Source of the DNA: an uncultured Verrucomicrobiota bacterium
Lineage (GTDB): Bacteria > Verrucomicrobiota > Kiritimatiellia > RFP12 > UBA1067
Direction of reading: 5' to 3'
NCBI GenBank assembly: GCA_946631535.1
Contig: CAMPAF010000148.1
Location: forward strand, 1 to 7,346
DNA: 7,346 bases
A program made the position numbers and the translations under genes. Shown one piece after another: positions 1-7,346 of the stretch (within the stretch, counting starts at the first letter, position 1; each line of letters starts with the position of its first letter). The notes under the pieces were generated by a model. That model was not told the DNA's origin and made no database searches. It saw nothing but the letters and a program-made list of their open reading frames with translations.

Positions 1-404
1 GCGGATTCATCGCCGGCTTCTTCGTCGGGCGCCGCGGCAAGGCAGCCTGCGCCTGCAAGAAAGGCGCCGCCAAGAAGCAGCCGGCGCAGCAGCCCCGCCG
101 CGCGGTCCGTCCGCCGGAACCCCGCACACCGATTCCCGCCGGCAGCGTGGAGATCTACGTTGGCAACCTTAGCTACGACATGACCGAAGATGCCCTTCGC
201 AAGACATTCGAAGCGTTCGGCAAGGTCGATTCCGCGCGCGTGGTCACGAACCGCTTCAACAACAAGTCCAAGGGCTTTGGATTCGTGGTCATGCCGAACC
301 GTCCCGAGGCCGAGAAGGCCATCGCCGAGATGAGCGAGAAGGAAGTCATGGGCCGGAAGATGCGCGTCAACGAGGCGCAGAACACGATCAAGGCAGACGC
401 CTGA
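1..404 (+). CDS. RRM RNA-binding protein with probable N-terminal membrane segment (5' partial)
   Basis: The C-terminal 85 residues are a single RNA recognition motif of the small bacterial/cyanobacterial type, expected to bind single-stranded RNA. RNP2 is IYVGNL (bases 153-170) and RNP1 is KGFGFVVM (270-293), where Met replaces the usual final aromatic. The frame stays open to the left edge: 48 further codons with strong GC third-position bias and no stop. They encode a hydrophobic stretch (GFIAGFFVG) followed by basic residues, a CAC pair of cysteines, and a Lys/Ala/Gln then Pro/Arg-rich linker. That pattern fits the end of a transmembrane helix with a cytoplasmic tether, so I annotate a partial gene running off the window. 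The alternative is a stand-alone RRM protein starting at GTG 147; I disfavour it because no Shine-Dalgarno is visible there, although many bacterial RRM proteins do begin right at this motif. The stop TGA overlaps the aroKB start. The RRM call is firm; the membrane tether is inference. Confidence 0.82.
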   Translation, partial: GFIAGFFVGRRGKAACACKKGAAKKQPAQQPRRAVRPPEPRTPIPAGSVEIYVGNLSYDMTEDALRKTFEAFGKVDSARVVTNRFNNKSKGFGFVVMPNRPEAEKAIAEMSEKEVMGRKMRVNEAQNTIKADA

Positions 405-406
405 TG
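402..406 (+). promoter_or_regulatory. TGATG stop-start overlap (translational coupling)
   Basis: The RRM gene's TGA (402-404) shares its A with the ATG (404-406) of aroKB. Only a weak AAGG (390-393) lies 10 bases upstream of the ATG. Such overlaps usually allow terminating ribosomes to reinitiate, so aroKB output is probably tied to translation of the RRM gene. Coupling is inferred from the arrangement; no separate promoter for aroKB is evident. Confidence 0.7.
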
Positions 407-1837
407 CAGACGATATTCATCTACGGGCCGCCCGGGAGCGGCAAGACGACGCTCGGCAAGCTTCTTGCCGGGCGTTTTTCCGCCCCTTTCGAGGACCTTG
501 ACGACTCGATCGTGCAGGCGGCAGACGGCAAGTCAATCCCCGCAATCTTCTCCGAAGAGGGCGAGTCCGGGTTCCGCGCCCGCGAGCGAGCCGCTCTCGA
601 GGCGGCCTGTGCCGCTCCAGGGCACGTTGTCGCGCTCGGCGGCGGCGCGCTGCTGGACCCCGCGTGCCGCACGCTCGCCGAGTCGCACGGGCAAGTCGTC
701 TGCCTCGACGTCCCGGCCGACGTCCTTAAGGCGCGAATCGCGTCCCAGGCCGGAACGCGCCCGCTCGCCGACGCCGCCGAGAAGGTGGACCGCCTGCTAG
801 CCACGCGCGGACCTCACTACGACTCCTTCGCCGTGCGCCCCGTCGCGCACTTCGCGATCGACTCCGGCGACGAGCCCAGCGACATATTCGTGGGCCGTGG
901 CCTCGTCGACACGGTCGGCGCATGGGCGGCTGCGCGCAAGCTGGGCGGACGAGCCGTAGTTGTCGGAGACACCAACACTTTCCCCCTTTACGGCGAACGC
1001 GTCCTCGCATCGCTGCGGAAGTCCGGATTCTCCGCGACGGCTCTGACGATCCCCGCCGGCGAAGAGACGAAGACGATCGACACTGTCATGTCCATATGGC
1101 GCGCGTTCCTCGCCGCAGAGCTGGGGCGAAGCGACTTCGCCGTCGCCGTCGGCGGGGGCGTGACGGGCGACATGACGGGTTTCGCAGCCGCCAGCTGGAT
1201 GCGCGGCATGCGCTGGATCAACGTCCCTACCTCGCTGCTCGCGATGGTGGACGCGTCGACCGGCGGCAAGACGGGCTGCGACCTGCCCGAGGCCAAGAAC
1301 ATGGTGGGCGCGTTCCATTCGCCCACGTTCGTCCTGGCCGACACGGCGACGCTCGACACCCTGCCGCCGCGCGAGTTAGCATGCGGCATGGCTGAGACTA
1401 TCAAGCACGCCTTTATCGCCGACCCAGGCCTGCTGGATGACCCGTCGGTCGCGCGTTCCCTGGCCGTAAAGGTCAAGATCGTCACGGAAGACGCGAAGGA
1501 GAAAGGCGTCCGCGCCAAGCTGAACCTCGGCCACACCGTCGCCCATGCGCTCGAGATCGCCACAAACTTCTCGGTTAAGCATGGAGAGGCCGTCGCGATC
1601 GGCACGGTGGAGGAGGCGCGTCTCGCGGTGCGGCTAGGCCTCGCGCCGGCGGACTGGCCCGACACCGTGGCTGCGGCGTTCGCGAAGGCGAAACTCCCAA
1701 CTGCGCTGCCTGATGGCATCACGTTCGATTCGCTCGCGGAGATCATGCGTCACGACAAGAAGCAGCGCGGCGGCAAGATATCATTCGCGCTGCCGTGCGC
1801 TCCCGGCGACGTGCGCCTCGTGCCTGTTGCCGTGTAG
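404..1837 (+). CDS. aroKB: Bifunctional shikimate kinase / 3-dehydroquinate synthase
   Basis: A complete 477-residue cytosolic fusion enzyme of the shikimate pathway. Residues 1-155 are shikimate kinase (ATP + shikimate to shikimate-3-phosphate): Walker A GPPGSGKTT at 8-16, shikimate-binding Asp31/Asp33 (DLD), Arg58 in GFR, GGG 79-81, lid Arg119 (RPL) and the R135..Y139 motif. Residues about 160-477 are 3-dehydroquinate synthase (DAHP to 3-dehydroquinate, NAD and metal dependent): PAGEETKT 217-224, GGGVTGD 250-256, PTSLLAMVDASTGGKTG 275-291, KNMVGAFHSP 298-307, and metal ligands Glu331, His377 (LGHT) and His393 (KHGEAVA). The two steps are not consecutive (AroB is step 2, AroK step 5), as in other known AroKB fusions. 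The Glu331-His377 interval is 46 residues, about 17 shorter than in a typical AroB, so a helical segment is trimmed; all catalytic motifs remain, so it is likely active. The start is fixed by the overlap with the RRM gene. Confidence 0.96.
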   Translation: MQTIFIYGPPGSGKTTLGKLLAGRFSAPFEDLDDSIVQAADGKSIPAIFSEEGESGFRARERAALEAACAAPGHVVALGGGALLDPACRTLAESHGQVVCLDVPADVLKARIASQAGTRPLADAAEKVDRLLATRGPHYDSFAVRPVAHFAIDSGDEPSDIFVGRGLVDTVGAWAAARKLGGRAVVVGDTNTFPLYGERVLASLRKSGFSATALTIPAGEETKTIDTVMSIWRAFLAAELGRSDFAVAVGGGVTGDMTGFAAASWMRGMRWINVPTSLLAMVDASTGGKTGCDLPEAKNMVGAFHSPTFVLADTATLDTLPPRELACGMAETIKHAFIADPGLLDDPSVARSLAVKVKIVTEDAKEKGVRAKLNLGHTVAHALEIATNFSVKHGEAVAIGTVEEARLAVRLGLAPADWPDTVAAAFAKAKLPTALPDGITFDSLAEIMRHDKKQRGGKISFALPCAPGDVRLVPVAV

Positions 1838-1843
1838 CCGCCG

Positions 1844-4828
1844 TCAGAGCAGCTCGCCGAGCGGAAGCCCCTGCCGTCCGGCCTCGAATATCTTTCGCAA
1901 GTCCTCGTGCGAAAGGGCGCGAGTCCATAGCGCGAAGTCATCAACGTCGCCATTTAGCGGGCACCTGTAGGCGCCCGTCCCGTCCTGCCCGATGTGGAAC
2001 GGCAGGCCGCTCTTCACGACTATGTCTGAAGCCGGAGCGCAGAGCCAGTTGAACCGCCCGTCCGCTCGTCCCTGGTAGACGATGATGACGCCTTCAGAGT
2101 TGCGCACGACTGCGTAGAACGCCCACTGGCCAGGTTCGATGTCGAAGGTGCCCAGGTCGATGCGGCCCTTGTCAGGACGCCCTGCGTTGAGGCAAACCCC
2201 CGGGACCTTCACTCCGTCCGTCGCCTTGGACGCGACGAGCGCTATGCCCGGATTCGCTCCGCTCCTCCAGTCCTTGTTGGAGAAGATGACCGGATCGCCT
2301 TCCTGCTTGGCCGGCAGACGCGCCCATAGCGTCACGGCGAAGTCGCCGCCGTTCTCGAACGCGAGCTTATCGCTGCCTTCCACCTTGCGTATGCCAAGCG
2401 GCTTGCCGCCGGCTGCCAAGTAGGCCGCAAGGCCGTCCTTGAGAGGGCGCAAACAGTCTTTAGCGGTTTTCGCGAGAGGATGCCCGTCGAGATTTAGCTC
2501 TACCGGATCCAGCCCAAAATGCGCGAGCGCGGTCGCCGTGAGGTCGTAGTGGCGTGGCGCGCCGACGAGGCGGCCAGAGGGGATGTTGCGCCCCGAGAGA
2601 ATGACTGGGATCGTGCATGCCTGGCCGCCCCACATGCCGTGGGAACGCGCATAGCCGCCGTGGTCGGACGTAACCATCACAAGCCAGTCTTCGTCTTTGA
2701 ACGTAGGGCGGCTCCTGATTGCCGCGAGCGCCGCGGCGATGTACGTGTCGCTAGTGTACAGCGAATGCAGGTAGTTCTTGCTGAACGGATAGAAGCCTGC
2801 GGAGTGGCCGCCGTGGTCTGGCAGGTCGATGAAGTACTGGATCGCGTCCGGCGCGTCGGGGGACGCAAGTATCTTGGCGATGGTCTTTCCGTTGTTCGCG
2901 TCGGTGTCGTGGATGAACTGCACGTTCTGCGCGCTGGGATACTGCTTGCCCTCGCCCCACGAGAAGATGAAGAGCCCTTTCGTGCCCGGCACCTTCCCTG
3001 TCACGCGCATGAGCCACGTAGACCAATGGGCGTAGTCGCCGTCCTTTGTCTGGCCGTTGCTGAATACGCGCGACTTGGCGGCGTTGACACCGGTGGATAT
3101 GGCCGTGTGGTTCGCGGCGCTGGACGGTCGCGCGTCGGGCACGTTCTGCCCGAAGAGAGACCACGCGCCCGCGTAGCCGGGCGCCCATGCGCCGTTACGC
3201 ACGCTTTGCACTGCCGGCATGCGCGCCGTGTCGATGGCGTCGGCACGCGCGCCGTCCAGCATCACAAGCAAGACCATTGGCCTGCGCACGGACGCTCCGT
3301 CAACAGACTCGCGCAATGCGGCCGTGGCGACAAACACCGTCGTGTCCGAACGCGTGCCGCTGTAATACGCGAGATAGTGCCGGCCACCAAATGCGACCGC
3401 GTTCACGTTCCCCGCATCGTGCGGGCGCTCCTCGTTGCCGATGGCTACGCCTTCACCGTCCGGCCAAGAAAGAGGATCGTTCCAGACATCTTCCACCCGT
3501 GCGACGCGCCGCTTGATTACGCCACGCCCACGCTCGTAGTAGTAGTTGTAGACAAGCCCCCTATCGGCATCCAGGACAAGGCTTGGCGTCGAGGCCTGCA
3601 CGTCGCGGATGTTCGTGCGCACGCGCGTCCAGGTGGTACCGTCGTCAGTAGACATCAGCTGGAACTGCGACGCCGTCGACGCACCGCCGTTTTCTGTGCG
3701 GGCAATCGCAAGTATGCGTCCGCCCCCAAGGTACACAGCCGACTGTTCCGTGGGCAACTCCCCTTTCTCAAGTCCGGTTTCAACGGTTTTCTGCTCCCAC
3801 GTGCGGCCGTTGTCCGCGCTTGCGAGCGTACCCCATGAGCTAGACTTCTCTCCCTGGCGATAGTTCGTGGCGAACCAGAGCGACATCAGCTTGCCGCCCG
3901 GCAGCTTGAACACATCGGTGATCTGCATTGGAAACGGGTCTAGCGAAGGCTCCGCGATCTTCTCGAACCTGACACCGTCTATCGTGCGGTAGAGGTCGTG
4001 GTGCGAACGTGGCCGCCCTATGCACCGTACCCAGAAAAGCGCGGCTCCGTCGAGGTCTGTCCCCTTCCCGATCATCACCTCGCCAACATTGGGATCGGCG
4101 GCAAAGCAGACCTCTGGCGACCACGTGCGACCGCCGTCTGTCGAGACGCGCGCGTAGGCGTCGCGCGAACCCTCGCCAATCGTGTGCCCACTTCCGCGGC
4201 TGTACGTGCAGACGAGACGGTTGCCGACAGTCTGGATCATAGGCCATGAGTTGTAGCCCTTCACGTCCTGGACGACGAACGCAGGCGCTGGCGCATCAAG
4301 CGGCGTTACCGTTACGGAAATGAGTCCCGCAGGTCTTGTGAACGTATCGCCAGGATCATCAGGCTCGCGCTGGATGCGCAAGGAAATGGGCAGTCCCGGC
4401 GTCACCTTGCGGTACGATTCCATGACGATGGTGCGCACTTTCCACGGAGCGGAGAGGCGCGCGAGCACAGGCTTGCCAACAGTCGCGTCCATGTCGAGCG
4501 TTTGTCCGTCCTTCACCTGCGCGATGTGCGCGCGGTAGACGTCCGTGAACGTGTTCGTGGCGGCAGAATCCTCGTTCACCACCTGCATCTCCACCCGCAC
4601 CGCGGTGCACTCGCTCGGAAGCGGCGGCGTGAGCGCTGCGATCGACTGTCCTGTCTGTCCGCCAGACAACGACCACACCGGCACGTGCACCGAACCTTTC
4701 GCCCATGTCACGAGCGACGGGTTCCCGGTGGCGCGCACGAAATCCGTCGCGACCAGACGAATCGGTGTGCCACCGCAAGCCGCCGCAGTACAAACGACGG
4801 CAAGAATCCAAGCAGTTGATTTATTCAT
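1844..4828 (-). CDS. Secreted trimodular protein: Asp-box propeller, alkaline phosphatase-superfamily hydrolase, LamG domain
   Basis: 994 residues from the chosen ATG. Residues 1-18 form a signal peptide (Lys3, then a hydrophobic AWILAVVCTAAA); TAAAC-GG could be a weak lipobox with Cys18 as the lipidated residue, so it is a lipoprotein or secreted. Residues ~20-180 are a beta-rich domain I do not recognise. Residues ~185-510 are a sialidase-like propeller with Asp boxes STDGGRTW (229-236), SADNGRTW (337-344) and STDDGTTW (393-400). Residues ~516-800 are an alkaline phosphatase/NPP-like domain: Asp525 (VMLDG), putative nucleophile Ser570 in SSAANHT, Asp671 and His675 (DHGGH), Asp722-His723 (SDHGG) and His730, a complete two-metal set. 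Residues ~815-994 are a ConA/LamG-like beta-sandwich ending in a DDFALWTRALS motif. It probably cleaves a phosphate or sulfate ester on an extracellular glycan or nucleotide; the substrate is unknown. The sialidase FRIP arginine is not evident (GYNSWP instead). An upstream in-frame ATG at 4870 has no spaced Shine-Dalgarno and would bury the signal peptide. Confidence 0.88.
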   Translation of the reverse strand: MNKSTAWILAVVCTAAACGGTPIRLVATDFVRATGNPSLVTWAKGSVHVPVWSLSGGQTGQSIAALTPPLPSECTAVRVEMQVVNEDSAATNTFTDVYRAHIAQVKDGQTLDMDATVGKPVLARLSAPWKVRTIVMESYRKVTPGLPISLRIQREPDDPGDTFTRPAGLISVTVTPLDAPAPAFVVQDVKGYNSWPMIQTVGNRLVCTYSRGSGHTIGEGSRDAYARVSTDGGRTWSPEVCFAADPNVGEVMIGKGTDLDGAALFWVRCIGRPRSHHDLYRTIDGVRFEKIAEPSLDPFPMQITDVFKLPGGKLMSLWFATNYRQGEKSSSWGTLASADNGRTWEQKTVETGLEKGELPTEQSAVYLGGGRILAIARTENGGASTASQFQLMSTDDGTTWTRVRTNIRDVQASTPSLVLDADRGLVYNYYYERGRGVIKRRVARVEDVWNDPLSWPDGEGVAIGNEERPHDAGNVNAVAFGGRHYLAYYSGTRSDTTVFVATAALRESVDGASVRRPMVLLVMLDGARADAIDTARMPAVQSVRNGAWAPGYAGAWSLFGQNVPDARPSSAANHTAISTGVNAAKSRVFSNGQTKDGDYAHWSTWLMRVTGKVPGTKGLFIFSWGEGKQYPSAQNVQFIHDTDANNGKTIAKILASPDAPDAIQYFIDLPDHGGHSAGFYPFSKNYLHSLYTSDTYIAAALAAIRSRPTFKDEDWLVMVTSDHGGYARSHGMWGGQACTIPVILSGRNIPSGRLVGAPRHYDLTATALAHFGLDPVELNLDGHPLAKTAKDCLRPLKDGLAAYLAAGGKPLGIRKVEGSDKLAFENGGDFAVTLWARLPAKQEGDPVIFSNKDWRSGANPGIALVASKATDGVKVPGVCLNAGRPDKGRIDLGTFDIEPGQWAFYAVVRNSEGVIIVYQGRADGRFNWLCAPASDIVVKSGLPFHIGQDGTGAYRCPLNGDVDDFALWTRALSHEDLRKIFEAGRQGLPLGELL

Positions 4829-4834
4829 GTTGAA

Positions 4835-4840
4835 CCTCTT
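4835..4840 (-). promoter_or_regulatory. Shine-Dalgarno deciding the start at 4828
   Basis: On the minus strand AAGAGG lies 6 bases before the ATG at 4826-4828, close to ideal spacing. The alternative ATG at 4868-4870 has only a G-run directly abutting it. The downstream start also puts the signal peptide at the true N-terminus. The 48-base gap to the preceding gene holds no clear promoter or terminator hairpin, which favours readthrough from upstream. Confidence 0.8.
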
Positions 4841-4876
4841 GCATCTTCTGTGAAAAGCATATCGGGCCATCCCCCG

Positions 4877-5368
4877 TCAATGCGGCCTTATGCGCTTTAC
4901 CGCCAGTTCGCGGCGGCCCCATAGCTTCGCCTCCTCGTGGGTGGGGAACCACACGTCGATGTGCCGCCCCCTGATCGCGCCGCCCACATCCTCCACGACG
5001 CCAGTGCCGTAGCCGGGGATGTCCAGCCGCGTGCCGAACGGGAACACCTTCGGATCCGCAGCCACCGTTCCCCTCTTCGCCACAGTGCCGCGCGCAGTCC
5101 GTCCAACCTTCTTGGGTTTTCCCTTCATCTGGCCGTACGTGTAGACGGGACGCCCGAACCCGAACCAGCTTCTCTCCCAGCCACAGCACTGCTGGCAGTT
5201 GCAGTACCCGGTCACCAGAATGAGATTCTTGTCTTTAGGGCCATCTGGTCTTGCCGGTTTCCCCGAAGAGGAAATGATGCTCCAAAGGCAGTACACCATG
5301 AGCACCGCAAAGGTGGCGAATGCCCATCGCCACAACTGCCTGATGCGAAGTTTCCAGCTCTTCCCCAC
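4877..5368 (-). CDS. Membrane-anchored 3D-domain protein, putative peptidoglycan lytic enzyme
   Basis: 163 residues from a GTG start. Residues 1-12 are basic, 13-32 form one transmembrane helix (signal anchor), and 33-48 are a short Pro/Lys linker. The rest, about 50-163, is a 3D domain outside the membrane, the double-psi beta-barrel fold shared with MltA/YabE-type lytic transglycosylases. The three namesake aspartates are Asp105 (AADP), Asp127 (VED) and Asp138 (HID). The motif VTGYCNCQQCCGW (52-64) carries four Cys in a CxCxxCC pattern. About 25 residues (WERSWFGFGRP to KKVG) separate it from the TARG segment, where many family members have a short link and TASG. The role is inferred to be cleavage or remodelling of wall glycan. 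The open frame continues to 5578, but that part overlaps the preceding gene and reads as low-complexity shadow sequence. GTG 5366-5368 comes 11 bases after the preceding stop, with AGG 10 bases upstream. A later TTG is a possible alternative start. Confidence 0.82.
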   Translation of the reverse strand: MGKSWKLRIRQLWRWAFATFAVLMVYCLWSIISSSGKPARPDGPKDKNLILVTGYCNCQQCCGWERSWFGFGRPVYTYGQMKGKPKKVGRTARGTVAKRGTVAADPKVFPFGTRLDIPGYGTGVVEDVGGAIRGRHIDVWFPTHEEAKLWGRRELAVKRIRPH

Positions 5369-5379
5369 TGCACGCTCGC

Positions 5380-7346
5380 CTATTTCGCGGTCTTCCTGAA
5401 GGAGCGGAAGTACACGCCCTTCGGGTCGTGTCCCTCCGCAAGCGTCTGAAGGTGCATGTACGACGGGCCGAACGGCGACTTGCCGTCGGTCTTGAGCTGG
5501 AACGTCCGCGTGCGGCCGCCGCACGTGAGGGTCGCGGTCCTGGCCGTCCAGTCCCACGCAAGCGACAGCTTCGCCCACGTCCCCTTTCCGCCCAGCGTCT
5601 CTGCCGTCACGGGCACGGCCACGGCCGACTCCTCGCCCACGAACTCATCGCACGGGTTGAACCAGTGGTCGCAGAGCGCCAGCTGGAAGCCTTCGCCGTC
5701 GATGCGGCACTCGAGCTCGAGACGCCCAGTCAGTCCTGCCGGGAAGTTCCACACCACGCCCTGACGGTCGGAGACGAGCCGCTCGTCGCGGATGCGGCAG
5801 AGCTGTAGCACCTCGCGCCTGGTCTTCGGACCCGTATCCGGCTCTCGGACGAGCAGCGCGCCCGGCACGCGGTTGAACGCGCAGTGCCCGCTCCATCCGC
5901 GGAAGTTGCCGGCAAGAGACTTCACGAACAGGTGGTTGGAGATGCCGTCGAGACCGCCCTTGAAGTCCTCGAATCGGTCCGTCTCGTATAGCCATGAGAC
6001 GTCGAAGAGGCAGATGCGGCACGACGATCCTTGACCGTAGGGCAGGATGATCTTGCCGTCCGGCATCTCCATCGGCTGCGTCTGGTGGACGCTCTTGTCG
6101 ATCTCGCGCCACTTCCTGTTGCCGTACTCGCGGAAGTCGGCACGGTTGCGTATCGCGTTGCGCGCCACCTCGCGGAACCCGATCCACGTGCGGCCATCGT
6201 CCTCTGAGATCGCGGCGTGCAGCGCGTCGCGGTTGGTGAACACCGTCTCAGACCGTCCCGAGAGCTCGCTCCTGTTCAGCTCCGGATACTCGGAGGGATC
6301 GCGCTTCGGCAGCGGCTCGGTGTTGTTCCAGAAGAAGAGGATTCGCCCGTCCTTCAGCTTGAGGAACGTCGGCATCGTGTTGGAGGCGCAGAACATCGGC
6401 GCTGGCTTCGGGCCGTCCCAAGTCTCGCCGCCGTCCTTCGACGTGTAGAGGTAGTGGTGGCGGAACGTGGCACGCACGGCCATCAGCAGGTCGCCGTTCG
6501 AGAGCTCCACTATGGTCGGCTCGCAGCAGCCGTTGTTCCAGCGAAGCGACTTGTCGTGGAACACCAGATGGTCTGCGGATACGGCGTTCGTGACGACTAC
6601 GTCGCGCCACGTCTCCCCGTCGTCCGACGAGATCGCGAGCGCGATGCGAGCTACGCCGTCGATCGTCCGCGCCCCCGCCATGATCCAGCGCCGCGACTTC
6701 TCCAGCGGCTGCATCGGCCGGAAGAAGGCAAGGCTGCGCGAGGTGGTGTCGGTCCACTTCACAGCCACCTTGCCGGTCGGACCGTCCTTGGAACGCACGC
6801 ACCTGAGGAAGCCTCCCTTCTTCGCAGGCGGCACAACAGAGAGGTAGTAGTCCGCCCACGGGCACTTCGCCATCGGCCCCAGGTCGCCATCGGGACGAAG
6901 AACGGTCTTCCACGAGAGGCCGCGGTCGCGCGACGAGAGATACACGCCGCGCACCTCGCCGTCCACGAAGTCACGTCCATAGTAGCGGATCTCCCCGTCC
7001 GGCATCACCACCATCTCCTTGTGGGTGTGCGCGGGCTGCTCGGCCACGACGCGCGGCGCATGGATGGACTTGTAGAGGAGCTGGTCAGACGCGTCGAGAG
7101 CGGGCCAGACGTCCAGCCCATTCGGGCTCGCACCGTCGTTCTTCGCCCCGGAAGCGCGAAGCTCCGCCAGCGCCACCTGCACGGCGCAAGGCGTCTCCTT
7201 GCCTGTCCAGTCCTGCGACTGCACCCACTCCTCTGCGGCGAACAGGCGCTGCGCGGCCTCCTCGTAGGACACGCCGCCGAGCTCCACCAGGAGGCGGATG
7301 CCGCGGTCGATGAGCTTCTTGTTGGAGATGGACACCCAGCTCATCC
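5380..7346 (-). CDS. MurQ-like C-terminal segment fused to a four-Asp-box sialidase-like propeller (5' partial)
   Basis: At least 654 residues; the frame is still open at the window's right edge. Residues 1-64 (NKKLIDRGIRLLVE, GVSYEEA, AVQVALAEL) match the pattern of the C-terminal helices of MurNAc-6-phosphate etherase (MurQ, SIS fold), in which N-x-KL-x-DR-x2-RI is followed by TG-x5-A and a final VKxAIVM-like helix. The ATG at 7344 falls where MurQ has an internal Met (GNLM), so the gene probably begins outside. Residues ~100-465 are a propeller with Asp boxes SRDRGLSW (138-145), SSDDGETW (239-246), SKDGGETW (302-309) and SEDDGRTW (380-387), plus CCEPTIVELSNGDLL (273-287). Residues ~470-654 form a beta-sandwich typical of the C-terminal part of planctomycete/verrucomicrobial exo-alpha-sialidase annotations. 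No signal peptide or internal start is visible, so the protein appears cytosolic. No FRIP arginine is seen (HTHKEMVVMPDG sits at that place), so sialidase activity is doubtful. The propeller call is firm; the MurQ part is probable. Confidence 0.8.
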   Translation of the reverse strand, partial: MSWVSISNKKLIDRGIRLLVELGGVSYEEAAQRLFAAEEWVQSQDWTGKETPCAVQVALAELRASGAKNDGASPNGLDVWPALDASDQLLYKSIHAPRVVAEQPAHTHKEMVVMPDGEIRYYGRDFVDGEVRGVYLSSRDRGLSWKTVLRPDGDLGPMAKCPWADYYLSVVPPAKKGGFLRCVRSKDGPTGKVAVKWTDTTSRSLAFFRPMQPLEKSRRWIMAGARTIDGVARIALAISSDDGETWRDVVVTNAVSADHLVFHDKSLRWNNGCCEPTIVELSNGDLLMAVRATFRHHYLYTSKDGGETWDGPKPAPMFCASNTMPTFLKLKDGRILFFWNNTEPLPKRDPSEYPELNRSELSGRSETVFTNRDALHAAISEDDGRTWIGFREVARNAIRNRADFREYGNRKWREIDKSVHQTQPMEMPDGKIILPYGQGSSCRICLFDVSWLYETDRFEDFKGGLDGISNHLFVKSLAGNFRGWSGHCAFNRVPGALLVREPDTGPKTRREVLQLCRIRDERLVSDRQGVVWNFPAGLTGRLELECRIDGEGFQLALCDHWFNPCDEFVGEESAVAVPVTAETLGGKGTWAKLSLAWDWTARTATLTCGGRTRTFQLKTDGKSPFGPSYMHLQTLAEGHDPKGVYFRSFRKTAK

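Follow-up and report, generated by a model that had tools for sequence, protein, structure and literature searches.

A GKRP-like double-SIS module fused in frame to a GH181-type sialidase, in a probably exported protein of Kiritimatiellae-type bacteria

GKRP is a textbook vertebrate regulator, which binds glucokinase and inhibits it, and it reportedly evolved from bacterial MurQ, as the title of a 2009 paper has it. Two glutamates of MurQ, Glu89 and Glu120 (the latter in H. influenzae numbering), are catalytic. The fructose-phosphate site of GKRP includes S110, E153, S179, V180, E348 and H351 as well as N512, K514, L515 and R518, according to the text available from PMC4109836. NagS is described as performing elimination chemistry on an N-acetylhexosamine (available part of PMC12680351). 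On the sialidase side, the excerpts available of PMC10067855 and PMC12018670 give E218, R234, R305, D345, H349, Q350, Q367 and H411 as active-site residues of AmGH181, and the first of them describes the enzyme as acting, of the O-glycans assayed, on sialyl-T alone. A search of the titles and abstract openings of the best-ranked matches in the open-licence literature returned no GKRP- or MurQ-like module fused to a glycan-degrading enzyme. Neither the fold nor either parent family is new; the literature searched appears to contain no description of the double-SIS module with a signal or of its recurrent fusions.

The window analysed here is the whole stretch of 7,346 nucleotides. An open reading frame of 654 codons on its reverse strand (7344..5380) reaches the window edge while still open and passes in frame from a SIS-type C-terminus into a sialidase-like propeller. 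The fusion is real and the identity of both halves is well supported. The features of the window are the following, L008 being the complete relative described below:

7150..7344, reverse strand: C-terminal 65 residues (lid region) of a GKRP-like double-SIS module, by alignment
7323-7321, 7317-7315, 7314-7312 and 7305-7303, reverse strand: codons of the lid residues N8, K10, L11 and R14, by alignment
7108..7149, reverse strand: linker of 14 residues, by codon comparison with L008 and low pLDDT
5383..7107, reverse strand: GH181-type sialidase (propeller and CBM-like domain), by alignment to AmGH181
5380..5382, reverse strand: stop codon of the fusion, from the translation of the frame
4877..5368, reverse strand: short protein containing a hydrophobic segment as well as a 3D domain (Pfam PF06725, E 1.4e-15)
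1844-4870, reverse strand: protein of 1008 residues with a BNR propeller, a type I phosphodiesterase-like domain and LamG_3 (Pfam)
404-1837, forward strand: shikimate kinase fused to 3-dehydroquinate synthase (Pfam)

A sequence-only reading of this DNA had proposed a MurQ-like C-terminus joined in frame to a propeller with four Asp boxes. Both of its motifs are found in the window frame, N-x-KL-x-DR at residues 8-14 and GVSYEEA at residues 24-30, as are the four boxes (SSRDRGLSW, SSDDGETW, SKDGGETW and SEDDGRTW). The propeller half matches the GH181 structures 8hls, 8axi, 8axs, 8axt and 9eob with E values from 6e-48 to 9e-46, against 5e-5 or weaker for other sialidases, and it has the propeller and CBM-like domain of the GH181 fold. 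All eight active-site residues listed for AmGH181 in the available text are identical in the alignment and were confirmed in the window translation: E275, R291, R372 and D416 align with E218, R234, R305 and D345, and H420, Q421, Q438 and H487 with H349, Q350, Q367 and H411. These residues would predict sialidase activity for this half. The Amuc_1547 metal ligands E289, E299 and D300 correspond to K, E and T, so that only E299 is matched; the available text does not present this metal site as a hallmark of GH181. At 28-29% identity the sialyl-T specificity of AmGH181 is not transferable to the fusion. GH181 relatives also occur with other partners: P0002 bears an unassigned N-terminal region, and the partners in P0015, P0088 and P0097 include GH5, an M14 peptidase and a 3-keto-disaccharide hydrolase. 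The GH181 genes of four other loci (L003, L004, L005 and L010) end about 300 bases or less before the contig end, as if a repeat followed.

By themselves, the N-terminal residues of the window frame give 15.8 bits (E 0.0056) with the NCBIfam MurQ model TIGR00274, whose cut-off is 302, an E value of 1.4 with PDB 4s12 (phmmer) and a weak Pfam match to the GKRP lid domain (E 0.17). The MurQ-type match is firm because of the upstream extension in L008 and six SIS loci (L011-L016). A contig scan with the window frame matched 16 loci: residues 1-654 are matched by L001 (RUG10884, 98%) and L008 (RUG11483, 96%), the match of the six SIS loci is limited to residues 1-63 or 1-68, and that of the remaining eight starts at residue 54 or beyond. 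Within the six, the match of L012 sits in a frame of 1248 codons, and the SIS gene of L014 (2953-4827, forward strand) is spread over three frames and thus broken or misassembled. L008 holds a complete fusion gene, from an ATG at 3366, preceded by GAAGGGA, to a stop at 6965. Its product starts with a hydrophobic N-terminus, followed by some 590 residues of double SIS, the linker and the propeller. The extension enters SIS domains upstream in the same frame, as the sequence-only reading had held, and the same junction is found in L001 and L008. In a profile search of L001-L060 and the window, a single frame combines SIS with GH181 only in the window, L001 and L008 (L033 duplicates the L008 gene); the fusion is complete in one copy, L008, and partial in L001 and the window. 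Several loci that match the fusion are labelled Kiritimatiellae bacterium and some come from goat omasum; "RUG" in the assembly names we take to stand for rumen genomes, and the host is probably a rumen bacterium.

Nucleotide identity to the window is 97% for L001 and 91% for L008. Between the window and L008, the SIS tail has seven synonymous and no non-synonymous codon changes over 65 codons and the propeller 62 and 18 over 575; six of the 14 linker codons differ (one synonymous, five non-synonymous), at a position of low pLDDT in a structure model of the whole fusion. These counts are consistent with purifying selection on each half and little constraint in the linker.

In L008 the chain has two SIS domains and a lid; GKRP, a regulator, is its best match by fold, and SIS-1 superposes on MurQ 4s12 at 1.6 A over 219 residues. 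The module is homologous to MurQ but is a GKRP-like double SIS that scores 109.2 bits with TIGR00274, under the family cut-off. A single-domain MurQ is ruled out by that cut-off, by Glu89 and by the double-SIS fold. In the numbering of the mature L008 piece, E151, N531, K533, L534 and R537 correspond to E153, N512, K514, L515 and R518 of the GKRP site as given in the available text, the window's N8, K10, L11 and R14 aligning with the last four; S110 and S179 are replaced by Thr and V180 by Glu (E177), and E348 and H351 fall outside the alignment. Over 241 aligned modules (the L008 fusion and the 240 proteins listed in two SIS searches), E151 is found in 240 (one gap), E177 in 238, E180 in 241, K533 in 240 and R537 in 241, TDxTERxPT and GSTRMQA are nearly fixed and the conservation of EGGET is near-absolute. 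Each of the 50 fusion modules from the search biased to long proteins keeps E151, E180, E330, K502 and R537. The MurQ Glu120 equivalent is retained (E151), and the ungapped Glu89 position is Met, Ile, Ala, Val, Leu, Phe, Cys or Ser in 238 of the 241, the other three being unlisted; the phmmer alignment is gapped nearby, and an acid may lie displaced from this position. The residues therefore lend no support to etherase chemistry as such, and judged from the residues the pocket looks like a working site, but not that of MurQ. The plain argument that the phosphate site has been lost is weakened by the NagS variants S54A, S119A and S121A, which stay active according to the available part of PMC12680351, so that a Glu in the phosphate loop is a weak argument against a phosphosugar. 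The tail with QSQDWTGKE, which had looked altered to the sequence-only reading and suggested that the fusion may be specialised, is shared by the stand-alone relative L011 and so is not peculiar to the fusion.

Export was scored by a simple signal-peptide rule of our own; the rule flagged 2 of 1954 internal Met segments and 364 of 3000 shuffled N-termini and left unscored the 32 proteins, out of 240, that lack the start motif. The window frame begins downstream of the protein N-terminus. The L008 fusion is positive, as are 60 of the 120 stand-alone SIS proteins listed and 56 of the 108 stand-alone GH181 relatives. Among the 120 proteins listed by the long-biased SIS search, 20 of the 45 SIS-first fusions (one unscored), three of the ten SIS-last fusions and two of the 65 shorter proteins (31 unscored) are flagged; the 24 SIS-first and seven SIS-last fusions left unflagged, like the few positives among the shorter proteins, count against export. 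In P0121, P0122, P0157 and P0160 the module trails an enzyme, and it is this enzyme that bears the signal-like start under an earlier, looser rule, which wrongly flagged a phosphofructokinase-like control. The in-frame starts of L008 at 3393 and 3408 would cut off part of the signal-like stretch, and its frame has no start codon from the hydrophobic stretch to residue 75. Export of the fusion is likely by this rule, and the protein is probably not cytosolic, as the sequence-only reading had proposed it to be; the enzyme-trailing modules also speak against a cytosolic place. That reading had named a signal peptide just beyond position 7346 as evidence against fusion; the signal-like stretch instead heads the full-length protein, where it counts against the cytosol and leaves the fusion untouched. 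Forms with and without a signal coexist, and the tree does not separate them into two clean clades; a signal-less paralogue of the SIS module (L047:4344-6107) occurs in the same genome as the L008 fusion (G008).

The module is fused to many other enzymes. One SIS search was biased to long proteins by its length rule, and the 55 proteins of at least 740 residues and the 30 with DUF6259 among the 120 listed of 456 matches are not to be read as a frequency. The stand-alone listing comprises 120 proteins, all of 568-638 residues. Where the module comes first, its partners are GH16, DUF6259, an SGNH esterase, GH2, GNAT and, slightly below the cut-off, a GH42-like domain; where it comes last, they are GH95, GH5, DUF4838/GH67N, a sulfatase, GH2 and QueH. 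In a few long SIS proteins, such as P0138, P0166 and L055, the partner domain was not identified. A less biased sample of 387 genomes drawn from the phylum has the module (E <= 1e-40) in 106, of which 13 carry it in a frame that runs unbroken for 814 codons or more, a count that is silent on partner identity and leaves out frames with in-frame stops (G034, G035, G190 and G423). At E <= 1e-30 it occurs in 47 of 114 genomes comprising G008 and its relatives, and MurQ over the cut-off occurs in two of 14 genomes tested, whose assemblies may be incomplete. A quick tree of 94 rows (91 inner branches, 41 starred and 23 weak) groups the GH181 fusion among signal-bearing stand-alone modules. The 16 partner labels need 24 changes on this tree, against a shuffled mean of 45.5, and the starred branches force at least eight changes for DUF6259, be they losses or gains.

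In L008, the gene of the 3D-domain protein starts 12 nt past the fusion stop; in NCBIfam, SpsC and the cell wall-binding Ent proteins are the models closest to it. A peptidoglycan role suggested by this neighbour was set aside, the gene cluster being found only in L008 among the clustered loci (the window and L001 lay outside the clustering). The 1844-4870 protein of the window is another unusual multi-domain architecture. The signal-less SIS gene of G008 is overlapped by an MFS gene, whose product has its best NCBIfam match, under the cut-off, to a galactonate-transporter subfamily; a gene of the same cluster overlaps the SIS gene in L087. An ORF of 714 residues with a signal-like start (L047:6104-8248, forward strand) also overlaps the signal-less gene. 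At the thresholds used, neither Pfam nor NCBIfam gave a match to this ORF, L056:4097-6100, L088:4670-6733 or L079:9740-13525, nor did the PDB for the first and third. The long SIS genes of L052, L053 and L054 are overlapped by genes of one cluster; the member in L053 is a DUF4838 protein, and the SIS protein of L054 is a DUF6259 protein.

Several scenarios may explain this architecture. The one that we tentatively favor, at a little less than an even chance, is that Kiritimatiellae-type bacteria export a bifunctional protein. The GH181-type half at its C-terminus would take sialic acid off a glycan and, across a flexible linker, the GKRP-like pocket formed by SIS-1, SIS-2 and the lid would bind an unphosphorylated sugar, either the product of its partner or an adjacent residue of that glycan, and probably process it by C2-H abstraction, as in MurQ and NagS. 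The same module would serve other, mostly glycan-degrading enzymes through fusion, and signal-less forms would act in the cytosol. We infer the unphosphorylated ligand from the probable location, the phosphate-loop glutamate and the MFS neighbour; a catalytic role would follow from the fixed acidic residues, which favor catalysis over binding only. A role on glycans does not account for the fusions with QueH and GNAT. Alternatively, the SIS half could be a non-catalytic exported lectin or sensor that tethers the attached enzyme or regulates it allosterically, like GKRP. This is rather unlikely, yet the closest fold is that of a regulator, the lid residues N512, K514, L515 and R518 of GKRP are retained and the module recurs at either end of unrelated enzymes, as binding modules do; the near-absolute Glu120 equivalent, EGGET, GSTRMQA and TDxTERxPT nevertheless exceed the usual needs of binding, and stand-alone copies are common (120 listed, 568-638 residues).

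Since GH181 and the SIS module each recombine with many partners, the two need not share a substrate, and two exported proteins may have been joined incidentally when a stop and a signal peptide were lost. The finding of the SIS-GH181 fusion in one lineage only (the window, L001 and L008), the wide recombination of both families and the unconstrained linker would fit such an accident, but we hold it to be unlikely given the repeated joins to mostly glycan-degrading enzymes (24 changes, at least eight for DUF6259). A cytosolic MurQ-type etherase with a propeller, acting on an imported sugar or muropeptide, would account for the MurQ homology, the signal-less SIS proteins and SIS-DUF6259 fusions and the MFS gene that overlaps a signal-less paralogue. 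Yet the only complete copy begins like a signal peptide behind GAAGGGA and is positive by the rule, no start codon follows before residue 75, the MurQ cut-off is missed, E89 is unmatched and the rule predicts export for 56 of 108 stand-alone GH181 relatives, all of which makes this scenario improbable. The fusion sequences do come from metagenome assemblies and are partial in L001 and the window, but an artefact of assembly or gene calling is hardly credible when the same junction recurs in three assemblies that differ by 3-9% in nucleotides with coding-type substitutions and analogous fusions exist elsewhere.

A bolder form of the favored bifunctional scenario, which we consider a long shot, would make the SIS module an extracytoplasmic, phosphate-independent lyase of MurQ/NagS type, a "peeling" domain for which GH181 is the uncapping enzyme. 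A reducing-end sugar would be opened, E151 would take the C2 proton and the C3 substituent would be eliminated; GH181 would uncap, for example, sialyl-T, and the SIS module would split the 3-linked chain from the reducing-end hexosamine. GH95, GH2, GH16, sulfatase and esterase partners would then be uncapping enzymes that feed one non-hydrolytic cleaving domain. More generally, the recurrent joins of a GKRP-fold family to glycan-degrading enzymes hint at an unrecognised step in polysaccharide breakdown, the bacterial double-SIS family may offer a direct route to GKRP-like roles beyond regulation, and recurrence as partners may give hints of function for DUF6259 and DUF4838.

Compared with GKRP/GCKR (PDB 4bb9 and 3w0l), the fusion is bacterial and has a signal-peptide-like N-terminus; the V180 position of its module is Glu, the S110 and S179 positions are Thr, and the module is fused to other enzymes, with no glucokinase partner known. 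With MurQ (PDB 4s12 and 4lzj) it shares the SIS-1 fold, Glu120 and the GSTRM and N-x-KL motifs, but it is a double SIS where MurQ is single, falls under the family cut-off, is non-acidic at the Glu89 position in the residues listed and has GGETSSV where MurQ has the SGRTPYV loop. Relative to AmGH181/Amuc_1547 (PDB 8hls and 8axi), a sialyl-T-specific inverting sialidase to which its identity is 28-29%, the SIS module replaces the N-terminus and two of the three reported metal ligands are unmatched. NagS, a GlcNAc-6-P dehydratase, is a relative of MurQ within the SIS superfamily according to the available text of PMC12680351; set beside the fusion by description and not by sequence, it acts on a phosphosugar at a site shared between two monomers.
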